Source of the DNA: an uncultured Litoreibacter sp. | Lineage (GTDB): Bacteria > Pseudomonadota > Alphaproteobacteria > Rhodobacterales > Rhodobacteraceae | Length of the DNA stretch: 64,000 bases | Assembly (NCBI GenBank): GCA_947504205.1 | Contig: CANNGL010000003.1 | Coordinates: 496,001 to 560,000, forward strand | Reading direction: 5' to 3' | Shown here: piece after piece, positions 1-64,000 of the stretch | Position numbering within the stretch: the stretch's first letter is position 1 | How the letters are laid out: the number at the start of each line of letters is the position of its first letter | Position numbers and translations under genes: made by a program | The notes under the pieces: generated by a model | Told to the model about the DNA's origin: nothing | The model's database searches: none | What the model saw: the letters and a program-made list of their open reading frames with translations, nothing else

Positions 1-193
1 CGAATGTGGCGACCGTCGGGTTTTGCACGCGTGTATAAATCGGCTGATCTGTTCTCCCGGCCATGCGATCTTCGAAGGCTTGGTAGGTATCAAAGGAAAA
101 CAGCGATGTCTGAACGATGGGGGGAGTCATTGCACCGTTGGCATCGTCAAAGATCGTTGCCATCAGCGTCGCAAGGCCCTGATCGTCAGACAT
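1..193 (-). CDS. Cys/Met-metabolism PLP-dependent enzyme, N-terminal part (runs off the window)
   Basis: Reading the minus strand from the ATG at 193 gives about 64 residues without a stop, and the frame is still open at base 1. The stretch PIYTRVQNPTV near residues 50-60, preceded by TPPIVQTSLF, is typical of the N-terminus of the cystathionine gamma-synthase / methionine gamma-lyase fold-type I PLP family, where this segment helps build the active site of the partner subunit. The start overlaps the 3' end of the upstream FadR-type regulator gene by 8 bases, so the two are probably co-transcribed. The catalytic lysine lies outside the window, so the exact reaction (lyase or sulfhydrylase) cannot be given. 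Confidence 0.75.
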   Translation of the reverse strand, partial: MSDDQGLATLMATIFDDANGAMTPPIVQTSLFSFDTYQAFEDRMAGRTDQPIYTRVQNPTVATF

Positions 194-938
194 TCTGGCC
201 CTCCATGATCGCAACAACCTCGGCTTCCACCATGTCCATGATCGTCTCCATCACATTGGCAGCAGTGTCGCCGTCCCGGTCGACAACCGCTCGGGCCAGA
301 TCGGGATGAAGCGGGATCGTGGCCTGACCCAAGTGGGGCTGTCCGAATGGTGCTTCATAAATTGCATTAAACCCTCCCTGAATCTGCCGAATGAGCTGTT
401 CAAAAAGCGGATTGCCCGAGGCTTGATGGATCGATGCGTGAAAGCGGTGATCGGCGGCGCGCCAATCTTCGCCAGCCTCATACGCGGCCATCAGTTCAGC
501 CGATCGCGCGAGTATGACAAGACCCTGCTGCTCAGACATGTTTTTTGCTGCGACCCGAACAGATTCAATCTCCAACGGTCGCCGCACAGCGTGGGTTCTA
601 AGCAGGCTCTCGGCCTCAAGCTTCAATGTCATGGGCAAATGGATCGCATTCGACGACACCTCTGCCGCGAGGCGCGTACCTGCTTTCTTATTTCGGGTGA
701 CGATTCCCATATTCTGCCATGCGATCATCGCTTCGCGCACTTTCGAGCGGCCTACGTTGAGCTTCTTGGCGATCTCGACTTCCGGGGGCAGACGGTCACC
801 AATGCCAAGACCGGCCCTTTCGATCATCAGGGACAGGGCTTCCAATACGTCGCGGCTGTCTCCGGCTTGTTCCAGATGCGTTAACGCGTCAGGTGCTGCG
901 GAAGGCTTCTTCATGGCAGTCGCGATGTCGGTCACAGG
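186..938 (-). CDS. GntR-family transcriptional regulator, FadR subfamily
   Basis: The protein has an N-terminal winged HTH (GDRLPPEVEIAKKLNVGRSKVREAM, quoted in parts: GDRLPPEVEIAKKL then VGRSKVREAM) followed by an all-helical FCD-type ligand domain with ADHRFHASIHQASGNPL, the usual metal/effector region. Such regulators respond to small carboxylates or amino acids. I take a GTG start at 938 behind a purine-rich AGAGAGA; a TTG at 962 and an ATG at 914 are alternatives. The 3' end overlaps the PLP-enzyme start, so it is likely the local regulator of that gene and of itself; two spaced TGT-ACA palindromes lie just upstream. Confidence 0.85.
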   Translation of the reverse strand, partial: PVTDIATAMKKPSAAPDALTHLEQAGDSRDVLEALSLMIERAGLGIGDRLPPEVEIAKKLNVGRSKVREAMIAWQNMGIVTRNKKAGTRLAAEVSSNAIHLPMTLKLEAESLLRTHAVRRPLEIESVRVAAKNMSEQQGLVILARSAELMAAYEAGEDWRAADHRFHASIHQASGNPLFEQLIRQIQGGFNAIYEAPFGQPHLGQATIPLHPDLARAVVDRDGDTAANVMETIMDMVEAEVVAIMEGQNV

Positions 939-972
939 TCTCTCTCTGCTGTAGTAAATCAACGATATCGAT

Positions 973-1006
973 AATGTCAGACAAAAACAATATAATGTAG
1001 GACATT
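973..1006. promoter_or_regulatory. Candidate operator of the FadR-type regulator
   Basis: Two related palindromes, TGTCAGACA (975-983) and TGTAGGACA (996-1004), sit 21 bases apart in an AT-rich stretch just upstream of the regulator gene. GntR-family operators commonly have a GT-N(1-3)-AC core, and the two-turn spacing fits two dimers on one face of the DNA. Autoregulation is an inference. The rest of the gap from 939 to 1180 shows nothing recognisable. Confidence 0.45.
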
Positions 1007-1180
1007 AAATTTACCGTGTTATCAGAGACTTGTGTGAGAATATCCATCGGCCCTGCTTCGAGAGAACATCTGAAGGTGGTTGAAGGATTTTACCTGCAGG
1101 GAGATTCGCGTGCCCAGATTTGGGCGCTCCTAGATGGATCAGCACTGCCCAGACTGTGCCAAAGCTTGGATGTGCTTCAC

Positions 1181-1759
1181 TTATGCAGCGCGATAGAATG
1201 CGGCAGATACGCCGTTCATGACATTACCCGAAGCAGTGTGAACCAAAGTTCTCGGTACAGAGCCGCTTTCAAACAATCGTTTTCCCCCTCCCAAGACGAC
1301 AGGGAACGTCCAGATACGATATTCATCAATCAGCTCATGGGTGTGCAGCAGCTGGATCAGTTCGCTGCTGCCATGAACCTGTAACAGCGGGCCGCTTTGG
1401 GCCTTGAGTTTGCGAAGCTCTTCGACAACATCACCTGATACAACATGGGAGTTCTCCCAGCCCAACCGATCTGTGGCAGACGTTACCACGTACTTTTTCG
1501 CAGCATTTAGCCGTTCAGACAAATTGGACTTTGGTGCTGTTGGCCAGTGGGTTGCGAAGATGTCGTACGTCTTGCGTCCAAATAAGATGTCATAAGGCAC
1601 CGACATCGCCATGCTCTCCACCTGAGGCATGACGTCTTCCCAATAGGGAGCTGCCCAGCCGCCCTTGGCGAATCCACCACTGGGATCCTCTTCTGCTGAA
1701 CTGGGCGACTGCATGACCCCGTCGAGGGAGACAAAGCTTAAAGTGGCGAGCTTTCGCAT
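1181..1759 (-). CDS. Dihydrofolate reductase-like / RibD C-terminal domain protein
   Basis: The 192-residue protein fits the DHFR-fold RibD_C family: start MRKLATLSFVSLDGVMQ, the segment PYDILFGRKTYDIF near residue 55, and a C-terminal VVLGGGKRLFE. Family members bind NADPH, but their substrates are mostly unknown and they are not true folate-pathway DHFR. The gene begins 7 bases after the SRPBCC gene and is the last of a three-gene ArsR-SRPBCC-RibD_C operon, a common trio in proteobacteria. Function beyond a probable NADPH-dependent reductase cannot be stated. Confidence 0.85.
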   Translation of the reverse strand: MRKLATLSFVSLDGVMQSPSSAEEDPSGGFAKGGWAAPYWEDVMPQVESMAMSVPYDILFGRKTYDIFATHWPTAPKSNLSERLNAAKKYVVTSATDRLGWENSHVVSGDVVEELRKLKAQSGPLLQVHGSSELIQLLHTHELIDEYRIWTFPVVLGGGKRLFESGSVPRTLVHTASGNVMNGVSAAFYRAA

Positions 1760-1766
1760 GACAGAC

Positions 1767-2261
1767 TCAGTTTCGAGAGATGGATGCGGTCAGAGCGGCC
1801 AGCTTGTCGAAAGCTTGGTTCCATCCACCAGCGCCAGCGGTGCCCTCTACTACCCCCACATGCACCATGACCATTCGTGTCTTATCGCCAGCTTCTTCCA
1901 GCTCGACGATCACTTCGGTGATGTCCGGAAAATCAGCGGGCATCCCCATGCTTTGGGGTGAGATAATCGTTCCGGCCTCATCACACATGCTTTCGGTATA
2001 AACGAGGCGGTTCGGTGCATCGATTTCTTTGTAAACGCCTGTGAACCACATCGACATGCTTCTCTCGGGTGTTTCCATCGACATGCATATTTTACGAGTC
2101 CCGCCGACCGTGACATCCATCTGCGCAGTGGGCACGGACATTCCGTTAGGGCCGTACCATTGTTTGAAAAGTTCAGGGTCCGTCCACATTTTCCAGACCA
2201 TATCGATTGGAACGTCAAACTCTCGCTCGATCCGAACCCATTCCTGCTGACTATTCATCAT
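1767..2261 (-). CDS. SRPBCC / AHSA1-domain protein
   Basis: This 164-residue protein opens with EFDVPIDMVWKMWTDPELFKQWYGP, here split as EFDVPIDMVWKMWTDPE and LFKQWYGP, the signature of AHSA1 (activator of Hsp90 ATPase-like) START-fold proteins, and ends with GWNQAFDKLAAL, the family's usual C-terminal helix. The fold makes a hydrophobic cavity; stand-alone bacterial members have no assigned substrate. It overlaps the end of the ArsR regulator gene by 11 bases, so translation is probably coupled. ATG codons at 2261 and 2258 are both possible starts. Confidence 0.85.
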   Translation of the reverse strand: MMNSQQEWVRIEREFDVPIDMVWKMWTDPELFKQWYGPNGMSVPTAQMDVTVGGTRKICMSMETPERSMSMWFTGVYKEIDAPNRLVYTESMCDEAGTIISPQSMGMPADFPDITEVIVELEEAGDKTRMVMVHVGVVEGTAGAGGWNQAFDKLAALTASISRN

Positions 2262-2589
2262 TACTGTCCTTCATGTTGTGGAGAAGGTTGCTCATCGTAT
2301 CGAAGCGCATCTCCCAGATATGTCGATACTGGTCAGTCCACCTGGTGATGTCCTGCAGCGGCTGTGTTTCAAGCATACAAGGGCGAAACTGGGCATCTTT
2401 CCCGCGTTTAATCAGACCCGCCGTTTCCAGAACGCGTATGTGCTTTGAGATGGCGGGTAATGACATCTCGAATGGTGCAGCAAGATCGTTCACGGTGGAC
2501 TGTCCTTCAGCCAGCCGCGCCAAAATTGCCCGGCGCGTTGGATTGGCCAATGCGAAAAAAACCGCGTCGAGTTTTTCATCTTCTAGCAT
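2251..2589 (-). CDS. ArsR-family winged-helix repressor
   Basis: A 112-residue protein with the ArsR fold: FFALANPTRRAILARLAEGQ, then the recognition region MSLPAISKHIRVLETAGLI and a wing KRGKDAQFRPC. It lacks the paired-cysteine metal-binding box of ArsR/SmtB sensors, which suits the SRPBCC-linked subgroup whose signals are unknown. It heads the three-gene operon and probably represses it through the palindrome just upstream. Confidence 0.9.
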   Translation of the reverse strand: MLEDEKLDAVFFALANPTRRAILARLAEGQSTVNDLAAPFEMSLPAISKHIRVLETAGLIKRGKDAQFRPCMLETQPLQDITRWTDQYRHIWEMRFDTMSNLLHNMKDSNDE

Positions 2590-2602
2590 AAAGAGTTTAT
2601 TA

Positions 2603-2614
2603 AACTAATTAGTT
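2603..2614. promoter_or_regulatory. Candidate ArsR operator
   Basis: AACTAATTAGTT is a perfect 12-base palindrome 13 bases upstream of the ArsR start, in a very AT-rich promoter region. Its position fits autorepression of the ArsR-SRPBCC-RibD_C operon; this is inferred from position and symmetry only. Confidence 0.5.
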
Positions 2615-2652
2615 AATTAAGCAATAGGTTAAATGTAAGCAACAGAAGCCAT

Positions 2653-3144
2653 TTAGTAGTAGCGATAAACCACATCATCAGGATGCGGACGTCTGGCTTT
2701 TGGATCAGGCTGTCCACCTAAGCGCTTTGACAACGCAACTGAGCGCGAGTTTTCGGCGTCGATGTAGCTGACCAGGCTTGGGGCTTTGTGAACCCGCTGC
2801 GCCCAATCCTTGCAAGCAGTGGCCGCCTCATAAGCGATCCCGCGTCCTTCGGCCTCGGGGTAGACGAACCAACCAATTTCATATTCCGGAAATAGTGGAC
2901 CCGTGTTGATGGCCACCTGTCCAAGACAAGCTTCGGTTTCACGATCTTCGATCATCAACGCTCCACAACCGAAGAATTGCCATTGTATTGCATCGCTACA
3001 AAACATCCCCCACGCAGCTGCTTCAGAATGTGGACCTCCCATGTGCTTGCTGCGATCAGACGCCATCAGGTCACGGTACTGCGGCCAATCATCAATTGTC
3101 ATTGCTCTGAGATTGAGCCGCTGTGTTTCGAAAAATGTGCTCAT
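2653..3144 (-). CDS. GNAT-family N-acetyltransferase (RimJ/RimL type)
   Basis: The 163-residue protein begins with ETQRLNLRAMTIDDWPQY, the usual first strand and helix of RimJ/RimL-like GNAT enzymes, has the central strand pair ACLGQVAINTG and YEIGWFVYPEAEGRGIAYEA, where the pyrophosphate of acetyl-CoA is bound (EGRGIA in place of the usual Q/RxxGxG/A), and ends with VYRYY. It would transfer an acetyl group to an amine; the substrate cannot be deduced. It is transcribed alone on the minus strand. Confidence 0.85.
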   Translation of the reverse strand: MSTFFETQRLNLRAMTIDDWPQYRDLMASDRSKHMGGPHSEAAAWGMFCSDAIQWQFFGCGALMIEDRETEACLGQVAINTGPLFPEYEIGWFVYPEAEGRGIAYEAATACKDWAQRVHKAPSLVSYIDAENSRSVALSKRLGGQPDPKARRPHPDDVVYRYY

Positions 3145-3299
3145 GGTTTTCGGTCCGGTTGCTCAGGACTATTTGTGTCAGTCCTGAGCTTCTACTAGAG
3201 GACACATATTGTCGGGGACAGCCCCCAACAACAATTTCACCTATGCGGCCTAATCATGTCCGGCAATAAAATATGAGCACATTTCGTTTTCAGTAGAGC

Positions 3300-4277
3300 T
3301 TATCCTGCAGCAATCTGTTTGGCTTTCTCGACCAAAACTTCTGCCTGACGGATTGAAGCGTAGTCGATTAACCGACCATCCAGTGAGACGGCACCTTTAC
3401 CGGCGGCTTCTGCCTCGGCCATTGCGTCGATGATGCGATTGGCCTTTGTAACTTCGGCGTCAGAGGGGCTCATGACTTCATTGGCCAATGCAATCTGGCT
3501 CGGATGGATCGCCCATTTCCCTTCACAACCCAAGACGGCTGCGCGGTAAGCAGCGGCCTTGTAACCCTCGGGATCGGAGAAGTCCCCGAAAGGCCCGTCT
3601 ATCGGGCGCAAACCGTTCGCTCGTGCGGCAACCACCATATTGGCGATGGCGGAGTGCCACATATCTCCCCAATGAACAGCGCGCGCGCCGTCATCATCGG
3701 GGTCTGTCAGGACTGAATAGTGTTGGTTCACGCCGCCGATCACGGTAGTGCGCGCACGCATGCTGGCGGCATAGTCTGCCACCCCAAAATGAAGGCTCTC
3801 GTTTCGCTTGGAAGCAGCGGCGATTTCGCGGACGTTTTGCATCCCCAAAGCAGTCTCAATAATGTGCTCGAAACCGATGCGTTTTTGGTACCCTTTTGCA
3901 TCCTCAATTTGGGTCACCATCATGTCGACTGCATAGACATCGGCGGCAGTGCCAACCTTCGGAATCATAATAAGATCGAGGCGTTCTCCGGCCTGCTCAA
4001 CCACATCGACGACATCGCGATACATGTAGTGTGTGTCCAATCCATTGATTCGAATGGACATAGACTTGTTGCCCCAATCGATCTCGTTCAGACCCTTGAT
4101 AATATTTTTGCGCGCCTGTTCTTTCTCGTCAGGGGCGACGGCGTCTTCGAGGTCAAGGAAGATGACATCTACGTCAGATTTTGCAGCTTTTTCAAACATT
4201 TGTGGCTGGCTTCCAGGAACCGCAAGTTCGCTTCGATTCAGCCGTGCGGTTGCTTGATCAATTGGATGAAAACTCAT
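3300..4277 (-). CDS. mclA: L-malyl-CoA / beta-methylmalyl-CoA lyase (CitE-like)
   Basis: This 325-residue protein of the HpcH/HpaI-CitE fold has RSELAVPGSQPQMFEKAAKS (CoA contact), FLDLEDAVAPDEK (catalytic and Mg-binding acidic residues), SIRINGLDTHYMYRD, MIPKVGTAADVY and GCEGKWAIHPSQI, all features of malyl-CoA lyases rather than citrate lyase CitE. It cleaves malyl-CoA to glyoxylate and acetyl-CoA in the cytoplasm. It lies downstream of, and in the same direction as, the LuxR-type regulator. The opposite-strand genes supply malate-CoA ligase, which makes its substrate, and Sga, which consumes the glyoxylate. Confidence 0.9.
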   Translation of the reverse strand: MSFHPIDQATARLNRSELAVPGSQPQMFEKAAKSDVDVIFLDLEDAVAPDEKEQARKNIIKGLNEIDWGNKSMSIRINGLDTHYMYRDVVDVVEQAGERLDLIMIPKVGTAADVYAVDMMVTQIEDAKGYQKRIGFEHIIETALGMQNVREIAAASKRNESLHFGVADYAASMRARTTVIGGVNQHYSVLTDPDDDGARAVHWGDMWHSAIANMVVAARANGLRPIDGPFGDFSDPEGYKAAAYRAAVLGCEGKWAIHPSQIALANEVMSPSDAEVTKANRIIDAMAEAEAAGKGAVSLDGRLIDYASIRQAEVLVEKAKQIAAG

Positions 4278-4294
4278 TTCAGGATGTCCTCGAG

Positions 4295-4343
4295 GTTGCG
4301 CTTAAGAGTGGGCGCAACACAGGAATAAAAATATTATTCCTGT
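4295..4343. promoter_or_regulatory. Two adjacent inverted repeats in front of mclA
   Basis: ACAGGAATAA (4319-4328) and TTATTCCTGT (4334-4343) form a perfect 10-bp inverted repeat around a 5-base spacer. Directly beside it, GTTGCGC (4295-4301) pairs with GCGCAAC (4312-4318). Both lie between the end of the regulator gene and the mclA start, and neither is followed by a T-run. The first looks more like an operator than a terminator; the second could fold in the mclA leader RNA. Confidence 0.5.
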
Positions 4344-4380
4344 CAATAGCAAAAATTTGAAATATTATTTCGCCGGAGTC

Positions 4381-5031
4381 TCAGTCGTCGAATGAGCTTT
4401 TCGAACCCAGTTGTGACGAAAAGAAGAATGCGACGGCTTGCGTGCGGCTGGTCACAGACAGCTTTTCATAGAGGTTTGAGAGATGGAATTTGACCGTGTT
4501 GGCGGAGATTTCAAACTCAGCCGCGAGCTGCCTGTTGCTGAGCCCGCGAGACAGGGCCTCAAGCAGCGCTTTCTCTCGCTTGGTAAGTTGATGAATGGGA
4601 TCTGTTCGAAGCTCCCGAACATCAAGGAACGGGAATACCATTTGACCGGCAGCAACCGAAGCGCAGGTGTCGAGCAGTCCGTCCACTGGTCCGTTGCGCG
4701 GAGTGAAGCCAGCGGCCCCCGCGGCGAGTGCCTGGCGGGGCAGATCGTTGGCGTTGTCGCCGTAGACGATGATGCGAGGTGCGTAGGCTTGATCTCGCAG
4801 CACCTCGATCAGCTTCTGCCCGCCCAAAGCCGGTAGATTCCAGTCAATGATCCCAATTTGAACCGGCACGCGGATCACGGTTCCAAGATAGTCCTCAGCG
4901 GTCGAGGCCGTTGCCACTAAGGAGAATCGTGGATCGCGATCAAATATCTCCGACATGGCTGAAAGAACCAGCATGTTGCTGTCGGCTAAAGCAACCGAGA
5001 TTGGCGAACTCTCCGCTGTAGATCCCTGCAT
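4381..5031 (-). CDS. LuxR-family regulator with a receiver-like N-terminal domain
   Basis: This 216-residue protein has an N-terminal CheY-like domain (ALADSN near residue 15, IIDWNLPALGGQKL with the likely phosphoacceptor Asp near 60) and a C-terminal LuxR/GerE HTH (LTKREKALLEALSRGLSNRQ, then EISANTVKFHLSNLYEKL). The receiver is atypical: one acidic residue replaces the usual pair, and the conserved Lys-Pro after the fourth strand reads PR, so control may not be classical phosphorylation. It is divergent from sga and precedes mclA, so it is the obvious regulator of the serine-cycle genes; the sequence shows position only. Confidence 0.85.
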   Translation of the reverse strand: MQGSTAESSPISVALADSNMLVLSAMSEIFDRDPRFSLVATASTAEDYLGTVIRVPVQIGIIDWNLPALGGQKLIEVLRDQAYAPRIIVYGDNANDLPRQALAAGAAGFTPRNGPVDGLLDTCASVAAGQMVFPFLDVRELRTDPIHQLTKREKALLEALSRGLSNRQLAAEFEISANTVKFHLSNLYEKLSVTSRTQAVAFFFSSQLGSKSSFDD

Positions 5032-5051
5032 TTATTGACCTTTCAACCCAT

Positions 5052-5126
5052 AACCTACCCATATAGGTTGGCGTGATTTTGGTATACCACGGTATTTCCA
5101 CCTTAATAGGTAGCAAAAAACCTACC
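5052..5126. promoter_or_regulatory. Candidate LuxR-type operators between the regulator and sga
   Basis: AACCTA (5052-5057) and TAGGTT (5064-5069) form one inverted repeat with a 6-base spacer. TAGGT (5107-5111) and ACCTA (5120-5124) form a second pair in the opposite arrangement, and another CCTACC (5121-5126) overlaps it. The shared half-site TAGGT, present four times in the 195-base divergent promoter gap, is what one expects of binding sites for the adjacent regulator. Confidence 0.55.
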
Positions 5127-5226
5127 CAATTAGATACCCAAAAGCAGGAGTAACTTACGTTGCGAGATCTGGCAACTGCGCGTTTCATCAACGAATTAAC
5201 GTCCATCGATATAACAGGGCTTTCTC

Positions 5227-6471
5227 ATGATCAACGCATCTCCGTTCCCACAACTTGTTGTTCCAGATACTTTGGCTGCCGGTCCCGGTCCGGGAAATAC
5301 CGATCATCGGGTCTTACAGGCGTATACCGGGGCAGGCATCGCAGACCACATGCACCCTGATGTACTCCGCGGAATGATCGAATGTAAGCACATGCTGCGT
5401 ACATTCATGGGCACGCAGAACATCTACACGTTCGGTGTTGCAGGCACCGGCTGGAGCGGTCTTGATTGTATGATGTCCGCGGTGATGCCGGGTGACACCG
5501 TTGTGGCATTCTCAAACGGAACTTTTTCGGGCATCGACGCGCTGACGCTGCGTATTAAGGCGGCCACCCGCGCAGAACTGGCGGAAGATAGTCTTGATCC
5601 CAAGCCCGCCAGCGTGACCGTAATCGAGGTGCCGCATGGCTGCTCCGTCACCGCAGAAATAGTTGAATCCGCCCTTGCCGAGCACAAACCAAAGTGGGCC
5701 TTCATGGCACATTGGGAAACGGGGTCTGGCCGGATCAATGATATCCAGGGTTTTTCCGATGCTTGTGTTCGGCATGATTCAATGGGGCTGGTCGATGCGG
5801 TGTCTTCCCTCGGTGTCGAGGATTTCGCGATAGATGATTATCCCGGAGTGGTGGGTTGGGCGTCTTGCCCTCAGAAGGGCCTTTTGTGTCTTCCACTGAC
5901 CTATGCGCCCGTCAGCTTTTCGGATCGCTATATCGAGACGTTGCGCGCGAATGGCGCTTACACCTATGCCAATCACCCGATCATGGAGGCACGGCATTGG
6001 GGCATCGTCGACAATCAGGATGTGGAAAAGGGAGCCTATCATCGCACGCATTCCGCTTACGCTGTGTCGGCATTTCACGAAGCGTTGCGGATCAATTTGG
6101 CAGAGGGATTAAGCCGCCGTGCGCAGGATTACGCTTTCCATGAACAGGCGCTGCGCGAAGCTGTATCTGCGATGGGGTGTGAGGTGACGTCGAATATGAC
6201 CAGCCTCGTGGTTCTCAACTTGCCACCTTCATTGGCGGGACGCGAGATGGAATTGGTTCAGAATTGTCGTGCAGATGGCTTCGGCATCTGGCCGACATTG
6301 TCAGCACCGGTTCAGGTTCGCATCGGTATTCTGAACCTCCTGAGCCAGTCTGCGATCACCGAGATTGTGACGCGGTTCGCACAGGCCATGACCAATCTTG
6401 GGGCCGACCTAGATATCAACACTATTCTTGCCGGCCTGAACGATCACTACCAATCCCGCATCGCTGCATAA
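5227..6471 (+). CDS. sgaA: Serine-glyoxylate aminotransferase
   Basis: The 414-residue protein belongs to the class V aminotransferases of the AGXT/Sga type. [13 protein letters not shown] is the N-terminal signature, [11 protein letters not shown] binds the cofactor phosphate, and [13 protein letters not shown] holds the PLP lysine near residue 220. Sga converts glyoxylate plus serine to glycine plus hydroxypyruvate. It is the first gene of the plus-strand operon sgaA-mtkA-mtkB-hprA-glyA; mtkA follows after 13 bases. Family members also use alanine or asparagine, but the neighbours (hydroxypyruvate reductase and GlyA) point to serine. Confidence 0.92.
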
Positions 6472-6484
6472 GGAGGCCTCCTCG

Positions 6485-7675
6485 ATGGATATCCATGAAT
6501 ATCAGGCCAAAGAGGTTCTAAATAACTTCGGTGTAGAAATTCCTGCTGGTGCTCTGGCCTATAGCCCAGAACAAGCCACCTACCGCGCGAGGGAGATGGG
6601 GGGCGAGAAGTGGGTCGTGAAAGCACAGGTCCACGCAGGCGGTCGAGGTAAAGCCGGGGGTGTCAAGCTATGTGACAACGACCATGACATTCAGGCAGCC
6701 TGCGAAGGGATGTTTGGCAAAAAACTGGTGACGCATCAGACCGGACCTGAAGGCATCGGCATCTATCGTGTTTATGTCGAGGCCGCAGTCCCCATTGATC
6801 GCGAGATATATCTTGGCTTTGTGCTTGATCGGACGAGCCAGCGCATCATGATCGTTGCGTCTGCCGAAGGCGGCATGGAGATTGAGGATATCTCGGCGAA
6901 CAAGCCGGAAAGCATTGTGCGCTCTACAGTGGAGCCTGCCGTTGGTTTACGTGATTTTCAGGCGCGAGAAATCTCATTCAAACTGGGGATCGAACCCAGC
7001 TTGACGCAATCGATGGTCCGCACCTTGCAGGGTTGCTATCGCGCGTTCCGCGAGCTGGATGCCACCATGGTTGAGATAAATCCTCTGGTCATCACCGGCG
7101 ACGGCCGTGTTCTGGCCTTGGATGCTAAAATGACATTTGATGACAACGCGCTGTTCCGGCATCCGCAGATCAGTGAGTTGCGAGACAAAAGCCAGGAAGA
7201 TCCTCGGGAAAGCCGCGCTGCGGATCGCGGTCTGTCTTATGTGGGCCTTGAAGGCAATATCGGCTGCATCGTCAACGGCGCGGGACTGGCAATGGCGACG
7301 ATGGACACAATCAAGCTTGCAGGTGGTGAGCCAGCCAATTTCCTCGACATTGGAGGGGGCGCTACCCCTGAGCGCGTGGCCAAGGCGTTCCGGTTGGTGA
7401 TGTCTGACAAGAACGTCCAGGCAGTGCTGGTCAATATCTTTGCTGGCATTAACCGATGTGACTGGGTGGCCGAAGGTGTCGTTCAGGCTTTGAAAGAAGT
7501 TCAGGTGGATGTGCCCGTCATCGTGCGCCTTGCTGGGACCAACGTTGAAGAGGGGCAAAAAATTCTCGCCAAAAGTGGGCTGCCAATCATCCGCGCGACG
7601 ACACTTATGGAAGCTGCCGAGCGGTCGGTCTCTGCATGGCGCAGTGATAAATCCCTTAATCTGAAGGCAGTGTAG
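6485..7675 (+). CDS. mtkA: Malate-CoA ligase (malate thiokinase) beta subunit
   Basis: The 396-residue protein has the SucC-like ATP-grasp fold ([10 protein letters not shown] start, [22 protein letters not shown] loop, [11 protein letters not shown], and a C-terminal ligase domain with [15 protein letters not shown]). An AAGGAGG ribosome binding site precedes the ATG. By sequence alone it could be succinyl-CoA synthetase beta, but its place between sgaA and hprA, with a separate malyl-CoA lyase nearby, is the known setting of malate-CoA ligase. MtkAB makes L-malyl-CoA from malate, CoA and ATP. The 3' end is 2 bases from mtkB. Confidence 0.88.
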
Positions 7676-7677
7676 AT

Positions 7678-8556
7678 ATGAGCATTTATCTCGATCGCGA
7701 TACCCGAGTTATCGTTCAGGGCATCACCGGCCGGATGGCCCAGTTTCATACCAAGGACATGCTGGACTACGGCACGAATGTTGTCGGTGGCGTGGTCCCC
7801 GGAAAGGGTGGCGAAAGCGTGCATGGCGTGCCGGTGTTCGACACGGTCAAGGAGGCTGTCGAAGTCACCAAAGCTCAAGCAAGCCTCGTATTCGTACCCC
7901 CGCCGTTTGCTGCAGACAGCATCATGGAAGCCGCTGATGCAGGCATCAGCTATTGCGTTTGTATTACTGACGGTATCCCGGCGCAGGATATGATTCAGGT
8001 GAAGCGCTACATGATGCGCTATCCCAAAGAGCGCCGGATGGTTTTAACCGGTCCGAACTGTGCGGGGACAATCTCACCAGGCAAGGCGATGCTCGGCATC
8101 ATGCCCGGCCATATCTTCCTACAGGGCAATGTAGGCATCGTTGGGCGTTCAGGTACGCTCGGGTACGAGGCCGCTGCGCAACTGAAAGAAAGGGGCATCG
8201 GCGTATCTACCAGTGTCGGGATTGGCGGCGATCCAATCAACGGCTCCTCCTTTCGCGATATTCTTGAGCAGTTCGAAAATGATGAAGACACGCACGTCAT
8301 TGCTATGATCGGCGAGATTGGCGGACCTCAGGAAGCGGAGGCCGCAGCCTATATTCAAGAGCATGTCTCCAAACCGGTTGTTGCTTACGTTGCGGGTCTG
8401 ACGGCGCCCAAAGGGCGGACGATGGGTCACGCAGGTGCGATTATCTCCGCATTTGGAGAGAGCGCCTCCGAGAAGGTGGAGATTCTCAGCGCGGCGGGCG
8501 TGACCGTTGCCGAAAACCCTGCCGTGATTGGTCAGACAATCGCTGGCGTGATGTGA
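7678..8556 (+). CDS. mtkB: Malate-CoA ligase (malate thiokinase) alpha subunit
   Basis: The 292-residue protein is SucD-like: an N-terminal CoA-binding Rossmann domain (VIVQGITGRMAQFHTKDM, then VVPGKGGESVHGVPVFDTV) and a C-terminal domain with MIGEIGGPQEAEAA and the phosphohistidine loop TMGHAGAIIS near residue 250. It forms the alpha subunit with mtkA. The TVKEAVE and ISPGKAMLGIMPGHIF regions are also conserved in succinyl-CoA ligases, so specificity for malate is inferred from the operon. Confidence 0.88.
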   Translation: MSIYLDRDTRVIVQGITGRMAQFHTKDMLDYGTNVVGGVVPGKGGESVHGVPVFDTVKEAVEVTKAQASLVFVPPPFAADSIMEAADAGISYCVCITDGIPAQDMIQVKRYMMRYPKERRMVLTGPNCAGTISPGKAMLGIMPGHIFLQGNVGIVGRSGTLGYEAAAQLKERGIGVSTSVGIGGDPINGSSFRDILEQFENDEDTHVIAMIGEIGGPQEAEAAAYIQEHVSKPVVAYVAGLTAPKGRTMGHAGAIISAFGESASEKVEILSAAGVTVAENPAVIGQTIAGVM

Positions 8557-8566
8557 GGGGGTGGCC

Positions 8567-9538
8567 ATGGTGAAACCCAGAGTTCTTGTAACCCGTCGCT
8601 GGCCCGCTGCGGTCGAGGCCAAAATTGCAGACCGGTTCGATGTTGTTCTTTCTAACAATGACATTGCTTTGAAACCTGCTGAGTTTCGTCAGGCATTCAA
8701 AGATTTCGACGCGGTCCTGCCGACGGTAACGGACAAGATTGGCCCGGACGCGATGGAATTGGCGAAGCCTCGCACCAAACTACTGGCCAACTACGGTGTC
8801 GGGTACACTCATATCGACATGCCCAGTGCAGAGGCGCTTGGGATGGTTGTGACCAACACCCCTGATGTCTTGTCGGAATGTACCGCCGATCTGGCCATGA
8901 CACTTATGCTAATGGCCGCCCGGCGCGCGGGCGAAGGTGAACGGGAATTGCGTGGCGGACGTTGGACGGGGTGGCGACCAACCCATCTGGTCGGCACAAA
9001 GGTCTCCGGTAAGACACTGGGGATTGTCGGATTTGGGCGCATTGGGCAGGAAATGGCCCGCCGTGCCCACCATGGCTTCGGCATGGACATCATTGTGCAT
9101 AACCGCAGCCGCGTCGCTCCGGACGTATTGGCAAAGTACAATGCCGTCCAGGTAAATGACCTCGATGATCTGCTACCCCGCTGTGATTTCGTCTCCCTCC
9201 ATTGTCCCGGCGGGATCGAAAACCGTCACCTGATCAATTCCCGCAGGCTTGATCTGATGCGCCCAAATGCGTTTCTGATCAACACGGCGCGTGGCGAAGT
9301 CATAAATGAGTTTGACCTCGTGCAAGCGTTAACGTTCGAGACAATTGGCGGCGCGGCGTTGGATGTGTTCGATGGCGAGCCCAGAATTGCGCAGACTTTA
9401 CTCGATAGTGATCGGCTGGTGATGCTGCCTCACCTTGGCAGTGCAACCGCTGAAGCCCGCGAGGCCATGGGCTTTCGCGTCATAGACAATCTGCAAGCGT
9501 TCTTCGACGGCCAGACCCCACCCGACAGGGTTAATTGA
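8567..9538 (+). CDS. hprA: Hydroxypyruvate/glyoxylate reductase (D-2-hydroxyacid dehydrogenase)
   Basis: The protein, about 323 residues, has the D-isomer-specific 2-hydroxyacid dehydrogenase layout: catalytic domain at both ends and a central NAD(P)-binding domain with GIVGFGRIGQEMARRA. Active-site Arg is in LINTARGEVI, Glu in DVFDGEP and His in MLPHLGSAT. In this operon it should reduce hydroxypyruvate, the product of Sga, to D-glycerate. ATG at 8567 follows GAGGGGG at a normal distance; a GTG at 8561 in the same frame is an alternative. Confidence 0.9.
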   Translation: MVKPRVLVTRRWPAAVEAKIADRFDVVLSNNDIALKPAEFRQAFKDFDAVLPTVTDKIGPDAMELAKPRTKLLANYGVGYTHIDMPSAEALGMVVTNTPDVLSECTADLAMTLMLMAARRAGEGERELRGGRWTGWRPTHLVGTKVSGKTLGIVGFGRIGQEMARRAHHGFGMDIIVHNRSRVAPDVLAKYNAVQVNDLDDLLPRCDFVSLHCPGGIENRHLINSRRLDLMRPNAFLINTARGEVINEFDLVQALTFETIGGAALDVFDGEPRIAQTLLDSDRLVMLPHLGSATAEAREAMGFRVIDNLQAFFDGQTPPDRVN

Positions 9539-9622
9539 TGAGCGGGACGCGCGCTCGTTCACTTGTCGCGATCCATGAATTGTATTCCGGCCGCACAGGT
9601 CAATAGAACAAAGAGGACTAGA

Positions 9623-10915
9623 ATGAACGCCATCGATAGAACTCCCTTCTTTCAGCAGTCGTTAGAGGTCCGTGATCCCGAAATCTTTGATGCCATCCAA
9701 AAGGAGCTTGGTCGTCAGCGCGATGAAATCGAACTGATTGCTTCGGAAAACATTGTTTCGGCTGCGGTGATGGAAGCTCAAGGCTCTGTCATGACGAACA
9801 AATATGCCGAGGGATACCCCGGCCGTCGCTACTATGGCGGATGCCAGCATGTGGACGTCGCCGAAAATCTTGCGATTGATCGGGCCAAGCAGCTCTTTGG
9901 GTGTGAATTTGCCAATGTACAACCAAACTCGGGATCGCAAGCAAACCAAGGTGTGTTCCAAGCTCTCTTGCAGCCCGGTGATACCATCCTTGGGATGAAC
10001 CTGGCCTCCGGTGGGCATCTGACGCACGGAGCCGCCCCAAACCAATCAGGCAAGTGGTTCAACGCGGTGCAGTATGGTGTGCGCGAGCAAGACAACTTGA
10101 TTGATTATGAGCAGGTTCAGGCGCTGGCGACCGAACATCAGCCGAAAATGCTGATTGCAGGTGGGTCTGCCATTCCTCGCATTATTGATTTTGCTAAGAT
10201 GCGCGAGATCGCCGACAGCGTTGGGGCTTACCTTCTTGTCGACATGGCCCATTTCGCCGGTCTCGTCGCTGCGGGTGAGCATCCGTCACCGTTCCCGCAT
10301 GCGCATGCGGCTACGACCACCACACATAAAACGTTGCGTGGGCCACGTGGTGGCATGATCCTGACCAATGACGAAGCGCTGTCCAAGAAATTCAATTCTG
10401 CCATTTTCCCCGGCATTCAGGGTGGGCCACTCATGCATGTGATTGCTGCGAAAGCAGTGGCATTTGGCGAAGCGCTGCGCCCCGAGTTCAAATCTTATGT
10501 CAAACAAGTGCGTGCCAATGCCAATGCGCTTGCGGACCAATTGATCAAAGGTGGATTGGATATTGTCACCGGTGGCACAGACACGCATGTCATGTTGGTT
10601 GATCTGCGACCCAAAGGTGTCACGGGCAATATTACCGATGCCGCATTAGGACGCGCGCATATCACTACCAACAAAAACGGTATTCCGTTCGATCCGGAAA
10701 AACCTACAGTTACATCGGGCATCCGGCTTGGCACGCCTGCGGGCACAACGCGTGGTTTCGCTGAGCCCGAATTCCGTCAGATTGGCGATTGGATCATCGA
10801 GGTTGTGGACGGGCTGGCGCAGAATGGAGCAGACGCCAATGGCGAGGTTGAGCAGAAAGTTGCTAGAGAAGTGATCGAGTTCTGCCAAAGGTTCCCGATC
10901 TATATGACCCGCTGA
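9623..10915 (+). CDS. glyA: Serine hydroxymethyltransferase
   Basis: The 430-residue protein matches GlyA throughout: [27 protein letters not shown], the PLP-lysine segment [13 protein letters not shown] near residue 235, and [10 protein letters not shown] near the end. It interconverts glycine plus methylene-tetrahydrofolate with serine. The start at 9623 follows AGAGGA; an upstream in-frame ATG at 9563 would add 20 residues not found in GlyA. It closes the serine-cycle operon, after an 84-base gap that may hold its own promoter. A hairpin CTGACC/GGTCAG spans its stop codon. Confidence 0.95.
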
Positions 10916-10928
10916 CCTGAAGCTCTGG

Positions 10929-11822
10929 TCAGGGTCTCTCGAGGATGTAATCTGGTTGAATGCCCGAGGTCGCAATCGGACCATCAACATCGGAGCCTCC
11001 GAAAAAGCCGTATCCGGCAATCAACGCTGATTTCACGCCAGCGGTCTGGGCGCCCAGGATATCAGTATGGAGGCTGTCGCCCACCATCACCACCCGCTCT
11101 GGATCCTGCGGACCCAGTTGTTTGAAAGCCAGATCAAAGATGTTTTGAAATGGTTTCCCGAAGAAGCGGGGCATGACCCCGGTGCGGTCCGCCAGCCGAT
11201 GTGCATAGCTTCCGGGTTCGGTTGAAAAACCGGTCTCGCGCGGGGCGACGATATCTGGGTTGCCGACGTAAACCGGGCGTGGGTTTCGGGCGATCGAAGC
11301 CTCTAGCAAAGCTTGCCGTTCCTCGGTCCACGCTGCACTACCCAGCAACAAAAAGGCCTCTGCTGCGTCATAGGGTGAGGGGTCTTCAGCAAGGTAAGTC
11401 ACGTCGAGGGTCTCGATGTCTTCTCGCCCGAGACTTTCGGTCGCCATCAATCCCCACTCCCGAGGACTTTCTTCGCGAAGTGCGTGAAGCACGGTTTTTC
11501 GGCTCGTGATGATGTCTTCTGAAGCGAATTCGTATCCGAGGCCGGCATACTTCTTGATCAGATTGGCATGAGGAAACCCGGCTGCGTTCGATACCACCAG
11601 AACGCGTTTTCCGCGCCTCTGCAGGCCCGCGACGCGTTCTGGCACGCCTTCGATCGCCGTTTCGCCGATATTGAGCACGCCGAACGCGTCCAACAGAAAT
11701 ACATCCACGTCGTCGGCAATAGAATCCAGATTTTCAAGCCGGATACAGGGCGCTGATCGCTGGACCTCTGGCAAGCGATGACGAACCGCTTCGTAGGCGG
11801 AAAAAGCCTCTTCTCGTTTCAA
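10929..11822 (-). CDS. HAD-superfamily hydrolase (class IIA, NagD-like) of the phosphonate transport operon
   Basis: HAD motif I is FLLDAFGVLNIGE, where the first Asp is the nucleophile but the usual second Asp is Phe-Gly-Val spaced differently; motif II is VVSNAAG, the Lys is in FFGKPFQNIF and motif IV is VMVGDSLHTDILGA. The C2-type cap between motifs II and III fits class IIA phosphatases. The start is uncertain: I use the TTG at 11822 that overlaps the phnE stop (297 residues); an ATG at 11855 is possible. Last gene of phnC-phnE-phnE-HAD, so it probably dephosphorylates an imported organophosphate or phosphonate product; substrate unknown. Confidence 0.75.
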   Translation of the reverse strand: MKREEAFSAYEAVRHRLPEVQRSAPCIRLENLDSIADDVDVFLLDAFGVLNIGETAIEGVPERVAGLQRRGKRVLVVSNAAGFPHANLIKKYAGLGYEFASEDIITSRKTVLHALREESPREWGLMATESLGREDIETLDVTYLAEDPSPYDAAEAFLLLGSAAWTEERQALLEASIARNPRPVYVGNPDIVAPRETGFSTEPGSYAHRLADRTGVMPRFFGKPFQNIFDLAFKQLGPQDPERVVMVGDSLHTDILGAQTAGVKSALIAGYGFFGGSDVDGPIATSGIQPDYILERP

Positions 11823-12634
11823 ATGATTGCTGCTCGCACTTTGGCCGAGACCCATTCTGAGATCACCACAGCCGCCAGGATCACCAGCAGGATCAGAGAA
11901 ACCTGTGGCCACGCCAGAACGTTAAGAGAGGAGGAAAGTTGCAGGCCGATACCGCCTGCACCCACCAGTCCCAGAACCGTCGATTCACGTATGTTGATGT
12001 CCCAGCGGAACACGGCAATTCCGGCAAAAGCTGGCATGATCTGCGGCACGATCCCGTATGCCATGATCTGCCATCGGGACGCTCCGGTCGCTGTGATCGC
12101 CTCAACCTGCGTCGTGTCGATCTCCTCGATCGCCTCATATAGCAGCTTGGCACAGAAACCGATGGATCGGATCGCAATCGCAATCACTCCGGCAAAAACG
12201 CCGGGCCCGATTATCGCGATGAGCAAAAGCGCCCAGATCAGGGAGTTGATTGACCGGGTCGACACAATGATCAGCAGCGCGATGGGCCGGATCAACAGCA
12301 ACGAAGGTGTGGTATTGCGGGCGGCCAGAAATGCTATCGGCACAGCCATGATCAGAGCGATGATTGTTCCCAGCGTCGCGATATTCAGCGTGTCCCAGAT
12401 AGGCTTGCCCAGCTGCGTGATGTATTCCCACTTTGGCGGTGTCGCACGGCTCCAGATGTCTTGAGTAATGCGAGGGGCATCCCAGACGAAGAACCACGTG
12501 GTCGCCTCCGAGATTTGCTGCCAGCAATAGGCGAAGATGGCGATCCCGATAAGCCACAGGGCCCAGTGACTCAGGCTTTCGCGCTGAGTGCGACGCTGCC
12601 AAAGTTTCAGGCTACCACTCTCGCGCACTGGCAT
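11819..12634 (-). CDS. phnE: Phosphonate-type ABC transporter permease PhnE (second copy)
   Basis: This 271-residue integral membrane protein has about six hydrophobic segments and the ABC-permease EAA-like loop EAITATGASRWQIMAYGIVPQIMP, here split as EAITATGASRWQ and IMAYGIVPQIMP, followed by [21 protein letters not shown], a hallmark of PhnE proteins (core: [15 protein letters not shown]). It starts exactly at the stop codon of the first phnE copy and probably pairs with it as a heterodimeric channel. Confidence 0.9.
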   Translation of the reverse strand: MPVRESGSLKLWQRRTQRESLSHWALWLIGIAIFAYCWQQISEATTWFFVWDAPRITQDIWSRATPPKWEYITQLGKPIWDTLNIATLGTIIALIMAVPIAFLAARNTTPSLLLIRPIALLIIVSTRSINSLIWALLLIAIIGPGVFAGVIAIAIRSIGFCAKLLYEAIEEIDTTQVEAITATGASRWQIMAYGIVPQIMPAFAGIAVFRWDINIRESTVLGLVGAGGIGLQLSSSLNVLAWPQVSLILLVILAAVVISEWVSAKVRAAII

Positions 12635-13452
12635 TATTGAACCCTCGCACGGATGATCCCGGACAGATATTCCAGAGCCATAACAATTACGATGATAGTA
12701 ATAAGGATCGCTGCCGCCGTATCATACTCATAACGGTCAAACGCAGTGTTCAGCGTGGCCCCGATACCGCCTGCGCCGACAAGCCCAAGAATGGCGCTCT
12801 CACGAAAGTTGATGTCGAGACGATAAATGCTGAGGCCGATCAAACGCGGCATGACCTGAGGTTGAACGCCATAGTTGATCCACTGCATCCAACGGGCACC
12901 GGAAGCCTTGATGGCCTCTGCCTGGACGCGATCCATGCTCTCGATGTCTTCAGCCAGCAGCTTGGAGAGAAACCCGATCGTGGCAAAGCTCAGTGTCAGG
13001 AAACCAGCCAGAGGGCCAAAGCCAAAGATGGCGACCAACAGGATTGCCACGATAATCTCTTGCAGCGCCCGTGAGATCGCGATGATCCCGCGACATATGA
13101 GATAGATCGGCAGCGGAGCTACGTTGCGTGCAGCACCTAGGGCAATTGGGATCGAGATAGCGATCCCGACGACCGAGGATGCGATGGTCATAACAATGCT
13201 TTCGACCATGCCGTCCCAAATATCGCTGGAGCGCGAGGTGAAATCGGGGCTGGTGAAGGCAAGGATGAACTGCTTGCCGCGCTCAAGTCCTTCGTAGACC
13301 CTCGACCAGTTCACCTCGATCGTCATGAAGGCGGCAACCAAATATGCGGCAAAGCCCAAGATCAGCAGCCAGCGCAGCCCCGCGTTCTTGACGAATGGAG
13401 GTTTTTTCCACGGTTGGCCTATAGGAGGTGTGAAAGCGTCTTGCCCGCTCAT
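12634..13452 (-). CDS. phnE: Phosphonate-type ABC transporter permease PhnE (first copy)
   Basis: The 272-residue inner-membrane permease has the [20 protein letters not shown] coupling loop and the PhnE signature [17 protein letters not shown]. It overlaps phnC by 4 bases (ATGA) and abuts the second phnE. Tandem phnE genes are usual in alphaproteobacterial phosphonate and phosphite uptake operons. No C-P lyase genes (phnG-M) are in the window, so the substrate could be a phosphonate, phosphite or a phosphate ester. Confidence 0.9.
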
Positions 13453-14243
13453 TCGGCGGCCTCGACATCATCTTCTTCCTCGACCTTTTCGATGGTCGCT
13501 TCCCAGTCTTCCTCGCCGTAAATCTCGGTCAATTTATCAGGCGTCAGACCTTCAGGGGGCCCGTCATAGACCATCGCACCCAGCCGTAAGCCGATGACGC
13601 GCTGCACGAACATCTGTGCGAGAGCCACGTCGTGAATATTGATGATTGCGGCAAGGCCACGCTCTCTGCACAGCTCGCAAATCAAACGCATGATTTGTCG
13701 TGAAGTCTTCGGGTCGAGCGAAGCCGTGGGTTCATCGACCAGCAACAGCGCTGGATTCTGTATCAGTGCGCGACAGATACCAACCCTTTGGCGCTGACCT
13801 CCAGACAGCTCATCCGCGCGTTTGTCCGCCATATGCGCGAGGCCCACTCGGTCGAGCAGGCGGAATGCCTCGTCCACGTCTTGTTGTGGATACCTACGCA
13901 AGAAGCTGCGCCAGAACCCGACATAACCCAAGCGGCCGGACAGTACATTTTCCATCACGGTCAGGCGCTCAACCAGTGCGTATTCCTGAAAGATCATGCC
14001 CATGCGTCGACGCTCTCTTCTCAGAGCGCCAGCAGACAGGCCGGTCAGTTCGGTACCATCCAAATAAACATTGCCGGACGTCGGTTCCACCAAGCGGTTG
14101 ATACACCGTATCAAAGTGGATTTGCCCGCACCAGATGGGCCGATAAGAGCGAGCACTTGCCCTTCGGGTATTTCCAGATCCACGGCTTTAAGTGCCTGAT
14201 CGCCCGTCTTGTAGGTCTTCACCAGCTTCTCAAGCCGCAGCAT
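13449..14243 (-). CDS. phnC: Phosphonate-type ABC transporter ATP-binding protein PhnC
   Basis: The 264-residue ATPase has Walker [11 protein letters not shown], signature [15 protein letters not shown], Walker [13 protein letters not shown] and switch histidine in [10 protein letters not shown]. The region [20 protein letters not shown] is characteristic of PhnC. It energises uptake through the two PhnE proteins. It is separated from phnD by a hairpin and starts the tightly overlapping part of the operon. The acidic C-terminal tail ([10 protein letters not shown]) is unusual but of unknown meaning. Confidence 0.93.
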
Positions 14244-14276
14244 GAAAGCCTCCCCGCCCCAGTTTTTCTTGGAAAA

Positions 14277-14297
14277 GGCGGGCCGATACGGCCCGCC
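14277..14297 (-). terminator. Hairpin between phnD and phnC
   Basis: GGCGGGCC (14277-14284) and GGCCCGCC (14290-14297) form a perfect 8-bp GC stem with a 5-base loop, followed on the minus strand by CCTTTTCC. Such a stem after a binding-protein gene usually causes partial termination or protects the upstream message, so that PhnD is made in excess over the membrane parts. Confidence 0.65.
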
Positions 14298-14308
14298 CGA
14301 TCAGTTTC

Positions 14309-15283
14309 TTATTGGCAGGCGTAGCTTACGCCATTGGCCGAGTCGATCTTGCGGATCACATCCCAGAATTCCTTGTAGGTCATCTCCAAGAACTGGCCTT
14401 CGTTGGACTTCTCGAACTCAGCCTGAAGCGATGTGCCTTCCCACTCGAAGTTGAAAAACGCGTTGCGGATCTTCTCCTTCAGTTCGGGCTTGAGGTTGTA
14501 AACAGTCCCAAACCCCGTGGTTGGGAAGGTCTGTGATTTGTAGACCACCTTCACATCATCGGCCTTGATCACATCACGACTGATCATCCGCGACTTGACC
14601 GAGTTTGCGATGGATGCGGCCATGTAGTCCTTGTTCGCAACGCCAAGGATCGAGTTATCGTGCTTGCCCGAGAAAACAGGCTCGAAGTCACGATCAGGAA
14701 GCATATCGAAGTCGCCCTTTAGAATCGCGGACGGTGCCTTGAAGCCAGAGTTGGATGTTGGTGAGGTAAAGGCCAATTGCTTGCCCTTGATGTCTTCGAC
14801 TTTTTCGATTCCGGACCCAGGATATGTGATGATCTCCATCTCATAACCAAAATTCCCATCCTTGGACGCCATGATGGTGAATGGGTTGAAGCCCGCACAA
14901 TTCACGGCCAGCGGATTGGAGCCCGTGTTAAAGCCCGCAATATGCAGACGCCCGGACCGCATCGCCTCAATTTGGGCCGCGTTGTTTTGTACCGGAAAGA
15001 AGACGACGGACTTGCCAGTTTCGTTTTCAAGATGGGTCAAGAAGTCTGACCAGGCAGTCTTGTAGACAGCCGGGTCTTCGACCGGGGTATAAGCAAAAAT
15101 AAGTGTATCGGGATCAATTTGATCCGCTGGATCTGTTGGGGTGTCCGCAAGCAGATCACCATCGACGTCACAAAAACGCTCGTCGAGATCACCGCGCGGG
15201 CAGTCTTGTGCAGAAGCTGAACCGGCAAAGCCAAAGCTCAATGCGATAGCTGCGCTAGACAGAAGTAGAGTTAGTGATTTCAT
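14309..15283 (-). CDS. phnD: Phosphonate-type ABC transporter substrate-binding protein PhnD
   Basis: A 324-residue periplasmic protein with a Sec signal peptide (hydrophobic stretch then GSASAQ cleavage region, about residue 25). The PhnD family pattern is clear: LIFAYTPVEDPAVYKTAW, FPVQNNAAQIEAMRSGRLHI and FTSPTSNSGFKAP, the helix start that binds the phosphonate group. An extra N-terminal insert contains two cysteines and an Asp-rich CDVDGDLLADTPTDP stretch resembling a calcium-binding loop, not found in E. coli PhnD. It is the first gene of the operon. Confidence 0.9.
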   Translation of the reverse strand: MKSLTLLLSSAAIALSFGFAGSASAQDCPRGDLDERFCDVDGDLLADTPTDPADQIDPDTLIFAYTPVEDPAVYKTAWSDFLTHLENETGKSVVFFPVQNNAAQIEAMRSGRLHIAGFNTGSNPLAVNCAGFNPFTIMASKDGNFGYEMEIITYPGSGIEKVEDIKGKQLAFTSPTSNSGFKAPSAILKGDFDMLPDRDFEPVFSGKHDNSILGVANKDYMAASIANSVKSRMISRDVIKADDVKVVYKSQTFPTTGFGTVYNLKPELKEKIRNAFFNFEWEGTSLQAEFEKSNEGQFLEMTYKEFWDVIRKIDSANGVSYACQ

Positions 15284-15343
15284 TATTTCAATCCTCCCAG
15301 ACCCAAACGCTAGGATGAAACCGACGGATTCACAAAGATTATT

Positions 15344-16006
15344 TTAGCTTATCAACGCCGAGCACCAATCATCGTGCCAATCACTAAAGATTATTGCGGG
15401 GTGCGGTTCAGTGAGTTGGGCATTTAGATACCCCCCTGAAAACAGTATGAAGGGGATATTCGCGTTCCGTGCTGTTGCCTGATCAACGGTGCTGTCGCCT
15501 ACATAAACTGTGTCGGTTATGTCGCCGCCCAGCGTAGCAATCACTTGTGTGAGCGGGGTCGGATCGGGCTTCTTTGGAACGCCATGTACCGCACCAGAAA
15601 TCACCTCGAAATATTGATCAATCTGCAAAGCAGTACAGATTTCTTTCGCAGTATCAGCGGGCTTGTTCGTGCAGATCGCAAGTTTGATGCCTCGACCCCG
15701 AAACGACTCAAGGCAGCTTATCACTCCGGGGTAAGGCTCGGTTCGGCTAAATGGATCAGCGTTATAGCTTTCGACAAACTGTTCCAAAGCCTTCTGATGC
15801 AACGCGTTCTCTACGCCCCCGGTGGCGTTCAGACTGCGCTCCACCAGCTTTTCAACACCATTGCCGACGAAAGATGTCACTGTTTCTATATCAAGTTCAG
15901 GACGCCCATTACTCCGAAGCACGACATTGATTGCCGCATGGATATCGGGGGCGCTATGCACCAGCGTGCCGTCAAGATCGAAGACGATATGTCGTACGCT
16001 GGCCAT
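15344..16006 (-). CDS. gph: Phosphoglycolate phosphatase (HAD family)
   Basis: The 220-residue protein shows HAD motif I VFDLDGTLVHS, the FVGNGVEKLVERSL cap segment typical of Gph, motif II ICTNKP, Lys in KKPDPTPL and motif IV YVGDSTVDQATARNA. Gph hydrolyses 2-phosphoglycolate to glycolate, a salvage step after oxygenation reactions or DNA repair. ATG at 16006 fits the family start; an in-frame TTG at 16039 would add 11 residues. It follows the histidine phosphatase gene in the same direction. Confidence 0.82.
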   Translation of the reverse strand: MASVRHIVFDLDGTLVHSAPDIHAAINVVLRSNGRPELDIETVTSFVGNGVEKLVERSLNATGGVENALHQKALEQFVESYNADPFSRTEPYPGVISCLESFRGRGIKLAICTNKPADTAKEICTALQIDQYFEVISGAVHGVPKKPDPTPLTQVIATLGGDITDTVYVGDSTVDQATARNANIPFILFSGGYLNAQLTEPHPAIIFSDWHDDWCSALIS

Positions 16007-16043
16007 CACGACCGATGGCCTCGGCGACCCTTTGGACACAAGA

Positions 16044-16649
16044 TCATTCGACCGCTCTTGAGCGATGCAGCGTCTCGAGCGATTGCCAGCTTTGCATGGG
16101 CGCGCTGTCTAAATTCTCGAATTCAAAATAACACCCGCCACCCGGAAGTTGGTCGTATTCGCGGCTGATCGGCAATCCGGCCAGATGGCAATACAACAAT
16201 GTTCCGACGGCCCCGTGGCCCACAAAAAGAATGGGCCCGTTTGGAAAGTCTGATCGTGCTTGCCGAACTTCGGAAACGATACGGGTTTGCGCGTCTATTG
16301 CTGTCTCCCAGCCGCGAACACTTCTTGTTGGTTCGGAGAAAAACTGATCCGCCGTCGCTTCGAATTCTTCAGACGGCAGATATCCCGTGGCACTGCGGTC
16401 ATTTTCGTGCATCGCTTCACGGATTACCATTTCGCACCCGATTTTGCCGCTAAGAAGGGATGAGGTCTCGACCGCTTTGGTTTCAGCGCTTGAGATGACC
16501 ACACTCATTCCGTCAAGTGCGCCTGAGTCTGCCAGCGCTACTATGCGTTGGCGACCAATGTCGTTCAGACCCCACTTGGTGATATCTTCGTCAGGGTCGA
16601 TCAAGACCTGAGGGTGCGACAGATAGATGTTACGGACAGACATAGGCAC
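16044..16649 (-). CDS. Histidine phosphatase superfamily protein with altered RHG motif
   Basis: The 201-residue protein keeps most of the phosphoglycerate-mutase-like fold: WGLNDIGRQRI, VVISSAETKAVETSSLL (the usual SxxxRxxET region with Lys for Arg), an acidic EAMHEND region, and the second histidine in LFVGHGAVGTLL. The first motif reads IYLSHPQV instead of RHG, so the nucleophile His is present but the preceding Arg is Ser. Substrate unknown. It borders the element: the disrupted tRNA lies 32 bases upstream. Confidence 0.75.
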   Translation of the reverse strand: MPMSVRNIYLSHPQVLIDPDEDITKWGLNDIGRQRIVALADSGALDGMSVVISSAETKAVETSSLLSGKIGCEMVIREAMHENDRSATGYLPSEEFEATADQFFSEPTRSVRGWETAIDAQTRIVSEVRQARSDFPNGPILFVGHGAVGTLLYCHLAGLPISREYDQLPGGGCYFEFENLDSAPMQSWQSLETLHRSRAVE

Positions 16650-16681
16650 ATCTATTCATTTGGGGATGGTTAGCTTGTTGT

Positions 16682-16727
16682 TGGTGCCGCTGAAGGGACT
16701 CGAACCCCCGACCCCATCATTACGAAT
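16682..16727 (-). pseudogene. 3' half of a split tRNA-Thr(CGT) gene
   Basis: The minus strand gives the anticodon loop, 3' anticodon stem, variable loop, T arm with TTCGAGT, acceptor strand CAGCGGC and ACCA of a threonine tRNA. There is no D arm: upstream of the anticodon loop the sequence turns into unrelated DNA. The missing 38-base 5' half is at 29150-29187. Joining the two across the shared core gives a well-formed 76-base tRNA, so this is host tRNA displaced by integration. Confidence 0.88.
16720..16727. other. Attachment core, left end
   Basis: TTACGAAT, the anticodon-loop sequence of tRNA-Thr on the minus strand. The bases on either side differ from the right-hand copy, so the identical core is exactly 8 bases. 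Confidence 0.82.
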
Positions 16728-16869
16728 TGTTTGGCGGTTTTGGTGGACCGAGTTGCATGCTGGCGCACCGCACCCGCTCAATCCTTACAAAACTCTGGTA
16801 CAAAACGCAAATTTCTAGTCTTGATCTTGCACGGCGTCGCACCCGCCCGTCACTGATTGCACCCCGCTC

Positions 16870-16910
16870 CCCTACTAATCCCCTACAAATCTCGGATTGC
16901 CCTACTAATC
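16870..16910. repeat. Candidate integrase arm-type sites, left arm
   Basis: Three near-identical direct repeats CCCTACTAATC (16870), CCCTACAAATC (16881) and CCCTACTAATC (16900) lie about 150 bases inside the left core; a looser CCCTACACC follows at 16961. The same CCCTACTA unit occurs twice near the right end. This matches arm-type integrase sites of lambda-like attP. The remaining gap to the methyltransferase gene (16911-17051) shows no gene. Confidence 0.6.
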
Positions 16911-17051
16911 CGACAAAGGCCTGTGGCGGGGAGGCTCCTAGCCCACTCGCTTTTATCACCCCCTACACCCCACCCCAAGCACGGCGACAGCAGGACTAGG
17001 CGGGGGTAGGCCCTCTCCCGGTGAGGCCTCTTTGGAGCAAGGGGACCTTTT

Positions 17052-18278
17052 TCAGGCCGCTTCCGAAATCAAATGATCATGGATGCAGAGATGTCGATGG
17101 ACCGCCTGACCTATCGCAAATGCGAGGGGTACCGGCACAGCATTTCCAACTTGAACATACTGAGGCCCGATCTTGTTACCAGCAAATCTAAACGAGTCCG
17201 GGAAACCTTGTAGCCGGGCAGCTTCCCTTACAGAGATAGTCCTGTCCTCAATCGGATGAATGTAGGCGCCCCAATGCGGATCACATTTTGTTAGAATAGT
17301 TGAAGCAAATCCATCCTTATGAAGACGACCATAGCGCTTAGTGTGGTCGGTCAGTTTTGCACGACGCATTCCCGCCGGTAATAGTTCCCTCGGCACATCC
17401 CGCCAGTTGCCGCCCTGAGGGATATGAACAACACGAGCAAGATTAACCTCGGTTAAAACGTGGCCAATATGATTAAAAATTACTGGGGCTCCCTTCTGAG
17501 CCTCTCTCTGGAACGCTGACGTCGCGCGCTTCCAATCTCTGGGCCACTCTTGCAAACCCGACCCACCATCCAGAAGCGGCAGATCACCGATGGCTTGCCA
17601 AACGGTAACCGGCCTTTTTGTAGCACCATTCGGTCGGTTTTTGGGATAGCCAACATGTTTGAAACGTGGCGACCAATGTGTTGCCGAGGGAAGAAGTTCT
17701 GTTGATGGACCAATTCGGCTGGCGACTATAAATGCGCGGCGGCGAACCTGCGGTGTCCCAAATTGTTCGGCCGAGAGGACCTTTACGCAAGGTTCGGAAT
17801 AGCCAAGGTCCTTCAATCCGCTTGTAATTTCTTCGACTACTGAACCACCATCAATCGACAGAATGCCAGGAACGTTCTCCATAACAATCGTCTTTGGGCG
17901 CATGTCTTTAACGATAGAGAGATAATGTTCAAAAAGACGAGCCCTGTCGTCCACAGCGTTTCGCTTGTGATTGTTGTGGCTGAAGGACTGACAAGGTGGT
18001 CCTCCGATAAGGCAATCCAACTCACCCACACCCACGGATGCTTCGGACAGCATGTCTCGCACCGAAACTCCAGAGATCGGGCCTTCGAAAAACGACGTTT
18101 CTGGGAAGTTCAGACGAAAAGTTTCGGATGCCCCTGCGTCCATGTCGTTGCCGCTGGCAATGCACCAGCCCGCCTGACGGAACCCGACGGCGAGACCACC
18201 GGCACCAGCGAACAGGTCAACACACCGAAACCCTTCGGAAAGTTTTTTCCTTCTCTTGTGCAGAGTGACATCGGACAT
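17052..18278 (-). CDS. DNA (cytosine-5-)-methyltransferase
   Basis: The 408-residue enzyme has the C5-MTase motifs in order: I DLFAGAGGLAVGF (about 21-33), IV GGPPCQSFS with the catalytic Cys near 96, VI MENVPG near 133, VIII FGTPQVRRRAFIVA, and IX-X QGFPDSF and YVQVGNAVPVPLA. The region between VIII and IX is the target-recognition part, so the site cannot be read. It transfers methyl groups from S-adenosylmethionine to DNA cytosine. It points away from the ParB-SNF2-Vsr-HNH-GIY operon across a 423-base gap, and probably protects the cell from those nucleases or marks self DNA. Vsr presence also suggests a Dcm-like role. Confidence 0.93.
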   Translation of the reverse strand: MSDVTLHKRRKKLSEGFRCVDLFAGAGGLAVGFRQAGWCIASGNDMDAGASETFRLNFPETSFFEGPISGVSVRDMLSEASVGVGELDCLIGGPPCQSFSHNNHKRNAVDDRARLFEHYLSIVKDMRPKTIVMENVPGILSIDGGSVVEEITSGLKDLGYSEPCVKVLSAEQFGTPQVRRRAFIVASRIGPSTELLPSATHWSPRFKHVGYPKNRPNGATKRPVTVWQAIGDLPLLDGGSGLQEWPRDWKRATSAFQREAQKGAPVIFNHIGHVLTEVNLARVVHIPQGGNWRDVPRELLPAGMRRAKLTDHTKRYGRLHKDGFASTILTKCDPHWGAYIHPIEDRTISVREAARLQGFPDSFRFAGNKIGPQYVQVGNAVPVPLAFAIGQAVHRHLCIHDHLISEAA

Positions 18279-18355
18279 GCTCGATCTTCTTGGTTTGTCA
18301 ATATCTTTTGACGCAGGCGCGCACCGCTACAATATATCGATGCCTAAATCAATGA

Positions 18356-18390
18356 AACAAAAAAAGTGGGCGACCCAAAGCCGCCCACTT
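18356..18390 (-). terminator. Minus-strand intrinsic terminator in the divergent gap
   Basis: AAGTGGGCG (18364-18372) and CGCCCACTT (18382-18390) form a perfect 9-bp stem with a 9-base loop. On the minus strand it is followed by a T-run (A-tract 18358-18363 on plus). It lies upstream of the methyltransferase start, so it would end a minus-strand transcript begun within the gap rather than a known gene. Confidence 0.6.
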
Positions 18391-18482
18391 AGGGAATTTT
18401 CGTTGCAAATCGGATGTCTCAGTGGCATATGTTCCCAAGCTACTAGGCGGCAGCTGTGACATCTGACTGCTTGCCACTTCGG

Positions 18483-18515
18483 GGCCGGTCGCCGTCTGCG
18501 CAGACCGGCCTTTTT
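18483..18515 (+). terminator. Plus-strand intrinsic terminator in the divergent gap
   Basis: GGCCGGTC (18483-18490) and GACCGGCC (18503-18510) form an 8-bp stem, followed by TTTTT. It faces opposite to the hairpin at 18356-18390. No coding region precedes it on the plus strand, so it may end a short noncoding RNA or insulate the operon beginning at 18702. The rest of the 18279-18701 gap has no convincing gene. Confidence 0.6.
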
Positions 18516-18701
18516 CCGTTAGTCTCCCTGCAAACCACGTGGCTTTGGCGCAGGGCTAATCCAGTCTTCCCATCACATCTCCAATCTGGGCGCGGCTGCG
18601 CTCAAGCCGATTCGTATCTGAATCCGATCGTCAGATCAAGCTTGATGTTCGTGCTTGTGTTTGCTAGATGTTGCTCAGGCAAGTTATGCAAGGATCTTTC
18701 A

Positions 18702-19946
18702 ATGACTGAACAAGGCGGAAATCTCGAGAGCCTCCCGAGCGCAGACGCGCGAGTCCTCTACGAGAAAATTGGTAACAAAGAGTGGGAGCTCCGGGAGATG
18801 AGGCTCGACGTTCACGAAGACGTTGCGCTTTGGGCAGACAATCCCCGCTTGCAAACATCACTTATGGAGGGGTTCTCGTCAGAGCTGGAGCTTGAGGAAG
18901 CCCTTCGCGCTTCTCCGGGATACGACGGTCTGCGAAATTCAATCAAAGACATCGGCCAAATGCAGTCGATTTACGTTCAGCGCACAAACACCGGGAAGTA
19001 CTTGGTCTTAGAGGGCGCTACCCGGGTAACCATTCTTCGCGAGCTTGACCGAAAGATCACTACCGGCAAGAAGGAAGGTGAATTTCGGCACGTTCAGGCG
19101 AAAGTTCTTCCTCAGAATTTTAGCGAAAAGGATGTGGCGGTCCTTCTGGCCGGTATCCATGTCCGTGGGACTGGAGTGCGGGCTTGGGGCCGCTACATTG
19201 AGGCCAAGTTCATCTATGAGACAGTTGAGGGACGGCCTGGGCATCCTCCTCTGATGAACCAAGCAACGCTGGCAGAGAACATGGGCAAGACTGGCTCATG
19301 GGTTTCTCGATTAAAAGGTGCCTACGAATTTGCCCTGAAATTCATTGAGCATGTCGACGGAGAGCCGAACCCGCAAAAACTTGCGGCCGAAAAATTCAGC
19401 ACTCTGGAAGAGCTTAGCAAGGCACGAGTGATAGGTTCGCAACTGCGTGATTTTGACAATGAAGCATATGATGAGCTTCGCGAAGAAGTATTTGATATGG
19501 TTCAAAATGACGTTTTCAAAGAGTACCGTGATGCGCGCTTTTTGAAGGAGTTTCACGATGATCCTGACGCATGGGCGCAACTGAAATCTGGCGAGAAACA
19601 TGTGGCCAACAAATTGGCCCAACAGACCCAGGACAAAAGTAGTCACCCAAAAGCAAAAATCTCCGCCATGCCACAGTTGGTTCGGCGAGCAATTGACCGA
19701 GGTGAAGACGGATTTGATGACGACGATATCGCTAGCCTGCAACAGACTATCGATTTGATCGAAGACAAGGTTCACGACGGGGTTCACCCCTACCGCCTCG
19801 CACTTAAGAAGGCCACCAGGACGCTGAACAAGGCCAGCAGGGCCGATGTACTGGACCTTCACCCGTCGGAGATTCAGGAGTTTCGAGACGCCTACGAATA
19901 CTTTGATGGACTTGTAGGCCAGCATGCTCCACATGGAGGGTCTTGA
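18702..19946 (+). CDS. ParB-like N-terminal domain protein of the island defence operon
   Basis: The 414-residue protein has a ParB/Srx-like domain at about residues 35-130: ADNPRLQ, GYDGLRNSIKDIGQMQSIYV, and YLVLEGATRVTILREL, where EGATR replaces the GERR/GEGRR box, then a helical part that includes NQATLAENMGKTGSWVSRLK, like the ParB HTH. The C-terminal 200 residues are helical and unassigned. The ATG at 18702 has AAGGA upstream; longer in-frame readings from 18456 cross a terminator and look noncoding. Gene 1 of five; it overlaps the helicase gene. ParB-fold domains can bind DNA or NTP or act as nucleases. The role here is unknown; it is not a partition system, since no ParA is present. 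Confidence 0.8.
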   Translation: MTEQGGNLESLPSADARVLYEKIGNKEWELREMRLDVHEDVALWADNPRLQTSLMEGFSSELELEEALRASPGYDGLRNSIKDIGQMQSIYVQRTNTGKYLVLEGATRVTILRELDRKITTGKKEGEFRHVQAKVLPQNFSEKDVAVLLAGIHVRGTGVRAWGRYIEAKFIYETVEGRPGHPPLMNQATLAENMGKTGSWVSRLKGAYEFALKFIEHVDGEPNPQKLAAEKFSTLEELSKARVIGSQLRDFDNEAYDELREEVFDMVQNDVFKEYRDARFLKEFHDDPDAWAQLKSGEKHVANKLAQQTQDKSSHPKAKISAMPQLVRRAIDRGEDGFDDDDIASLQQTIDLIEDKVHDGVHPYRLALKKATRTLNKASRADVLDLHPSEIQEFRDAYEYFDGLVGQHAPHGGS

Positions 19947-21348
19947 ATTGGGTTTCGAGCTTCTCAACCATCAAGCGGAGGGCGTGGAATTTCTAACCGA
20001 ACGAGGGGCGGGGCTACTAGCTTTTGAGCAAGGTCTGGGCAAAACCTTTGTAGCGATAGAGGCCTTCAACCGGCTACTGGCCGCAGGTCACGCAAAAAAG
20101 TTGCTTGTGATCTGTCCGAACTCACTCAAGCGCAACTGGTTGGCGGAGTTCGAAAAATTCGCCCCTGAGATTTCAGTCGATGTCGCTGAAGGAACCCCAA
20201 GGCGGCGGCGAGCGACCTTTCGTGAGTCTTCGGCCGCAGTAATAATTACGAGCTATGAAACAGCCCGCTCCGAAACAACTTCCCTGCTCGCTCTGGCTCA
20301 ACGCCAACGAACGGCTTTAGTACTTGACGAGTCCCACGCCACAAAGAACTGGAAATCGCAAACTTCAGCTGCTGCGCGCGCTGTTGCACCACACTGCCAT
20401 TTCCGATGGTTACTTTCCGGGACGCCAGTAACGAACACGGCAACCGACCTCTTTACCCAAGTGGAAATCATCGAGCCTGGGCAAGGATCGCTCGGATCAC
20501 TTGAGGCATTTAAGGCGCGGCTAGAGGATGATCCCACCGCCTCATTTGCTCAGCCTGTAATAGACCGGCTGGTCCTGCGTCGTACCAAGGAACAATGTCT
20601 CGATCTCCCTGATAAATCCTTTGTCGATGTCCGTGTGGAACTCCCTGCTTGGCAACGCCGCCTTTACGATGAAATGCGGGATGAGATGGTGTGCGAGCTC
20701 GAGGCCCTGAGTGGGGAGCAGTACCGCGCCTATGCGACGACTGCTCTCGCGAAGCTTACCCGCCTTGTGCAACTGGCCTGCAATCCGTCACTTATCTTTC
20801 CTGATGCAAAGGGGTCACCTGCGAAATTCGACTCGTTAGACGGGATAATCGAAGATATCCTTTCGGTGCCTAACCGCAAGGTCATCCTGTGGTCGAACTA
20901 CATTAGAACGATCGAAACTCTTCTGGACAGGATACCCGGCTCAGTCGCCATCTACGGCGGTACACCGACGGCTAAACGCCAAGAAATCGCGGCGAGTTTC
21001 CAGAACGACCCAGATGTCCGTGTTCTAATCGCTAACCCAGCCGCAGCAGGAACGGGCTTCACCCTCACGGCCGCCAGCTATACGATCTATGAGTCCCTTT
21101 CCTGGAGGTACGATCACTATGCGCAAAGTCAGGATCGGAACCATCGCATCGGTCAGACTGAACCTGTTACTTATCTTCGGTTGATTGCCGCAGACACGAT
21201 TGAAGAAGCAATTATCTCGGCGTTGGAGAGGAAGTCAGCGCTAGCCCGCAGCCTTCTCGGAGATGAAGGGGCGGGAGATGCAGTTTCCCAGCTTACACAA
21301 GATCAGATGTGTGAACTCCTGCGGTCGAACCGGCTTCCAGAGGTATAG
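19924..21348 (+). CDS. SNF2-family DEAD/DEAH-box helicase/translocase
   Basis: The 474-residue protein is a compact two-lobe SF2 ATPase of the Swi2/Snf2 kind: Q-like NHQAEGVEFL, Walker A FEQGLGKT near 34-41, ITSYET, DESHATKNW near 135, LLSGTPVTN near 164, then the second lobe with VILWSNY, ANPAAAGTGFTL and QSQDRNHRIGQ (motif VI). Such enzymes move along double-stranded DNA rather than unwind it. No nuclease domain is fused. The ATG at 19924 overlaps the ParB-like gene by 23 bases; a TTG at 19948 with GGAGGG seven bases upstream is an equally good start. It probably powers DNA scanning for the nucleases encoded next. Confidence 0.9.
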   Translation: MLHMEGLELGFELLNHQAEGVEFLTERGAGLLAFEQGLGKTFVAIEAFNRLLAAGHAKKLLVICPNSLKRNWLAEFEKFAPEISVDVAEGTPRRRRATFRESSAAVIITSYETARSETTSLLALAQRQRTALVLDESHATKNWKSQTSAAARAVAPHCHFRWLLSGTPVTNTATDLFTQVEIIEPGQGSLGSLEAFKARLEDDPTASFAQPVIDRLVLRRTKEQCLDLPDKSFVDVRVELPAWQRRLYDEMRDEMVCELEALSGEQYRAYATTALAKLTRLVQLACNPSLIFPDAKGSPAKFDSLDGIIEDILSVPNRKVILWSNYIRTIETLLDRIPGSVAIYGGTPTAKRQEIAASFQNDPDVRVLIANPAAAGTGFTLTAASYTIYESLSWRYDHYAQSQDRNHRIGQTEPVTYLRLIAADTIEEAIISALERKSALARSLLGDEGAGDAVSQLTQDQMCELLRSNRLPEV

Positions 21349-21350
21349 TG

Positions 21351-21782
21351 ATGGCGGACAGGATCAGCCCGGAGCAAAGGTCGAGCAACATGTCTCGCAT
21401 CAAGGGGCGGGATACTAAGCCGGAGATTCGGCTGCGTTCGGCGTTGCACCGGGAAGGTTTACGCTATCGGGTTTGCCGAAACGACCTGCCTGGGCGACCA
21501 GACATAGTGTTTCCCCAGCAGAAACTGGCGATTCAGGTCCGAGGGTGCTTTTGGCATCAACACAGCGGCTGCAAGGCGGGGCGCATTCCAAGCTCAAATC
21601 TGGACTATTGGAAGCCAAAGCTTGAGGCGAATGTAGAGCGTGACGCCCAAAAGGACGAGGCCCTCCGTGCATTAGGTTGGCGGGTTATTGTCTTCTGGGA
21701 GTGTGAGCTAAAGACAGATCAAGGTCTCAGTGAAGCCCTGAATTTTATTGTGCGAGAAAAGAAGAAATTATCGAAGGAGTAA
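21351..21782 (+). CDS. vsr: Very-short-patch-repair (Vsr)-type endonuclease
   Basis: The 143-residue protein follows Vsr closely: RSSNMSRIKGRDTKPEIRLR at the N-terminus, LPGRPDIVFP (catalytic Asp), GCFWHQHSGC (metal/active-site His), NVERDAQKDEAL and GWRVIVFWECEL. Classical Vsr nicks next to T:G mismatches left by deamination of 5-methylcytosine, which fits the cytosine methyltransferase nearby. Here, however, the gene lies inside a helicase/nuclease operon rather than beside the methyltransferase, so it may act as a restriction nuclease. ATG at 21351 is preferred over the GTG at 21348 that overlaps the helicase stop. Confidence 0.92.
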   Translation: MADRISPEQRSSNMSRIKGRDTKPEIRLRSALHREGLRYRVCRNDLPGRPDIVFPQQKLAIQVRGCFWHQHSGCKAGRIPSSNLDYWKPKLEANVERDAQKDEALRALGWRVIVFWECELKTDQGLSEALNFIVREKKKLSKE

Positions 21783-21784
21783 TC

Positions 21785-22489
21785 ATGGATCAGATTTCAA
21801 ATTTCGGAGATCAAAGGCAGCAGGGTTACTGCGCACACTGCGGTGGCACAACCGAAACCCGCGATCACGCTCCATCGAAGATACTTCTGGATAAACCCTA
21901 TCCGACAAGTTTGCCGGTCTTGCCCGCCTGCCCCACATGTAACGAAGGGTTCTCCGCCGACGAGGAGTATTTGGCCTGCTTCGTTGAATGTGTCCTTCAT
22001 GGGTCAACCGACCCGGTCAAGTTGTCCCGCCAAAAAGTGAGCCGCATACTGGCGGAAAGTCAGGCTCTACGCGCGCGTATCGAACGTTCCAAGAAGCAGT
22101 CTCCAAATCTCGGCGGTGGCGAAGTCATTGTTTGGCAACCGGAAGAAGGTCGAGTCCGAAATGTGATCTTGAAGCTCGCTAGGTGTCATGCAGCATTCGA
22201 GTTAAACGAACCTCAAATTCGCGACCCAGATCACTACATGGTTACACCGTTGGAGAGTCTTTCCCGTGAACAGCGAGAACATTTTGAAACAGCGCCCGAT
22301 ACGGGTGTTTGGCCGGAGGTCGGTAGCCGGGCAATGCAGCGAATGATCGTTGGGGGTCAGCCGTATTCTGATGGTTGGCTTGAAGTCCAAGAAGGACGTT
22401 ACAGGTACATGGCAGTTGGTGCCGGAAGCGTGATGGTTCGAGGCGTTCTGAGCGAGTACCTTGCATTCGAGGTCATTTGGGACACATGA
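21785..22489 (+). CDS. HNH-type endonuclease-like protein of the island operon
   Basis: The first 60 residues hold a zinc-HNH-like pattern: YCAHCGGTTETRDHAPSKIL (CxxC then DH) and LPACPTCNEGFSADEEYL (CxxC then N and E). This matches the HNH family in which DHxPS replaces DHxxP. The remaining 170 residues, ending in LAFEVIWDT, are unassigned and may recognise DNA or a partner. An AAGGAG site lies six bases before the ATG, and the gene begins 2 bases after vsr. The 3' end overlaps the next gene by 4 bases. Confidence 0.78.
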   Translation: MDQISNFGDQRQQGYCAHCGGTTETRDHAPSKILLDKPYPTSLPVLPACPTCNEGFSADEEYLACFVECVLHGSTDPVKLSRQKVSRILAESQALRARIERSKKQSPNLGGGEVIVWQPEEGRVRNVILKLARCHAAFELNEPQIRDPDHYMVTPLESLSREQREHFETAPDTGVWPEVGSRAMQRMIVGGQPYSDGWLEVQEGRYRYMAVGAGSVMVRGVLSEYLAFEVIWDT

Positions 22490-23337
22490 GGATTTTCATT
22501 ACCCGCGTTTGGGGCTTCGACCCTGAACGCTGGCCAGTCATTACGTTCAGTTTGGAAGGAAATCGGGACAGGCTCCTAAAGGAATCCTCTCCGGGCGACC
22601 GTATCGCGTTCGTGGGCACACTCCGCGAACCGACACCCGAGCCAATGCGTGGCAAGTTGTTGGGCATGGCTGAGATTGGCCGAATTCCTGTGGAAACGGT
22701 AGATGTCATCGGAGACGATGTTCGCGGTTTGCACGACTACGACGAAGAAGGTCAGTTTCGTTGGCCAAAGGCCATTCCAATGGTCCGGGCCTGGCGTTTC
22801 ACGCCGCCTCCAATGCTCCTCGACGTACTAGAAGAACAATTGCCCTATCACGCCACATCTCAGGCAGTTACTCTTTCTCGAGTTGACGCAGAAGCAGTCC
22901 TGAAGCTGGACACGACACCGGCGGCGCTGCCTGAATTGGATTCCTTAGCGAACGCGAAACTACTCGATCAGGCGTTGGCGGCGGGAAAGCCGACGACTGG
23001 TCCTAAGCCCAGTTCATGGACAGGGGAAGCAAGCCGGGACGTGGACAGAGATGCGTTTACTTATGCCTTTCGTTTCGGTTATTCGGATGTCTGGAAAATC
23101 GGTCACGCCGTTGATGTCAATGATCGACTTAAGCAGGTGAACTGCCACATCCCGACCGAGGTCATACCCGAGAAATGGAATGCCCAGTTCCGGCAGCGCT
23201 GGAATAGCGAAACTGATGCCTACGAAATGGAGCAAAGGGTTCTCAAAACCCTCGAGGATTATCGTACGGAGGGCGAACGGGTCAGGTGCTCAGAGGAAGC
23301 ACTTTGGTCAGCTTGGCTGAAAGGAATCGGTGCCTGA
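22486..23337 (+). CDS. Two-domain protein: PUA/EVE-like N-terminus and GIY-YIG-like C-terminus
   Basis: The 283-residue protein starts at the ATG overlapping the HNH stop (ATGA). Residues 1-75 (MRIFITRVWGF, then PGDRIAFVGTLREP) resemble PUA/EVE-type modules, some of which read modified bases. About 60 residues after 185 look like a T5orf172-type GIY-YIG nuclease: FTYAFRFGYSDVWKIGHAVDV, given here as TYAFRFGYSDVWKIG, then DRLKQVN and a distal Glu in YEMEQRVL. The link between is helical. Last gene of the operon. Both domain assignments rest on short motifs; the EVE-like reading is the weaker one. Confidence 0.65.
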   Translation: MRIFITRVWGFDPERWPVITFSLEGNRDRLLKESSPGDRIAFVGTLREPTPEPMRGKLLGMAEIGRIPVETVDVIGDDVRGLHDYDEEGQFRWPKAIPMVRAWRFTPPPMLLDVLEEQLPYHATSQAVTLSRVDAEAVLKLDTTPAALPELDSLANAKLLDQALAAGKPTTGPKPSSWTGEASRDVDRDAFTYAFRFGYSDVWKIGHAVDVNDRLKQVNCHIPTEVIPEKWNAQFRQRWNSETDAYEMEQRVLKTLEDYRTEGERVRCSEEALWSAWLKGIGA

Positions 23338-23543
23338 TCTTCTGTATGTAGAGTTCCTTCCTGCTGACTATCCGAAACTGGCTTTTGCCCTCGGACCGTT
23401 GACGCTATCGTGCTTTGTCAACATATAACCGGACAGACTTTCATTCTGTCGCACACCGCCTCCCTTCCTTTCATAACATGATGAAAAGTCGAGCTTTTTC
23501 TCGAAATGTGCCTATAATGGAGCGTGGCCAGAAGGAGGTCACG

Positions 23544-24707
23544 ATGCCAAGTCTACGTTTTACCCGCCGCACGATTGATGAAATCCCCTTTGCCCAGAAG
23601 GGGCAAGTTCTGTACCGGGACACGATGCTCCCCGGCTTTGGCCTGCGTGTCGGTGCGCAATCCAAGGTTTTCTTTGCCGAAGGACAGGTGAACCGCCGCA
23701 CGCGGCGCGTCACGATTGGCCGCGCTGACATCTTTGCGCCCGAGATTGCCCGCAAGAAGGCCCTGACGATCTTGGGTGACATGGCCGATGGGCACGACCC
23801 CAACGCCGAAAAGCGCCAAGAAGCTGCCGAGCAAGTAACGCTGGAATTGGCGCTGAAACGCTTCCTTGAAGTCCGCAGCTTGTCGGCGCACACGATCAGC
23901 CACTACCAACGCACCGAGCGCCTGTACCTCAAGACATGGCGCAGGAAACCGCTGAATGAGATCACTCGTCAAATGGTGCTGAAAAAGCATCAGGACATTG
24001 GTAAGAAGCACGGGGAGACCACGGCCAACAACGTGATGCGGCATTTCCGGTCGATCCACAATTTCGTTGCGGCCACCCAGGACGACTTCCCCCCGAACCC
24101 GGTCCAAATCCTGACGCAGGCGCGGGCTTGGTATAAGGAACGGCGGCGTCAGACGGTGATTACCGCGCTGGACCTGCCCGCATGGTGGGAAGCTGTGATG
24201 GCGGAGCCGGAGTATTCGCGCGACTTCCTGCTGACCGGGCTGTTCACGGGAATGCGCCGGGGCGAACTGACCACGCTTTGCTGGAAAAATGTGGACCTGA
24301 AAAGCAAGGTGCTGCACCTGCCCACCACGAAGAACGGCGACCCGCTGCACCTCCCGCTGTCCGAATTTCTGGCCAACCTGCTGAGCGAGCGCTGGGCGCG
24401 CAACAACGGCTCCCCTTGGGTGTTCCCTGGACCGGGTCGTACCGGTCATCTGGTCGAAACCAAGAAGTTCCTGCTCCGCGTATCGGCTGGGTCTGGTGTC
24501 AGCTTCACCCTGCACAACCTGCGGCGCACCTTCATCACCATCGCCGAGAGCCTCGACGTGCCTTACTACGCACTCAAACGCCTGCTAAATCACCGCACCA
24601 ATGGGGATGTGACTGGCGGCTATATCGTGGTGAATGCCGAACGCCTGCGGGAACCGGTCGAACTGGTGGCCAAGCGCATCCTGGAACTGAAAGAGCCGCG
24701 CGACTGA
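23544..24707 (+). CDS. int: Tyrosine recombinase (integrase) of the element
   Basis: The 387-residue P4-type integrase has an N-terminal arm-binding domain (YRDTMLPGFGLRVGAQSKVF in part, TIGRADIFAPEIARKKA), a core-binding SAM-like domain near 95-185, and a catalytic domain with R238 in TGMRRGEL, K263 in TTKNGD, H324 and R327 in HNLRRTF, H350 in NHR and Y360 in GGYIV. All catalytic residues are intact. ATG at 23544 follows AAGGAGG; a longer frame from 23415 lacks a ribosome binding site. It should catalyse integration into tRNA-Thr at TTACGAAT. It sits in the middle of the element, unusual since satellite integrases are normally beside an att site. Confidence 0.93.
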   Translation: MPSLRFTRRTIDEIPFAQKGQVLYRDTMLPGFGLRVGAQSKVFFAEGQVNRRTRRVTIGRADIFAPEIARKKALTILGDMADGHDPNAEKRQEAAEQVTLELALKRFLEVRSLSAHTISHYQRTERLYLKTWRRKPLNEITRQMVLKKHQDIGKKHGETTANNVMRHFRSIHNFVAATQDDFPPNPVQILTQARAWYKERRRQTVITALDLPAWWEAVMAEPEYSRDFLLTGLFTGMRRGELTTLCWKNVDLKSKVLHLPTTKNGDPLHLPLSEFLANLLSERWARNNGSPWVFPGPGRTGHLVETKKFLLRVSAGSGVSFTLHNLRRTFITIAESLDVPYYALKRLLNHRTNGDVTGGYIVVNAERLREPVELVAKRILELKEPRD

Positions 24708-25128
24708 TCCTGAGGTGACCCCACCCCATCGACGGCTCTTAGGGTGAGAGCTTGCCACCGACTACCGGTTCAGATCGAATCCACGAGTCCGGTTCGCTGT
24801 AAGACGATAGCGCCTAAGTGTTTAACCACTGATCTTCGAGCTGTTGCCTCGCGCGCGCGTTTGACCGCGTTTGATTGTTCTAGACGGGCTTGCACGAGCT
24901 AACTATGCGATTGAAAACGGCAGGGAATCTTATATAACACAATTGCCTTCAAGAAATATGCCCCAAGCGCGTCGACGACAAACGCAGGGCCGGTGAAAGG
25001 CCGGTAGTAGGACGGTGGGATCAGTTAACGTGTGGTGATCCCTTAAAGGAACGGAAACCCCGCGCCGTAGTCTTCATGCAAACATCCCGCTGTCTCTGCA
25101 GCTGGAATGTTTCAGCTTGGAGATTACT
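24708..25128. other. Noncoding stretch between integrase and AlpA-like gene
   Basis: No credible gene on either strand. It contains an AT-rich region near 24930-24960 (TTATATAAC) that could be a promoter, a small stem GGCCGG-type repeat near 24990, and an imperfect inverted repeat at 25080-25112 just before the AlpA-like gene. Confidence 0.55.
25080..25112. promoter_or_regulatory. Imperfect inverted repeat upstream of the AlpA-like gene
   Basis: AAACATCCCGCTG (25080-25092) faces CAGCTGGAATGTTT (25099-25112), leaving a 6-base loop; one base bulges. It lies 17 bases before the AlpA-like start and overlaps its leader. It may be an operator for the element's XRE or AlpA regulator, or an RNA hairpin. 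Confidence 0.35.
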
Positions 25129-25335
25129 ATGGCTGAATCCAAAAAACTCGACCTGCTGACTACTGAACAGGTCGCCGAATACACTCATATGAGCGCGTCT
25201 TTCTTTGAGAAACGCCGTGCCCACAAAAAGAGCCCTGCCTATCTGAAAATCGGTGCGCGCGTATTCTATCGCCGCGCCGTTATTGACGCATGGCTGGAAG
25301 CTCGCAGCTGTGAGGTATTCACTCATGGCGCATAA
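25129..25335 (+). CDS. AlpA/excisionase-like helix-turn-helix protein
   Basis: The 68-residue protein (start MAESKKLDLLTTEQVAEY) is almost only a MerR/AlpA-type winged HTH: LLTTEQVAEYTHMSASFFEK, SPAYLKIGARVFYRRAVID and AWLEAR. This is the usual small DNA-binding protein of P4-like satellites, PICIs and integrative elements, acting as excisionase or as activator of int or replication genes. GGAG lies 8 bases before the ATG. The gene overlaps the primase/helicase gene by 11 bases, so the two are coupled. Confidence 0.85.
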   Translation: MAESKKLDLLTTEQVAEYTHMSASFFEKRRAHKKSPAYLKIGARVFYRRAVIDAWLEARSCEVFTHGA

Positions 25336-27622
25336 TCTGAAACCCGACCCGACCCGTGCCGTTGAGTTCCTCTGCTGGCTGAACCCAGAGGCCTCTTTCT
25401 ATCTTGAGTCGATGGCGAACAAAGGCAAGGCGTCTCCGAAGGCAAAGGTCTTCGGACCTGCGGAACACGAGCAGGCCGTGGCCTTCGTTGCGTCTGGCAA
25501 TTCAGATGACACCCAGCGCAACATGTACTTCCTGCCGAATGCCGAGTTCTTGGAGGGCGCGCGCAAGAAAGAAAACTTTTCCGCCGTGCGCTTCCTGCAT
25601 GTCGATCTGGACTACAAAGACTATCCTGGCGACGAAAACGAAGTAGCAGACTACGTGATGGACATCCTCCTCGACGGCAAGAAGCGTCCGAAGGGTATTC
25701 CGCTGCCTACCGCGATCTCGTTTACGGGTGGTGGCTGTCAGGCAGTGTGGAAGCTGGACGAGCCGTTGAGCATCGACAAGGCCGAGGAACTCAATAAAGC
25801 CTTGCTGTTTGTCCTTCAGGGCGGGCCGGGGACGCACAACGCCGACCGCCTGCTTCGCCTGCCTTGGACAATGAACTGGCTCAATGACATGAAGCGCGCG
25901 GATGGCCGCGAACCTGCTTTGTCTTGGGCGTTCGAACCGATGGACCTGACCAAGCCGCCCCGCACCTACTCGGCGGCTGACTTCCGGGTGAAGCTGCCCA
26001 AAGAGGAAGCCAAACCCAACGGGGAACTTTCGGTGTTGGCCGCACCTGTGGTCGAGATCGAACCGCTCCCACTTCCTGATCATCTTTATGAAGTGCTCCC
26101 CCCGGAACCGGAATGGGCCGAGGCGATCATGACGGGGAACAATCCGCCTGGAAGAACCTACCCGTCCCGCTCGGAACTGGTTTTTGCGGCTATCATCTGG
26201 ATGCTGGGCCAAGGTATGCAGCCGGGGCATGTCCTAGCGATTATCCTGTCACCAGACGTGGGCATCAGCGCACATGTGCTCCAGAATCCCAATCCGCGTG
26301 CGTACGCGCACAGGCAAGTTGTGCGAGCAATGGCTGCGATTGAGGTACGTACAGGCGGCTGGCCGATCCGCGATGGTGATGATCGCCCCATTCGGAATTT
26401 TCCGCAAAACATCCGTTACGCGCTTGCTGTGTTGGGCGTCGATGCCCAGCGCAACACGTTCACGCAGACGGACGAGTTTCGCGGCTACGGTCTTGATGGG
26501 CGTGACCTGAACGATATCGTGGAAATACTGTCCAGCGCGTTCCTGCGCGATTTGGACTTCATCGCAGCACCCGCCTACATCAAGCGTGAGTTGCTGGCCA
26601 TCGCGCACGAGCAACAGTACCACCCTGTGAAAGACTATCTTGGCGGGTTGGCGTGGGACGGTACGCCTCGCATCGACAAATGGTTGGCCGAATATTGCGG
26701 TGCCGAAGACAACGAGTTGAACGCCGAATTTGGCAGCAAACTTTTGATCGCAGGCGTGCGTTGCATCAAACAGCCGGGCGTCAAGTTCGACACGATGCTG
26801 GTGCTCGAAGGTGCGCAGGGGGCAGGTAAATCCCAGATTGCTCAACGTCTTGCCATCCGGGATGAGTGGTTCTGCGGCAGCCTCGACCTGAAGAGCGACG
26901 ACAAGACCAAAGCCGAAATGATGACCCGTGCTTGGGTTGTCGAGTGTCAGGAGTTGGACGGCATGAACAAGACGACGAGCCAGAGCTTGAAAAAGTTCTT
27001 GAGCACCGCTGTCGACATGTTCCGTCCTGCCTACGCGCGAAATGCCACGGAGTTTCGTCGTCACTGCATAATCTTAGGCACGACAAACGAGCGCGCCTAC
27101 CTACGCGACCGCACGGGTAATCGTCGGGTCTGGCCGGTGACTGTTGGGCAAATTGATCTTAAGCGCTTTACGGTCGAAGTCGATCAGCTTTGGGCAGAGG
27201 CGGTCGTACGAGAGGCCAAGGGCGAGTCGATCACCTTGTCGCAACAACTGTGGGATGCCGCTTCAGTCTTGCAGGGGCAACGTATGGTGGAAGACGCTTT
27301 TGAGGACGTCTTAAGCGCCGCCTTTAGCGAAACCGAAGGACGGGTGTCGATGGACAGCGTTAAGTTACTTCTGGGTCTCGACACGGCGCGTATGTTGCCG
27401 ATGGATGCTGAGCGTATCAATTCGGTCATGGCTAAGATGGGCTGGGACTATGGCACCCATCGGTTACACGACCTGGGTCGGCGTGAAAAACGCCAGCGCA
27501 AAGGGTTCGCGCACGGCGACATGGATGAGCGCAAGACTGAGTTCATCGCACACCGTATGGACAGTGGTGCGGTCGTGATCGTGCCTCTTGATACACGGTA
27601 TGAAGATGAACCGCCGTTTTGA
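25325..27622 (+). CDS. Primase-helicase (prim-pol domain plus VapE-like ATPase), element replication protein
   Basis: About 765 residues. The N-terminal third looks like an archaeo-eukaryotic primase: HVDLDYKDYPG near 88 (metal-binding Asp pair), ISFTGGGCQAVW near 132 and DRLLRLPWTMNW near 175. A middle part with EVLPPEPEWAEAI and a helical region precedes a VapE/D5-like SF3-type ATPase: Walker A EGAQGAGKSQIAQR near 497, Walker B-like WVVECQELDGMNK, and LGTTNERAYLRDRTGNRRVW. This pairing starts and unwinds element DNA. The start is at 25325, inside the end of the AlpA-like gene. It supports autonomous replication after excision. Confidence 0.88.
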   Translation: MAHNLKPDPTRAVEFLCWLNPEASFYLESMANKGKASPKAKVFGPAEHEQAVAFVASGNSDDTQRNMYFLPNAEFLEGARKKENFSAVRFLHVDLDYKDYPGDENEVADYVMDILLDGKKRPKGIPLPTAISFTGGGCQAVWKLDEPLSIDKAEELNKALLFVLQGGPGTHNADRLLRLPWTMNWLNDMKRADGREPALSWAFEPMDLTKPPRTYSAADFRVKLPKEEAKPNGELSVLAAPVVEIEPLPLPDHLYEVLPPEPEWAEAIMTGNNPPGRTYPSRSELVFAAIIWMLGQGMQPGHVLAIILSPDVGISAHVLQNPNPRAYAHRQVVRAMAAIEVRTGGWPIRDGDDRPIRNFPQNIRYALAVLGVDAQRNTFTQTDEFRGYGLDGRDLNDIVEILSSAFLRDLDFIAAPAYIKRELLAIAHEQQYHPVKDYLGGLAWDGTPRIDKWLAEYCGAEDNELNAEFGSKLLIAGVRCIKQPGVKFDTMLVLEGAQGAGKSQIAQRLAIRDEWFCGSLDLKSDDKTKAEMMTRAWVVECQELDGMNKTTSQSLKKFLSTAVDMFRPAYARNATEFRRHCIILGTTNERAYLRDRTGNRRVWPVTVGQIDLKRFTVEVDQLWAEAVVREAKGESITLSQQLWDAASVLQGQRMVEDAFEDVLSAAFSETEGRVSMDSVKLLLGLDTARMLPMDAERINSVMAKMGWDYGTHRLHDLGRREKRQRKGFAHGDMDERKTEFIAHRMDSGAVVIVPLDTRYEDEPPF

Positions 27623-27639
27623 GCCGCCCAGCGCAACCT

Positions 27640-27748
27640 GTAACGTAACATAAGGCCCAAACTGGCCTGCAATACCCGGCGGGGCGCTACGGTGCTCCGC
27701 CTTTTGCGTTTTTGAAACGTTCTAAGCTAAGTTACGGTTACAAGTTAC
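27640..27748. repeat. Clustered GTTAC/GTAAC motifs downstream of the primase gene
   Basis: GTAAC occurs twice in tandem at 27640 and 27645, and GTTAC three times at 27731, 27737 and 27744, i.e. opposite orientations on either side of the terminator hairpin. Short repeats beside a primase/helicase gene can be an initiator binding region; this is a possibility only. Confidence 0.4.
27678..27705 (+). terminator. Terminator of the primase-helicase transcript
   Basis: GGCGGGGC (27678-27685) pairs with GCTCCGCC (27694-27701), with one G-T pair, followed by TTTTGCGTTTTT. It lies 55 bases after the primase stop. From here to 27949 no gene is visible. Confidence 0.75.
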
Positions 27749-27949
27749 AAAAAAGATCGGCGGTAGACAAATGAGCCCGCGATTTTTTGGGCACTACAGA
27801 GGGGCGTACAGGGCGCTTTGGGCCTGTGGTAGGTGTGGGGGTAAAGGCACGCCCCGGCACAGCCTACGCGGCCCGCTCCGGGCCTTTCCCGCCCGTTGCG
27901 CTGGGTTGGCAGGTATGGGTTGCGTCAGTGCACCGGGCTAACCCCACGT

Positions 27950-28633
27950 CTAATTGACGCTGAGCGATTGAGTCTGCCAGCTACCGCTTTCGGGGAAATA
28001 TCGGGTCGTGCCGGAAAATGTGCCTCTCAGCATCGCCCCGAACCCATTTTGGGCGTCAAAGTGACCATTCACTTGATACACGCAATCACCGACATGGCGG
28101 GTGCCTGCCCCATATCGCCCCGGAAACTCGGCCGTTGATGGTGCGATCAGCCCCCGCCGCACATCCGCTTGGATCATGACATAGGCTTGGGACGCCTTCT
28201 GATCCGTGCATTGGGCAAGCCGTTCGGCTTCCGCCAAGGTAGCCCTGCGGCCCGCCTCCGCAGCATGGGCATCGGGATCAAGCTCGCGCAGTTGGGCAAA
28301 CCAACGGTCCTCATCAATTTTGCGCAGTTCTGCAAGAAACGCCGCCGGGTCAGTTTCGCGCAACTCTGCCAGATGGGCCTCACGTTCTTGATCGAACACG
28401 ACGGCTCCCGACAATACGAAGAAGCCTGACAAGAACATAATCAATAGGGCTTTGCCCCGATGCCGAAAATGTGGGAAGCCCTTCCCCGTGAACAGAGTAA
28501 ACGTAGCAACGACAAATAGTGCTGTGGACGCAAGCGTCTGTGCACTAGGGTTGGCCCTTTGCAAAAGCAAAAGAACGACGCCCAGCGCAATCAACTCCAA
28601 AACTAGAATCTGTGAACGGACAAAGGCTTTCAA
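27950..28633 (-). CDS. Membrane protein with 13-residue repeats and a secreted C-terminal domain
   Basis: The 227-residue protein starts at a TTG with AAGGAGA 8 bases upstream. Three hydrophobic helices in the first 80 residues are followed by three 13-residue repeats (HLAELRETDPAAF, LAELRKIDEDRWF, AQLRELDPDAHAA), likely a helical stalk, and then a domain with IAPSTAEFP and DAQNGFGAMLRGTF. That C-terminal pattern occurs in many small bacterial exported or membrane proteins of unknown function. It is the only minus-strand protein gene in the element's right half. Role unknown; superinfection or accessory function is conceivable. Confidence 0.72.
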   Translation of the reverse strand: MKAFVRSQILVLELIALGVVLLLLQRANPSAQTLASTALFVVATFTLFTGKGFPHFRHRGKALLIMFLSGFFVLSGAVVFDQEREAHLAELRETDPAAFLAELRKIDEDRWFAQLRELDPDAHAAEAGRRATLAEAERLAQCTDQKASQAYVMIQADVRRGLIAPSTAEFPGRYGAGTRHVGDCVYQVNGHFDAQNGFGAMLRGTFSGTTRYFPESGSWQTQSLSVN

Positions 28634-28750
28634 TGTTCTGTCTCCTTACAGCTATGTGACTCATATTCAACATGTCGCGGAGTCATTCGACAAGCCAAAT
28701 GAGACTTATAGTCTGTAGATCAATAGGCTACGTCGCTGCGCTATGGCCGA

Positions 28751-28963
28751 ATGGACATCAAGGCGGTCGTAGGCAGGAACGTAAGGAGATACCGAGAGCT
28801 GAAAGGCATCTCGCAGGAGGAACTTGCGTTTGACGCGGATTTGCACCGGACCTATGTCAGCGGCGTCGAGCGTGGAATACGAAATCCGACCGTACTGATC
28901 GTCGCAAAACTCGCGGAAGCGCTGAGCATAGCACCGTCTAAACTTCTAGAAACAAAGGAATAA
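28751..28963 (+). CDS. XRE-family repressor-like regulator
   Basis: A 70-residue protein made of one Cro/C1-type HTH: VGRNVRRYRELKGISQEELA, then HRTYVSGVERGIRNPTV and VAKLAEAL. This size and layout are typical of element repressors and of controller (C) proteins of restriction-modification systems. It lies at the right edge of the element, far from the methyltransferase, so a master repressor of the element is the simpler reading. No strong ribosome binding site is visible before the ATG. Confidence 0.85.
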   Translation: MDIKAVVGRNVRRYRELKGISQEELAFDADLHRTYVSGVERGIRNPTVLIVAKLAEALSIAPSKLLETKE

Positions 28964-28975
28964 TAGGAGAAGGGG

Positions 28976-29051
28976 TGGTGCCGCTGATAGGACTCGAACC
29001 TACGACCCCATCATTACGAATGACGTGCTCTACCAGCTGAGCTACAGCGGC
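28976..29051 (-). tRNA. tRNA-Thr(CGT), complete, carried by the element
   Basis: 76 bases including an encoded CCA. Acceptor GCCGCTG/CAGCGGC, D arm GCTCAGCTGGTAGAGC, anticodon stem CGTCA/TGATG, loop TTCGTAA with anticodon CGT, T arm GTAGG-TTCGAGT-CCTAT. It differs from the split host gene in the D loop (GCTCAGC versus GCTCAGA) and in the T stem (GTAGG/CCTAT versus GGGGG/CCCTT), so it is a diverged replacement rather than a repaired copy. Confidence 0.95.
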
Positions 29052-29069
29052 ATCCTTCTCTTTCTGCGA

Positions 29070-29089
29070 CCCTACTATGGCCCTACTAG
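29070..29089. repeat. Candidate integrase arm-type sites, right arm
   Basis: CCCTACTAT (29070) and CCCTACTAG (29081) repeat with an 11-base period, as two of the left-arm copies do. They lie about 60 bases inside the right core and outside the complete tRNA, which shows that the tRNA is within the element. Confidence 0.6.
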
Positions 29090-29149
29090 TTACTGCGCGC
29101 CTTCTCTAACTGACTGGTCTTGAACGTCAATCGCGGATGGACCCGCTAC

Positions 29150-29157
29150 TTACGAAT
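29150..29157. other. Attachment core, right end
   Basis: TTACGAAT, identical to 16720-16727 and flanked by different bases on the element side. It is the anticodon-loop end of the 5' half of the split tRNA. Confidence 0.82.
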
Positions 29158-29187
29158 GACGTGCTCTACCATCTGAGCTACAGCGGC
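29150..29187 (-). pseudogene. 5' half of the split tRNA-Thr(CGT) gene
   Basis: On the minus strand it gives acceptor strand GCCGCTG, D arm GCTCAGATGGTAGAGC, 5' anticodon stem CGTCA and loop TTCGTAA, then changes to unrelated sequence. With 16682-16727 it rebuilds one complete tRNA. A host promoter may still transcribe it into the element, towards the complete tRNA about 100 bases further on. Confidence 0.88.
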
Positions 29188-29216
29188 TTCGGCGCGGTCT
29201 CTAGCATCGCGTCGCG

Positions 29217-30707
29217 CTAGGGTGAAGTCTTATTTTCTGCGTCTTCAGCATCGTCGACATGTGAAATTTCGGTGTCTTCGACATCAATGATCTGAGCGTC
29301 ATCCACCTCCACATCTGCACTCTTGTCTTCGATGGCGCCGACGATAAGCGGCAGCATCTCAGTTCCCGCCGGAAGCGATAGTTCAGCCATCGGGGGATCT
29401 TTCCAACTCAGCGTATCGAAGCTGGAACAGTTGCTGCAAACCGGAGCCCAGCTTGCATGGATTTGTTGGCAATTCTCGCAAACCCATTGTGGCCCGCGAC
29501 TGACGCTCAATGCTTTAGCAAGCCACGCGCGCACCACGTGATCATCGGCGCCTTCGCCTCTTTCGATAGCGGCCATGATGGTAACGCTCCGCGCCGTGGG
29601 CTCGTCCTCGGCAAGCTTGCCAATGCTGCGGCGCGCTTCAGGAAAGTCTTCTGCGGCGATGTTCAACTCCGCCATGAGCATCTTTGTCTCGGGATGATCC
29701 GGATGGCTCTTTGTGAGGTTTCGGAACCTCTTGATCCGGGCCTCTGGCGTTTCGTTGGGGTCGATCGACGCGAATGCCGCTGCAAGGTCCGGATGGGGTT
29801 GAGCGTCCCAAGCCTTCTTGAGCACGCGCGTTGCGTATCTGGGTTTGTCCTGTTCGATGTAGCCTTGAGCCGCAAAAACGGCTGCGGGGATCAGGTCAGG
29901 TGATAGCCGGTTCGCCTCGATTGCCGCTTCGCGGGCCTCGATGGTCGAGCCTTCTTCCATGACGTCGCGTGCTTCCGACAGGGCGAGAACGGCGTCGCGT
30001 CTGCGGTGTACATCGCGCGGCAGAGACCCATGCTTGAGCTTGGCATTCAGGGTCTTGCGCGCGCCGCCCCAGTCTTCGTTGTTTGCCTGAAGTTTGAGCA
30101 ACACATCTTGCGTCTCCTCATGTTTGGGCTTCAGCGCAAACGCCTTCTCTGCAAGCTTCAAAGCGGTGTCGGTGTCACCTTCCGCAAGCTTTTGCTTCAT
30201 AATGCCACGCACGCCGACAAACCGGGTGCGATCATCAGCCAAAAGCCGTTTGTAAACCTGCTGCGCTTTCCGTGTATCCCCGCTGACCTCTGCCGCTTGT
30301 GCGGCGATAAGGTTGGTCAGTTCCGGGCGTTTGAGATACTTCTCCGCCTTGGCCGCTTTTGCCATTGCCGTCCGGCCTTCGCCCGAGGCCAAAGCCATCA
30401 GCCCGTCAGCCAAGGCTTCGAACCCTTTTCTCTCACGATTCCTGTCAAAGTACCGGGATACAGCGGTTTCGTCTCCGTTGAGAAATCTGAAAACAGCAAC
30501 GAGCAAACCCAGGATTTTGAGGGTAAGCCAGAAAGCGAAGAGCAGAACGACCACGCCGATCAATGCGGTCAGTGGGCTCAGCGTATACTCCATATTCGCA
30601 ATGGAAATCCGCACACCACCGCTCGTCTCAATCAGCGTGCCCAGACCCAAGGTCACAGCAATGATAATCGCGACAAAAACCAGAATTTTAATCAATGACC
30701 ACAACAT
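29217..30707 (-). CDS. hemY: HemY-type membrane protein with TPR repeats
   Basis: The 496-residue protein has two N-terminal membrane helices (LIKILVFVAIIIAVTLGLG and LTALIGVVVLLFAFWLTLKI region), the HemY_N segment RYFDRNRERKGFEAL, then TPR-like helical repeats (YIEQDKPRYATRVLKKAW), and a C-terminal CxxC...CxxC ribbon (WVCENCQQIHASWAPVCSNC) plus an acidic tail. HemY is linked to haem biosynthesis gene clusters; its mechanism is not settled. It is third in hemD-mitofilin-hemY. The ribbon resembles that of LapB/YciM-like proteins. Confidence 0.88.
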   Translation of the reverse strand: MLWSLIKILVFVAIIIAVTLGLGTLIETSGGVRISIANMEYTLSPLTALIGVVVLLFAFWLTLKILGLLVAVFRFLNGDETAVSRYFDRNRERKGFEALADGLMALASGEGRTAMAKAAKAEKYLKRPELTNLIAAQAAEVSGDTRKAQQVYKRLLADDRTRFVGVRGIMKQKLAEGDTDTALKLAEKAFALKPKHEETQDVLLKLQANNEDWGGARKTLNAKLKHGSLPRDVHRRRDAVLALSEARDVMEEGSTIEAREAAIEANRLSPDLIPAAVFAAQGYIEQDKPRYATRVLKKAWDAQPHPDLAAAFASIDPNETPEARIKRFRNLTKSHPDHPETKMLMAELNIAAEDFPEARRSIGKLAEDEPTARSVTIMAAIERGEGADDHVVRAWLAKALSVSRGPQWVCENCQQIHASWAPVCSNCSSFDTLSWKDPPMAELSLPAGTEMLPLIVGAIEDKSADVEVDDAQIIDVEDTEISHVDDAEDAENKTSP

Positions 30708-30716
30708 AATTTTTTC

Positions 30717-31985
30717 CTAGTTTTCGCCCAGAGCGTTTTCGAGAGAGGCGAACGCTTGCTCTGCGCTGACGCGTTCTTGTGCCTTGGATATCCAGTCCGA
30801 CATTGCGTCTTGGCCGCTTTGCGGCAACTGGTTTAGCATATCAATCGCTTGATTGAGATCGCCTGATCTAACCGCGGCATCGGCGCGTGACAGCACCGCG
30901 TCGGGATCGTCACCCTCACGAGGCGACAATGACCGCGCACCAAGTTGATCTTGCAGGAACAAACGCAGGCGGTCCTGAGTGCTATCACCTGCGATTTCGC
31001 GCAAGGAAACGGGCAAGGCGCTGCGGGCAGCATCTGAAAAACCACTTTGAAGTGAAACCAGACTGCTCACTCCGATCTCGGCAACCGACGACAGTTCAGC
31101 AGGCACTTCGGCCGCCCCCGCGATATCCGGCAAAGCGTCAGAGAAAGGTTGCCCGCTTGCCAGGGCATTGCGTACCTCATTCATCGCGCCACGCGCTTTT
31201 ACACGGGCCTCAGCAGCCGCGGCATCGGCGAGTTCTTCTTCTGCGGACGCAATTTGTTCCGAAGCGAAGGTGGCCATTTCTTCAAGGCTGCCCTGAAGTC
31301 TTTCAATCTCACTCTTTTGAGCATCGAGCGTGGCTCTGAGTTCATCGGAAAGAAGCGAAGGGTCTCCCTGCGGCGCGGCCTCGATGAGCGCGCTCAGCTC
31401 AGCAATTTGGGTGTCGAAGCTCAACTGATTGGACTGTAGCTCCGAAATTGTCGCGTCCCGTTCCTGAAGAGATCCCTGTAATTCAGCGATTTGAGCACCC
31501 TGCGCCGCAAGGTCACCTTGCAAGCTTTCCAATTCGGTCTGAAGATTCGTGGGTTGCAGATATTGCGACAGAGCAAACCCCAATCCTGCCGCCAAAACAC
31601 CGCCAAGTAGCATTGGCAGGAAGATCGGCGCGCGCGCTGGTTCGGCCGGTGCAGATTCTGCTGTCACCACAGCATCATCGGAGGTGTCTGTTTCTGCGGT
31701 AGCACTCGTGGAGGGGGGCTCTGACTCATCTACCAGTGTGGGGTCGAACGCATCTCCGGTGTTCTCATCGGGAGCAATCGGTTCCGGGTCGGCGGCTTTT
31801 TCGGATGTCTTACTGTCTTCAGCCGGCTGCGGTGCTGCATCGTCGGCCTCTAATATCAAAGGGCCGCTGCTATCAGCTTGCTCTGCGGACGCGGTGTCTT
31901 CTGACACAATTTCTGCGTCAGTGACATCTTTTGATTTCTGCGTCTTTTTCTTTGACCTAGACGAGGGCTTTCGTGAAGTGGCCAA
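30717..31985 (-). CDS. Mitofilin-family inner membrane protein
   Basis: The 422-residue protein has a Lys-rich N-terminus, a long Ala/Glu/Asp-rich low-complexity segment (about 20-120), one membrane helix (FLPMLLGGVLAAGLGFALSQ), a coiled coil with QGDLAAQGAQIAELQGSLQE and similar heptads, and a C-terminal helical domain ending in AFASLENALGEN. This layout, next to hemD and hemY, is that of the alphaproteobacterial homologue of mitochondrial mitofilin/Mic60, which shapes inner membranes and contacts the outer membrane. It starts 90 bases after the hemD stop and is co-directional. Confidence 0.85.
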   Translation of the reverse strand: MATSRKPSSRSKKKTQKSKDVTDAEIVSEDTASAEQADSSGPLILEADDAAPQPAEDSKTSEKAADPEPIAPDENTGDAFDPTLVDESEPPSTSATAETDTSDDAVVTAESAPAEPARAPIFLPMLLGGVLAAGLGFALSQYLQPTNLQTELESLQGDLAAQGAQIAELQGSLQERDATISELQSNQLSFDTQIAELSALIEAAPQGDPSLLSDELRATLDAQKSEIERLQGSLEEMATFASEQIASAEEELADAAAAEARVKARGAMNEVRNALASGQPFSDALPDIAGAAEVPAELSSVAEIGVSSLVSLQSGFSDAARSALPVSLREIAGDSTQDRLRLFLQDQLGARSLSPREGDDPDAVLSRADAAVRSGDLNQAIDMLNQLPQSGQDAMSDWISKAQERVSAEQAFASLENALGEN

Positions 31986-32074
31986 TGAACCTCTTCCTTT
32001 CTTAGGGAATAGCAGTGCGAAACGACTCCCCGACGCCGCCCCGCGATGAGTTTAGCCTAAGTCCTCCAAAGGTC

Positions 32075-32782
32075 TCAAGCATCACCACAACGCACAAGAT
32101 CAGCGATTTGATCCATTAGCGATTCAACTTCGGGTCTGCGCGCAACGTCTATGTGCAAAAATCCTTCTTTTTTAGCCGCTTCCGCGATTGTTGGGCTCAG
32201 GCAAACGGCGTGATGTCGCGCCTTCGCATCGTCTGACAACTCTGCTCCAATACGCCGCGCTGTTCGCGGGGAAAAAATGGGGATGCACACCGGCGCGTCG
32301 TCCTCAAGTAACCCCTGAGCCTTGCCAGATAGGGCGCGGTCGGCTTGTTGGTAGGTCACCAGTTCAATCAACGTGATCTGCGAAGGTTTCAACAGAGACT
32401 TCAGGTCATGCGCTACGTGCAGACCGCGAGAGTACAGCAGCGTTTGACCGTCAGCCTTTTCGCGCAAAAGACTCTCCAGTGCAGCCACGTCCCCGCCTGC
32501 AGAGATCGCCTCGAACCCCGCCGAATTCGCATGAGCCTGAGTTTTGTCCCCCACACAATATGCTGTCAGCCCGTGTCCGAATTTGAGTTGCCTCAATCCT
32601 TCGACACCATTGGCGGAGGTAAAGACGACGCCGTCGAGGTGTTGGTTTGGCGGCGTGGCCGCGAGAAATTCGATTTCGAAAACAGGCGATATATCGACCA
32701 GAACAGCTGACCCGAACCGCGCTTCCAGCTTCTGTTTCAATTCCAAAGACTGTGCTTTGGGACGGGTCAACAGAACCTTCAT
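32075..32782 (-). CDS. hemD: Uroporphyrinogen-III synthase
   Basis: The 235-residue protein begins [12 protein letters not shown] and shows the weakly conserved HemD pattern: [30 protein letters not shown] and [10 protein letters not shown]. It cyclises hydroxymethylbilane to uroporphyrinogen III, the common precursor of haem, sirohaem and cobalamin. The ATG at 32782 is followed by a proper start; readings extending to 33037 overlap divergent tsaD and are not credible. HemD is poorly conserved, so the family call leans partly on hemY and mitofilin next door. Confidence 0.85.
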
Positions 32783-32833
32783 GAGCGCTTTCTTTGCATT
32801 GTCTGGACCATGCCTTGGTGTTACCTGCGCCAC

Positions 32834-33958
32834 ATGAGCCGTGCAACACCCCTGACTGACCGGACGGAACCGCTCTTGGTTTTGGGCATAGAAAGCAGCT
32901 GCGATGATACAGGCGCAGCGGTTGTTCGTTGGTCGCCTGATGGCACTGCCGATATTTTGTCGAATGAAGTGTTCGGTCAAACTGAATTGCACGCAGATTT
33001 CGGTGGTGTCGTTCCGGAAATTGCGGCGCGCGCCCATGCCGAAAAGCTGGATGTCATGGTAGAGGCGGCGTTGAGCGCGGCGGGGGCCAAACTAAAAGAT
33101 ATGACCGCAATCGCCGTTACAGCGGGGCCGGGATTGATCGGCGGTGTGTTGTCCGGCGTGATGTGCGCCAAGGGTCTGGCTGTTGGCGCTGGGCTGCCGC
33201 TGGTCGGTGTAAACCATCTGGCAGGTCACGCATTGACGCCACGCCTGACGGACGGACTGGTTTTTCCCTATTTGATGTTGCTGATCTCCGGTGGCCATTG
33301 CCAATTTCTGATCGTCGAAGGAGTCGATCAGTTCGAGCGTCTTGGCGGAACGATCGATGATGCTCCGGGGGAGGCCTTTGATAAGGTTGCAAAGCTCATA
33401 GGTTTGCCACAGCCCGGAGGACCTAGCATCGAAAAGGTCGCAGCAACGGGGGATCCCAAGCGCTTTGCTTTCCCTCGACCGCTCTTGAACCGCCCCGGCA
33501 TGGATATGTCCTTCTCTGGGCTTAAAACCGCGGTGTTGCGGGAGCGCGATCGCTTGGTCGACGAGCAAGGTGGGCTGTTTGCCAATGATCAGGCTGATCT
33601 GGCTGCGGGTTTTCAGGCCGCCGTCGTGGACGTGCTCGCAGAGAAAACTGAGCGCGCTCTGCGGGCATATCTGGAGAAGTGCCCTGATACACCGGCTTTT
33701 TCTGTGGCCGGTGGCGTAGCCGCCAATGGACATATTCGTAGCGTGTTGCACCGCCTTTGTGATGACCACGAGGTCGCCTTTACCGCGCCACCACTGGCTC
33801 TTTGTACCGACAATGCAGCTATGATTGCGTGGGCAGGGATAGAGCGGTTGCAGCTTGGTCTGGTTGACGACATGTCACTGGCCGCCCGGCCGCGATGGCC
33901 GTTGGATCAAACCGCAACTGCGCTTGTCGGGTCCGGCAAGAAAGGTCCAAAAGCATGA
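32834..33958 (+). CDS. tsaD: tRNA N6-threonylcarbamoyladenosine (t6A) transferase TsaD
   Basis: The 374-residue protein has the ASKHA-fold TsaD motifs: [29 protein letters not shown] (metal His region, with [11 protein letters not shown] supplying HxxxH), [24 protein letters not shown], and [12 protein letters not shown]. With TsaB, TsaC and TsaE (tsaE is at 47.7 kb here) it adds threonylcarbamoyl to A37 of ANN-decoding tRNAs, including tRNA-Thr. It is divergent from hemD and overlaps gpsA by 4 bases. Confidence 0.96.
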
Positions 33959-34896
33959 CCTCGGTTCAAGTTGTAGGGGCCGGGGCCTTCGGAACAGCGC
34001 TCGCCATTGCTCTGCATCGGGGCGGCAAGGAAGTCACGCTGGTCGGACGGTCTGTTGCAGGCTGGCAAGATGGCCGGAAAAACCCTCGGTTGCCCGATAT
34101 ATTGGTTCCGCCTGAGATTGCTTTGCAAAGCAAAATAACCGCCGATCTCGAAACCATACTTCTTCTTGCCATTCCAACGCAGCGGCTCTCAGAATTCCTA
34201 TCAGAAAACCGCCCTCGCGCAGCCGTTGCAGTGGCGTGTTGTAAAGGCATCGAGGTGAGTTCCGGGCTGGGACCAACGGCGCTGATGGCGGCTCATCTGG
34301 ATTGTCCTACGGCTGTCTTGACGGGCCCAAGCTTTGCTATCGACATCGCCAGGGGGCTTCCTACGGCGCTTACGCTCGCTACCAAGATGAAGGATCCTGC
34401 ACCATTACAGCAGTTGCTCTCGACCGATGCGCTTCGGCTATATTTGTCAGATGATCCAATTGGCGCTGAACTGGGGGGCGCCTTGAAAAACGTTATCGCA
34501 ATCGCTTGTGGCATTTGCATTGGCGCTGGGCTGGGTGACAGCGCACGCGCGGCGTTAATGACCCGTGGATTTGCCGAGATGCAGCGTTTGGCTCTTGCAT
34601 TGGGCGCCCGGTCCGACACGCTGATGGGGCTTTCCGGCTTTGGCGATCTTGCCCTGACCTGCACGTCGCGGCTGTCGCGAAATTTCAGCTACGGCATCGC
34701 TTTGGGCGAAAAATCTGACCTACCCGAAGGGCAAACCATAGAGGGGCGTGCAACAGCCCAGGCGGTCGTTGATCTTGCCAGAACTCACGGCATTGATATG
34801 CCCATCGCCCAGACTGTACGTAGTATGGTAGAAGAAACCACGTCGCTGGAGCAGGCACTGTCCGATCTGTTATCCCGACCACTAACAAAGGAGTGA
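33955..34896 (+). CDS. gpsA: NAD(P)H-dependent glycerol-3-phosphate dehydrogenase
   Basis: The 313-residue protein starts with a Rossmann motif [15 protein letters not shown], has [25 protein letters not shown], the catalytic Lys in [14 protein letters not shown], and [11 protein letters not shown], all standard for GpsA. It reduces dihydroxyacetone phosphate to sn-glycerol-3-phosphate for phospholipid synthesis. ATG at 33955 overlaps the tsaD stop. tsaD-gpsA-YciI-EVE is a common alphaproteobacterial order. Confidence 0.95.
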
Positions 34897-34899
34897 GCG

Positions 34900-35169
34900 A
34901 TGCGCGTCGCTGTCATTTGCACCGACAAACCGGACCACATCGAGGTTCGAAAAGCCAATCGTGAGGCGCATCTGTCCTATCTGAAAGATACTGGTGTTGT
35001 TGAGCAGGCCGGGCCTTTTCTGAATGCAGATGGCGTGATGTGTGGCTCCCTCCTGATTTTGGAGGTCGCCGATATGGCGGCGGCACAAGCTTGGGCCGAT
35101 GCTGATCCTTACGCAAAAGCGGGCCTGTTCTCCGCCGTTCGATTGGAGATTTGGAACAAGGTGATCTGA
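34900..35169 (+). CDS. YciI-like protein
   Basis: The 89-residue ferredoxin-fold protein has the YciI pattern RKANREAHLSYLKD, a central GSLLILEVADMAAAQAWADADPYAKAGLF region (core DPYAKAGLF with the conserved Asp and His-like site). Stand-alone YciI proteins have no agreed function. AAAGGAG precedes the ATG, which is 3 bases after gpsA. The stop overlaps the EVE gene start. Confidence 0.88.
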   Translation: MRVAVICTDKPDHIEVRKANREAHLSYLKDTGVVEQAGPFLNADGVMCGSLLILEVADMAAAQAWADADPYAKAGLFSAVRLEIWNKVI

Positions 35170-35582
35170 TGGCATATTGGTTATTCAAATCTGAGCCCTC
35201 CACGTGGTCTTGGGATCAGCAGGTTGCGAAAGGTCAGGCGGGCGAGGAATGGGACGGCGTTCGCAACTATCAGGCCCGTAATTTCATGCGAAAGATGGCT
35301 GTCGGCGACCTTGGTTTTTTCTATCATTCCCAGACCGAAAAGGCCGTTGTCGGCATAGTTGAAGTCTGCGCAGAGGCGCATCCTGATAGCACGACCGACG
35401 ATGATCGTTGGGAATGCGTTGACATCAAGGCGGTGGAGCCACTTCAGCAGCCAGTGACGCTTGATATGGTCAAGGCCGATCCACGCCTGGCAGATATGGT
35501 TCTGGTCAAAAATTCGCGCCTTTCCGTCCAACCAGTGACCGAAAACGAATGGAAAATCGTTCGCGAATTGGGCGGTCTTTGA
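35169..35582 (+). CDS. EVE-domain protein
   Basis: The 137-residue protein is one EVE (PUA-like) domain: MAYWLFKSEPSTWSW, WDGVRNYQARNFMRKM, LGFFYHSQTEKAVVGIVEV and the C-terminal VTENEWKIV. EVE proteins bind modified bases in DNA or RNA. Here it is a housekeeping member in the gpsA operon. The ATG shares one base with the YciI stop (TGATG). Confidence 0.92.
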   Translation: MAYWLFKSEPSTWSWDQQVAKGQAGEEWDGVRNYQARNFMRKMAVGDLGFFYHSQTEKAVVGIVEVCAEAHPDSTTDDDRWECVDIKAVEPLQQPVTLDMVKADPRLADMVLVKNSRLSVQPVTENEWKIVRELGGL

Positions 35583-36118
35583 ACGCACTTAGCATTCCAT
35601 TGTCGCTCTGGTGCGTGAGCTGAAAACCGCTATCGCCCTTTGACGGGACATACACTCGCGCCCATAGCAACTGCAAAGATAGCCGCTAGCGATGGGGATA
35701 TACCCCTTTTGAGACTGAGTTGGAGGTCAGTGCCCGACCGCTGTCATCGAAGGTTCGCCAGCTCCTGAACAACCACGATTTGCTGGCAGTTTCCACGGTC
35801 AACATTGCCGCTGTCATTCGGCGGAGCGACCCGACGGAACTGAAGAACGCAGCGCGACGCTCAGCGCAGAATAAACAAGTGAAACGAGACACGCCGCGCG
35901 ATGCAGCAAACAGGTCTTCAAGCTTCTCTTGTAAAAATCAAAAGGGGGCCCCGAACCCCATCGGAACCCCCTTCTACCCCACGTGCAAATTATCTCGCAC
36001 CGCACGTGTTCGAATTTTGGGTCCGACCGTTCTGATCAGATGCAGCAGTCATACCCGGATTGCTGAGTGACGGCAAATCCATAGTCTATAAATTTTGTTC
36101 TAAATCAGAGTATTAATA
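35583..36118. other. Noncoding gap with one hairpin
   Basis: No gene on either strand is supported; short frames here lack ribosome binding sites and family features. AAGGGGG (35942-35948) can pair with CCCCCTT (35967-35973) around a partly paired loop, and may end the gpsA-EVE transcript or an unseen RNA. The segment near 36060-36120 is AT-rich. I see nothing else. Confidence 0.5.
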
Positions 36119-36150
36119 AGAAAAACGCCCGCGGATCACCACAGGCGTTT
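36119..36150 (-). terminator. Terminator after the DUF2853 gene
   Basis: AAACGCC (36123-36129) pairs with GGCGTTT (36144-36150); on the minus strand the stem is followed by TTTTTCTTATT. It lies 23 bases after the DUF2853 stop. Confidence 0.75.
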
Positions 36151-36172
36151 GACGTCGTTCTGGTGGGTCAGA

Positions 36173-36514
36173 TCAGCCGTAGACTGACTCTTTTCCGAAA
36201 TGCTTGGTCAGCATGTAGTAAACCACTGCGCGGTATTTATTGCGCTCAGAGCGGCCATATGTGTCGATAACGGAATTGATTGCTTCCATCAGTGCGGGGC
36301 TGTCGCTCAGTCCCAGCTTCTTGATGAGAAAGTTGTTCTTAACGGTTTCAAGCTCTTCAGCCTGACCGCCTGCAACGGTTGAAGCGTCGGCATTATAGAT
36401 CGCCGGGCCGCAGCCAATTGTGACCTTTGTCAGCAGATCCATATCTGGTGTCATGCCGCATTTATTGCGAAGATCATCTGCATACTGCGCGATCAGTTCG
36501 TCTCTTTTTCCCAT
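36173..36514 (-). CDS. DUF2853 family protein
   Basis: The 113-residue soluble helical protein matches DUF2853: KRDELIAQYADDLRNKCG, NNFLIKKLGLS and a C-terminal KYRAVVYYMLTKHFGKES. The function is not known. GTGGGAGCTC-type purines precede the ATG and a strong terminator follows, so it is a single-gene unit, often highly expressed in marine alphaproteobacteria by experience with the family; that last point is not visible here. Confidence 0.8.
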   Translation of the reverse strand: MGKRDELIAQYADDLRNKCGMTPDMDLLTKVTIGCGPAIYNADASTVAGGQAEELETVKNNFLIKKLGLSDSPALMEAINSVIDTYGRSERNKYRAVVYYMLTKHFGKESVYG

Positions 36515-36639
36515 AGTGAGCTCCCACCTGTTGGGCCGATATCTCGGCTGAATTTAACCTGTTCTCAGGCCTTGCGCTGCGTAGATTAAAGGCGAAGTCT
36601 GCCAAAACAAAGGGGAAATTCACTTCGCGCGTGTCAGTT

Positions 36640-37344
36640 CTACCGGCAGGTCCCCCAGCCGCGAGATTGAAAGTGGAAGTGATCAGCATGCAGCGCATTG
36701 AACTCTGGTCCCAAAACCGTCTGAAACCAGTCACATCCGCCGTCTCGAACTGTGCGAAAAAACCGTGTTTCGGTATCCCCGTTGTCCCAATTGCCCAGCA
36801 GCGAGATACGGGTTCCGTTGCTCAGCGTTACGCTTGAGATGTCGATCGAACTGGCCGTGGCATGGCTGCTCATTCTGTCAGAGCTGCCCCGGATTCTGCG
36901 GCAATTGTAGCTGCCGATATGGCCCAAAGAACGGACGCTTTGATTGAAGTTCTCTTGCGCTGCCGGGTTCAGGTCGTGTTCTACCCACATGGTCAATCTG
37001 AGTGCTGTCTCGCAGGAGGTTTCTACCGGATCCAAGATGACGCCGGAGACCGTTCGTAGCTCAACCCGGTTCGCGATAAAGCATTGCGGGCTGTCGTTAA
37101 GGGGAGGGAGTTGCCTGAATTCTGCACGCTGCTCAAGTGTTTGCAGGCACCTGTCTGGATCGTCCAGAACACGCTCTAACTTGTAGCCGGTGAGCGGCGT
37201 AGGCGGGGCGCTTATGACCAAAGGCTTCAACGGGTTCCACTCATGCGGAAGGGGGGTATTGGGATTAACCAACAACTGCCAGCCAGCAATCGCCGCGAGC
37301 GTAACGAAAAGCATCCCTATTATTGTTGAAATACGGGCGATCAT
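36640..37344 (-). CDS. Extensin-like C-terminal domain protein
   Basis: The 234-residue protein has an N-terminal membrane anchor or signal (IIGMLFVTLAAIAGWQLLV), the segment QCFIANRVELRTVSG, HIGSYNCRRIRGSSDRMSSHATASSIDIS and the C-terminal HADHFHFQSRGWGTCR. The His/Asp/HxH set is the metal-site pattern of VanY/Ddl-peptidase-like folds shared by the Extensin-like_C family. It is likely periplasmic and cell-wall associated; activity is unproven. Confidence 0.85.
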   Translation of the reverse strand: MIARISTIIGMLFVTLAAIAGWQLLVNPNTPLPHEWNPLKPLVISAPPTPLTGYKLERVLDDPDRCLQTLEQRAEFRQLPPLNDSPQCFIANRVELRTVSGVILDPVETSCETALRLTMWVEHDLNPAAQENFNQSVRSLGHIGSYNCRRIRGSSDRMSSHATASSIDISSVTLSNGTRISLLGNWDNGDTETRFFRTVRDGGCDWFQTVLGPEFNALHADHFHFQSRGWGTCR

Positions 37345-37386
37345 CCGCCGTGCGACCTATGGATCATGTATGTGAATTCGTCCCGG

Positions 37387-38058
37387 CTAAGTTGCGGTCG
37401 GGCCATCTCGTCCGGCCAGCCTGCGCCCGGGACATCCCTGTTTGCGGGGCGCATCCTCGAATACGAACGCACAACTGTCACATCCGGATGCAATCGTCGT
37501 AGGGCGCGACACTTTGATCCCCTTTCTCGCTTTGTTGACATGGCTCATCCAAGCTCCATCCCAAAGGCACAGGGTTTCAGTTAAGTCACTGCGGCTTGCG
37601 TTCCAGAAAAACTCGGAAAACGGGCACTGTGAGACCTGCAAGGTCACAGCATCCTCTTCGATCACATCGTCCAACACCATGCCGTTGCCCCAGTGACGTC
37701 GCGAACGCGCAGCCAATCCCGTCTTTCTCAAATTGGCATAGGGTTTTCGATCAATTTGCAGCCAAAAGGCCATTCCGGCTTTTGCAAGCCATGCGCCGGT
37801 CGCCACAAACGCAGTTTGAGTGATCTGGCGTGCATCCTCACGCGTGAGCCCTTCGTTAAACTCAAGCCATTCAGTCGCTGCCAGCAAACAGCTCGCCATA
37901 TGCCTGTTGAAGGCCGCTTGCCGGTCAGTCCCCGGCATGGCTATCCGATCATAGCGGCAGGAGCGTGCCACGATCTGTTGTCGGGACGGCGCTACAGAGG
38001 AGAGGCGTCTGAGCCGGAACTGAAATTCAAATAACCAAAGTCTTGCAAGTAATCGCAT
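37387..38058 (-). CDS. L-2-amino-thiazoline-4-carboxylic acid hydrolase-like protein
   Basis: The 223-residue protein shows the ATC-hydrolase family pattern in its C-terminal half: VSQCPFSEFFWN, ETLCLWDGAWM and SRPTTIASGCDSCAFVFED, with conserved Cys residues. The named enzyme opens a thiazoline ring in cysteine synthesis by Pseudomonas, but most family members have other, unknown roles. It begins at the stop codon of the TetR gene, in an operon with that regulator and a small membrane protein. Confidence 0.72.
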   Translation of the reverse strand: MRLLARLWLFEFQFRLRRLSSVAPSRQQIVARSCRYDRIAMPGTDRQAAFNRHMASCLLAATEWLEFNEGLTREDARQITQTAFVATGAWLAKAGMAFWLQIDRKPYANLRKTGLAARSRRHWGNGMVLDDVIEEDAVTLQVSQCPFSEFFWNASRSDLTETLCLWDGAWMSHVNKARKGIKVSRPTTIASGCDSCAFVFEDAPRKQGCPGRRLAGRDGPTAT

Positions 38059-38621
38059 TAGGAAGTGCCTCGATTAAAATAGGTCATCACCATGTCGTCG
38101 TAGAGGTTGGCCAGGTGCCTTTGCTTTTCCGTTGTCATATCTGGCACCAGCATCATGAAGCCCGCAAATGCGGCGTATTCCAAGAATGCGGCGTCCTTCA
38201 CCTCTGTCTCATCACGGCCAAACCGTTGTGAATAAAGTTGGGTCATGAAGCCCGCACGCGCCTCATCGACGTCTTTGACAATCGCGTCGATGGTTTCGTT
38301 TCGTCTGGCCAATTCCCGCACGCCCAGTTCCAGCGCAAAGTCCATTTCCAGTGCCTGCTCCAGCAGCGCGTTGGCAATGTCGTCCGGGTTTGAGGCGTGT
38401 TGCGCTTCCGCGATCACGTTGTCGGTTTGCGCTTGTTTCCACGCATAAACCACACCTTCGAGAAACGCGACATGATCCTTGAAATGGTGGTAAAACGAGC
38501 CCTTTGTCAGAGCAGCGCGCGCGCATATCGCGTCCAGTTTCAGCGCGTCTGCACCGTCCTCAGAAAGGGCGGTTAGCCCAAGGTCCAGCCAGTCATCCTT
38601 GCTCAGTCGACGCTTCTTCAT
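38058..38621 (-). CDS. TetR-family transcriptional regulator
   Basis: The 187-residue protein has a TetR N-terminal HTH: DAICARAALTKGSFYHHFKDH, then a helical ligand domain with AGFMTQLYSQRFGRDETEV. It overlaps the upstream membrane-protein gene by 4 bases (ATGA) and shares its last base with the ATC-hydrolase-like start. It probably represses this three-gene operon through the paired palindromes at 39014-39060. Confidence 0.9.
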   Translation of the reverse strand: MKKRRLSKDDWLDLGLTALSEDGADALKLDAICARAALTKGSFYHHFKDHVAFLEGVVYAWKQAQTDNVIAEAQHASNPDDIANALLEQALEMDFALELGVRELARRNETIDAIVKDVDEARAGFMTQLYSQRFGRDETEVKDAAFLEYAAFAGFMMLVPDMTTEKQRHLANLYDDMVMTYFNRGTS

Positions 38622-38998
38622 ATCACCAAGCCCGCAATGCCAAGCAGCGCCACTGGCAAAAACAGCCAGCCTTGTGGAAGATCGAAAAAGCTGTCCCGAA
38701 GCGCAATTTGCATACCGATCCCGATCACCGCAAACCCAGCAGCAAGGCCTATGCCGACCATCGCAAACACTTGGTCATGCCCAAGCGCTGCCAGACCAAA
38801 CACCGCCGCCGTTGCGAAGATCGCGAGACTTGTGAAGTGCCAGCACAGATACAGCGTGTTTCTGACGACCGGTGGCAGGGCGTCGACCTGCCAGGCCGGT
38901 GCAATGATCTGCCGACCGCCAGCGATCAAATGCACGATCAGCCAGAGCAAGGCCAAACAGGAGGCAGATATGAATAAGATTTGGTCCATGCGAGTCAC
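38618..38998 (-). CDS. Small membrane protein with four helices
   Basis: The 126-residue protein has four hydrophobic segments (LFISASCLALLWLIVHLIAG region, LAIFATAAVFGLAAL, VFAMVGIGLAAGFAVIGIG and WLFLPVALLGIAGLVI). The sequence resembles small four-helix membrane proteins of unknown function. First gene of the TetR operon. RBS-like AGGTGAC lies just before the start. Confidence 0.72.
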   Translation of the reverse strand: MTRMDQILFISASCLALLWLIVHLIAGGRQIIAPAWQVDALPPVVRNTLYLCWHFTSLAIFATAAVFGLAALGHDQVFAMVGIGLAAGFAVIGIGMQIALRDSFFDLPQGWLFLPVALLGIAGLVI

Positions 38999-39013
38999 CT
39001 AAATTGCGCATAA

Positions 39014-39060
39014 CATACCTTAAAGTATGGTTTGCGCAATGGGAAAATACCAAAAGGTAT
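39014..39060. promoter_or_regulatory. Paired TetR-type operators
   Basis: CATACCTTAAAGTATG (39014-39029) and ATACCAAAAGGTAT (39047-39060) are two palindromes with the same ATACC half-site, about 32 bases apart centre to centre. They lie immediately upstream of the membrane-protein/TetR/ATC-hydrolase operon, so the TetR protein is the likely ligand. Confidence 0.65.
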
Positions 39061-39126
39061 GTTTTTGTCCCGGCAAAAAGAAACTGGACTCAACGGTCCG
39101 GCTTCTTCTCGCAGTGATTTATCTGG

Positions 39127-40515
39127 TTAGTATCTGTAGTGCTCCGGCTTGAACGGCCCTTCAGGTTTCACCCCGATATAGGAGGCCTGATCGGCATCAA
39201 GCTCCGTCAGCTTCACGCCGATTTTCGCAAGATGCAGGCGTGCAACCTTCTCATCCAGATGCTTGGGCAGGATGTATACTTCGTTTTTGTAGGCATCCGT
39301 GTTTGTCCAAAGTTCGATCTGGGCCAGAACCTGATTTGTGAAGGACGCAGACATCACAAACGATGGATGGCCTGTAGCGTTGCCGAGGTTGAGAAGACGA
39401 CCTTCGGAGAGCAGGATCAGGCGATTGCCGTTTGGCATCTCGATCATGTCCACCTGTTCTTTGATGTTCGTCCATTTGTGGTTCTTCAAGGCAGCGACCT
39501 GGATCTCGTTGTCGAAGTGCCCAATGTTGCCAACAATCGCCATATCCTTCATCTCGCGCATGTGCTCGATGCGGATCACGTCCTTGTTACCGGTCGTCGT
39601 GATGAAAATGTCGGCCTCGCCAACAACGTCTTCCAGCAGAACAACCTCGAACCCGTCCATGGCGGCTTGAAGCGCACAGATCGGATCGACTTCGGTGACT
39701 TTGACGCGGGCGCCAGCGCCGCGCAGAGACGCGGCCGAACCTTTGCCCACGTCGCCATAGCCCATCACGACGGCAACTTTGCCTGCCATCATGGTGTCGG
39801 TGGCGCGCCGGATCCCATCGACGAGAGATTCCTTACAGCCGTACTTGTTGTCGAATTTCGACTTGGTCACACTGTCATTCACATTGATCGCAGGGAATGG
39901 CAGCTGCCCTTCACGCACAAGCTCATACAACCGATGCACACCGGTTGTTGTCTCTTCCGAGACGCCCTTGATCTGATCACGCATCTTGGTGAACCAGCCG
40001 GGGCTGGCGTCCATGCGTTTCTTGATCTGGGCTTTGATGGCCTCTTCTTCCTCAGAAGTTGGCACAGGGATGATCTCTTCACCCGCTTCGGCGCGTGCAC
40101 CCAGCAGAATGTAGAGCGTGGCGTCACCACCATCGTCGAGGATCAGGTTTGGCCCTTCGTCAAACATGAATGACTTGTCGAGGTAATCCCAATGCTCTTC
40201 CAGCGATTGACCCTTGATCGCAAAGACCGGTGTCCCGCCTGCGGCAATCGCCGCGGCGGCATGGTCTTGAGTGGAGAAAATGTTGCAAGACGCCCAGCGT
40301 ACATCCGCACCCAAGGCGACCAATGTCTCGATCAGAACCGCTGTTTGGATCGTCATGTGCAGCGATCCGACGATGCGCGAGCCCTTCAATGGTTTGCTAT
40401 CACCATATTCTTCGCGCAACGCCATCAGGCCGGGCATTTCCGTCTCGGCAATGTCCAGTTCCTTGCGTCCGTACTCAGCAAGCGCGATGTCCTTAACAAT
40501 ATAGTCTTCAGCCAT
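39127..40515 (-). CDS. ahcY: S-adenosylhomocysteine hydrolase
   Basis: The 462-residue protein is AhcY along its length: [55 protein letters not shown] (split as [13 protein letters not shown]), the NAD motif [18 protein letters not shown], and C-terminal [13 protein letters not shown]. It splits S-adenosylhomocysteine into adenosine and homocysteine, relieving product inhibition of methyltransferases. ATG at 40515 is used: GAGGA lies 8 bases upstream, inside a hairpin. Confidence 0.97.
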
Positions 40516-40568
40516 GTCAGCGGTCCTCATGCAAATTTGAGGTCCGCCTACCAGTATCAGCCGGTAAG
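40516..40568 (-). promoter_or_regulatory. Structured ahcY leader with the ribosome binding site in a stem
   Basis: In the minus-strand RNA, CTTACC pairs with GGTAGG (plus coordinates 40547-40568). Next, GGACCTCA pairs with TGAGGACC (40522-40545) apart from one mismatch. The second stem covers GAGGA, the ahcY ribosome binding site. This could control translation. I cannot align it with a known SAH or SAM riboswitch class, so a ligand is not claimed. Confidence 0.4.
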
Positions 40569-40718
40569 CTCAATGATGGTTTGTGCGGTCGCATATTGCA
40601 CACCGACACATCTATAGGGCGCGCTGCGAAAAAACCGGTTTTATCCACCTCTCTCACGCGGCTACTAATCGATCTCAGGTTTCCAAGTGCCGAAAGGCCG
40701 CAATCAGTGAGGCGCCAA

Positions 40719-41312
40719 ATGGCGAAACAACCAAGGGCATGGCAACGCATGCTGTCGGGACGGCGTCTCGATCTGCTGGATCCCACGCCCCTTGATATCG
40801 AAATCGAAGACATAGCCCACGGTTTGGCTTTCGTTGCGCGCTGGAATGGCCAAACGAAAGGGGAGTTCGCGTATTCCGTAGCGGAACATTCCGTTCTGGT
40901 TGAGCAGTTGTTCACGGCGGCTCAGCCCGGCGCTCCCGTCAAATGGCAACTCGCCGCGCTGCTGCACGATGCACCTGAATATGTGATCGGTGACATGATT
41001 TCGCCGGTTAAGGCGGCCGTCGGACCGGGATACGCGGAACTTGATGATCGCCTGACGGCTGCGATCCATCTGCGGTTCGGACTGCCGGCAATTATCCCAC
41101 CCACCGTCAAGAAACAGATCAAGAAGGCAGATAAGCTGTCAGCCTGGCTGGAAGCCACCCAGATCGCGGGCTTTTCGACAGATGAAGCCAATCGGTTTTT
41201 CGGAACACCACCCGAATTTGGACCGTTGCCTGCAAGACTCAGGCCAAGGCCGCCTATGCAGGTGAAGGCCGAGTTTATTTCGAGATTCAATGAGCTTTCG
41301 GAGGCCCTATGA
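40719..41312 (+). CDS. HD-domain phosphohydrolase (YfbR-like)
   Basis: The 197-residue protein has the HD metal residues H in VAEHSVLVEQL, HD in LLHDAPEYVIGDM, and a later Asp in KKADKLSAWLEA. The layout resembles YfbR/5'-deoxynucleotidase-like HD hydrolases. ATG at 40719 follows GAGG; the frame continues upstream to 40581 but that part is not conserved-looking. It overlaps the following GNAT gene by 4 bases. Substrate probably a deoxynucleoside monophosphate, by family only. Confidence 0.82.
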   Translation: MAKQPRAWQRMLSGRRLDLLDPTPLDIEIEDIAHGLAFVARWNGQTKGEFAYSVAEHSVLVEQLFTAAQPGAPVKWQLAALLHDAPEYVIGDMISPVKAAVGPGYAELDDRLTAAIHLRFGLPAIIPPTVKKQIKKADKLSAWLEATQIAGFSTDEANRFFGTPPEFGPLPARLRPRPPMQVKAEFISRFNELSEAL

Positions 41313-41794
41313 CTTTGAAGGTGCGAAAGGCCGTTCGGAAGGATTGCAGTGCAATCTGCGACATCGTGAATGAGATAATTGCGATCGGTGGGACCACGGC
41401 CTATCAAAACCCTCTGAGCCCGGACTACTTCCTGCAGTTCATCGAAGCAGGCTCCGAGAAGGTGTTTCTGCACGTAGCGACCACCGACCAAGCAGTGGTT
41501 GGCTTTCAATGGATCGAACCTCTTGACCCGCCGGATGATCACATTGGTGGCATTGCAACTTTCGCCAAAGTGGGAACATCGCAGCGCGGCATCGGATCGG
41601 CATTATTCGCAACCACGCAGCAGGCTTCAAAAGCTGCCGGATATCTGGAGCTCGTAGCCGTCATCCGGGCAGATAATACTGGTGGGCTGGCCTATTACGA
41701 GAAGATGGGGTTCCGTGATCACTCCGTCCGGCGGGCGATCCCACTTGCCGACGGAACGCCAATAGACCGCATCGCCAAACGTCTGAAGCTATAG
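41309..41794 (+). CDS. GNAT-family N-acetyltransferase
   Basis: The 161-residue protein has GNAT features: LKVRKAVRKDCSAICDIVNE, the acetyl-CoA loop VGTSQRGIGSALFATTQ, LVAVIRADNTGGLAYYEKMGF and a C-terminal IDRIAKRLKL. The AxNxxxxxYYEKMGF pattern is typical. Substrate unknown. Its start overlaps the HD gene stop, so the two are coupled. Confidence 0.9.
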   Translation: MTLKVRKAVRKDCSAICDIVNEIIAIGGTTAYQNPLSPDYFLQFIEAGSEKVFLHVATTDQAVVGFQWIEPLDPPDDHIGGIATFAKVGTSQRGIGSALFATTQQASKAAGYLELVAVIRADNTGGLAYYEKMGFRDHSVRRAIPLADGTPIDRIAKRLKL

Positions 41795-41854
41795 CGGCAC
41801 CCGCAGCATTGCTGCGAGCGCCCTAAGCGCAGAGCAGGGACCCTCCGCCTTTGT

Positions 41855-42019
41855 TCAGAAAATGCCGGGACGTTTGATGACCTTTGCCTTTTCTGAAGCC
41901 AGATCGCGTTCGATCTCCCAAGCTGATTTGTGACGGTGCGGCTCACGCCAGTGATCCGGCCCGCTCCAATGCTCCTGGCGCGTCGCGATACCCATGACAT
42001 CTGCAAAAAATGAAAGCAT
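41855..42019 (-). CDS. Small hypothetical protein (54 residues)
   Basis: ATG at 42019 has a strong AGAGGAGA 8 bases upstream and opens a 54-residue frame, MLSFFADVMGIATRQEHW at the start, rich in His/Arg/Trp (SGPDHWREPHRHKSAWEIE in the middle). It is divergent from the LysR-type regulator, the usual arrangement for a LysR target. No family is recognised. Confidence 0.62.
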   Translation of the reverse strand: MLSFFADVMGIATRQEHWSGPDHWREPHRHKSAWEIERDLASEKAKVIKRPGIF

Positions 42020-42098
42020 GGCTTTGATCTCCTCTATTGAGTATGTTTGCAGAATGCCTTGATATGAGCGGCTAGGCGAGTTTGAAAAATTTTTAATA

Positions 42099-42115
42099 TG
42101 TAAGTAAAACTTACA
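42099..42115. promoter_or_regulatory. Candidate LysR operator
   Basis: TGTAAG and CTTACA form a perfect 6-bp inverted repeat with a 5-base spacer, giving the LysR-type T-N11-A pattern, 2 bases before the regulator's ATG and within the divergent promoter of the 54-residue gene. Confidence 0.55.
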
Positions 42116-42117
42116 GT

Positions 42118-42987
42118 ATGGACTGGAAAGACATACCATCTCTGAGCGCCCTACGCGCATTCGAAGCCGCGCACCGCACCGGTAGTTTTTCTGCCGCAGC
42201 GCGTGAATTAAACGTGACCCATGCAGCCGTTGCTCAACATGTCAGGGCGCTCGAAGGATACTTCGGCACGTCCCTGATGCGGCGCGAAGGTAAGGGGATG
42301 AACGTCACCGAGGCTGGTGAAAAGCTCGTTATTCCACTAACCGAAGGGTTTCGCAGGATCGCTGAGGGTGTGTCCTCTCTGAGGTTCAATCAATCCGAAC
42401 GACCGTTGGCGCTGGCCGTAACGCCTGCTTTCGCGGAAAACTGGCTTATGCCGCGCCTGAACAGTTACTGGGCCAAGTACCCAGATATCCCGCTTTCGAT
42501 CCAGCCGAGCTATGATCTCGTTGATTTCCAGAGCTCGGATATCGATCTCGCCATCCGCTACGGGCGGGGCGATTGGCAGGGTGTCCATGTGGAACGCCTC
42601 GCAAGCGCGAGCAGCCTTGTTGTTGCGGCACCGGATTTGATCGAAAGAGAAGATCTGCACGATCCCGAGCGACTGGCCGAGCAGCAGTGGTTCCTGGAAG
42701 AGGGGTATCGCGAAGAACGCATGTGGCTGCATTCGCAACAGATTGAGGTCCCGGACGATCGCGTTCGATTGTTACCATCCTACGGGATGGTCATTTCGGC
42801 GTTGCGCGATGGGGCCGGGGTAGGGGTGCTGTCTCAAGCTGTCGCGGAACAGGACCTCGAACAAGGCAGGTTGCAGGCCATTCACAAAGGCGACGGAAGC
42901 GGGCTTGCCTATTGGATACTCACGCGAAAATCGGTGTTGCCAGAGCGTGTGAAACTGCTTCGCAATTGGCTGCGATCTGTCGCCTGA
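42118..42987 (+). CDS. LysR-family transcriptional regulator (GcvA-like)
   Basis: The 289-residue protein has the GcvA-type N-terminus: SLSALRAFEAAHRTGSFSAA, ELNVTHAAVAQHVRALEGYF and a periplasmic-binding-like effector domain (LALAVTPAFAENWLMPRL, DLAIRYGRGDW). GcvA-type regulators often control amino-acid or beta-lactamase genes; here the only divergent gene is the 54-residue one. It converges with the lipoprotein gene, 3 bases apart. Confidence 0.9.
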   Translation: MDWKDIPSLSALRAFEAAHRTGSFSAAARELNVTHAAVAQHVRALEGYFGTSLMRREGKGMNVTEAGEKLVIPLTEGFRRIAEGVSSLRFNQSERPLALAVTPAFAENWLMPRLNSYWAKYPDIPLSIQPSYDLVDFQSSDIDLAIRYGRGDWQGVHVERLASASSLVVAAPDLIEREDLHDPERLAEQQWFLEEGYREERMWLHSQQIEVPDDRVRLLPSYGMVISALRDGAGVGVLSQAVAEQDLEQGRLQAIHKGDGSGLAYWILTRKSVLPERVKLLRNWLRSVA

Positions 42988-42990
42988 CCC

Positions 42991-43317
42991 CTAAGCGCAA
43001 CTTAGACCCGCGCTGTCGGCGCCATTTTTCCAGCCGCGAAAATCGCCGTTCTGAAAGATAAGCGTAGGGCCGTTGTCCCAAGCTACGAACGAAGCGGAAT
43101 TTGCACACGCGCCCGCTTCAGTTGGACCCGATCCCACCAGTTTCGTCATAGCCGCCTCGGCGCTGTGATCGGTTCGGCCAAAATCTATGCGCTGTTCGCG
43201 GTCAAGAAGTTGCACGCCGTTGGCGTCCAGCGCAAAGGGAATGGGCGGTGTCTTGGGGGAGGGCGCTGTGCAGGCTGTGACCGCGAGAACCAGCAAGGCA
43301 AGGCCCCCGCGGTTCAC
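42991..43317 (-). CDS. Small lipoprotein downstream of regA
   Basis: The 108-residue protein has a short signal peptide ending in a lipobox (LLVLAVTAC, Cys near residue 16), then a soluble part with VQLLDREQRIDFGRTDHSAE and a C-terminal GWKNGADSAGLSCA. It is probably anchored in the outer or inner membrane. Its start overlaps the regA stop by 4 bases (ATGA), so it is translated with the response regulator. No function is known to me. Confidence 0.75.
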   Translation of the reverse strand: MNRGGLALLVLAVTACTAPSPKTPPIPFALDANGVQLLDREQRIDFGRTDHSAEAAMTKLVGSGPTEAGACANSASFVAWDNGPTLIFQNGDFRGWKNGADSAGLSCA

Positions 43318-43868
43318 CGGGGACTGCGCTTTGCCAAAATGCGCTGCAACGTTCTGCGGTGCATATTCAACCGACGGGCTGTCTCAGACACGTTCCTGTC
43401 GCACAATTCGTAAACACGCTGGATGTGCTCCCAACGGACCCGATCTGCCGACATTGGATTTTCAGGAGGTGGCGGAAGCTCGTCGCCATCTGCCAGCAAA
43501 GCATTGGTCACATCATTGGCGTCCGCAGGCTTCGACAGATAGTCGGTTGCGCCGATTTTGACGGCCGCAACGGCGGTTGCAATCGCCCCGTACCCGGTCA
43601 GCACAACAACTTTAGAATCAGGGCGTTTTTCGCGAATGACTTCGACCACATCCAAACCGTTGCCATCTTCCAGGCGCAGGTCGATCACCGCATAAGCAGG
43701 AGGGCGCGCCGTCGCAATCGCCTTGCCGCCAGCTACGGTTTCAGACGTCTCCGGTTCAAACCCGCGTTTTTCCATTGCCCGCGCAAGACGGCGCAGAAAG
43801 GGTTCGTCATCATCAACAAGCAACAGTGATCTGTCTTCGCCAATGTCACGCAAAGGAGTGTTAGCCAC
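43314..43868 (-). CDS. regA: Redox response regulator RegA (PrrA/ActR)
   Basis: The 184-residue protein has a receiver (LLLVDDDEPFLRRL, phosphoacceptor D63 in VIDLRLEDGNG, Lys in YLSKPAD), a proline linker (LPPPPENPMS) and a Fis-type HTH (VSETARRLNMHRRTLQRILA). The linker and HTH are nearly invariant in the RegA/PrrA/ActR/RoxR family. It controls photosynthesis, respiration, CO2 and nitrogen fixation genes in response to redox state. It forms a cluster with senC and divergent regB. Confidence 0.96.
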   Translation of the reverse strand: MANTPLRDIGEDRSLLLVDDDEPFLRRLARAMEKRGFEPETSETVAGGKAIATARPPAYAVIDLRLEDGNGLDVVEVIREKRPDSKVVVLTGYGAIATAVAAVKIGATDYLSKPADANDVTNALLADGDELPPPPENPMSADRVRWEHIQRVYELCDRNVSETARRLNMHRRTLQRILAKRSPR

Positions 43869-43943
43869 GATCCGCGCCTTCCCAATTCATTTCTTTTGGC
43901 TGAACCTATTGCGCGGACCGGGTTTGGTCAAATTCGGCGGCAA

Positions 43944-44561
43944 TCAGGAAGTCGTCGCATAGCAGGCTACGGTCTTGGTGATATCCTCAACAGTCGCCTC
44001 CCTGCGGAAGAAATCCACGAAGCCTTTTTCCGGCAGAACCAAATAGGTGAAAGTGGAGTGATCCACCAAATAATAGTCATCTTCTCCGGGCTGCCGCTTG
44101 TAATACGTCTTGTAGGCTTGGCTGGCGGCTTTGACCTGCTCTGGCGTTCCTGTCAGCCCCAGCATCTTCGGATGCATGACGTCGGTGAACTCTGCCAGAA
44201 CTTCGGGCGTATCACGCTCCGGATCTATGGAAATAAAGAGCGCGCTCGCATCCACGCCGTTTTCTGCCAGAGCATCGAGCGCCTCTGCGTTGCGCGCTGA
44301 GTCCAGCGGGCAAACGTCAGGGCAGAACGTGTATCCAAAGTAGACAAGTGTTGGCTCGGTAATGACATCTGTGTCGGTCACGGTTGCGCCGGTTTCATCG
44401 ACAAGTTCGAATGGTCCACCAATTGCCCCAGCGCCGCCCGCGATGGTGCTTTGCGAACAGGATGCCAACTCTTCGCCGCGATTGAGGAAAATGAAAGCCG
44501 CCAGGCCCCCAAGCATCGCAATAACCATGGCGAGGGCAGTGATCGCGTAGATATTTCGCAT
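43944..44561 (-). CDS. senC: SCO1/SenC/PrrC copper chaperone
   Basis: The 205-residue protein has one N-terminal membrane helix (ITALAMVIAMLGGLAAFIFL), then a periplasmic thioredoxin fold with the copper site GYTFCPDVCPLD (CxxxC) and a distal His in LVDHSTFTYLV. It delivers copper to the CuA/CuB sites of haem-copper oxidase and is coupled to RegB signalling in Rhodobacter. It lies between regA and divergent regB. Confidence 0.94.
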   Translation of the reverse strand: MRNIYAITALAMVIAMLGGLAAFIFLNRGEELASCSQSTIAGGAGAIGGPFELVDETGATVTDTDVITEPTLVYFGYTFCPDVCPLDSARNAEALDALAENGVDASALFISIDPERDTPEVLAEFTDVMHPKMLGLTGTPEQVKAASQAYKTYYKRQPGEDDYYLVDHSTFTYLVLPEKGFVDFFRREATVEDITKTVACYATTS

Positions 44562-44654
44562 CGGGGGATTCTCCTGTTGCAGTGCTCTGCCTGTTGATCC
44601 CTGAACACGCGCCGCGTATCAATTCGTCATTATGACGCTGCCAATCACATCTTC

Positions 44655-46049
44655 ATGATTGATGACATCTCTTCCGGTCTTCTGGACCGAACGGAAGGGC
44701 GTGGTCTGGTGCGACTGCGCACCCTCATCATCCTGAGATGGCTGGCGATTTTAGGGCAATCCGGCGCAGTCTTTATCGCGGCGTTTGGTCTCGACCTGGA
44801 TTTCGATCTGGGGCTCTGCATCGCGGCCATTGGTGCGTCGACAATTATCAATCTGATCGCGATTTTCGTCTATCCGCAAAACCGCAGGCTGTACGAGCGT
44901 GAGGTCTTCCTGACCATGCTCTTTGATGTGTCACAGCTGGCATTCCTGCTTTACCTGACGGGCGGGCTGAACAACCCGTTTGCTCTGCTCATTCTGGCTC
45001 CAGTCACCGTATCTGCGATGACGCTGCGGCCTCAATCGACCGTGTTTCTTGGTGCATTGAGCATCGTGCTGGTGAGCCTTCTCGCGTTTTATTACCTTCC
45101 GCTGCGCACGCAGCAGGGGTTCGTGTTGCGCATTCCGCAGCTCTTTATCGCTGGCTTCTGGTTCGCGATGGTCACTGGCATCGCGTTTCTGGGCATGTAT
45201 GCGATGCGCGTCACATCTGAAACATTTGCCATGAGCCAAGCGTTGCTGGCCACCCAGATGGCACTCGCCCGCGAACAGAAATTGACCGATCTGGGCGGCG
45301 TTGTCGCTGCGGCCGCACATGAGTTGGGAACGCCGCTTGCCACGATCAAGCTGGTCAGTTCTGAACTTCTTGAAGAGCTCGAGAACAACCCCGAATTGCG
45401 CGAAGACGCCGAACTGATCCGCGACCAGGCTGATCGATGCCGGGATATCCTGCATTCCATGGGGCGCCGGGGAAAAAGTGATCGCCATATGATGACCTTG
45501 CCGATCTCGGCGCTTGTCGAGGAGGCGGCAGAGCCACACATCCATCGCGGAAAACAGGTTCATTTCGAGTTTGGTCCCCGGCGCGGAGGGTCCGAACGCA
45601 TGCCTGTCGTCCACAGGCGCCCCGAGATGATTCACGGGCTGCGCAATCTGATTCAGAATGCCGTAGATTTTGCGGAAGACACGGTGTGGGTCGAAACCTA
45701 TTGGTCGGAAGAACAGGTTACGGTGCGTGTCTCCGACGATGGACGCGGATACCCGTCAGACCTTATCGGCCGCATCGGAGATCCATTCATCCGGCGCCGT
45801 GGACGTGCTGAGGAACGCAACAGCCGTCCCGAATATGAAGGTATGGGGCTGGGTCTGTTCATTGCCAAAACGCTGCTTGAACGGACGGGGGCAGAAGTCT
45901 TCTTCTCGAATGCGTGTGACCAGGATGGCAGCGATAGGGTGGCCGGAAAAGGGGCCGTGGCTGAAACAGTTTGGCCTGTCTCTGCGCTCGTCGAAGGTCT
46001 GGACACTGATCAGACAGGCCTCGGCGAAAACCAGCAAATCCAAATTTAA
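44655..46049 (+). CDS. regB: Redox sensor histidine kinase RegB (PrrB/ActS)
   Basis: The 464-residue kinase has six N-terminal membrane helices, the quinone-binding GGLNNPF motif at 103-109, H222 in AAAHELGTPLATIK, redox-active Cys262 in RCRDILHSMGRRG, and the ATPase boxes NLIQNAVDFA, DDGRGYP and GMGLGLFIAKTLL. These are the full set of RegB landmarks, so it should sense quinone redox state and phosphorylate RegA. Divergent from senC with a 93-base promoter gap. Confidence 0.96.
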   Translation: MIDDISSGLLDRTEGRGLVRLRTLIILRWLAILGQSGAVFIAAFGLDLDFDLGLCIAAIGASTIINLIAIFVYPQNRRLYEREVFLTMLFDVSQLAFLLYLTGGLNNPFALLILAPVTVSAMTLRPQSTVFLGALSIVLVSLLAFYYLPLRTQQGFVLRIPQLFIAGFWFAMVTGIAFLGMYAMRVTSETFAMSQALLATQMALAREQKLTDLGGVVAAAAHELGTPLATIKLVSSELLEELENNPELREDAELIRDQADRCRDILHSMGRRGKSDRHMMTLPISALVEEAAEPHIHRGKQVHFEFGPRRGGSERMPVVHRRPEMIHGLRNLIQNAVDFAEDTVWVETYWSEEQVTVRVSDDGRGYPSDLIGRIGDPFIRRRGRAEERNSRPEYEGMGLGLFIAKTLLERTGAEVFFSNACDQDGSDRVAGKGAVAETVWPVSALVEGLDTDQTGLGENQQIQI

Positions 46050-46109
46050 GACCCCGTTAACTCTGTTCGCCTAACCCTTTTCGTCGTGTTTGAGAGACGA
46101 GGATAGGCG

Positions 46110-47699
46110 ATGTTTTTGACGTTTCTGACGATCTCCCCTGCCACCCAGATCGCACTGCTTGGGGCGGTCATTCTGGTGTTAGGTGTTGCCTGGCCGCGGC
46201 CCAAAGTCGAGCTGGCGCAGAAACTGCTCGAAGATGCCTCGGCGCATGTCTTTGCCTTTCGGCAGCGTGAACTCGTTGCCGCATCAGCGACAGCGCGCAC
46301 CGCGCTCAGCGAAGCGGACTTCGAGGAAGATGTGTTTCATCAGCTTCTCGCGCGTCTCGGCGCAATATTTCCTGAAATTGACACCCACGCGGCGGGGATC
46401 GAGGCGGGTGGCAACCCCGTAGAATTGCTTGAAGTTACGCAAGACGGGCCGGTGCAACTCAAGATGCAGCTGATTGATGATGACCTGTTCATATCTGTTA
46501 CAGGGCTCGCTGCACCCTTGTCGCGATCCGTGATCATGGACGAGGATCAATTCTTGCGCCGTCAGGCCGATGCTGACTTTCTGGACAGCGCGATCGAGGC
46601 GTCGCCGGTGCCGAGTTGGCGCGAAGACGCAAAGGGGAACATAGATTGGGTTAATCGTGCCTATAGCGATCTTCTCGACATCAGCGCTGGCGAGACCCGT
46701 AAGAACCAATGGCCACCGACAAGACTGTTTGATGGTGCGCGTGTTGTTCAGGTTGGTGAGGAGCCTCGCCCGCGCAGATCAGCCATCCAGATGAAGGACG
46801 GCTCGACACGTATGTATGAAACGGCATCCGTCGGACATGGAAATGGCACTCTGCATTATGCACTGGACGCAACCGCGACCGCATTGGCAGAGGACAGTCT
46901 CAGGAATTTCCTGCAAACGCTTACTCAGACCTTCGCCTACCTGCCCATCGGGTTGGCGATATTCGATCGCGCGCGTCATCTTGTGATGTTCAACCCCGCA
47001 CTGCTGGACCTCACCTCGCTGCAGCCTGCTTGGCTTTCGGCCCGGCCGACGCTCTATGATGTTCTCAACGCCTTGCGTGAGAAACGCATGGTGCCCGAGC
47101 GAAAAGACTTCAAAGACTGGCGCAGCCAATTGGTCGAGGTCGAACAGGCCGCAAAGAACGGCACCTTCTGCGAAACCTGGACATTGCCCAATGGTCAGAT
47201 TTACCGGGTCACAGGTCGGCCCCACCCGGAGGGGGCCATCGCCTTCCTGATTGAGGACATTTCCGCAGAGATTACGCTCAAACGGAAATTCAGACGAGAA
47301 CTGGCAACGCGGCAGTCTATTCTCGACAATCTGCCAGCGGCGGTGGTCGTGCTGGATAATCAGGGCATCGTGCGATCACTGAATCAACCGTTTTTGGACA
47401 TGTGGTCACTCGATGAGGCCGAGATGATCGATAAGGCGTCCGTGGTGTCCCTGACAAAGCTATGGAGCGAACGGTGCCACCCCAACCCAATTTGGGGTGA
47501 AGTCCGCGATTTTGTTCGCCAGCGCAGTGAGCGCGCCGAATGGTCTGGCACCGTTCTGGAAGAAAGTGGGCGCACCTTGCAGTGCCGGGTTGCCCCCTTG
47601 CCGGGTGGGGGAACGCTTCTGACATTTGCGGATCCGATAACCACGCCCATGCCGCGCGCGCATATCAGAGACAAGGCACGTTCCACGCTCTCGGCGTGA
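46110..47699 (+). CDS. PAS-domain protein without a kinase
   Basis: The 529-residue protein has one N-terminal membrane helix (ISPATQIALLGAVILVLGVA) and three PAS-like segments (SAIEASPVPSWREDAKGNIDWVN in part near 160, YLPIGLAIFDRARHLVMFN near 280, LDNLPAAVVVLDNQGIVRSLNQPF in part near 420) but no histidine-kinase, GGDEF or EAL domain. It follows regB after 60 bases and precedes tsaE, an arrangement often seen in Rhodobacterales. It may be a signal-input partner or a degenerated kinase; output unknown. Confidence 0.82.
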   Translation: MFLTFLTISPATQIALLGAVILVLGVAWPRPKVELAQKLLEDASAHVFAFRQRELVAASATARTALSEADFEEDVFHQLLARLGAIFPEIDTHAAGIEAGGNPVELLEVTQDGPVQLKMQLIDDDLFISVTGLAAPLSRSVIMDEDQFLRRQADADFLDSAIEASPVPSWREDAKGNIDWVNRAYSDLLDISAGETRKNQWPPTRLFDGARVVQVGEEPRPRRSAIQMKDGSTRMYETASVGHGNGTLHYALDATATALAEDSLRNFLQTLTQTFAYLPIGLAIFDRARHLVMFNPALLDLTSLQPAWLSARPTLYDVLNALREKRMVPERKDFKDWRSQLVEVEQAAKNGTFCETWTLPNGQIYRVTGRPHPEGAIAFLIEDISAEITLKRKFRRELATRQSILDNLPAAVVVLDNQGIVRSLNQPFLDMWSLDEAEMIDKASVVSLTKLWSERCHPNPIWGEVRDFVRQRSERAEWSGTVLEESGRTLQCRVAPLPGGGTLLTFADPITTPMPRAHIRDKARSTLSA

Positions 47700-47742
47700 T
47701 CGGTGCTTGCGGGTCCGCGCCTGAGGTTTAAAACTCGCTGGC

Positions 47743-48237
47743 ATGACAGCTGGCCCATCGCAAACACACCTTCAGGTCTTTCTGGACTCGCCTGACGAAA
47801 CTGCGCGTTTGGCTGCCCAGTTTGCCGATCTCGCAAAACCGGGCATGACTTTGTTGCTTGAGGGGCCTGTCGGCGCGGGCAAAACGTTTTTTGCCCGCGC
47901 CCTGATCCAATCGCTGATGGCCCGCTCGGGGCAGATCGAAGATGTCCCATCACCCACCTTCACTCTGGTTCAGACCTACGAGTTTGACGACTTCGATGTC
48001 TGGCACGCGGATCTCTATCGCCTGACCAGCCCTGACGAACTGATCGAATTAGGTCTGGAGGCCGCGTTTGAGGATGCCCTGTGTCTGATCGAATGGCCTG
48101 AACAACTGGCTGAGATGGTGGGACAGGCGGCCATACGCCTGAAATTCGAACCGGCAGAGGATCCTGAAACAAGACATTGCCATATCACCGGTCCGGCCAA
48201 CATTGTCGATGCGCTGCGGGCAGGTCAGGCGTCGTGA
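47743..48237 (+). CDS. tsaE: tRNA t6A biosynthesis ATPase TsaE
   Basis: The 164-residue protein has Walker A LLEGPVGAGKTFFARAL, the Ser/Thr segment VPSPTFTLVQTYE, WHADLYRL and LIEWPEQLAEM, all typical of TsaE (YjeE). It drives the turnover of TsaD in making threonylcarbamoyladenosine-37. It heads the run tsaE-amgK-murU-addB-addA; the next start overlaps its stop (GTGA). Confidence 0.95.
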   Translation: MTAGPSQTHLQVFLDSPDETARLAAQFADLAKPGMTLLLEGPVGAGKTFFARALIQSLMARSGQIEDVPSPTFTLVQTYEFDDFDVWHADLYRLTSPDELIELGLEAAFEDALCLIEWPEQLAEMVGQAAIRLKFEPAEDPETRHCHITGPANIVDALRAGQAS

Positions 48238-49244
48238 CCCTTTCGTCTCAAATCACCGATCTGTTGAACGCCACCGGCTGGCACACTGCGAGCGTGGAGC
48301 CGCTTGCCGGTGACGCCTCGGCCCGCCGCTATCTGCGCTTAACTCGCCCGGATGGAATCCGCGCGATCCTGATGGACGCGTCCTCCCAAGCCGCGGGCAG
48401 CACTCAACAGTTTGAGGCTGTGGCTGTGGCCCTTACACGGGCACAGTTTTCTGCCCCTGAGATCTACGCTGCCGATCACCGCAACGCGTTATTGTTGCTG
48501 GAGGATTTCGGTGACGATCTGCTCGCGCAGCAGATAAAGACAGGCGCGCTGCCGGAAACCCAGACATATGAGAACCTCTGCGATCTGCTCTCTGACTTGT
48601 GGAGCAGCCAGACATTTCCACCGCTCCCCCGACTCGGTCCGGTTGAGATGATTGCGCAAGCGAGCCTGTTCAAAGACTGGTTCGTGAAATTGCACCCGGA
48701 TGGAGATACCGACACCGCCACGCACCTCATGGAGGACATAGCCCGATTTCTGACGGATCATCTGACCGGTGACCTCGGCATATCCCATCGCGATTTTCAT
48801 GTAGAAAATATTATCTGGTTGCCTGAGCGCACCGGTCATCGCCGTTTTGGCTTGCTGGACTTTCAGGACGCAGTTCTCGCGCCAAGAACCTACGACCTTG
48901 CCTCGCTTTTGACAGATGCACGGCGCGATATTTCTGTGGCCACACGCGATCAGGTGCTGCAAAAGTTCTTCAAGATGAAAACGCAGAACCTTAATTACGT
49001 CCAAACTGAATATGCTCTGTGTGTTCTGATGCGAAACTTGCGCATTCTGGGCATTTTTGCGCGGCTCTGCGCACGGGATGGCAAGCCGCGATATGCCGCC
49101 ATGATGCCGCGCGTCTGGACCCATGTAAGCGAGGCATTGTCGGACCCGCAGCTCAATCACTTTGCCGACAGGTTTCAGCAGGCATGCCCGTTTCCCGACC
49201 CAGACGTCGTGGACAGCTTCGCCACGGGATGTCCCACCGCATGA
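48234..49244 (+). CDS. amgK: N-acetylmuramate/N-acetylglucosamine kinase AmgK
   Basis: The 336-residue aminoglycoside-phosphotransferase-fold protein begins at a GTG overlapping tsaE. PLAGDASARRYLRL is the nucleotide loop, GISHRDFHVENIIWL the catalytic loop (HxDxxxxN) and GLLDFQDAVLAPRTYDLASLL the metal Asp segment. Next to murU this family is the anomeric sugar kinase that makes MurNAc-1-phosphate in peptidoglycan recycling, bypassing de novo MurA and fosfomycin. It overlaps murU by 4 bases. Confidence 0.92.
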   Translation: MTLSSQITDLLNATGWHTASVEPLAGDASARRYLRLTRPDGIRAILMDASSQAAGSTQQFEAVAVALTRAQFSAPEIYAADHRNALLLLEDFGDDLLAQQIKTGALPETQTYENLCDLLSDLWSSQTFPPLPRLGPVEMIAQASLFKDWFVKLHPDGDTDTATHLMEDIARFLTDHLTGDLGISHRDFHVENIIWLPERTGHRRFGLLDFQDAVLAPRTYDLASLLTDARRDISVATRDQVLQKFFKMKTQNLNYVQTEYALCVLMRNLRILGIFARLCARDGKPRYAAMMPRVWTHVSEALSDPQLNHFADRFQQACPFPDPDVVDSFATGCPTA

Positions 49245-49930
49245 CCGTAAACCGCGCCATGGTTTTTGCCGCCGGTTTCGGCACCCGTATGCAGCCCTTG
49301 ACCGAACAGACACCGAAGCCGCTGATCCGCGTGGCCGGGCGGCCGCTGCTGGACCATGCACTCGACCTTGTTTCGGATGTCGGAGCGACAGCGGTTGTGA
49401 ACGCGCACTATCTGGCCGATCAGGTTGCCACCCATGTCGCATTGCGGCCCGAAGCGACGCTGATCGTCGAAGAGCAACAGCTTCTCGATACAGGCGGTGG
49501 TCTGAAGAATGCTGGACCAATCCTGAATGCCTCGCCGGTTCTCACGTTGAACTCGGACGCAGTCTGGGCTGGGCCAAATCCGCTTGAACTGCTGAACACC
49601 CATTGGCGCCCAAATGACATGGATGCCCTGCTGATGTTGATCCCGATCTCGCAAACGGTCGGGTATTCGCGTTCAGGCAGCTTTGTTCTGGACGAAGCCG
49701 GTCGTATTGCCAAAGATCCAGACGGTTTGGCATATACCGGCGCTCAGATCATCCGAACCGACGGGCTGGCTGATATCCCGGACCGGGTTTTTTCAATGCA
49801 CCAACTTTGGGACCGGATGATTGAAGATGGTCGGGCCTTTGGGGCGATCTATCCCGGGCGCTGGGCAGATGTCGGCACACCCGAAGGGATTGGTCTGGCT
49901 GAAGACATGTTAAGGGTCGCAGATGTTTGA
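49241..49930 (+). CDS. murU: N-acetylmuramate alpha-1-phosphate uridylyltransferase MurU
   Basis: The 229-residue nucleotidyltransferase has VFAAGFGTRMQPLTEQTPKP, VVNAHYLADQV, LLDTGGGLKNA, LTLNSDAVW and a C-terminal WADVGTPEGIGLAE. With AmgK it yields UDP-MurNAc from recycled MurNAc. The ATG at 49241 overlaps the amgK stop and its own stop lies inside addB. Without amgK one might call it a mannose-1-phosphate guanylyltransferase. Confidence 0.92.
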   Translation: MTVNRAMVFAAGFGTRMQPLTEQTPKPLIRVAGRPLLDHALDLVSDVGATAVVNAHYLADQVATHVALRPEATLIVEEQQLLDTGGGLKNAGPILNASPVLTLNSDAVWAGPNPLELLNTHWRPNDMDALLMLIPISQTVGYSRSGSFVLDEAGRIAKDPDGLAYTGAQIIRTDGLADIPDRVFSMHQLWDRMIEDGRAFGAIYPGRWADVGTPEGIGLAEDMLRVADV

Positions 49931-52859
49931 ACCAAACTCTGCCTCGCGCGTTTTTGCCGTGCCTTTGGGGGCCGATTTCCCAGTCGAACTGGTCAACGGC
50001 TTCTTGCGCCGGGCCGAAGGAATGGCCCCGCACGACATAGCGCGAACAGAGATCTTTCTGAGTACGCGCCGCATGGAGCGCCGCGTTCGGTCCCTGTTCG
50101 AACAGGGCGAGCCTTGCCTTCTGCCACGGTTGCGGCTGATCACGGATTTGGCCGTCAGCCCCGGATTGTCTGATCTCCCGCAGCCTGACCTTGCGCTGGC
50201 GCAACGGCTCGAACTGCGTCAGCTCGTCAAAAAGTTGCTTGCGGCAAAACCTGATCTGGCGCCTCAAAGCAGCGCGTTCGATCTCGCAGACAGTTTGGCA
50301 ACGCTTATGGAGGAGATGCACGGAGAGGGCGTATCACCCGCCGCCTTCTCGCTTATCGATCCCGACAGCCATTCCGAGCATTGGCGCCGAAGCTTGTCCT
50401 TTCTGCAACTGATCGAAAGCTTCTTTGACAGCTCGCGCAGACCAAGTGTTGAAGCGCGGCAAAGATCGGTCGTTGATGCTCTAATCCAGAACTGGGAAAC
50501 TCATCCGCCGCAACATCCGATTATCATTGCTGGCTCCACCGGCTCTCGCGGAACGACAGCACGATTGATGCGGGCCGTCTCTCGTTTGCCGCAAGGTGCT
50601 GTGATCCTGCCCGGTGTCGATACGGAAATGCCGCGATCAGTGACAGAGGTTCTTGCGACCGCTGGTGCTGCCGAGGAGCATCCGCAATATCGACTGGCCC
50701 AATTCGCTGACTCTGTTGGGAAAGCTCTGGATCAGCTTGATCTCTGGTCGGCAGAACCACCTTTGGTTGAGGATCGGGTGAAACTGGTGGCGCTGGCGCT
50801 GCGGCCTGCGCCGGTCACAGACGCATGGCTGGCGGAAGGTCCGGCGCTGAAAAATCTGGATCAAGCCGTAGCTGGGCTCACTCTGATTGAAGCCGAAAGC
50901 GAGCGGGAAGAGGCGCTCGCGATTGCTCTGTCGTTGCGCAAGGCTTTGGCCGATGGCGTCTCAGCGGCACTGATCACACCGGATCGAAATTTGTCCCGCC
51001 GCGTCTCTGCCGCCATGCAAGCGTGGCGGATAGAACCGGATGACAGTGGCGGTGTGCCTTTGCAGCATACGCCTGCCGGGCGCTTGGTGAAGCAATGCGC
51101 CGATTTGTTGGGCAAGTCCCCGAAACCAGAGGAGCTTTTGGCGCTGCTCAAGCATCCCATGGTGCAGCAGGCCAACCGCGGCGAGCATCTGTTGCAAACC
51201 CGCCGGTGCGAATTGTCTCTCTTGCGAGGCGGGCCCCGCGACATCACACCGGAACGACTGCGCGATTGGGCGGCAGAGCAAACCAAGCAGCCCGCCGATC
51301 CGGCGTGGGTAGACTGGCTTGATAACGCGCTTGGCGCGGTGGCCTCTGCTCAGGCCGACAGTTTGGAAAACTGGGTTGATCGCCATATCGACTGTGTCGA
51401 GCGTCTGGCTGGCGACAGCGGCGCATCGGACGACGAGGTGCTCTGGCAGACAAAAGACGGGGCGGAGGTCTTGCGCGTTCTGGCCCGGTTGCGCGAGGTC
51501 TCGCACGCCGCCGGTGCGGTAACGCGCGACGACTACCTTCAGATACTTGGCGCGAGCCTTGCGCAGGAGGAGTTTCGCGACCCGCTTGCGCCACATCCCG
51601 ACGTTATGATCTGGGGCACGCTGGAAGCCCGTGTGCAAGGTGCTGATCTCGTTATTCTCGCAGGGCTGAATGAAGGCGTCTGGCCAGAGACACCCAGCCC
51701 CGATCCTTGGTTGAACCGCGCCATGCGCGCTGAAATGGGTCTGTTCCTTCCCGAGCGACAAATAGGCTTGAGCGCTCACGACTTTCAGCAAGGCATATTG
51801 GCCCCCAAGGTCATTCTGACACGAACCAAACGCGACGCCGAGGCAGAAACGGTCGCGTCACGTTGGCTCAATCGGTTGGTTAACCTGATGTCGGGTCTGC
51901 CCGAAACAGGGAAACCTGCCTTGCAGGACATGCGGAACCGCGGTCGTGAAATCCTCGAACTTGTGCACGACTATTCCACGCCTGCGGTGCCCATCGCGCC
52001 TGCCGACCGTCCCTCTCCGTGCCCACCAGCCGCTGCCCGTCCGGCGGTACTTTATGTCACTGGGATCGAGCGGCTGATCCGCGACCCCTACGCGATATAT
52101 GCGCGCTATATCCTGAACCTGCGCCCACTTGATCCATTGGTCGCAGAACCTTCTGCCACTTTGCGTGGGCAGGTATTCCATTCGGTTCTGGAGCGTTTTG
52201 TCAAAGAAATCGCAACCGAAAAAACAATGCCCGATCTGAACCGCCTGTTGGCGATCGCCGACAAGATATTGGAACAGGATGTCACCTGGGATGCCACCAG
52301 AGCCGCATGGCGCGCGAAGTTCGCAAAGATGGCCGATTGGTTCCTTCAGAGCGAGGAGCGGCGCTTGAGCCGCGCGCGCCCGGCCTTGTTCGAGGACACC
52401 GGCAGCCACGCCATCGATCAGCTTGGGTTCACCCTGAAAGGCCGCGCAGATCGGATCGATATCTCACCCGACGGTGCGGCCTATATCTATGATTACAAAA
52501 CCGGGGAACTGCCGACGAAAAAGCAGCTGGACTACTTCAACAAGCAGGTTCCGCTACTCGCAGCAATCGCGGCCTTCGGAGGGTTCCAGAAGCTCGGCAA
52601 ACCCACGATTGCCGGTGCCGGGTTCATCGGCTTGGGCGCGTCCCCGAAAGAAGCGGTAACGCCCTATTCCGATGATGAAATCGCGGAAATTTGGGCTGAT
52701 CTGGAAAGCCTGATCGAAGCCTATCAAAAGCCGGACAAAGGGTATTCTGCCCGCCGTGCCGTGTTCGAAAGCCGCTGGGATCAGGATTACGACCATCTGG
52801 CCCGCTATGGTGAATGGGATGAGACCGATTGGCCAACGCACACCGAGGTCGGCCAATGA
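49923..52859 (+). CDS. addB: AddB, nuclease subunit of AddAB double-strand break repair complex
   Basis: The 978-residue protein is of the alphaproteobacterial AddB type: ADFPVELVNGFLRRAEG near the start, EMHGEGVSP, an inactive helicase-like middle, WGTLEARVQGADLVILAGL, and a C-terminal RecB-family nuclease (VLYVTGIERLIRDPYAIYAR, YIYDYKTGELPTKKQ with the DxxxK metal site). It lacks the four-Cys iron-sulfur cluster of Firmicute AddB, as usual in this class. With AddA it resects DNA ends for RecA. It overlaps murU by 8 bases and addA by 4. Confidence 0.94.
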   Translation: MFEPNSASRVFAVPLGADFPVELVNGFLRRAEGMAPHDIARTEIFLSTRRMERRVRSLFEQGEPCLLPRLRLITDLAVSPGLSDLPQPDLALAQRLELRQLVKKLLAAKPDLAPQSSAFDLADSLATLMEEMHGEGVSPAAFSLIDPDSHSEHWRRSLSFLQLIESFFDSSRRPSVEARQRSVVDALIQNWETHPPQHPIIIAGSTGSRGTTARLMRAVSRLPQGAVILPGVDTEMPRSVTEVLATAGAAEEHPQYRLAQFADSVGKALDQLDLWSAEPPLVEDRVKLVALALRPAPVTDAWLAEGPALKNLDQAVAGLTLIEAESEREEALAIALSLRKALADGVSAALITPDRNLSRRVSAAMQAWRIEPDDSGGVPLQHTPAGRLVKQCADLLGKSPKPEELLALLKHPMVQQANRGEHLLQTRRCELSLLRGGPRDITPERLRDWAAEQTKQPADPAWVDWLDNALGAVASAQADSLENWVDRHIDCVERLAGDSGASDDEVLWQTKDGAEVLRVLARLREVSHAAGAVTRDDYLQILGASLAQEEFRDPLAPHPDVMIWGTLEARVQGADLVILAGLNEGVWPETPSPDPWLNRAMRAEMGLFLPERQIGLSAHDFQQGILAPKVILTRTKRDAEAETVASRWLNRLVNLMSGLPETGKPALQDMRNRGREILELVHDYSTPAVPIAPADRPSPCPPAAARPAVLYVTGIERLIRDPYAIYARYILNLRPLDPLVAEPSATLRGQVFHSVLERFVKEIATEKTMPDLNRLLAIADKILEQDVTWDATRAAWRAKFAKMADWFLQSEERRLSRARPALFEDTGSHAIDQLGFTLKGRADRIDISPDGAAYIYDYKTGELPTKKQLDYFNKQVPLLAAIAAFGGFQKLGKPTIAGAGFIGLGASPKEAVTPYSDDEIAEIWADLESLIEAYQKPDKGYSARRAVFESRWDQDYDHLARYGEWDETDWPTHTEVGQ

Positions 52860-55800
52860 CCCGCACCGACGCAGCAGTGGCGCAAATCGAGGCGGCCAAC
52901 CCCGCGACATCGACATGGCTGTCAGCGAATGCGGGCTCCGGCAAAACGCGGGTTCTCACAGATCGCGTATCGCTCTTGCTGCTGAATGGGGTCAAGCCCG
53001 AGAAAATCCTGTGTCTGACCTACACCAAGGCCGCCGCCAGCGAGATGCAGAACCGGTTGTTCCAGCGTCTCGGCGAATGGACAATGATGCCTGACGACCA
53101 CCTGCGCGATAGCCTGACGCGGCTCACTCTGGATCAGCTTCCCCCATCGCCAGATCAGTTGTCCGAGGCGCGGCGGCTCTTTGCCAAAGCGATCGAAACA
53201 CCGGGTGGCTTGAAAATACAGACCATCCACTCGTTCTGCGCGTCGATCCTGCGCCGCTTCCCGTTGGAGGCCGGGGTCTCTCCGAGTTTTACGGAGATGG
53301 ACAACCGTCAGACCAAGACGCTGATCGACACGGTGCTGGAGAGTATCGCGCTTGAAAAACCCGAGGTGCTGCAGCGCTTCGCTCATTTCTTGTCCGGTGA
53401 TGACACCCAACCCATCATTCAGGAGATACTGAAGGCACGCGCGTCCTTCGCAGAGCCGTTTGATCGCGCGCGCCTGTCCTCCGAGCTTGATGTTCCTCCC
53501 GATTTGACGGCTGAGACGATCCTGTCGCAAGTGTTTCTCGGCGGTGAAGCCGATTTGGTGTCTCAGCTTATCCCGCATCTGCGCGCTGGCGGCACCACGG
53601 ACAACACTTTGGCAGACCGGTTGGGGGCCATTGATTTTTCGACGCCCAGTCTCGCACTTCTTGAAGCGTGTGAGGGTTTGTTCCTCACCGGCAGCGGTGC
53701 CAAAGATCCGTTTTCGCCAAAGTCCACACCTCCAACCAAGGCGGTGCAAGCCACGCTGGGCGAGGCGATGGAAGACCTGCACGATCTGCGTGCCCGTGTC
53801 GCTGACGCGCGCCATCTGCGTATAGGCCTTGATGCGCTTGCAAAGGCAGAGGCGCTGCACGGGTTGGCCGCCGAATTGATCCCCAGAATTGACGCTGAAA
53901 AAGCACGCCACGGCTGGCTGGACTTCGATGATCTCATCCTGCGCGCCCGGGCGCTTTTGTCGAACTCGCAGGCGGCGGCTTGGGTTCTCTACCGGCTCGA
54001 TGGCGGCATCGACCACATTCTGGTGGACGAAGCGCAGGATACATCGCCCGATCAATGGGACGTGGTGCGCCTGTTGGCGGATGAGTTCACATCGGGCGAC
54101 TCTGCGCGCCCCGATATCGAACGTACGATTTTCGTAGTCGGCGACAAAAAACAGTCGATCTACTCTTTTCAGGGCGCCGACCCTAAAGGCTTCACCCGGA
54201 TGCGGGACCATTTCCAAACGGCCCTGAGTGAGGTCGGGAAACCTTTTCAAGATCGCGAGCTGCTGTATTCCTTCCGCTCCGCCCAGCCGATCATGGCGCT
54301 TGTTGATCGGGTGTTTTCCTCTGATATCGGGCTGGGAATGGGCGGCCGTGTCGAACACCACGCCTTTAAATCCAACCTTCCGGGGCGGATTGATCTCTGG
54401 CCATGGGAATCCGCCAGCGACAACCCTGACCCCACCAAATGGAATGACCCGATTGATGTTGTGGGGGCCGATCATCACTCGGTCAGGCTGGCCCGAAGGC
54501 TCGCCGGGTTCATCTCCCAGCAACTGACGTCAGGCCAGATCACGACGATTGATGGCGGCGTGGCCACAACCCGGCCCATCCGCCCCAGCGATTTTCTGAT
54601 TCTGGTCCAGAAACGCTCGGTACTGTTTCATGAGATCATACGGGCCTGCAAAGACCACAACCTGCCTATGGCAGGTGCAGACAGATTGCGGATCGGCGGC
54701 GAACTTGTGGTCAAGGATTTGGTGGCGTTGTTGTCGTGGATTGCGACGCCCGAGGATGACCTGTCGCTCGCAGCGGTGTTGCGTTCTCCCATAGGTGGCT
54801 TTTCAGAAGACCAGCTGTATCGCCTCGCTCATGGGCGCGGTGATGCCTTTTTGCGGCAGCGCTGGGAGGATCGCAAAGATCAGCACCCCGAACTCTACGA
54901 GATGCTGGCCGATTTGCGAAACGCGTCGGATTATCTCCGCCCTTATGAAGTGTTGGAACGTGCTCTGACCCGGCACGGCTTGCGTGAGAAGCTTGTCGCC
55001 CGCCTAGGTTCCGAAGCGGAGGACGGCATCGATGCCTTGCTCGCACAGGCGATGACATTCGAGCGGGCCAATGTGCCCGGTCTAACCGCCTTCTTGGCAT
55101 GGCTGTCGTCGGAGGAGGTCGAGATCAAGCGACAGATGGATAATGCAGGCGATCAGATCAGAGTGATGACCGTGCATGGGTCCAAAGGTCTGGAAGCACC
55201 GATCGTAATCCTGCCTGAGACGGGGAATATTCGAAAAAATCTTCGCACCGAAGTCTTGGTCAATGCCGGCCTCGCGCATTGGCGCGCGAACAAGGACGCG
55301 CGTCCTCAGGTTCAACGCGATCTGGTCACCAAGCTGGAAGAGGAACAGGCCCAAGAGCGTGCGCGATTGCTTTACGTTGCCATGACACGCGCTGAATCCT
55401 GGCTGGTTATCTGTGGTGGTGGAGAAGACCCGGTTGCCGAGAAGGGCGCTTGGTACAGCGAGATCGAAACCGCACTACAGCACATGGACACGGTCACCCT
55501 TCCGGATGGAACTGTGCGCGTTGAACATGATGTCTGGCCCGATGATCTTTCTGATCGGGATGAGGTACCTCAGCCCTACCAAATCGACCTTCCCGATTGG
55601 GTCCGTACACGGCCGGAACCACATCGCGCAGCGCCCCGGTCCTTGTCGCCATCCGATCTGGCAGGCGCCAAGGTGCTTGCAGGGGAAACCTCGCCCGAAG
55701 CCTTGTCCGAAGAGGCCGCGAAGCAACGCGGAACCGCGATCCACCTTGCCTTGGAATATCTTCCGCATATTCCACAGAACCGCTGGGAGTTGGCGGCGGC

Positions 55801-56221
55801 GGACCTGTTTCCCGATCACGAACAGGTTGAGATTGTCGAGATGACGGATTTGGTGAGAAACCTGCTCGCCAATCCTGAAACGGCTGCGGTGTTTGCACCG
55901 GACAGTCTGGCGGAGGTGGCAATATGCGCGCGCCTCGACGCTTTGGGCGATCAGAAGATCAGCGGGTTTATCGACCGGCTACTGGTGCAAGACGACCAAG
56001 TGCTTGCCGTCGATTTCAAATCGAATCGGATTGTGCCCGGTATCCCGTCGGAGGTGCCGGACGGGATATTGCGACAGATGGGGGCCTATGCCGCAGCCCT
56101 CATGCAGATCTACCCAAATCACCGGATTAAAACAGCAATTCTCTGGACCCAAACGGCCGAGCTGATGGTTTTACCACACGAGATCGTGAGGAATGCCTTG
56201 CTGACCACCCATACATCTTGA
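52856..56221 (+). CDS. addA: AddA, helicase-nuclease subunit of AddAB
   Basis: The 1121-residue protein is a UvrD/RecB-type SF1 helicase: Walker A SANAGSGKTRVL, LTYTKAAASEMQNRL, QTIHSFCASILRRF, VDEAQDTSPDQW, VVGDKKQSIYSFQGADP, MTVHGSKGLEAPIV, LLYVAMTRAESW. It ends with a RecB nuclease domain holding RGTAIHLALEYLP and VLAVDFKSNRIVP, active-site Asp and Lys present. It starts at the addB stop (ATGA). AddAB is the RecBCD substitute of alphaproteobacteria. Confidence 0.96.
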   Translation: MTRTDAAVAQIEAANPATSTWLSANAGSGKTRVLTDRVSLLLLNGVKPEKILCLTYTKAAASEMQNRLFQRLGEWTMMPDDHLRDSLTRLTLDQLPPSPDQLSEARRLFAKAIETPGGLKIQTIHSFCASILRRFPLEAGVSPSFTEMDNRQTKTLIDTVLESIALEKPEVLQRFAHFLSGDDTQPIIQEILKARASFAEPFDRARLSSELDVPPDLTAETILSQVFLGGEADLVSQLIPHLRAGGTTDNTLADRLGAIDFSTPSLALLEACEGLFLTGSGAKDPFSPKSTPPTKAVQATLGEAMEDLHDLRARVADARHLRIGLDALAKAEALHGLAAELIPRIDAEKARHGWLDFDDLILRARALLSNSQAAAWVLYRLDGGIDHILVDEAQDTSPDQWDVVRLLADEFTSGDSARPDIERTIFVVGDKKQSIYSFQGADPKGFTRMRDHFQTALSEVGKPFQDRELLYSFRSAQPIMALVDRVFSSDIGLGMGGRVEHHAFKSNLPGRIDLWPWESASDNPDPTKWNDPIDVVGADHHSVRLARRLAGFISQQLTSGQITTIDGGVATTRPIRPSDFLILVQKRSVLFHEIIRACKDHNLPMAGADRLRIGGELVVKDLVALLSWIATPEDDLSLAAVLRSPIGGFSEDQLYRLAHGRGDAFLRQRWEDRKDQHPELYEMLADLRNASDYLRPYEVLERALTRHGLREKLVARLGSEAEDGIDALLAQAMTFERANVPGLTAFLAWLSSEEVEIKRQMDNAGDQIRVMTVHGSKGLEAPIVILPETGNIRKNLRTEVLVNAGLAHWRANKDARPQVQRDLVTKLEEEQAQERARLLYVAMTRAESWLVICGGGEDPVAEKGAWYSEIETALQHMDTVTLPDGTVRVEHDVWPDDLSDRDEVPQPYQIDLPDWVRTRPEPHRAAPRSLSPSDLAGAKVLAGETSPEALSEEAAKQRGTAIHLALEYLPHIPQNRWELAAADLFPDHEQVEIVEMTDLVRNLLANPETAAVFAPDSLAEVAICARLDALGDQKISGFIDRLLVQDDQVLAVDFKSNRIVPGIPSEVPDGILRQMGAYAAALMQIYPNHRIKTAILWTQTAELMVLPHEIVRNALLTTHTS

Positions 56222-56285
56222 CGTTTCGTGACCCGGTTCATAGGTTCACAGTCCAGTTCTGAAAAAGCCAGCCGGAGGCAACCAA

Positions 56286-56606
56286 ATGGCCACAGTAGCC
56301 GTCACTGACGACACATTTGATGTGGAAGTTCGCAACGCAGACGTTCCCGTTATCGTAGATTTCTGGGCCGAATGGTGTGGCCCTTGCAAACAGATTGGCC
56401 CGGCTCTTGAAGAGCTGTCTGCCGAGTATGAAGGCAAGGTCAAAATCGTCAAAGTCAATGTCGACGAGAACCCGAATTCCCCGGCTCAAATGGGCGTGCG
56501 CGGCATCCCTGCGCTGTTCATGTTCAAAGATGGTGAAGTGGTGTCAAACAAGGTCGGCGCAGCCCCGAAAGCGGCGCTTCAAAGCTGGATCGACGAAACC
56601 GTTTGA
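56286..56606 (+). CDS. trxA: Thioredoxin
   Basis: The 106-residue protein carries [20 protein letters not shown] with the classical WCGPC redox site, [24 protein letters not shown] with the cis-proline, and a C-terminal helix ending WIDETV. It reduces ribonucleotide reductase and other cytoplasmic disulfides. It has its own promoter space (64 bases after addA) and a strong terminator. Confidence 0.97.
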
Positions 56607-56627
56607 TCGCCAGCAGAACGACGACTC

Positions 56628-56653
56628 AAAGGCGCCTTTTCAGGCGCCTTTTT
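56628..56653 (+). terminator. trxA terminator
   Basis: AAAGGCGCCT (56628-56637) and AGGCGCCTTT (56642-56651) pair perfectly over 10 bases with a TTTC loop and a following T-run. It also ends transcription from the convergent transglycosylase gene, since the stem is flanked by A and T tracts on both sides. Confidence 0.88.
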
Positions 56654-56657
56654 AATT

Positions 56658-57830
56658 TCAAAGCTTGTTTAAAAGGGCCTGCGTCGGCCAGGCATCCGCG
56701 GGCAAGCCCAGACGTTCCTGCTCGGCCTGAACTGCAGCCCGGGTGCGCGCGCCCAGAATGCCGTCAATCTTGCCCACGTCATAGCCGCGTTTGGACAGCT
56801 TTGTTTGCAGCTGCTTCATCTTGGCGTCTTTCAGACCCGGATCGGGGTTGCCTGCATCATAGACCTGCGCTCCGGACAAACGCGTCGCGAAATATGCGGC
56901 GGTCGTGACGTAGACAAAACTCTTGTTCCACTCGAAATAGACCCGGAAATTCGGATAGGCGACAAAGGCCGGCCCCTTGCGCCCCATCGGCAACAGGACC
57001 GATCCCGTACCCTTGCTCTCCCACGCGCCAGACCGTGGTTTGACCCCGCGCTTTGACCAATCCGAGATCGATAGCTCCGTGGTCAAACCGGTCAGCGACC
57101 AGTCCAGATCATCCGGAACAACGACCTCCTGCAGCCACGGCTGGTTCGCCTGCCACCCCAGCCCGCGCAACATCTTCGCCCCGGACACCAATGCGTCCTG
57201 CGGCGAGGTTTTGAGACGAACCTTGCCGTCCCCATCTGCATCGACACCGTGGTTGAGAATGTCTTCGGGCAGCATCTGCACCATTCCGACCTCTCCTGCC
57301 CACGCCCCTTTCGTAGTTGCCGGGCTAAACTCGCCGCGTTCGAACAGCTCAAGTGCTGCGAAAACCTGCGGTCGGAAAAGGTCAGGACGGCGGCAATCAT
57401 GGCTCAACGTCATCAACGCATTCAGCGTGTTGAAATTGCCCTGAACCGCGCCGTAATCCGTCTCCAGCGCCCAGAACGCCAGAAGCACGCCCGCCGGCAC
57501 ACCATACTCCGCCTCGGCCCGTCGGAACGTGCTTGCGTGCTTTTTCAGGTTGGCGCGGCCATTCTGGATACGGTTCTTCGAGATGATCCGCCGCGAGAAA
57601 TCTATGAAATCTCGCTTGAACACGCCCTGCGCCCGATCCGCCTTCAAAACCTTCGGATCTTGTCGTGCTGAGGCAAAGAAAGCGCGCACCGTTTCCGGGG
57701 CATGACCCTTGGAGATCGCCGATTGGGCCATCTTGTCAACAAAGGCATTGAAAGATCCTCCACAGGCCACCGCGCTCATGGCAGGCCCCGTCAAACACAT
57801 CAGCGCCAGCGCCAATCCAAATTTCCGCAT
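56658..57830 (-). CDS. Lytic murein transglycosylase (MltB type) with peptidoglycan-binding domain
   Basis: The 390-residue exported protein has a signal peptide (KFGLALALMCLTGPAMSAVA), the SLT_2 catalytic domain (AEYGVPAGVLLAFWALETDYG with the catalytic Glu; GAWAGEVGMVQMLPEDIL; FPNFRVYFEWNKS-like core) and a C-terminal peptidoglycan-binding repeat (QTKLSKRGYDVGKIDGILGARTRAAV in part). It cuts the MurNAc-GlcNAc bond to anhydroMurNAc. The frame extends to 57890 but the signal peptide supports 57830. Confidence 0.92.
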   Translation of the reverse strand: MRKFGLALALMCLTGPAMSAVACGGSFNAFVDKMAQSAISKGHAPETVRAFFASARQDPKVLKADRAQGVFKRDFIDFSRRIISKNRIQNGRANLKKHASTFRRAEAEYGVPAGVLLAFWALETDYGAVQGNFNTLNALMTLSHDCRRPDLFRPQVFAALELFERGEFSPATTKGAWAGEVGMVQMLPEDILNHGVDADGDGKVRLKTSPQDALVSGAKMLRGLGWQANQPWLQEVVVPDDLDWSLTGLTTELSISDWSKRGVKPRSGAWESKGTGSVLLPMGRKGPAFVAYPNFRVYFEWNKSFVYVTTAAYFATRLSGAQVYDAGNPDPGLKDAKMKQLQTKLSKRGYDVGKIDGILGARTRAAVQAEQERLGLPADAWPTQALLNKL

Positions 57831-57841
57831 CTTTCGTCCCC

Positions 57842-58732
57842 TCAACTCACAACCACAACTATCAGCAAACACACCCACCACACCTTCCAAAGCATCGCGA
57901 CGGAACGGTCGATATCCTCAGGGCCGATGTCCCGTTCACCCTCTTCGTTGATATAGCGGTCAGCGGTCGGCTGCCCATGATAAACGCGCGGACCCGACAA
58001 CGCGACGTTCAGCGCGAACGCCATCGCTGCTTCCGGCCATCCCGCATTGGGCGATCTGTGATGTGCCGCGTCCTGGCGCAGCGCACCCCAGGCAACCGGG
58101 GCGCCAGCAAGCGCCCAGAGGATCAGAGCTGTCAGGCGCGCGGGTATCCAGTTTGCGAGATCGTCTAGCCGCGCCGCCGCCCAGCCGAACTCCTCGTGCC
58201 GCTCGGTGCGATATCCAATCATACTGTCAGCCGTGTTCAGCACCTTGTAGGCGATCAATCCCGGCAGGCCTGCGATCACGTACCAAAATATCGGCGCAAC
58301 CACGCCATCGGACAGGTTTTCCGCCGCACTTTCAATCGCACTTCGCGCAACGCCCGAATGATCCAGTGCCGCGACGTCTCGGCCAACGATACGTGCCACC
58401 GCCTGACGTCCATCACCCAGACCGATACGCAGAGCATCAGCCACATCCTGAACGTGGGTCACCAGTGATTTTTGCGCCAGCAGAATGCCGATAACGACAA
58501 CCTCCACGACAAAGGGCAGGTCCGCCAACACCTCGCCAAGGACCAAAGCACCGACCAGCAACACGGCGATGACCACGGCGCCCTTCATCTTTCGCCCATC
58601 GCCTGCGTTGAACGTTTCATCCGCCCAACCGATCAGACGCCCCATCAGAACCGCTGGATGAGGGACCCGGTCCCAGAGCCATTTTGGCTCTCCCAGCAGC
58701 GCATCGAGTATCATGCCCAGTGCCAGTATCAT
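57842..58732 (-). CDS. cbiB: Adenosylcobinamide-phosphate synthase CbiB
   Basis: The 296-residue integral membrane protein has LDALLGEPKWLWDRVPHPAVLMG, a known N-terminal signature, SAAENLSDGVVAPIFWYVIAG, and GPRVYHGQPTADRYIN, plus several hydrophobic helices. CbiB (CobD in other naming) joins cobyric acid with aminopropanol phosphate. ATG at 58732 overlaps the cobC stop (ATGA). An extended frame to 58804 runs into cobC and is rejected. Confidence 0.94.
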   Translation of the reverse strand: MILALGMILDALLGEPKWLWDRVPHPAVLMGRLIGWADETFNAGDGRKMKGAVVIAVLLVGALVLGEVLADLPFVVEVVVIGILLAQKSLVTHVQDVADALRIGLGDGRQAVARIVGRDVAALDHSGVARSAIESAAENLSDGVVAPIFWYVIAGLPGLIAYKVLNTADSMIGYRTERHEEFGWAAARLDDLANWIPARLTALILWALAGAPVAWGALRQDAAHHRSPNAGWPEAAMAFALNVALSGPRVYHGQPTADRYINEEGERDIGPEDIDRSVAMLWKVWWVCLLIVVVVS

Positions 58733-59691
58733 TGACCTATCCGTGCCAAAGCGGCGTCCAACTGCCCCCAACGCCCTCGCGCGGGCAGACCAAGTCTCAG
58801 CCAAGATGTCGAATAAGGAAAGACCCGCGACCAGATGTGTTGTTCTGCCAATGCGACCTGAACCGCCTCCGCGTCTCCCACGTCATAAAGGCGAAACAGG
58901 CTTGTCCCGCCAACAAGCTGAGCGCCGGTCTTGCCCATCCCGAGATCAAGCCGATTGGCATCGTCGGCCAGCCTGTCGCGCGTTTCGCTGGCCCAAGCGT
59001 GATCTTCCAAAGCGCGCGCGCCGATCTCCAGCGCAATACCCGAAACGGGCCAAGGTCCCAGCAGATCACGCAAGCGCGCAGCGGTTTTTGGCGCACAAAT
59101 CGCAAAGCCCAACCGCAAACCGGCCAGACCCCAGAATTTGCCGAAACTCTTCAAGACCACCACGCCCTCGGTGTCTGCAAGGCTGACATGGCTTTGCTCA
59201 GAGGAGATATCGCAGAAGCTTTCATCGACAATCGTATGCGCGGACACACCGATCAGGTGTCTTTCAAACAGCTCTCCTGTCGGGTTGTTCGGATGCACGT
59301 ATATATGGGTGTTCGCATCCTCGGGCGACGCGGCAACGCGCCAGTTTTCGTCAGTCGTAAATGCAGCTTCATGCTCGTTATAGGTCGGGCTCTTGATGAA
59401 CACAGAGCCGCGCCCAAGCGCGGCAGGCATCCGGGCAATCAGCGCCGAGGCACCGGGGCTCAGAACGATCTCTGCACAGTCCGGGACGGCCCAGAATTCT
59501 CGGGCGGCCGCCTCCAAGCGCTCGGTTGCCGCCTGATCGGGCAATGCTGTCCAAGCCTCAGGTCCAATGTCTCCTACCGGGAACGGGGTCGGATTTATTC
59601 CAGTGGATAAATCAAGCCAATCGCTGCGATCTCCGCCATATAGGGCCATCGCGGCGTCAAGCCCACCGCCATGATCGCGTATCTTAGTCAT
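58729..59691 (-). CDS. cobC: L-threonine-O-3-phosphate decarboxylase (CobC/CobD aminotransferase fold)
   Basis: The 320-residue PLP enzyme has RDHGGGLDAA and LDLSTGINPTPFP, the typical N-terminus, HPNNPTGELF, the Asp in TIVDESFCD and the PLP lysine in VVVLKSFGKFWGLAGLRLGF. It makes (R)-1-amino-2-propanol phosphate, the linker CbiB uses next door. It overlaps cbiB by 4 and the DUF1636 gene by 8 bases. Class I aminotransferases look alike, but the DUF1636-cobC-cbiB order makes the call firm. Confidence 0.9.
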   Translation of the reverse strand: MTKIRDHGGGLDAAMALYGGDRSDWLDLSTGINPTPFPVGDIGPEAWTALPDQAATERLEAAAREFWAVPDCAEIVLSPGASALIARMPAALGRGSVFIKSPTYNEHEAAFTTDENWRVAASPEDANTHIYVHPNNPTGELFERHLIGVSAHTIVDESFCDISSEQSHVSLADTEGVVVLKSFGKFWGLAGLRLGFAICAPKTAARLRDLLGPWPVSGIALEIGARALEDHAWASETRDRLADDANRLDLGMGKTGAQLVGGTSLFRLYDVGDAEAVQVALAEQHIWSRVFPYSTSWLRLGLPARGRWGQLDAALARIGQ

Positions 59692-60055
59692 CGTCGCTCA
59701 AAGGCAGGTGGCGCGACACGAAGTGTCCTTTGATCGGCTGTGGCCACTCCCGGTACGGCACCACACCTGTTTCACTTTCGCCATGCAGACAGGCGTAATC
59801 CACGATGGCCTGCGCGTGTTCAGTGTCCGGATCGAACTGCCCGAGGGAATAGTTCACCTTGCCCTGCGCCTGCACGGTGATGTTGCAGGCGCGCGCGCAC
59901 CCCATCAGGCAGGAAAAACGGCGCACCGTTACGGGACGCCCCTCGGCAGCGGCCTCAACAAGCTCGGCCAAGCGTTCGCCATCGGTCTGTCCGGGCGCGC
60001 GTTCTTCCCAGTCATCGTGCTTGCAGGTATCGCAAATTGTAATGCAGCTGGTCAT
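59684..60055 (-). CDS. DUF1636 family metal-binding protein, cobalamin cluster
   Basis: The 123-residue protein has paired cysteines TICDTCKHD and SCLMGCARACNI, resembling thioredoxin-like [2Fe-2S] ferredoxins, then YSLGQFDPDTEHAQAIVDYA. DUF1636 genes occur in alphaproteobacterial cobalamin clusters, so an electron-transfer or cobalt-related role is likely. First gene of the minus-strand trio. No cobalamin riboswitch could be recognised in the 230-base gap upstream. Confidence 0.85.
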   Translation of the reverse strand: MTSCITICDTCKHDDWEERAPGQTDGERLAELVEAAAEGRPVTVRRFSCLMGCARACNITVQAQGKVNYSLGQFDPDTEHAQAIVDYACLHGESETGVVPYREWPQPIKGHFVSRHLPLSDDD

Positions 60056-60285
60056 GTCACTTCGTCTCAGATTTTCGCCTCACATGAAGCCTATTCTGAC
60101 GGGATGCGCAAGAAGCCGCTTATTGGGTATTTTGCGACCTCAATCCAATGCCGCGTTAATACTTCGTTAGGGAAAATTGCCGAGAAATAACGAAGAGATT
60201 AATGGATAAGAAACCGCTTAAGTACGCATTTTCAGTACGGGAAGGGTGCCGGCCAATGCCACGGTGAACCGAGGTCGGAGTAAAC

Positions 60286-60642
60286 ATGAAGGTTCTAATT
60301 GTAGAGAAAGATCCAGAGCTTGGAAGGCTCTGGCGCGGCCATATTCGGAGGATGGGCGCGTCTGCACAACTGGTCTGCGCGCAGTCAGCTGCCCTTGAGG
60401 CATTGCGCGAAGACAATTACGAAGTCCTCATCCTGAATTTGAATTTCAGGGATGGCGCCTCCTTTGCGCTAGCAGACTATGCCAGCTACCGCAGGCCGAG
60501 GATGAAGATTATCTTTGTGACGTCGGATTCGTTTTTTTCCGATGGATCGATTTTTCGCTTCATGTCGAACGCTTGCGCGATGGTGCCGCAATCGACACCG
60601 CCAGAGGATTTGGCCGCACTGGTCGACTATCATGGGCGCTAG
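60286..60642 (+). CDS. Receiver-like domain lacking the phosphoacceptor (pseudo-receiver)
   Basis: The 118-residue protein folds like CheY: VLIVEKDPELGRLW, EVLILNLNFRDG, MKIIFVTSDSFFSDGSIF. The position of the phosphoacceptor Asp is Asn (LILNLN), the acidic pair is E-K-D, and the late Lys-Pro is replaced by VPQS. It probably works through shape changes or protein contacts, not phosphorylation. It stands alone, convergent with the reductase gene, overlapping it by 4 bases. A GAGTAAAC-type site precedes the ATG. Confidence 0.8.
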   Translation: MKVLIVEKDPELGRLWRGHIRRMGASAQLVCAQSAALEALREDNYEVLILNLNFRDGASFALADYASYRRPRMKIIFVTSDSFFSDGSIFRFMSNACAMVPQSTPPEDLAALVDYHGR

Positions 60643-61613
60643 GTGCGCCCATGAGGTTCATTCCAATCGATCTTCGGATTGATCGGAATGATCCGATGCG
60701 GGTTTATGCTTTCGTGGCTGTAATGGTAATGGCGCACGATGTGATCAAACTTCACGGTGTCCGCGACACCGGGCCATTGATATAGCTCGCGCGTGTATGC
60801 CCACAGGTTTGGATAGTCCGAAATTCTCTTCCGGTTGCATTTGAAATGCAGATGGTAGACCGGGTCGAACCTCACAAGCGTCGTGAAGAGCCGCCAATCG
60901 GCTTCCGTGATGCGATCCCCCATCAGATAACGGCTCCCGGACAGACGGCCCTCCAGCCAATCGAGGGTGTCAAACAGCGGCGCAACCGCAGCGTCATAGG
61001 CGTCCTGCGTGGTCGCAAAGCCGGATTTGTAGACACCATTGTTCAGCGTGTCGTAAATCCGGTCGTTCACAGGGGCGATCTCATCGCGCAGCGTCTCGGG
61101 CCAAAAGTCCTGATCATTGCCCGTGATCTCGTCAAAGGCGGAATTGAACATCCGGATGATCTCCGAAGATTCGTTGGAGACGATCGTTTCACGCTCCGTG
61201 TCCCACAGGATAGGAACCGTCACACGACCCGACACACCGGGATCAGCTTTCAGATAAATGTCTCGCGCAAAGGGCAGCCCATAAAGCGTGTCACCTGTGG
61301 CCCCCTCGAAATCCGTCTCGAAGGTCCAGCCATCGGTCATCATGTCAGGATGCACCGCCGAGACCCCAATCAGCGCTTCCAGACCCTTGAGTTTGCGAAA
61401 GATCAGCGTCCGATGGGCCCAGGGACAGGCGTAGGAGACATAGAGGTGATATCGCCCGGCTTCCGCTTTGAACCCGCTGTCGCCTGACGGCCCTGCCGAC
61501 CCGTCTGCCGTGATCCAATTGCGAAACGCTGCGGTCGACCGCTTGAAGGCGCCGCCCGTTGATTTCGTGTCATACCACTGATCTTGCCAAACACCGTCTA
61601 CAAGCAATCCCAT
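60639..61613 (-). CDS. Glutathionyl-hydroquinone reductase (YqjG/ECM4-like)
   Basis: The 324-residue xi-class glutathione transferase has YHLYVSYACPWAHRTLIFRKLKG, with CPWA catalytic Cys near residue 60, VPILWDTERETIVSNESSEI (glutathione site), NNGVYKSGFATTQDAYD, and HLHFKCNRKRISDYPNLWAYTREL, all distinctive of GS-hydroquinone reductases. It removes glutathione from hydroquinones. Start 61613 has AGGA in a good position; longer frames upstream are not conserved-looking. Confidence 0.92.
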   Translation of the reverse strand: MGLLVDGVWQDQWYDTKSTGGAFKRSTAAFRNWITADGSAGPSGDSGFKAEAGRYHLYVSYACPWAHRTLIFRKLKGLEALIGVSAVHPDMMTDGWTFETDFEGATGDTLYGLPFARDIYLKADPGVSGRVTVPILWDTERETIVSNESSEIIRMFNSAFDEITGNDQDFWPETLRDEIAPVNDRIYDTLNNGVYKSGFATTQDAYDAAVAPLFDTLDWLEGRLSGSRYLMGDRITEADWRLFTTLVRFDPVYHLHFKCNRKRISDYPNLWAYTRELYQWPGVADTVKFDHIVRHYHYSHESINPHRIIPINPKIDWNEPHGRT

Positions 61614-61897
61614 GATCGATCCTTCCAAAGATGAGGCGTCTTGCCTAAACGCTCTGCTGTCTTCTACCAACAGGCATGGGCGCACGGACCCCGTGCGCAG
61701 ACGCAAAACGTCCAAAGCCTGTCGCGAATCCCGTTGCGCCGCGCTTGCACCTCGGCTACCCACCTTAGCAGACGAGGGCATTGCGCCCAGAGAGGTTGGC
61801 GACCTTCGGATCGACCCAGACAGGGGATCCACCGGTTGCATCGTCAGATGACGGGCGCGCCCGCCTCTCCCCATATGCGAACCCGGAGGCGAAACAA

Positions 61898-62095
61898 ATG
61901 CGACTGATCCTTCCCATCCTTTTTCTGGCAAGCCCCGCTGCGGCCCATGTGGGCCATATCGGCGAAGTGGCGTCCCATGATCACTGGGTTGCAGGCGCTG
62001 CAATCGGGATCGCTGCGGCCATCGCACTTTGGGGCGTTCTCAAAGGTGAGAAGGATGAAGAGCCCGAAGAAGAGCTTGAAGAGGAAGAGGCATGA
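61898..62095 (+). CDS. Small membrane protein, DUF6732-like, before cbiX
   Basis: The 65-residue protein has a signal-like start (LILPILFLASPAAA), a His-rich outside segment (HVGHIGEVASHDHW), one membrane helix (AGAAIGIAAAIALWGVL) and an acidic tail (EEPEEELEEEEA). GGAGG lies 8 bases before the ATG. It overlaps cbiX by 4 bases. His-rich plus acidic ends suggest metal handling, perhaps cobalt, by context. The 284-base gap upstream (61614-61897) shows no recognised riboswitch. Confidence 0.75.
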   Translation: MRLILPILFLASPAAAHVGHIGEVASHDHWVAGAAIGIAAAIALWGVLKGEKDEEPEEELEEEEA

Positions 62096-63306
62096 CCAAA
62101 ACGGGTGTGATGATCTGTGGTCACGGCTCGCGCAGCCAATCTGCGGTCGATGAATTTGCGACACTTGCCGACAAACTCCCTGCCTTCCTGCCGCCCGAGT
62201 GGCAGACGGAATATGGCTATCTCGAATTTGCCAACCCGGTGATCCGTGACGGGCTCGACAAGCTGCGCGAAGGTGGTTGCGATCGAATTCTCGCCGTGCC
62301 GGGGATGCTGTTTGCCGCGATGCACGCAAAAAACGATATTCCCACGGTTCTGAATACCTACGCCGCAAAGCATGGTGTCGATATTTCCTATGGCCGTGAG
62401 CTTGGTGTTGATCCGAAGATGATCGCGGCTGCCGCGGGGCGCATTCAGGAAGCCCTTGATGCAGCCCCGTCCGACGTATCCCTGCACGACACCTGCCTTG
62501 TCGTCATTGGCCGGGGCGCCTCGGACCCCGATGCAAACGGCAACGTCGCCAAAATCGCTCGTATGCTGCATGAAGGTTTCGGGTTTGGCTGGGTCGAAGT
62601 CGGCTATTCCGGCGTGACCTTCCCCTTGGTCGAACCCTGCCTGCAACACGCCGCAAAGCTTGGCTACAAGCGCATCGTCGTTTTCCCGTATTTCCTGTTT
62701 TCCGGGATCCTGATTGACCGGATTTACGGGTTCACCGATCAGGTCGCCGCAGAACACACGGATATCGAATTCCTCAAGGCCGGGTATCTTGGGGATCACC
62801 CCAAGGTGCTCGAAACCTTCGCCGAGCGTATCACCGAACAGACCGGGAAGAACCCGCCACCCAATTGCGGCATCTGTGGCTACCGCGAACAGGTACTGGC
62901 CTTCGATAATGGCGAGCATCGCCACATTACCCCCGATCAGCGCAACCACCCGGCTTTCGCCGACACGCCGCCGCCGACCTGCGTTTTGTGCAAATACCGC
63001 ACACAAGTGCTGGGCTTCGAGGCAGAGGTCGGCGCGATACAGGAAAGCCACCATCATCACGTCGAAGGGCAGGGCGCGTCGGCCCCCGGCTCAAACGTGT
63101 CTGACTGCACGCTTTGCGACACATTCTGCACCGGGATGTGCCGTCTCGAGATGCAGGACCACCACCACCACCATCATCATCATGGCCACGATCATGACCA
63201 TGACCACGGGCACCACCATCACGACCATGATCACCACCATGCGCCATACCCCCATGCCGAACACCCGCATGGCCCGGAGAGCGCCCGGAAGGCCAAGGCG
63301 GTATGA
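62092..63306 (+). CDS. cbiX: Sirohydrochlorin cobaltochelatase, long CbiX type
   Basis: The 404-residue protein has two CbiX/CbiK-like halves: VMICGHGSRSQSAVDEF with the metal His, VPGMLFAAMHAKNDIP, then VVIGRGASDPDANGNV and VFPYFLFSGILIDRI. After residue 255 come CGICGY, CVLCKY and CTLCDTFCTGMC (iron-sulfur-like Cys sets) and a very His-rich tail (HHHHHHHHGHDHDHDHG). It inserts cobalt early in anaerobic-type cobalamin synthesis. Last gene before cobH. Confidence 0.88.
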   Translation: MTKTGVMICGHGSRSQSAVDEFATLADKLPAFLPPEWQTEYGYLEFANPVIRDGLDKLREGGCDRILAVPGMLFAAMHAKNDIPTVLNTYAAKHGVDISYGRELGVDPKMIAAAAGRIQEALDAAPSDVSLHDTCLVVIGRGASDPDANGNVAKIARMLHEGFGFGWVEVGYSGVTFPLVEPCLQHAAKLGYKRIVVFPYFLFSGILIDRIYGFTDQVAAEHTDIEFLKAGYLGDHPKVLETFAERITEQTGKNPPPNCGICGYREQVLAFDNGEHRHITPDQRNHPAFADTPPPTCVLCKYRTQVLGFEAEVGAIQESHHHHVEGQGASAPGSNVSDCTLCDTFCTGMCRLEMQDHHHHHHHHGHDHDHDHGHHHHDHDHHHAPYPHAEHPHGPESARKAKAV

Positions 63307-63376
63307 GCAGGCGACGCATATCGTCTGACCGGCGCGCCCGACCCGCAGCCCGTCGTCGAACGTTCGAGCGATAATC

Positions 63377-64000
63377 ATGCGCCCCTACCAGAAGGACCCA
63401 AAGGCGATATACGCCGAAAGCTTCGCCACCGTGCAGGAGGAGGCGAACCTCAGCCGTTTCCCAAACGGTCTCGATCAGCTTGCCACCCGCGTCATTCATG
63501 CCTGTGGCATGGTCGAAGTCGCGGATCGCCTGTCCTTCTCCGACACCGCCTACACCGCTGGTCATGCCGCTATTCAGGCGGGCAAACCGATCCTTTGTGA
63601 TTGCGAGATGGTCGCCGCTGGCATCATCCGCCGCTATCTGCCCGAGGGGCTCGAACCCCTCGTCACGCTCAACAACCCGGACACACCCAGTCTGGCCGCT
63701 GATCTCGGCACCACCCGCTCTGCAGCGGCGGTTGAATTCTGGCATGACAAGATCGACGGTGCAGTCGTCGCTATCGGCAATGCCCCCACGGCCTTGTTCC
63801 ACCTGCTCGAAAAGCTCGACGCGGGCTGGCCCAAACCCGCAGTCATCCTGGGCTTTCCCGTGGGCTTTGTCGGTGCTGCCGAAAGCAAGGCAGAGCTTGC
63901 ATCCAATCCGCGCGGCTGCGATTTCGTAGCCCTGCGCGGCCGCCGGGGTGGCTCCGCCATGGCGTCCGCCGCCGTCAACGCGCTGGCCGCCGGTCTACCG
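63377..64000 (+). CDS. cobH: Precorrin-8X methylmutase CobH (3' end cut by the window)
   Basis: The frame from the ATG at 63377 is open to base 64000, giving 208 residues of a family of about 210. ATRVIHACGMVEVADRLSFS contains the catalytic His; AGKPILCDCEMVAAGI, AIGNAPTALFHLLE, ILGFPVGFVGAAESKAEL and CDFVALRGRRGGSAMASAAVN follow the CobH/CbiC pattern. It moves a methyl group from C-11 to C-12 to make hydrogenobyrinic (cobyrinic) acid. Only the last few residues are missing. It follows cbiX after 70 bases. Confidence 0.93.
   Translation, partial: MRPYQKDPKAIYAESFATVQEEANLSRFPNGLDQLATRVIHACGMVEVADRLSFSDTAYTAGHAAIQAGKPILCDCEMVAAGIIRRYLPEGLEPLVTLNNPDTPSLAADLGTTRSAAAVEFWHDKIDGAVVAIGNAPTALFHLLEKLDAGWPKPAVILGFPVGFVGAAESKAELASNPRGCDFVALRGRRGGSAMASAAVNALAAGLP

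Follow-up and report, generated by a model that had tools for sequence, protein, structure and literature searches.

The window, a stretch of 64,000 nucleotides from an uncultured Litoreibacter sp., includes a 12.3 kb mobile element that is integrated in a tRNA-Thr gene and carries a set of six genes at one edge. The integration target, tRNA-Thr(cgt), was found by ARAGORN and Rfam on the minus strand (28976..29051), and its 3' end (28976-29021) is the right attachment copy of a 46-nt direct repeat, whose left copy is a partial tRNA-Thr 3' end at 16682..16727 (91% identical). The element further encodes, all on the plus strand, a tyrosine integrase (23415..24707, start codon uncertain; PF00589 E 4e-13, PHROG integrase E 2e-47), a VapE-type primase/helicase (25253..27622, start uncertain; PF05272 E 1.3e-68) and two small HTH proteins recognized as ORFs only, one excisionase/AlpA-like (25117..25335) and one an XRE-like regulator (28751..28963), both by eye. 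The repeat, integrase and primase bear out the proposal, made in an earlier sequence-only reading, that the six genes are cargo of one mobile element. A VapE gene 77% identical to that of the element lies, at neighbourhood level only, near a type I R-M cluster (hsdR/S/M) in another genome, so that the cargo slot of the element looks defence-like. The locus is also present in an IMG/VR contig.

The first of the six genes encodes a C5-cytosine DNA methyltransferase (MTase) of 408 aa on the minus strand (17052..18278), facing five plus strand genes that start at 18702. These five are as tightly packed as had been described: the genes for a ParB-like protein and an SNF2-family motor overlap by 14 bases, gaps of 2 bases separate SNF2 from a Vsr-family nuclease and Vsr from an HNH-like protein, and the latter overlaps by 4 bases with the gene of a GIY-YIG-type protein. 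The MTase matches PF00145 (DNA_methylase, E 8.4e-61) and PADLOC MTase_II (E 1e-108), and the motifs GPPCQ, ENV, QVRRR and GNAVP were read by eye; the host genome encodes two C5-MTases in all. The divergent intergenic region (18279..18701) includes two stem-loops, a terminator-like one on the minus strand (18364-18390) and one on the plus strand (18483-18510). Both recur in a related locus, L002, where inspection by eye showed two pair changes of the compensatory kind in the second stem; neither is present in L003 or L017. Folding gave z -2.75 for the first stem and z -1.68 for the plus strand stretch. Terminator-like sites across the whole region were not in excess (9 vs 8.4 by chance), and the four Rfam matches (E 0.07-0.9) were all under the gathering score. 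A comparison of the intergenic DNA with 61 related genomes returned its own genome only among the matches listed, the genome of L002 not being among those rows.

The ParB-like protein (414 aa; 18702..19946, plus strand; ATG after AAGGAT) has a ParB/Srx-type N domain, with an EGATR motif seen by eye, and a ParB-type HTH. Pfam gave no ParB match and the NCBIfam ParB match was weak (E 0.023); a ParB-like PHROGs model matched residues 75-140 (E 2.7e-7), and profile comparison ties the protein to plasmid proteins annotated as 'ParB N-terminal domain-containing'. In a structure model of low confidence (pLDDT 54), residues 158-290 align with ParB, Noc and KorB, and Foldseek returned nothing for the model at E 0.001. 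The N domain and HTH together give moderate support for putative membership of the ParB superfamily. The PADLOC candidates for this protein were partial and weak (PDC-M38A, E 3e-6, 69-230 of 715; PD-Lambda-5_A, E 7e-4, 13-89 of 493).

The neighbouring gene (19933..21348, plus strand) encodes a compact SNF2-family motor of 471 aa that comprises PF00176 (E 7.6e-36) and Helicase_C (PF00271, E 6e-12), with no further domain and no DNA-recognition domain found. Its best solved relative is 1z63 (E 2.4e-36), and its PADLOC matches to ZorD, DpdE and DrmD cover the motor region of these proteins.

Three different nuclease folds had been proposed downstream, and two of these are backed by family models. 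The Vsr-family nuclease (143 aa; 21351..21782, plus strand; Vsr E 1e-27) matches TIGR00632 (E 3e-45) at 153.3 bits, above the curated cut-off of 97.85. The protein of 283 aa at 22486..23337 (plus strand) has a C-terminal GIY-YIG-type (MUG113/T5orf172) domain confined to residues 204-272 (PF13455 E 2e-5; 25.5 bits vs a cut-off of 22.3), its only PADLOC match is PDC-S57 (E 0.049), and its counterpart in L017 scores under the Pfam cut-off. The HNH assignment relies on a pattern and a weak match: the protein of 234 aa (21785..22489, plus strand) has an N-terminal Zn-ribbon/HNH pattern, CxxC..(D/E)H..CN, that was seen in nine relatives, matches the HNH endonuclease 4h9d at E 0.033, and has a C-terminal part with no fold assigned. 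No match at E 0.1 was found for it in Pfam, NCBIfam, PHROGs or PADLOC, and Foldseek and VIA gave no convincing PDB match for its model, an absence compatible with an HNH fold. Relatives of it are found in other phyla with no ParB or SNF2 match nearby, several of the flanks being short.

Orthologous sets occur in other genomes with the gene order kept, as had been anticipated, and chance adjacency of the six genes is therefore untenable. The set is rare: in a survey of four overlapping samples of 292-398 genomes, full-length ParB was found in four further genomes, one of which lacked SNF2; SNF2 is absent next to the ParB of L030. Six loci are intact (the window, L002, L003, L015, L017 and L029). 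All six have MTase, ParB and SNF2, with the MTase on the strand opposite to ParB-SNF2, and five have Vsr, so the expected recurrence of the full set holds for its core, which is MTase, ParB and SNF2 plus Vsr (5/6). HNH and GIY are optional, each occurring in three of the six. Every intact locus has, in addition to any Vsr, some nuclease-like gene, the complements being HNH with GIY, HNH, GIY, NotI or Mrr. In L015 a NotI restriction enzyme (E 5.7e-97) lies between ParB and MTase, and in L029 Mrr (E 7e-15) lies beside the MTase; a DUF4365 protein (P0017) considered as the L029 effector was dropped, as it is on the far side of a tRNA-Arg gene.

The settings of these loci vary. The window locus is in tRNA-Thr, L003, L015 and L029 adjoin tRNA-Asn, -Gly and -Arg genes, respectively, and the integrases differ among the window, L002 and L029. 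The ParB tree unites L003 and L015 (98/97), a grouping that the MTase rejects (p-AU 1e-4), and the ParB data in turn reject the grouping of the window with L002, L003 and L017 (p-AU 1.3e-4). This conflict between trees (AU p about 1e-4) indicates that parts of the locus have been exchanged between loci as modules. A target sequence shared by the MTases is unsupported, residues 200-280 being only 15-22% identical between the window and L015. Synonymous change is near saturation, which makes dN/dS incomputable for most pairs, and non-synonymous change is low in every gene, strictest in ParB (pN 0.055, window-L002), a pattern that points to strong purifying selection on all genes.

Vsr is known as a repair enzyme of 5-methylcytosine damage. 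In an alignment to 1cw0, the window Vsr keeps Glu25, Asp51 and His69 of the E. coli enzyme, and His64, which we take to be catalytic, is replaced by Arg64; the His at this position was our mark of a short-patch repair enzyme. Arg64 was found in 9 of 41 rows (37 separate places) of a first survey, all in this operon. Of the five intact loci that have Vsr, four have Arg at this position, vs 2 of 109 other Vsr proteins in a wider control. Those two lie outside the operon, one (L102) beside a protein that is EcoRII-like by eye. The position is not strictly invariant, since 11 Asn and one Asp were also seen among the 109. The idea of a dead enzyme was dropped on account of these Arg, Asn and Asp cases; what we claim from the alignment is an altered active site. 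Because Arg replaces His64 of the E. coli enzyme in the operon Vsr, plain repair by this protein is doubtful, as the sequence-only reading had suspected; the same substitution makes Vsr no safe choice as the cutter. Nothing relevant on the Vsr histidines was found in the literature searched, where coverage of preprints and subscription journals was partial.

We predict from these features that the locus is a mobile, modular R-M-like defence locus built round a ParB-SNF2 scanning module, and give this reading a probability of roughly 0.55. The C5-MTase, judging by its family, would methylate target sites of the host and thereby mark self DNA. The ParB-like protein would bind DNA through its HTH and load the SNF2 protein, as suggested by its fold, the overlapping genes and the pairing of the two in all six intact loci. 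SNF2 would then travel on double-stranded DNA using ATP hydrolysis, an activity established for the family, and on meeting unmarked DNA the complex may recruit a nuclease that cuts. This nuclease would be exchangeable, of the HNH and/or GIY-YIG type in the window and NotI or Mrr elsewhere. The substitution and strong conservation of the Arg64 Vsr suggest that this protein has probably been adapted to work with the MTase or with the complex, and is less likely to be the main cutter. Several observations count against the defence reading: the rarity of the set, the commonness of Vsr paired with an MTase alone, the HNH relatives of other phyla without a ParB or SNF2 match, the low-confidence ParB model, the L030 ParB lacking SNF2 and the low GIY score in L017.

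The MTase of the window could alternatively guard the element's own DNA. Together with ParB and SNF2 it would modify that DNA on entry into a new host, in the way suggested for polyvalent proteins of the DarB/DdrB type, and the nucleases would be hitch-hikers. That the locus is carried by a small mobile element and also occurs on an IMG/VR contig fits such a role, and the available part of PMC5512222 describes comparable roles for SNF2-methylase dyads and for ParB domains of phages and conjugative elements. We consider it unlikely, given that DarB-type methylases act on adenine and the window MTase belongs to the C5 family, and that the nuclease-like gene besides Vsr is a constant companion, in one case a NotI with MTase and Vsr.

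It is also improbable that two unrelated sets of neighbours are involved, an orphan MTase with a Vsr repair enzyme on one side and ParB-SNF2-HNH-GIY as maintenance or other element genes on the other. The pairing of Vsr with an MTase is indeed common: in a set of 80 Vsr loci from viruses, taken with flanks of 1.5 kb, an MTase match was present at 64 and an SNF2 match at two, both of the latter being of this operon. Vsr adjoins the MTase in L015, and the MTase and ParB trees conflict. Yet in this ParB subfamily the MTase accompanies ParB-SNF2 in all intact loci despite differing sites and integrases, Vsr lies within the ParB-SNF2 operon in four loci and has Arg64 there, and no match to ParA, the adjacent ATPase of a ParABS system, was found among the eight element proteins searched (Pfam, PHROGs).

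Least likely is a type II R-M system that ParB-SNF2 would regulate or assist in repair, for instance by stripping proteins from DNA or by controlling the MTase via the intergenic region. In its favour, NotI, MTase and Vsr of L015 make up a plain type II set, ParB contains an HTH and is directed towards the start of the MTase, and two loci have the stem-loops in common. Against it, type II cleavage needs no SNF2 motor, no REase family is recognized in the window genes, L003 and L017 show none besides HNH or GIY, and these two lack the stem-loops.

A related ParB-SNF2 pair occurs in a second gene set, on plasmids of Rhizobium, Mesorhizobium, Roseomonas and Bradyrhizobium and in G075. Its ParB is homologous to that of the window (hhalign 97.8%), and its Bradyrhizobium SNF2 copy ranked top of 563 plasmid records. 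This set has ParB in two or three copies, along with genes of the DndB-like, radical-SAM and HSP90-like types and, in most cases, PIN; a DndB-like gene was not seen in G075, and no C5 MTase or Vsr is among the annotated genes listed in the plasmid gene tables, which are incomplete. We tentatively suggest that a site-binding ParB clamp, by loading a bare SNF2, might form a portable scanning engine for at least two unrelated marking systems (C5-methylase; DndB-like/radical-SAM) with swappable nucleases, and that in the methylase version the Arg64 Vsr, its active site rebuilt, may have been recruited from mismatch repair as a reading or cutting subunit. Were this so, it would be a new restriction architecture in which the attacker's sequence recognition resides in a partition-type protein: a chromosome-partition fold would have been turned into a restriction targeting subunit, its motor partner would be common to systems that mark differently, and the locus would be a test case for Vsr drawn into defence. 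The natural swaps of HNH, GIY, NotI and Mrr make the role of the cutter testable by exchange.

No description of the composition ParB, SNF2, MTase and nucleases was found in the literature searched (preprints and subscription journals covered in part), and the PADLOC 2023 protein models, system rules aside, name no whole set, in line with the expectation that the locus would be left unassigned. The PADLOC families shown are the best 25 of 65 for the MTase, the best 25 of 41 for SNF2 and complete lists otherwise. Among them, DrmMII (C5 methylase) and DrmD (SNF2-type) match the window MTase and SNF2, and the parallel drawn with DISARM is limited to these two; membership was rejected, as DrmA, DrmB and DrmC are not among the families shown for the eight element proteins. 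The window SNF2, at 471 aa, corresponds to the motor part of DrmD only, and the DrmD equivalog is far below its cut-off. The best PADLOC matches of the motor are ZorD of Zorya type I (E 1.6e-59) and DpdE of Dpd (E 4e-53). These models are longer than the window protein (857-1293 positions for the four best), the NCBIfam equivalogs are far below cut-off (90 of 1500 bits for ZorD, 46 of 500 for DpdE), and neither ZorA and ZorB nor other Zorya or Dpd components are among the families shown for the eight proteins.

Type II R-M systems with Vsr, such as the NotI type of L015 and E. coli Dcm-Vsr, combine MTase and Vsr in one locus, as does the window, which differs in the lack of a recognized REase family among its genes, in Arg64 and in the added ParB-SNF2. 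It has an MTase plus HNH-like and GIY-type proteins, and L015 keeps its NotI REase together with ParB-SNF2. In the YprA-helicase systems ARMADA and Druantia, a Vsr domain that is in places predicted inactive is likewise coupled to a defence helicase; there, Vsr is fused to YprA-family helicases, and 'ParB' is absent from the available text (PMC12458937). The MORC/paraMORC R-M operons are laterally mobile and combine a SWI2/SNF2 helicase, a cytosine methylase, HNH-type DNases and Vsr-type nucleases, according to the part of PMC2292703 that was available. They are built round GHKL (MORC) ATPases, whereas no HATPase match was found among the eight element proteins, and 'ParB' does not appear in that text, whereas the window locus has a ParB-like gene. 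ParB-superfamily nucleases and SNF2-methylase-HNH-Vsr R-M operons are, as far as the available parts of PMC2292703 and PMC5512222 describe them, known precedents for the locus.

A scan of genome contigs with the HNH-like protein identified ten loci, two of which (L002 and L003) include the methyltransferase, ParB, SNF2, Vsr and HNH genes together, L002 encoding the GIY-YIG-type protein in addition. L010 is a decayed copy with fragments of the HNH and GIY-YIG genes and, by eye, a Vsr remnant. In L004 and L007 Vsr and methyltransferase genes lie some kilobases from the HNH gene, within 10 kb, and no match to ParB or SNF2 was found in either. In L004–L009 (some flanks are short) members of the HNH-like family have neither a ParB nor an SNF2 match near them; these loci are from Xanthomonas, an alphaproteobacterial MAG, Planctomycetes, Chloroflexota, Opitutaceae and Gammaproteobacteria.

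ParB was searched as a single sequence in 292 genomes and as a five-row profile in 385, 398 and 394 genomes, in overlapping samples. Full-length matches were found in four genomes besides its own (G052, G582, G465 and G1176, the genome of L002), and every other match in these samples was partial. Two scans of viral contigs revealed one IMG/VR contig, L017. There are six intact ParB-SNF2 loci: the window, L002, L003 (Jannaschia rubra), L015 (G052), L017 and L029 (G582). The methyltransferase is encoded on the strand opposite to ParB in all six. L045 is a partial copy (end of SNF2, Vsr, HNH) whose Vsr is, by eye, identical in reading to that of L003. The ParB relative of G465 (L030, 9211–10497; 48%) stands alone, with no SNF2 match in 19.5 kb; a tRNA-Leu gene is close by, and the genome measures 2.2 Mb. 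Adjacent pairs of ParB-like genes right behind a gene that by eye resembles a recombinase gene are present in L031–L034, from several genomes of the class.

The nucleases vary between the intact loci. HNH is present in the window, L002 and L003, and GIY-YIG in the window, L002 and L017, the L017 copy scoring below the Pfam cut-off (E 6e-4). L015 encodes NotI (E 5.7e-97) ahead of the methyltransferase and Vsr, and in L029, where no Vsr match was found, an Mrr nuclease adjoins the methyltransferase. Given this distribution, every one of the six intact loci has a nuclease-like gene that is not Vsr. The HNH slot of L017 (13063–13689) encodes a different protein of 208 amino acids with one N-terminal transmembrane segment (by eye), which weakly matches a PADLOC 1TM 'Effector' (E 1.6e-4).

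Alignment with 1cw0 places Arg64 of the window Vsr at His64 of E. coli Vsr, which we take to be catalytic; Glu25, Asp51 and His69 are retained. All copies of Vsr inside the ParB-SNF2 operon carry Arg64 (window, L002, L003, L017 and the partial L045). In a first set of Vsr proteins from elsewhere (n = 32; 30 loci were retrieved of 76 matches, 29 without our own) there are 29 His, L015 included, and 3 Asn. A second set (77 distinct sequences from 80 of 303 loci, two operon copies excluded, residues taken from the CFWH motif) has 66 His, 8 Asn, 1 Asp and 2 Arg, which gives 95 His, 11 Asn, 1 Asp and 2 Arg among 109 sequences, the sets possibly overlapping. Since the operon copies are related, Arg64 represents one or few events.

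Between the window and its relatives, synonymous differences amount to 0.69–0.91 per site and non-synonymous differences to 0.055–0.39, with HNH and GIY-YIG compared over three loci each. ParB is the most conserved gene between the window and L002 (pN 0.055), followed by SNF2 (0.072), the methyltransferase (0.124), Vsr (0.137), HNH (0.140) and GIY-YIG (0.149). L003 and L015 group in the ParB tree (support 98/97), a group rejected by the methyltransferase data (p-AU 1e-4). The window, L002, L003 and L017 group weakly (52/92) in the methyltransferase tree, which includes two long outgroups, and the ParB data reject this group (p-AU 1.3e-4); the tested groups were picked after identities were known. 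SNF2 agrees with ParB, not significantly (86/88; p-AU 0.13). The methyltransferase, Vsr and nuclease side has probably been swapped against ParB-SNF2.

The region between the methyltransferase and ParB genes of the window (18279–18701) contains stem-loops at 18364–18390 (minus strand) and 18483–18510 (plus strand). Both occur in L002, the second with two compensatory pairs (by eye), and neither in L003 or L017. They are possible leader RNAs or attenuators.

The element is bordered on the left by 46 nt that repeat the 3' end of tRNA-Thr (16682–16727) and on the right by the intact tRNA-Thr (28976–29051). Inside it are the cargo, the integrase, a VapE-type primase and two HTH genes, a small one ahead of the primase gene and another behind it. 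Just outside, at 29140–29190, a 51-nt stretch repeats part of the 5' half of tRNA-Thr (88%), which an earlier integration may have left behind. The tRNA genes near the other loci are Asn (L003), Gly (L015) and Arg (L029), with none in the stretches examined of L002 and L017; among the loci examined, attachment repeats were found in the window and L029 only. The L029 integrase is 29% identical to that of the window, the L002 integrase does not match it at E 1e-3, and no integrase was identified for L003, L015 or L017. VapE was matched in two of 61 related genomes, its own not counted. In one of the two, at the locus L092, with hsdM, hsdS and hsdR nearby, VapE is 77% identical over residues 160–789, its N-terminal part being in a different frame. 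VapE- or primase-type genes are also present in L029 and L017.

A second gene set includes a related ParB-SNF2 pair. The best-ranked of 563 plasmid records matching SNF2 was Bradyrhizobium sp. 187 (36%), one of five plasmids (with two from Rhizobium and one each from Mesorhizobium and Roseomonas) on which SNF2 is accompanied by ParB-like genes, two or three in number, and by genes for a small, a DGQHR/DndB-like and an 'ATP-binding' protein. Four of the five also encode a protein annotated as radical SAM, and four a PIN-like protein. SNF2, the small protein and two ParB-like genes recur in the genome G075, accompanied by an HSP90-like ATPase (E 7e-9) and a gene weakly matching radical SAM (E 0.003); no DGQHR gene is in its ORF list. 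ParB profiles of the two sets match over residues 37–245 (probability 97.8%, E 8.8e-13). ParB-SNF2 therefore has at least two kinds of gene neighbourhood. The second set may represent an undescribed DNA-marking or defence system. It comprises the plasmid loci L048–L052 and the chromosomal L016, with radical-SAM and HSP90-like ATPase genes and mostly with the PIN protein; L016 lacks the DGQHR/DndB-like gene, and its small protein shows by eye a PDL...GEAK motif of the PD-(D/E)XK type.

From the anatomy of the locus we infer a modular restriction-modification-like defence system, in which the methyltransferase would mark self DNA, ParB-SNF2 would scan and an exchangeable nuclease would cut. The strongest rival is that the locus protects the element's own DNA, a role proposed for SNF2-methylase dyads (PMC5512222). 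The combination of ParB, SNF2, Vsr and a C5 methylase was not found in the portions of the literature examined. PADLOC would probably class the methyltransferase and Vsr as a short-patch-repair pair. Precedents for the parts include SNF2-HNH-Vsr-methylase operons (PMC2292703) and a HEPN family adjoining ParB nuclease and methylase genes (PMC3710099).
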